Shown: positions 1-10,256 of the stretch, piece by piece
How the letters are laid out: every line of letters begins with the position of its first letter
How positions within the stretch are numbered: position 1 is the first letter of the stretch
DNA from: Thermoanaerobaculia bacterium
Lineage (GTDB): Bacteria > Acidobacteriota > Thermoanaerobaculia > Multivoradales > UBA5704
Reading direction: 5' to 3'
Assembly (NCBI GenBank): GCA_025937035.1
Contig: JAICSG010000082.1
Coordinates: 1 to 10,256 of the forward strand
Length of the DNA: 10,256 bases
Made by a program: the position numbers and the translations under genes
Notes under the pieces: model-generated
What the model saw: only the letters and a program-made list of their open reading frames with translations
What the model was told of the DNA's origin: nothing
Database searches by the model: none

Positions 1-506
1 CCGGCGGCGAGCAGCGACTTGAGCTCCGAGGCGAAGCCCAGCCGGCGGCCGTCGTCGGCCAGGAAGAGGGGCTTCTTACCAACCCGGTCGCGGGCCAGCA
101 GGAGCTTGCGGCGGCGGAAGTCGGCCACCGCCAGGGCGAACATGCCGGCCAGGCGCTCGACGCAGCCGGCCCCCAGCTCCTCCCAGAGATGGACGATCAC
201 CTCGGTGTCCGAGCGGGTGGCGAAGCGGTGCCCCCGCTCCTCCAGCCCCCGGCGCAGCTCGCGGTGGTTGTAGATCTCGCCGTTGCAGACCACCGCCACC
301 GTGCGGTCCTCGTTGAAGATCGGCTGATGGCCGCCGGCCACGTCGATGATCGACAGCCGGGCGTGGCCGAGCCCCATCGTCCCGGCGAGATGGACCCCCT
401 GGTCGTCCGGGCCGCGGTGGCGCAGCGGGGCCACCATGCGGGCCACTGTCTCGCGCCCTACCAGCGAGGGCTCCGCGTAATGGAACAGGCCTGCGATCCC
501 GCACAT
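1..506 (-). CDS. Asparagine synthase-like amidotransferase (N-terminal part, cut by window edge)
   Basis: Only the first 168 codons are present; the gene runs off the left edge. The product begins MCGIAGLF, so Cys2 becomes the N-terminal nucleophile of a class II glutamine amidotransferase after Met removal. Other hallmarks seen are RHRGPDD (29-35), GHARLSIID (47-55), NGEIYN (75-80), SDTEV (99-103), ARDRVGKKPLF (138-148) and FASELKSLL (158-166). This is the glutaminase half of an AsnB-type enzyme, which releases ammonia from glutamine; the synthetase half lies outside. The start is firm: AGGAGG (515-520) sits 8 nt upstream, and the stop of the ligase gene is 2 bp upstream. Asparagine-synthase paralogues in exosortase-type EPS loci (the 'amidotransferase 1, exosortase A system-associated' family) are thought to amidate a sugar or glycan rather than make free asparagine. 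That assignment here is inference from the neighbours; the amidotransferase fold itself is near certain. Confidence 0.95.
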   Translation of the reverse strand, partial: MCGIAGLFHYAEPSLVGRETVARMVAPLRHRGPDDQGVHLAGTMGLGHARLSIIDVAGGHQPIFNEDRTVAVVCNGEIYNHRELRRGLEERGHRFATRSDTEVIVHLWEELGAGCVERLAGMFALAVADFRRRKLLLARDRVGKKPLFLADDGRRLGFASELKSLLAA

Positions 507-508
507 GG

Positions 509-1840
509 TCAGGCCCTCCTCGCCATCGCGGGCTGGGGAAGGGGCCGCTTCCACCACGGCTCGTTGGAGACGGGGGCCGCCGGCGCCGCCGCCTCCGCTC
601 CCGCCGCCGCTTCCGAGCGCGCGATGATCTCCAGGCTCACGCTCATGGCGATGAGCTGGTAGAGCAGCTCGGAGTAGGCCGTGCTGAGGAAGATGCTGCC
701 GATCAGGTAGGCGAGGAGCGAGATCTGGAGCATGCGGGCGTAGACCTCGACCCAGGAGTCCCGCTCCGCGGCCCGCTGCATCCGCCGCAGGCTCCAGAAG
801 CCCGAGGCGATGGCGGCCAGGAAGAGCACCAGGGCCGGCAGGCCGCACTCGCAGAGGATCTGCAGATAGGCGTTGTGGGACACCCGGAAGCGCTCCGGCT
901 CCGGCGAGTAGTCGCGGTAGACCACCTCCAGGTTGTTCGGCCCGACGCCGAAGACCGGATAGTCGAGGAACACCCCCCAGGAAGTCTGCCAGGCGTTGAG
1001 CCGCCCCATGGCCGAGCGGTCCTCGTGGTAGTCGGAGATCGTCTGCGCCCGCTCGACGTAGTCCTTGGTGAAGCGGTCGGAGGTCCAGAAGTAGAAGCCG
1101 CCGAGCGCCAGCGCGACCACCAGCATCACCGCCACCCGGTGGCGCGAGCGCCAGATGAGCAGTGGCAGGACGGCGGCGAGCGTGAGCAGGCCCCCGCGCG
1201 AGAAGGTGAACAGGATGGTGGCCACGCAGAGGGCGGCGACCACCCACGCGGCGATCTTGAGGTAGCGCTGCTTCTCGGTGAGGATGATCGCCGCCAGCAG
1301 GGGCAGGATCATGTTGAGGACCATGGCGAAGCTGTTGTTGTCCGACATGAAGCCGCCCGGCCCGTCGTAGTAGCGGGCGCCGCCGGTCAGCAGCCCCAGG
1401 AAGCCGCGCTTGGCGCCCAGGAAGCCGATCGAGAAAGCGATCAGTATCACCAGGTAGCGGAATCTCTGGCGGTCGATCACCAGCCCGGTGGTGATGACGC
1501 TGATCGCGATCGCCTTCCAGTAATAGCCGTACATCTCCCCCGAGACGTCGGGCAGCACGGCGGTCACCACCGTGATGCTGATCCATCCGGCGAGCAGGAG
1601 GAGCAGCACCGTCTGGACCTTGAGGGTCAGCCAGCGCTCGCGCCCCAGCGCCATCACCAGGCCGATCGCCAGGGCGACCGCCACCACCTGCGAGAGCGGC
1701 AGGGTGCGGGAGGCCCCCCAGGCCATGTCCTGCGGCCGCATGTAGGCCAGCCACCCGTAGACCAGCAGCCCGAAGTAGGGGCGGAAGACGATCACGGGCA
1801 GCGAGGCGCAGACGAGGCCGATGACGATCAGGTCACGCAC
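509..1840 (-). CDS. O-antigen ligase-like membrane protein, exosortase A-associated type
   Basis: A 443-residue polytopic membrane protein with about ten hydrophobic segments (for example 3-31, 50-66, 76-96, 109-123, 128-148, 169-187, 194-212, 218-230, 236-251, 331-350, 370-388). It has the Wzy_C/WaaL-type pattern: SRGG (214-217) at the end of a helix, a soluble loop from about 254 to 325, and FGVGPNN (297-303) followed by SHNAYLQ (321-327). The N-terminal YMRPQDMAWG stretch (33-42) resembles the family named putative O-glycosylation ligase, exosortase A-associated. Family members join or polymerise undecaprenyl-linked glycans at the periplasmic face; which acceptor is used here is unknown. 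The start is GTG, supported by GGGAGG (1847-1852) 6 nt upstream; the reading frame overlaps the preceding glycosyltransferase by 8 bp. The last 35 residues are an Ala/Pro-rich, probably cytoplasmic tail. Confidence 0.88.
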   Translation of the reverse strand: MRDLIVIGLVCASLPVIVFRPYFGLLVYGWLAYMRPQDMAWGASRTLPLSQVVAVALAIGLVMALGRERWLTLKVQTVLLLLLAGWISITVVTAVLPDVSGEMYGYYWKAIAISVITTGLVIDRQRFRYLVILIAFSIGFLGAKRGFLGLLTGGARYYDGPGGFMSDNNSFAMVLNMILPLLAAIILTEKQRYLKIAAWVVAALCVATILFTFSRGGLLTLAAVLPLLIWRSRHRVAVMLVVALALGGFYFWTSDRFTKDYVERAQTISDYHEDRSAMGRLNAWQTSWGVFLDYPVFGVGPNNLEVVYRDYSPEPERFRVSHNAYLQILCECGLPALVLFLAAIASGFWSLRRMQRAAERDSWVEVYARMLQISLLAYLIGSIFLSTAYSELLYQLIAMSVSLEIIARSEAAAGAEAAAPAAPVSNEPWWKRPLPQPAMARRA

Positions 1841-3203
1841 GCCGCGCCTCCCGCGCCGCGGCGGCCGGAGCCGGAGCCTCCATCTCGGCGCGCCGGCCCT
1901 CCGGCGGCAGTGGAGAGCCGGCCGGCGGGCGTGCCACGGTGCCGACCAGATCCTCCAGGCGGTCGAGATTGGGGGCCCAGCGGTAGTTGGCGAGCAGCCG
2001 CTGGCGGGCGCAGTCGGCCAGGCGCTCGCGCTCGCGCTCGTCCTCGATCAGGGTGGAGATGGCCCGCTCCATCCCCTCGTCGGTGGAGGCGGCCAGCAGG
2101 TCCCGCCCGCTGCGGAAGCCGCCGTCGGCGAGACCCGCGAGCACGCGCTCCGTGCACACCACCGGCAGGTTCGAGGCGATCGCCTCCAGCACCTTGTTCT
2201 GCACCCCCTGGGCGATGCGCAGGGGCGCCACGAACACCCAGGCGCGGGCCAGGAAGGGGCGCACGTCCCCCACCGCGCCGGTGACCTGGACGCCGGGGAT
2301 CTCCCCCAGGTCGCGCACCGCCGCCACCGGCGAGCGGCCCACGATCAGCAGCTCGGCCTCGGGGTGGTGCTGGCGCAGGCGCGGGAAGACCTCGCGGGCG
2401 AAATGGGTCACCCCGTCGACGTTGGCGAAGTAGTCCATCTGGCCGGTGAAGACCAGGGTCGGCTTGGCGGCCTTGGGCAGGTCGAGCGGCTGGAAGAAGT
2501 CGACGTCGACGCCGTTGAGCAGGGTGACGGCCCTGGCCGCCGGCGCGCTCGCCTTGTAGAGCCGGGTCTCGTTGCCGGTGGCGAAGGCGATGCGCTGGAA
2601 GCGGCCGGCGAGCGAGGCCTCGTAGCGCCGCAGCCGCCGCGCCTCCAGGGCGTAGACCGGCCGCAGGGGGAGCGGCGCGAAGCGGGCGTACTGGGCCCAC
2701 TTGGCCGAGTCGACGTCCACCATGTCGAGGATCGCCGGCACGTCCGGCGCCAGGGCGGCGTAGGGAGCCATCGACGAGCAGTAGACGACGGCCACGTCGA
2801 AGCGCTCGCGGCGGGCCAGCTCGCGCACCCGCTCCGCCATCTCCTTGGACTCGAAGAAGGACAACGAGAGCGGGCGCGGACGCCAGGCCCCGAGCGCCGC
2901 CCGCGCGAAGGAGGCCGGACGGCTCAGGGGGAAGACCTCGACCCGCTCGCACATCGCCTCCAGCGGCGCCAGGTCGGGAACGGGCCCATCGCAGAGCGCC
3001 AGCACGCTCACCTTGTGGCGCTCGGAGAGGGCCCGGATCTGATGGTAGGCGCGGATCTTCTCCCCCTTGTCCGGCGGGTAGGGGACGCGGTGGCAGAGGT
3101 AGAGGATCCGCAGGCCGGCGCGCGGGCGGGCGACGTGCCGCAGCAGGTCCACGGGGGGTTTCGGCGAGGGCGCCGCGTCGTTCGGAAGGGCCGGCTCGGT
3201 CAT
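1833..3203 (-). CDS. GT4-like glycosyltransferase, PEP-CTERM/EPS-associated (stp1-like)
   Basis: A 456-residue cytoplasmic enzyme with a two-Rossmann (GT-B) layout. The N-terminal domain opens with RILYLCHRVPYPPDKGEKIR (32-51), close to the opening of the family called sugar transferase, PEP-CTERM/EpsH1 system associated. The C-terminal domain has LLNGVDVDFF (228-237), LVFTGQMDY (250-258), ELLIVGRSP (284-292), and the donor-binding stretch QGVQNKVLEAIA (332-343), equivalent to the GT4 E(x7)E region. It should add a sugar from a nucleotide donor to the lipid-linked repeat unit; donor and linkage cannot be read from sequence. The ATG at 3203 is chosen because it overlaps the previous stop as ATGA and has a GAGG upstream; the frame stays open to 4001, but that stretch is antisense-free shadow of the sugar transferase gene. 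The tail (424-456) is Ala/Pro/Arg-rich and probably disordered. Confidence 0.92.
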   Translation of the reverse strand: MTEPALPNDAAPSPKPPVDLLRHVARPRAGLRILYLCHRVPYPPDKGEKIRAYHQIRALSERHKVSVLALCDGPVPDLAPLEAMCERVEVFPLSRPASFARAALGAWRPRPLSLSFFESKEMAERVRELARRERFDVAVVYCSSMAPYAALAPDVPAILDMVDVDSAKWAQYARFAPLPLRPVYALEARRLRRYEASLAGRFQRIAFATGNETRLYKASAPAARAVTLLNGVDVDFFQPLDLPKAAKPTLVFTGQMDYFANVDGVTHFAREVFPRLRQHHPEAELLIVGRSPVAAVRDLGEIPGVQVTGAVGDVRPFLARAWVFVAPLRIAQGVQNKVLEAIASNLPVVCTERVLAGLADGGFRSGRDLLAASTDEGMERAISTLIEDERERERLADCARQRLLANYRWAPNLDRLEDLVGTVARPPAGSPLPPEGRRAEMEAPAPAAAAREARRA

Positions 3204-4591
3204 CGGGCACCTCGTCCCAGCAGCACGATCCTGGCCGTGGAGAGCAGGATCGAGATGTCCAGGAACAGAGACAGGTTCTTGATGTAGTAGAGATCGAACT
3301 TGAGCTTCTCGATCGACTCCTCGAAGGTGGAGGCGTACGGCGCCTTGACCTGCGCCCAGCCGGTCAGGCCCGGCCGCACCACCAGCCGCTGCTCGTACCA
3401 GGGGCACTGCTCCTTGAGCTGGTCGACGAACATCCGGCGCTCGGGGCGGGGGCCCACCAGGCTCATGTCGCCCACCAGCACGTTCCAGAGCTGCGGCAGC
3501 TCGTCGAGGCGGGTCTTGCGGATGAAGCGCCCCACGCGGGTGACCCGGGGGTCCCCCTCGACGGCCCAGCGGGCGCCAGCGGCCTCGGCGTCGGTGCGCA
3601 TGGAGCGGAACTTCCAGAGGGTGAACTCGCGGCCGCCGCGCCCCACCCGCTCCTGGCGGAAGAAGACGGGGCCGGGGGAGTCGAGCCGCACGGCGAGGGC
3701 CACCAGCAGCATGAAGGGCAGCGCCACGACCAGCCCGACCGTGGCCACCAGGATGTCGAGCAGGCGCTTGGCGAACAGGGTGCCGCGCGAGACCACGAAA
3801 CCGTCCGAGAAGATCAGCCACGACTTGCGCAGCCCCTCGACCATGATCTTGCCGGTGAGCTGCTCGTAGTAGCTGTACCCCTCCTGCACGCGGATGCCGT
3901 TGGTCTTGCACTCCAGCAGGGCGTCCATGCTGAGGTGCCCGCGGTAGTCCATGGCGGCCACCACCACGCGGGTGACCCCGTGCTGGACGGCGAGCTCGCA
4001 CGCCTGGGCCGTGGTGCCGATGACGCGCGGGTTGATCAGGCTCACCCCCTGGAGCGCCGGATCGTCGTCGAGGAAGCCGACCACGCGGTAGCCCAGGTGC
4101 TTGCGCGACAGGATCTCGCGGGCGATGTCGATCGCCTTCTTGTCGGAGCCGACGATCATCACCCGCTCGGCGAATCCCTCCGAGCGGAGGAGCCAGCGCA
4201 GAACCACCCGCCAGGCGAGCACGAGGGACATGCCGAAGACCAGCGCCAGGGCGAAGACGCCGCGGCCGGTCTGCACGTCGGGGACCATGAAATAGAGCGC
4301 CCAGGAGGCGACCGCCAGCACCGAGAAGGCGCGCAGCAGCCGGATCAGCAGCTCCCGGCTCGACAGCCGCTCCCCGAAGTCGTAGAGGCCGTTGGCGTAG
4401 AGGCAGAGCAGACCGATGATCATGAAGGTCAGCGCGTCGTTCAGAACCGTGGAGCCCGGCGGCAGCGTGCCGGGGCCCACCCCCAGGCGGAGCTGGATGG
4501 CGAGCGGCACCGCCGCCAGCAGCAGCAGCCCCTCGGCGGTCAGCGAGACCACCGCCGGCAAGGCCCAGTAACGGTTGAACAGTCGGATCAT
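3200..4591 (-). CDS. Polyprenyl-phosphate sugar-1-phosphate transferase (initiating enzyme), exosortase-associated type
   Basis: A 463-residue WbaP-like protein. Hydrophobic helices lie near 14-34, 52-70, 85-103 and 112-135. A Rossmann-like CoA-binding_3 domain follows (VMIVGSD 144-150, VVGFLDDDP 170-178). The C-terminal catalytic bacterial sugar transferase domain has a re-entrant/membrane segment 276-303 (KRLLDILVATVG), SPGPVFFRQERVGRGG (305-320), LWKFRSM (325-331), the Asp-Glu pair of this family at D363-E364 in RLDELPQLWNVL, SLVGPRPE (377-384), and RPGLTGWAQV (406-415). It transfers a sugar-1-phosphate from a nucleotide sugar to undecaprenyl phosphate on the inner leaflet, the first step of repeat-unit assembly. 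Opening and length fit the 'sugar transferase, PEP-CTERM system associated' group (EpsB-like). The start at 4591 lies 16 bp after the kinase stop with GGGAGACGAGG upstream. All catalytic motifs appear intact. The sugar specificity is unknown. Confidence 0.95.
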   Translation of the reverse strand: MIRLFNRYWALPAVVSLTAEGLLLLAAVPLAIQLRLGVGPGTLPPGSTVLNDALTFMIIGLLCLYANGLYDFGERLSSRELLIRLLRAFSVLAVASWALYFMVPDVQTGRGVFALALVFGMSLVLAWRVVLRWLLRSEGFAERVMIVGSDKKAIDIAREILSRKHLGYRVVGFLDDDPALQGVSLINPRVIGTTAQACELAVQHGVTRVVVAAMDYRGHLSMDALLECKTNGIRVQEGYSYYEQLTGKIMVEGLRKSWLIFSDGFVVSRGTLFAKRLLDILVATVGLVVALPFMLLVALAVRLDSPGPVFFRQERVGRGGREFTLWKFRSMRTDAEAAGARWAVEGDPRVTRVGRFIRKTRLDELPQLWNVLVGDMSLVGPRPERRMFVDQLKEQCPWYEQRLVVRPGLTGWAQVKAPYASTFEESIEKLKFDLYYIKNLSLFLDISILLSTARIVLLGRGAR

Positions 4592-4607
4592 CGCCTCGTC
4601 TCCCGGG

Positions 4608-5348
4608 CTAGTAGTACCCGCGGTATCCGCGCGCCGAGACCGGCGCGAAGTTGAGCACCGCTCCGATGAGCTTCTCGGGCCCGAGGGCCGAGAGGGTCTT
4701 CTCGATGTCGTGCCGCTTGCTCTGCCCCGCCCGCACCACCATCACCACGCCGTCCGAGCGGGCGGCCAGCGACCGGGCGCTGGCGAGCAGCGTCATCGGC
4801 GGCGAGTCGATCACCACGATCTCGTAGGCGGCGCGGGCCTCGTTGAGCACCTCCGACATCCGCCGCCCCGACATCAGGTCGCCGGCCACCTCGGAGGCGC
4901 CGGCGAGCAGCACGTCGAGGCTGCTCCCCTCCAGCGTGACCACGGAGTCGGCGATCGTCGTCCGCCGCTCGAGCACCTGCTGCAACCCCGGCCGGTCGGG
5001 CCGCTCCGGAACGAAGTAGGTGTGGAGCTGCGGGCGCCAGAGGTCCCCTTCGAGCAGCAGCACGCGCCGCTCCTCGCCGCGGGTGAGGGTGACGGCCAGG
5101 TTGAGGCTGGTCAGCGTCTTGCCCGCCCCCTCCTCGGCGCTGGTCACGGTCAGCGTGTACCCCCAGGTGCCCAGCGGGTTGATGCGCTCCTCGACCTGCA
5201 CGGCCAGGCTCCGGTACTGCTCGGCCACGAAGGTCGGCTTGTCCATGTAATTGACCACCGGCGCGTCGTCGCTCAGCTGCACGCGGCGCGACGGCGCGAG
5301 ATCGCGGTGGATCCTCGGGGGTCTCTCGGTCCTCAGCGGCATGTCCAT
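4608..5348 (-). CDS. CpsD/CapB-type tyrosine autokinase, EPS-associated
   Basis: A 246-residue P-loop protein, separate from its membrane partner (the Wzz gene just upstream), as in CpsC/CpsD pairs. Seen: a contact region FVAEQYRSLAVQV (40-52), Walker A SAEEGAGKT (70-78), a Walker A'-like strand VLLLEGDLWRP (96-106), LDVLLAGAS (144-152), Walker B VVIDSPP (178-184) and a C-terminal tyrosine cluster (Y242, Y245, Y246). Such bacterial tyrosine kinases are switched on by Wzz, autophosphorylate the tail in trans, and control polymer length and export. The length and setting fit the 'exopolysaccharide/PEP-CTERM locus tyrosine autokinase' group. The Walker A' motif departs from the usual D-x-D-x-R: it reads E100-G-D102-L-W104, followed by R105. 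The ATG at 5348 is 6 bp after the previous stop; AGGAGGAG lies about 10 nt upstream. Met3 is a weaker alternative start. Confidence 0.92.
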   Translation of the reverse strand: MDMPLRTERPPRIHRDLAPSRRVQLSDDAPVVNYMDKPTFVAEQYRSLAVQVEERINPLGTWGYTLTVTSAEEGAGKTLTSLNLAVTLTRGEERRVLLLEGDLWRPQLHTYFVPERPDRPGLQQVLERRTTIADSVVTLEGSSLDVLLAGASEVAGDLMSGRRMSEVLNEARAAYEIVVIDSPPMTLLASARSLAARSDGVVMVVRAGQSKRHDIEKTLSALGPEKLIGAVLNFAPVSARGYRGYY

Positions 5349-5354
5349 GGGTCG

Positions 5355-6836
5355 TCATCTCCTCCTGGTCCGAGAGGCGCTCCGGGCGCCTTGAAAGACG
5401 GGAATGGTGGCCAGCACGGGCAGGCCGGGGAAGGCCTGCTGCAAAGCTTCGACATCGGGATAGGTGTAGTCCGAGCGCTCGCGCAGCAGCGCCGCCATCA
5501 GGCCCAGCAGGCCGCCGGCGATCAGCCCCAGGCCGAGCACCAGGAGCCGGTTGGGGCTGTAGGGAGAGGTCGGCGGCAGCGCCCGCTCGAGGATGGTGAA
5601 GCTCTCCCCCTGCTGGCTCTTCTCGAGGTTCTCGTAGAGCCGGGCGTTCAGCCGCTTGTCGAGCAGCGACTCGTAGGAATTCTTGATGTTGTCGTAGTCG
5701 CGGGTCAGCGACAGCAGCTCCTGCTCGACCCGCGGCACGTTCTCCAGCCGCCCCTGGACCCGCGCGATGTCCCCCAGGATGCGCTCGCGCTCGGTCTTCA
5801 GGCTGCGGATCTCCAGGTCGACCGAGGCCACCTCGGCCTTGAGCATGGGATCGGCCTTCGGCGCGTCGGCGTCATCGTCGCCGGGCGCGGCGGAGGCGGC
5901 GGTGCTCGCGGCGGGGGGCGGCGTCCGCTGAGCCTTCTCCAGGGCCTCCAGCTGGGCGATCTCGGCGCGGGTGCGGATGACGTCCGGATGGCGGTCGGTG
6001 TAGCGGGCGCGGAGCTCGGCGAGCTGGGCCCGGAGCTGGTCGAGGTGCGACGGCTTGTCCGGCCCGGCCGAGACGACCCCGAGGGCGGCCAGGGTCGAGC
6101 GGCGGGCGCCACTCTGCTGGTTGCGCAGCTCGGCCATCTGGCTCTGCAGGAGGAGGCGGCGCGTCTCGGCCTTGTCGAGCGCGTCCATGTTGATCTCCAG
6201 CTTGGTCTGGAGCTGCTCGACGCTGCGCAGGTTGGTGTCGCGCTGCTCGGGGAGGTCCCCGATGTTCTGGCGCTTGAACTCGGCGATCCTGGCCTCCTGG
6301 ATCTCCAGGCGGCTCTTGGTCTTCTCCATCTCGCTCTCCAGGAACGAGGAGGTCCCCTGGGCCTGGTTCTCGCGCAGCTTGAGATTGCTCTCGATGAAGC
6401 TCTCCGCCACCCGGTTGGCCGTGCGGGCGGCCTTCACCGGGTCGCGCTCCTCGAAGTAGATGCGGAAGGTGTTCCCCTGGAGCTGGATCGTCAGGTCGCG
6501 GCGGGCCCGGGCGATGGCCCCTTCCAGGAAGCCCCGGCGCGTCAGCTCGGGGTAGAGGTCCATCTCGCGGATGATCCGCGCGAGGTTGTCGCGGTTCTTG
6601 ATCTGCGGCTCGATGGTGCGCAGCCGGTCCTCGATGCTGGTGGCGATCGTCGGCTTCACGTAGTCGGCGGGCACCTTCTGCGGCTCGACCAGCACCGTGG
6701 TCACCGCCCGGTAGGTCTTGGGCAGCACCCGCAACGCCCAGATCGCCCCGGCGATGCCGAGCACGAGCGGCACCAGGAACCAGATGCGCCGCCGCCAGAC
6801 GGCCCGGGTGATATCACTTGGAGTCAGATTTATCAT
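5355..6836 (-). CDS. Wzz/GNVR chain-length determinant, EPS co-polymerase
   Basis: A 493-residue inner-membrane polysaccharide co-polymerase. An N-terminal Wzz domain contains TM1 (about 19-38). A long periplasmic region with extended coiled coil (about 150-290 and 335-400) follows, then the GNVR-type stretch NVPRVEQELLSL (366-377), a proline-rich PPTSPYSPNR (421-430) and TM2 (431-451). The 42-residue cytoplasmic tail has YPDVEALQQAFPGLPVLATI, the usual site near where the kinase docks, but no kinase domain, which is supplied by the next gene. It resembles the 'polysaccharide chain length determinant, PEP-CTERM locus' family. An Ala/Pro/Asp-rich low-complexity linker (about 302-335) interrupts the coiled coil. 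The start at 6836 overlaps the end of the barrel gene by 23 bp; GGGGAGG lies 10 nt upstream. Confidence 0.94.
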   Translation of the reverse strand: MINLTPSDITRAVWRRRIWFLVPLVLGIAGAIWALRVLPKTYRAVTTVLVEPQKVPADYVKPTIATSIEDRLRTIEPQIKNRDNLARIIREMDLYPELTRRGFLEGAIARARRDLTIQLQGNTFRIYFEERDPVKAARTANRVAESFIESNLKLRENQAQGTSSFLESEMEKTKSRLEIQEARIAEFKRQNIGDLPEQRDTNLRSVEQLQTKLEINMDALDKAETRRLLLQSQMAELRNQQSGARRSTLAALGVVSAGPDKPSHLDQLRAQLAELRARYTDRHPDVIRTRAEIAQLEALEKAQRTPPPAASTAASAAPGDDDADAPKADPMLKAEVASVDLEIRSLKTERERILGDIARVQGRLENVPRVEQELLSLTRDYDNIKNSYESLLDKRLNARLYENLEKSQQGESFTILERALPPTSPYSPNRLLVLGLGLIAGGLLGLMAALLRERSDYTYPDVEALQQAFPGLPVLATIPVFQGARSASRTRRR

Positions 6837-8109
6837 CGGTCGTGGGCCTCCCCAGGCTCGCCGGCTCCACCGGGTTTTCCCCCGAGTTGTAGAGGCGGAA
6901 AGCCAGGTTCACGTAGTAGCGGGAATACGAGAGATTGGCGAAGGGCGCCACCTGGGCGCGCTGCCAGATGCGGGAGTAGCCCGCTTCCAGCCGGTACGCC
7001 GGGGCGAAGCTCCAGCCGGCGCGCACCGTGCCGGCGGCGAACCGGGTCAGGGTCAGGTCCTGGCCCTGGTCCGGGCCGAGAGTCCCCTGGTGCGGCAGGT
7101 CGCGCTGGCGCGAGACGTTGCCGTCGAGCCCCAGGGTCAGCCGCCGGCCGATCGCCGTCGAGAGCCCGAGGAAGGCGTTGTCCGCCGTCACCGCGCGGCC
7201 GAGGCCGGCGCCCGGGGAGATGTCGTGGCTGGCGCCCAGCGACCAGTGGAAGAGCCGCTCGTCGCGGGCGAACTGGAGGCTCCCCCGCCAGCCGGTGTCG
7301 CTCTCCCGGAAGGCCGTGAAACCGGCGGCCGGCCGCAGCGTCGAGTCCTCCGAGTAGGCGCCCCCCTCCAGCCGCAGGTGATTGTCGCGGCCGATGTCGG
7401 TCGCGTAGGCGATCCCCACCGTGCGGACGTCGGAGCTCCCCCGCTGCCGGTAGTCGTAGCGCGCGGCGCCCACGGCGGCCTCGACGCGGCTCCCCCGCGC
7501 CAGCTCGAACGCCGCGCCCAGGCGGGCGCCCAGGGTCTCGGAATCGAAGAGGTTGACGTCCTGGTAGCGGAGCAGGGAGTGCGAGACGCCGGCGAACATC
7601 GAGGCGTGGCGGCCGAGCGTCTGATCCAGGGAGACGTCCAGGACGTTGCTCAGCTGATTGCCGTGCCGGGTCACCACCGTGGTCTGAGTGGTGTTGACCG
7701 GCGCGTAGAGATCGATGTCGGGGGTGGAGATCAGGTTCTCGCGCACGTTCAGGCGCGTCTGCCGGCTGAGGTCCCCGATGAGGGCGAAGTCGAGCCGCTG
7801 GGTGGTGCCGGAGAGGCCGGAGCCGTCGAGCGTCCGCTCGTAGTACGGGGAGTAGCCGAGCGCCAGGCTCAGCCGCTCGAGGGCGTAGGAGAGCCGGAGG
7901 TTGAGCCCCAGCCGTCCCACCGTCCGGCTCTGCTGGAGAGACTGATCCTGCTGGAGGCCGTAGTTGCCGTCGTCGCGGGCCCCCGCCTCCCCCTCGACCA
8001 CGACGTTGAGGCGGCCCGGCGCCTGCGCCCTGGCGGGCCCGGCGAGCAGCACGAGGAGCAGCCCCAGGGGACCGATGCTCCTCCACTTCGTTGCTGGCAG
8101 CCTCTTCAT
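6814..8109 (-). CDS. Outer-membrane beta-barrel protein of the EPS operon (putative export porin)
   Basis: A 431-residue secreted protein. The start at 8109 is chosen because it gives a standard signal peptide: KR-rich n-region, GPLGLLLVLLAG hydrophobic core (13-24) and an ARA cleavage site before Q29. The frame is open to 8310, but the extra 67 residues have no signal-peptide character. The mature part is made of many short amphipathic segments alternating polar and aromatic/aliphatic residues (for example LNLRLSYALERLSLALGY and YYVNLAFRLYNS), separated by Gly/Asp/Asn-rich turns, as in a 14- to 18-strand barrel. It has no cysteine and no enzyme motif. EPS/PEP-CTERM loci often carry such barrels, annotated as PEP-CTERM-associated outer-membrane proteins. 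Because the export protein encoded at 8670-9257 lacks its own outer-membrane segment, I infer that this barrel supplies the exit pore. The Shine-Dalgarno is weak (GAGAG). The C-terminus is a hydrophilic tail rather than a terminal aromatic. Confidence 0.8.
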   Translation of the reverse strand: MKRLPATKWRSIGPLGLLLVLLAGPARAQAPGRLNVVVEGEAGARDDGNYGLQQDQSLQQSRTVGRLGLNLRLSYALERLSLALGYSPYYERTLDGSGLSGTTQRLDFALIGDLSRQTRLNVRENLISTPDIDLYAPVNTTQTTVVTRHGNQLSNVLDVSLDQTLGRHASMFAGVSHSLLRYQDVNLFDSETLGARLGAAFELARGSRVEAAVGAARYDYRQRGSSDVRTVGIAYATDIGRDNHLRLEGGAYSEDSTLRPAAGFTAFRESDTGWRGSLQFARDERLFHWSLGASHDISPGAGLGRAVTADNAFLGLSTAIGRRLTLGLDGNVSRQRDLPHQGTLGPDQGQDLTLTRFAAGTVRAGWSFAPAYRLEAGYSRIWQRAQVAPFANLSYSRYYVNLAFRLYNSGENPVEPASLGRPTTDDKSDSK

Positions 8110-8134
8110 AAGGTCGTCTCTCGTCGAGCTCTCC

Positions 8135-8153
8135 AAAAACGCCGAAACCGGCG
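8135..8153 (-). terminator. Terminator-like hairpin in the leader of the barrel operon (possible attenuator)
   Basis: On the leftward strand the sequence CGCCG-GTTT-CGGCG forms a perfect 5-bp stem with a 4-nt loop and is followed at once by TTTTT (8139 down to 8135). It lies only 25 nt before the barrel start codon, so a full stop here would silence the operon. The 3' part of a competing 7-bp inverted repeat (AACCGGC at 8175-8169 with GCCGGTT at 8152-8146) overlaps the 5' arm of the hairpin, the arrangement of an antiterminator. The stem is short and the function is inference. Confidence 0.4.
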
Positions 8154-8223
8154 CGAATTCAGCATTCGGCCGGTTCCACGGCATTCCAGGGATCACGCCC
8201 AACACCTTTCGATTCATTGCAGC

Positions 8224-8252
8224 TTGGCGCCCCTCGCGAGGGCCCCTGCCAA
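8224..8252. repeat. Imperfect inverted repeat in the leader
   Basis: TTGGC (8224-8228) and GCCAA (8248-8252) are complementary arms around a perfect 12-bp palindrome CCCTCGCGAGGG (8231-8242). It could be an operator or a structured element of the leader RNA. Seen directly; the role is unknown. Confidence 0.5.
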
Positions 8253-8411
8253 CTGTTGATCGAGACCTTTTACCCTGGTGTATGCCTCGTGCGAACCGGT
8301 TCTCGGCCATCTGCCAAGCCGTCCTACGAGATGCTTCTTCTACTCGATGCTTCCCAGCTGCTCAGGATCGAGGTCCTTCAAACGAAGTCCTGTGCTGCGG
8401 CCATGGGAGAG

Positions 8412-8427
8412 TGCAAGAGGGGTGCCA
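8412..8427 (-). promoter_or_regulatory. Sigma-54-type promoter for the barrel-led EPS operon
   Basis: The leftward strand reads TGGCACCCCTCTTGCA, matching the sigma-54 consensus TGGCACG-N4-TTGCA in 11 of 12 fixed positions with the exact GG-N10-GC spacing (GG 8426-8425, GC 8414-8413). The start of transcription is expected near 8401, leaving a leader of about 290 nt before the barrel ATG at 8109. Sigma-54 promoters need an enhancer-binding activator; none is encoded in the window. PEP-CTERM loci in other bacteria are controlled by sigma-54 with PrsK/PrsR, so the site fits the context. Confidence 0.72.
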
Positions 8428-8608
8428 GTGAGCGCGCCCCGGAGCGTGGCGATCGGCCCTCCCAGGGAGACCGTCGGGGTGTGCCCGGTTTCCGCCGCCC
8501 GCTCTTGCAACCCCCGCGTGTAGGTTTTTCCGCCCGGTCTGGAACCGCCTCTTTACCAAGCGCTGATTGAAAGAGACTGATAAGTCGATGATGTGGCTGA
8601 GGATAGCG

Positions 8609-8634
8609 CCCGCCCGCGTCACGCCGCGGACGGG
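8609..8634 (-). terminator. GC-rich hairpin downstream of the export gene
   Basis: The leftward RNA can form a 10-bp stem (CCCGUCCGCG with CGCGGGCGGG, one G-U pair) with a 6-nt loop, starting 36 nt after the stop of the export gene. No U tract follows on this strand; on the rightward strand the same element has one mismatch and is followed by TTTT. A terminator that separates the export gene from the barrel operon is plausible but not certain. Confidence 0.4.
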
Positions 8635-8669
8635 GTTTTGATACCTTTTCGTAACCGGGGAGGGAGATC

Positions 8670-9257
8670 TCAGGGGACGATCAGCGTGTCGCCGGGCTGG
8701 AGGAGGAGGTTGTCCTCGGGCTTCTTGCCGTTGATGATCGACTTGAGCTCGACCTCCATCCGCTTCTCCTGCCGGCCGTCGCGGCCGTCGCGCAGCAGGA
8801 CCACGCGCCCCTTGGCGTAGGGGGTGAGGCCGCCCGCCAGGGCCAGGGCCTGCATCAGCTTCCCCCGCGGCTCCAGATCGTAGGTCCCGGGATGGGCCAC
8901 CTCGCCGGTGACGTAGATCTTGCGCGAGTGGATCTCCTTGACCACCACCGAGACGCCCGGCGCCGTAACGTATTCCTTATATCCATCGGTCAGGGTTGCT
9001 TTAAGGGCCAGCGGCGTCATGCCCGCCGCCTGCACGTCGCCCAGCAGCGGCACCGAGATGCGGCCGTCCGGGCGCACGGGCACGGTCGCGGAGAGGTCCG
9101 GGTTCTTCCAGACGGAGACCTCCAGCACGTCGCCGATGCCGATCAAATAGGCGTTCGGCGGGTCCTGCTGGGTCCGCGTGACGGTCTGGGCGGAAGCCGC
9201 TCCGCAGAGCAGGACCAGCAGAGCGGCGGCGATTCGCGATATGGCCAGGGTTCTCAT
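8670..9257 (-). CDS. Short polysaccharide export (OPX/Wza-like) protein, PEP-CTERM-associated type
   Basis: A 195-residue periplasmic export protein. The signal peptide has core AAALLVLLCG (10-19) and cleavage site ASA before Q24. The Poly_export domain (about 36-110) shows YLIGIGDVLEVSVWKNPDLS (37-56), VRPDGRISVPLLGDV (61-75) and ALKATLTDGYKEYVTAPGV (84-102). One SLBB domain follows (113-195) with IYVTGEVAHPGTYDL (114-128), ALAGGLTPYAKG (139-150) and LQPGDTLIVP at the end. The protein stops there: it lacks the extra SLBB repeat and the C-terminal helix by which E. coli Wza crosses the outer membrane, so it needs a partner pore. Cys18 does not sit in a proper lipobox (preceded by VLL), so it is probably not a lipoprotein. 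The start at 9257 is set by the signal peptide and by GGAGGAG upstream; the open frame to 9392 has no such support. It has its own sigma-54-type promoter and is transcribed apart from the main operon. Confidence 0.93.
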   Translation of the reverse strand: MRTLAISRIAAALLVLLCGAASAQTVTRTQQDPPNAYLIGIGDVLEVSVWKNPDLSATVPVRPDGRISVPLLGDVQAAGMTPLALKATLTDGYKEYVTAPGVSVVVKEIHSRKIYVTGEVAHPGTYDLEPRGKLMQALALAGGLTPYAKGRVVLLRDGRDGRQEKRMEVELKSIINGKKPEDNLLLQPGDTLIVP

Positions 9258-9306
9258 ACCCACACTCCTCCGAGCGAACAAAGGTTCACCTGCGGTTGGC
9301 CGGAAG

Positions 9307-9322
9307 TGCAAGAAGCGCGCCG
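9307..9322 (-). promoter_or_regulatory. Sigma-54-type promoter for the export gene
   Basis: The leftward strand reads CGGCGCGCTTCTTGCA: GG (9321-9320), ten bases, GC (9309-9308), with GGC-CG and TTGCA as in the TGGCACG-N4-TTGCA consensus. The expected start is near 9296, giving a 38- to 39-nt leader before the ATG at 9257. Confidence 0.65.
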
Positions 9323-9341
9323 GAGCCCCCCCCCGGCCCCC

Positions 9342-9357
9342 TGGCCTGCGCGTTGCA
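9342..9357 (+). promoter_or_regulatory. Sigma-54-type promoter for the methyltransferase gene
   Basis: The rightward strand reads TGGCCTGCGCGTTGCA: GG (9343-9344), ten bases, GC (9355-9356), with TGGC and TTGCA identical to the consensus and two mismatches in between. The expected start is near 9368, giving a leader of about 42 nt before the ATG at 9410. Confidence 0.6.
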
Positions 9358-9383
9358 TTCAGGATCGCTCGCAGCACCAAAAG

Positions 9384-9397
9384 CCCGCGCACGCGGG
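9384..9397. repeat. Perfect dyad CCCGCG-N2-CGCGGG
   Basis: A 6-bp inverted repeat with a 2-bp spacer lies about 88 to 101 bp upstream of the predicted start of the export gene, a usual distance for an enhancer-binding activator, and just inside the predicted methyltransferase leader. The sequence is certain; its role as an activator site is inference. Confidence 0.4.
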
Positions 9398-9409
9398 GAG
9401 GCCCACACC

Positions 9410-10256
9410 ATGAAGAAACGCCTGCTCGATTGGATCCTCTGCCCTCAGTGCGGCGACCGGCCGCGGCTCGACGTCTTCCAGGAAGGAAAGGTGGAGCTCC
9501 CCTCGCCGGTGGCGTCGCCGGCCTGCTCCTTCTACTGCGGCCGGCACGGCGTGGCCCGGCCGGGTGAGATCACGCCGCCCCCGGACTGCAATTCCTGCTA
9601 TCGCGAGGAGATCCTGGAAGGGGCCCTCTCCTGCGCCTGCGGGCTGGTCTACCCGATCATCGACGGCATTCCCAGGATGCTCCGCAACGCCCGCGAGGAG
9701 TACCCCGACTTCTTCGCCCGCCACGGCCTGGCCGGCGTGCAGAAGTCAGCCGGCGTGCCCGGGGGGGACCGCCGCAGCTCGAAGAGCTTCGGCCTCCAGT
9801 GGACCCTCTACCAGGAGGGGGACGCCACCTGGTTCAAGGACGACGCCGGCCTGCGCAAGAAGGAGTTTCTTTATAACCTCGACACCACCCCCGAGGAGCT
9901 GCGGGGCTCCACCCTGCTCGACGGCGGCTGCGGCAACGGCGAGCTGACGCGGGCGGTGGCCGAATACGGCCCCGAGATCGTGGCCATGGACTTCAGCCGC
10001 AGCGTGGAGAACGCCCGCCGGCGGCTGTTCGAGAAGGGGTTCCCGGTGTCGCACAAGGTCCACTATCTCCAGGGGAACCTCCTGGAGCTGCCGCTGCTGC
10101 CGCGGAGCTTCGACATGGTGCACACCTCGGGCGTGCTCCACCACACGCCGAGCACCTACCGGGCCTTCCGCTCGATCAGCACGGCGGTGAAGCCGGGGGG
10201 CAAACTCTACGTGCAGCTCTATCGTCTGCGGCCGCGGTGGATCCATCTCGTCAACG
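9410..10256 (+). CDS. SAM-dependent methyltransferase with cysteine-rich zinc-ribbon N-terminus (cut by window edge)
   Basis: The first 282 codons are present; the gene runs off the right edge. The N-terminal part resembles a Trm112-like zinc ribbon: LLDWILCPQCG (5-15) and, after an unusually long insertion, GALSCACGLVYPIIDGIPRM (71-90). The insertion brings two more pairs, C39/C43 with H46, and C60/C63, for eight cysteines in all. A class I methyltransferase domain follows: motif I LLDGGCGNGEL (169-179), an acidic MDFSRS strand for SAM binding (about 195-200), FDMVHTSGVLHH and VKPGGKLYVQLYR near the window end. The substrate is unknown; its place beside an EPS locus suggests a sugar, glycan or lipid-linked intermediate. 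The start has GGGGAGG 8 nt upstream. It is divergent from the export gene and has a sigma-54-type promoter, so it may be co-regulated. Confidence 0.88.
   Translation, partial: MKKRLLDWILCPQCGDRPRLDVFQEGKVELPSPVASPACSFYCGRHGVARPGEITPPPDCNSCYREEILEGALSCACGLVYPIIDGIPRMLRNAREEYPDFFARHGLAGVQKSAGVPGGDRRSSKSFGLQWTLYQEGDATWFKDDAGLRKKEFLYNLDTTPEELRGSTLLDGGCGNGELTRAVAEYGPEIVAMDFSRSVENARRRLFEKGFPVSHKVHYLQGNLLELPLLPRSFDMVHTSGVLHHTPSTYRAFRSISTAVKPGGKLYVQLYRLRPRWIHLVN

Follow-up and report, generated by a model that had tools for sequence, protein, structure and literature searches.

Passages of Haft 2006 (PMC1569441) describe proteobacterial PEP-CTERM genes that are preceded by a box ending in TTTACA and by a sigma-54 motif, and that occur together with PrsK/PrsR. 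As given there, the box is a 17-nt motif located 32-92 nt before the sigma-54 motif, and the distance from site to start is 71 (SD 38.5, maximum 221). In Aquincola tertiaricarbonis, parts of PMC9850573 report that pepA is RpoN1-dependent, with a TGGCAC -24 box and a mapped start, while the genes for exopolysaccharide (EPS) synthesis appear to lie outside RpoN1 control. Sections of Francke 2011 (PMC3162934) associate sigma-54 with exopolysaccharide transport and synthesis genes and propose that it governs the bacterial exterior. In Acidobacteria, the titles and abstract openings of the papers listed, drawn from a literature with few subscription journals, yielded no treatment of sigma-54 or RpoN in connection with EPS, PEP-CTERM, stress or a regulon.

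The window analyzed here, 10,256 nucleotides, is one entire contig of the draft genome of a soil acidobacterium (5.69 Mb in 1254 contigs, 93.75% complete, 4% contaminated). Leftward from position 8109 lies a compact 7-gene operon, with intergenic gaps of at most 16 bases or overlaps, all on the minus strand. Its first gene encodes a barrel-like secreted protein (6814..8109), a label that stems from the initial annotation; searches of Pfam and NCBIfam returned no match for it, and its start was set at ATG 8109 by the signal peptide, the mechanical ORF start being 8310. Next come a polysaccharide chain-length determinant (5355..6836) and a tyrosine autokinase (4608..5348), for which TIGR03007 and a TIGR03018-like assignment are the best families, both under their cut-offs (270.3 vs 278.85 bits and 120.2 vs 230.65 bits, respectively). 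An EpsB-type sugar phosphotransferase (3200..4591, TIGR03013), a glycosyltransferase (1833..3203, TIGR03087) and a putative O-glycosylation-ligase-like protein (509..1840, TIGR03097) follow, and all 3 score above the NCBIfam cut-off, so that EPS genes of XrtA-associated families are present. The last gene, an amidotransferase (3..506), is truncated by the contig end; TIGR03108 is its best family, and the remaining piece scores 220.7 vs 816.9 bits. Upstream of the barrel operon, and likewise leftward, is a polysaccharide export gene (8670..9257, minus strand; Poly_export/SLBB) with TIGR03027 as its best family (145.2 vs a cut-off of 180 bits); we set its start at ATG 9257, the mechanical ORF start being GTG 9392. 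Divergent from it, a SAM-dependent methyltransferase gene with a Trm112-like N-terminus (9410..10255, plus strand, start ATG 9410) runs rightward to the contig end.

The initial annotation had read three 16-mers of this window as sigma-54-type promoters, each with the GG-N10-GC spacing, a C after GG and a TTGCA box. All three 16-mers were confirmed, coordinates and strands included, and our placement of the gene starts bears out that each lies in non-coding DNA and is aimed at a gene. Site 1 (TGGCACCCCTCTTGCA, 8412..8427, minus strand), which precedes the barrel/EPS operon and agrees with 11 of the 12 consensus letters, is almost certainly a sigma-54 promoter, judging from its motif class and its conservation. 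Site 2 (CGGCGCGCTTCTTGCA, 9307..9322, minus strand) before the export gene and site 3 (TGGCCTGCGCGTTGCA, 9342..9357, plus strand) before the methyltransferase gene each match 10 of 12 letters and are probably sigma-54 promoters as well. Taking the three as one set, it is likely that they serve as -24/-12 promoters for the barrel operon, for the export gene and for the methyltransferase gene that diverges from it, respectively. With the start of transcription placed 12 nt downstream, as the sigma-54 criterion has it, the coordinates predict starts at 8401, 9296 and 9368, which could be tested with RNA from a relative, and leaders of 292, 39 and 42 nt for sites 1, 2 and 3.

The consensus used for scoring was TGGCACG-N4-TTGCW (12 letters, GG and GC fixed), and the threshold of at least 10/12 was picked after the sites had been seen. 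At this threshold the window contains exactly sites 1-3, while the reversed pattern gives 2 matches. Dinucleotide shuffles of the 712 non-coding bases yielded a mean of 0.06 matches, with 3 reached in 0 of 5000; for shuffles of the full window the mean was 0.79, and 26 of 500 reached 3. Across 87 kb sampled from this genome as contigs picked for activator, kinase or rpoN genes, matches of at least 10/12 numbered 6 vs 9 for the reversed control, and those of 11/12 numbered 2 vs 1. The sites beat shuffled non-coding DNA, whereas 10/12 matches were no commoner than reversed controls in the 87-kb sample, and the score by itself therefore means little. For sites 2 and 3, whose score is at chance level genome-wide, the case is made by where they lie and by their being kept in the more distant of two congeners. 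A simple scan of positions 8050-9480, of a kind that is weak for GC-rich genomes, found no sigma-70-like match.

The genome encodes a full-length RpoN of 485 aa (TIGR02395, 441.8 bits vs a cut-off of 277.35), as the initial annotation had anticipated, and the sigma-54 DNA-binding domain was also found in both congeners, G001 and G002. Genome-wide, the pattern TGGC-N7-TTGCW occurs 93 times vs 54 for its reversed control, while TGGCAC-N5-TTGCW occurs 20 times vs once; the corresponding counts for the latter in relatives are 23 vs 3 in G001, 19 vs 2 in G002 and 13 vs 3 in G003. Site 1 belongs to this TGGCAC class and sites 2 and 3 do not, and it is because of the excess of the class over its control that site 1 stands out. 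According to a rough ORF caller, a same-strand frame begins within 700 bases of 17 of the 20 TGGCAC sites, and 4 of the 20 fall within a frame (same strand in 2 cases, opposite strand in 2); direct inspection revealed a start codon downstream of the remaining 3. When the first 1.1 kb downstream was compared across the three members of the genus, 14 of the 20 sites were matched by a site ahead of a similar gene in one congener or both; for 8 of them, site 1 included, this held in both. The middle bases differ between species in many of these conserved promoters.

Judged by the export protein, the nearest relatives among the genomes compared are the two congeners, G002 (93% identical) and G001 (78%), in which gene order at the locus is unchanged. 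Since G002 is 89% identical to the window, only G001 provides an informative comparison. In support of their reading as sigma-54 promoters, all three sites are kept in both congeners, with consensus scores (window, G002 and G001, respectively) of 11, 11 and 11 for site 1, 10, 10 and 10 for site 2, and 10, 10 and 11 for site 3. Site 1 retains 16 of 16 bases in G002 and 15 of 16 in G001, where the surrounding non-coding DNA is 69% and 47% identical, respectively; 15/16 in G001 is reached by 11 of the 545 16-mers of that non-coding stretch. G002 has site 2 unchanged; in G001 the site reads CGGAACGCTTCTTGCA, and there the multiple alignment missed it (5/16) and an ungapped scan together with pairwise mapping recovered it. 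Site 3 reads TGGCCCATGCGTTGCA in G002 and TGGCCCGGCCGTTGCA in G001: TGGCC and CGTTGCA are kept, the four middle bases change with each species, and the 13 of 16 bases kept in G001 are the maximum there, reached by 3 of 137 16-mers. The same two intergenic stretches of G001 contain exactly three 10/12 matches, compared with a shuffle mean of 0.04 and 0 of 5000 shuffles reaching 3. As controls, matches of at least 9 in the window kept their score in both congeners in 1 of 2 other forward cases (position 10151) and in 2 of 7 reversed cases, all three of these coding, and the sole non-coding reversed match was lost in the congeners. Elsewhere in G001, a second amidotransferase-like gene has a 10/12 sigma-54-like match (AGGCCCGCTTCTTGCT, L079:1904-1919) 14 bases ahead of it.

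These comparisons bear on two other readings of sites 2 and 3. In the first, site 1 is the sole sigma-54 promoter, the export and methyltransferase genes use other promoters, and sites 2 and 3 are remnants or matches by chance; this reading draws on the 10/12 counts in the 87-kb sample, on the position of both sites outside the TGGCAC class, and on deviant bases, as site 2 carries C instead of T ahead of GG, while its G001 counterpart lacks the C after GG. Sites 2 and 3 nevertheless hold their spacing and orientation in G001, even though the non-coding DNA around them is, outside the sites themselves, 40% identical to that of G001, and even though they are separated by 19 bp in the window, by 65 bp in G002 and by 9 bp in G001; we consider it unlikely that site 1 is the only promoter of the three. 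The same variation in distance weighs against regarding the divergent pair between the export and methyltransferase genes as the operator dyad of another regulator. Read outwards, sites 2 and 3 do form an inverted TGCAA/TTGCA pair, as such a dyad would, but a dyad of fixed geometry would not tolerate half distances of 9, 19 and 65 bp across three genus members, and each half is a complete 16-bp -24/-12 element, which makes an operator very unlikely.

A further reading takes the locus for a standard PEP-CTERM regulon under PrsK/PrsR. The gene families of the operon do bear XrtA/PEP-CTERM names, and sigma-54 control of PEP-CTERM genes has been published for proteobacteria, so that this part of the frame adopted by the initial annotation is real; here, in contrast, no Prs or PEP-CTERM match rose above cut-off. 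PrsK reached at best 100.6 vs 300 bits in this genome and 102.3 in G001, and G002 gave none at E <=1e-25. The PEP-CTERM domain PF07589, a model of 24 positions only that may miss distant forms, had no match at E <=1 here and none above cut-off in three relatives. A PrsR-type activator, which the initial annotation had expected, was sought in this genome alone, and the best candidate (C863) scored 403.8 vs a cut-off of 502.6 bits; AtoC, NtrC and ZraR models score higher on C863, all below their own cut-offs, and we rejected it as PrsR. This genome has one exosortase match, on another contig, at 26 bits vs a cut-off of 25.7 and covering positions 156-252 of 254; G001 has one, G002 two and G003 one, all off the contig that carries the EPS locus. 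Instead of XrtA, the one exosortase that was named in a congener was exosortase H (XrtH; G002, L223:1408-1974, 119.2 bits vs a cut-off of 86), again on a different contig from the EPS locus, and no exosortase is linked to the locus in the two congeners. Exact TTTACA is absent from positions 8050-8700 and 9250-9450 and from the corresponding DNA of both congeners; these regions hold one-mismatch matches only. With 1254 contigs and 94% completeness, absence of Prs/PEP-CTERM genes is no proof, but with PrsK, PrsR and PEP-CTERM all below cut-off, no linked exosortase in two congeners and no exact TTTACA, we regard the standard regulon as highly improbable.

Set beside the described systems, the three proposed promoters share some features and depart in others. 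Like the sites described in passages of Haft 2006 (PMC1569441), they consist of a sigma-54 motif before XrtA/EPS-tied genes with long non-coding DNA upstream, and sites 2 and 3, at 49 and 52 nt from the start codon, fall within the range given there, while site 1, at 302 nt, lies beyond the maximum of 221. Unlike those sites, they precede EPS machinery, not PEP-CTERM genes, and go without an exact TTTACA and with PrsK/PrsR below cut-off. With pepA of Aquincola tertiaricarbonis, as treated in parts of PMC9850573, this locus shares the TGGCAC -24 box, and that organism, too, has an EPS cluster whose families are related; RpoN dependence there concerns a PEP-CTERM gene and apparently not the EPS synthesis genes, and since the latter seemingly lie outside RpoN1, the wiring here differs. 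The promoter anatomy and the cell-surface/EPS theme are the same as in the systems covered by sections of Francke 2011 (PMC3162934), the accessible text of which does not contain 'Acidobacter'; the families here are XrtA-associated EPS families, and sigma-54 control of the EPS machinery itself would fit the proposal made there for the bacterial exterior. The finding is thus mostly an ordinary regulatory one, of a known kind of control with an unusual choice of targets. For an acidobacterial group represented here by draft genomes, it supplies a specific set of conserved sigma-54 promoters, and it suggests that sigma-54 can control XrtA-type EPS genes independently of the PEP-CTERM/Prs system from which their name comes.

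Sigma-54 promoters each need an ATP-using activator. The activator/DNA-binding portion of TIGR02915 was matched, in part or whole, at 18 places in this genome, and candidate activators are therefore abundant. Searches with tblastn (E <=1e-8), using as queries the 18 translations from this genome, some of them wrong-frame, found no linked activator gene on the contig that carries the locus in G001 (70 kb) or in G002 (30 kb). A candidate activator-binding (enhancer) block, AAAAACCTACACGCGGGGGTTG (8508..8529, minus strand), lies 80 bp upstream of site 1. The block recurs in G001 at L079:6005-6026; in G002 a diverged form aligns, yet there is no match at <=3 mismatches. Its 13-base core never occurs at <3 mismatches in 42 other TGGCAC promoters, and a search for a common activator box among TGGCAC promoters found no prominent k-mer or dyad.

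Between the predicted start and the barrel gene lies the 292-nt leader of the barrel operon (8110..8401, minus strand), which has blocks conserved in three species and a hairpin near the barrel start. Among the conserved blocks is GAGAACCGGTTC, and the long hairpin arms, AACCGGCCGAA and TTCGCGCCGGTT, are located directly before the barrel gene. No Rfam family matched the leader at gathering scores, and a relaxed threshold gave one meaningless weak match. Its folding z is -1.57, with 15 of 200 shuffles equally stable, and the covariation term of +0.5, from three sequences, lends no support. In a DNA search of 78 genomes, with at most 9 candidates scored per genome, the leader was found in this genome (G000), G001 and G002, along with two short weak matches (G004, G054).

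Under the preferred reading, that of three sigma-54 promoters, site 1 would give rise to a long transcript that begins with the leader and covers the barrel, chain-length, kinase, sugar-transferase, glycosyltransferase, ligase and amidotransferase genes. The export gene would be driven from site 2, and the methyltransferase gene from site 3, which stands back to back with it. Sigma-54 holoenzyme would be poised at each site until an activator bound at a distance upstream hydrolyses ATP and opens the DNA; for site 1, this activator may bind the candidate block at 8508-8529. Since the holoenzyme waits for the activator, envelope polysaccharide would be made only when the activator signals. We infer transcription from these sites, its start points, an activator with its signal, and the use of one activator at all three. 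The initial annotation had assembly, export and a methyltransferase controlled together, which is reasonable given that site 1 precedes a compact 7-gene operon, and the three sites may share an activator. Sites 2 and 3, as elements 9 and 19 bp apart in two species and 65 bp apart in the third, may be too close for two holoenzymes to bind together, and their closeness raises the possibility that export and modification exclude each other. More speculatively, and we hold this to be doubtful as a whole, sigma-54 would, in this acidobacterial genus, command XrtA-type polysaccharide assembly and export directly, the exosortase, PEP-CTERM proteins and PrsK/PrsR having been lost or never possessed, with sites 2 and 3 mutually exclusive.

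Beyond the genus, the export protein had a match in 51 of 78 genomes, and the loci examined were those of the two congeners and of the next 5. None of these 5 homologous loci, which belong to a different family within the order, had a site near the export gene. We also surveyed 77 named loci, namely the best 80 of 155 named loci with relatives minus 3 with <450 bases upstream. In 8 of them, a 10/12 site lying no more than 500 bases from the match was directed toward the export gene, G002 and G001 accounting for 2 of the 8; 7 had a 10/12 site pointing away, and the reversed control, on either strand, was found in 2. With 8 of 77 toward the export gene, sigma-54-like sites recur elsewhere, albeit sparsely. 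At two loci (L193 and L201), one from a Steroidobacter MAG and the other from another proteobacterial MAG, divergent sigma-54-like pairs sharing TGGCCTGTCCTTTGCA stand before the export genes.

The TGGCAC set also points to further predicted sigma-54 targets in this genome. At sites that include L086, L093, L094, L097, L106 and L087, they comprise genes for DUF892, DUF1328, DUF4142 and DJ-1/PfpI proteins and for a cyanophycin-synthase-like ligase, a POT transporter and a MoxR ATPase. Several of these resemble stress genes under sigma-S or sigma-B in other bacteria, and sigma-54 might run a stress-like regulon in this genus.
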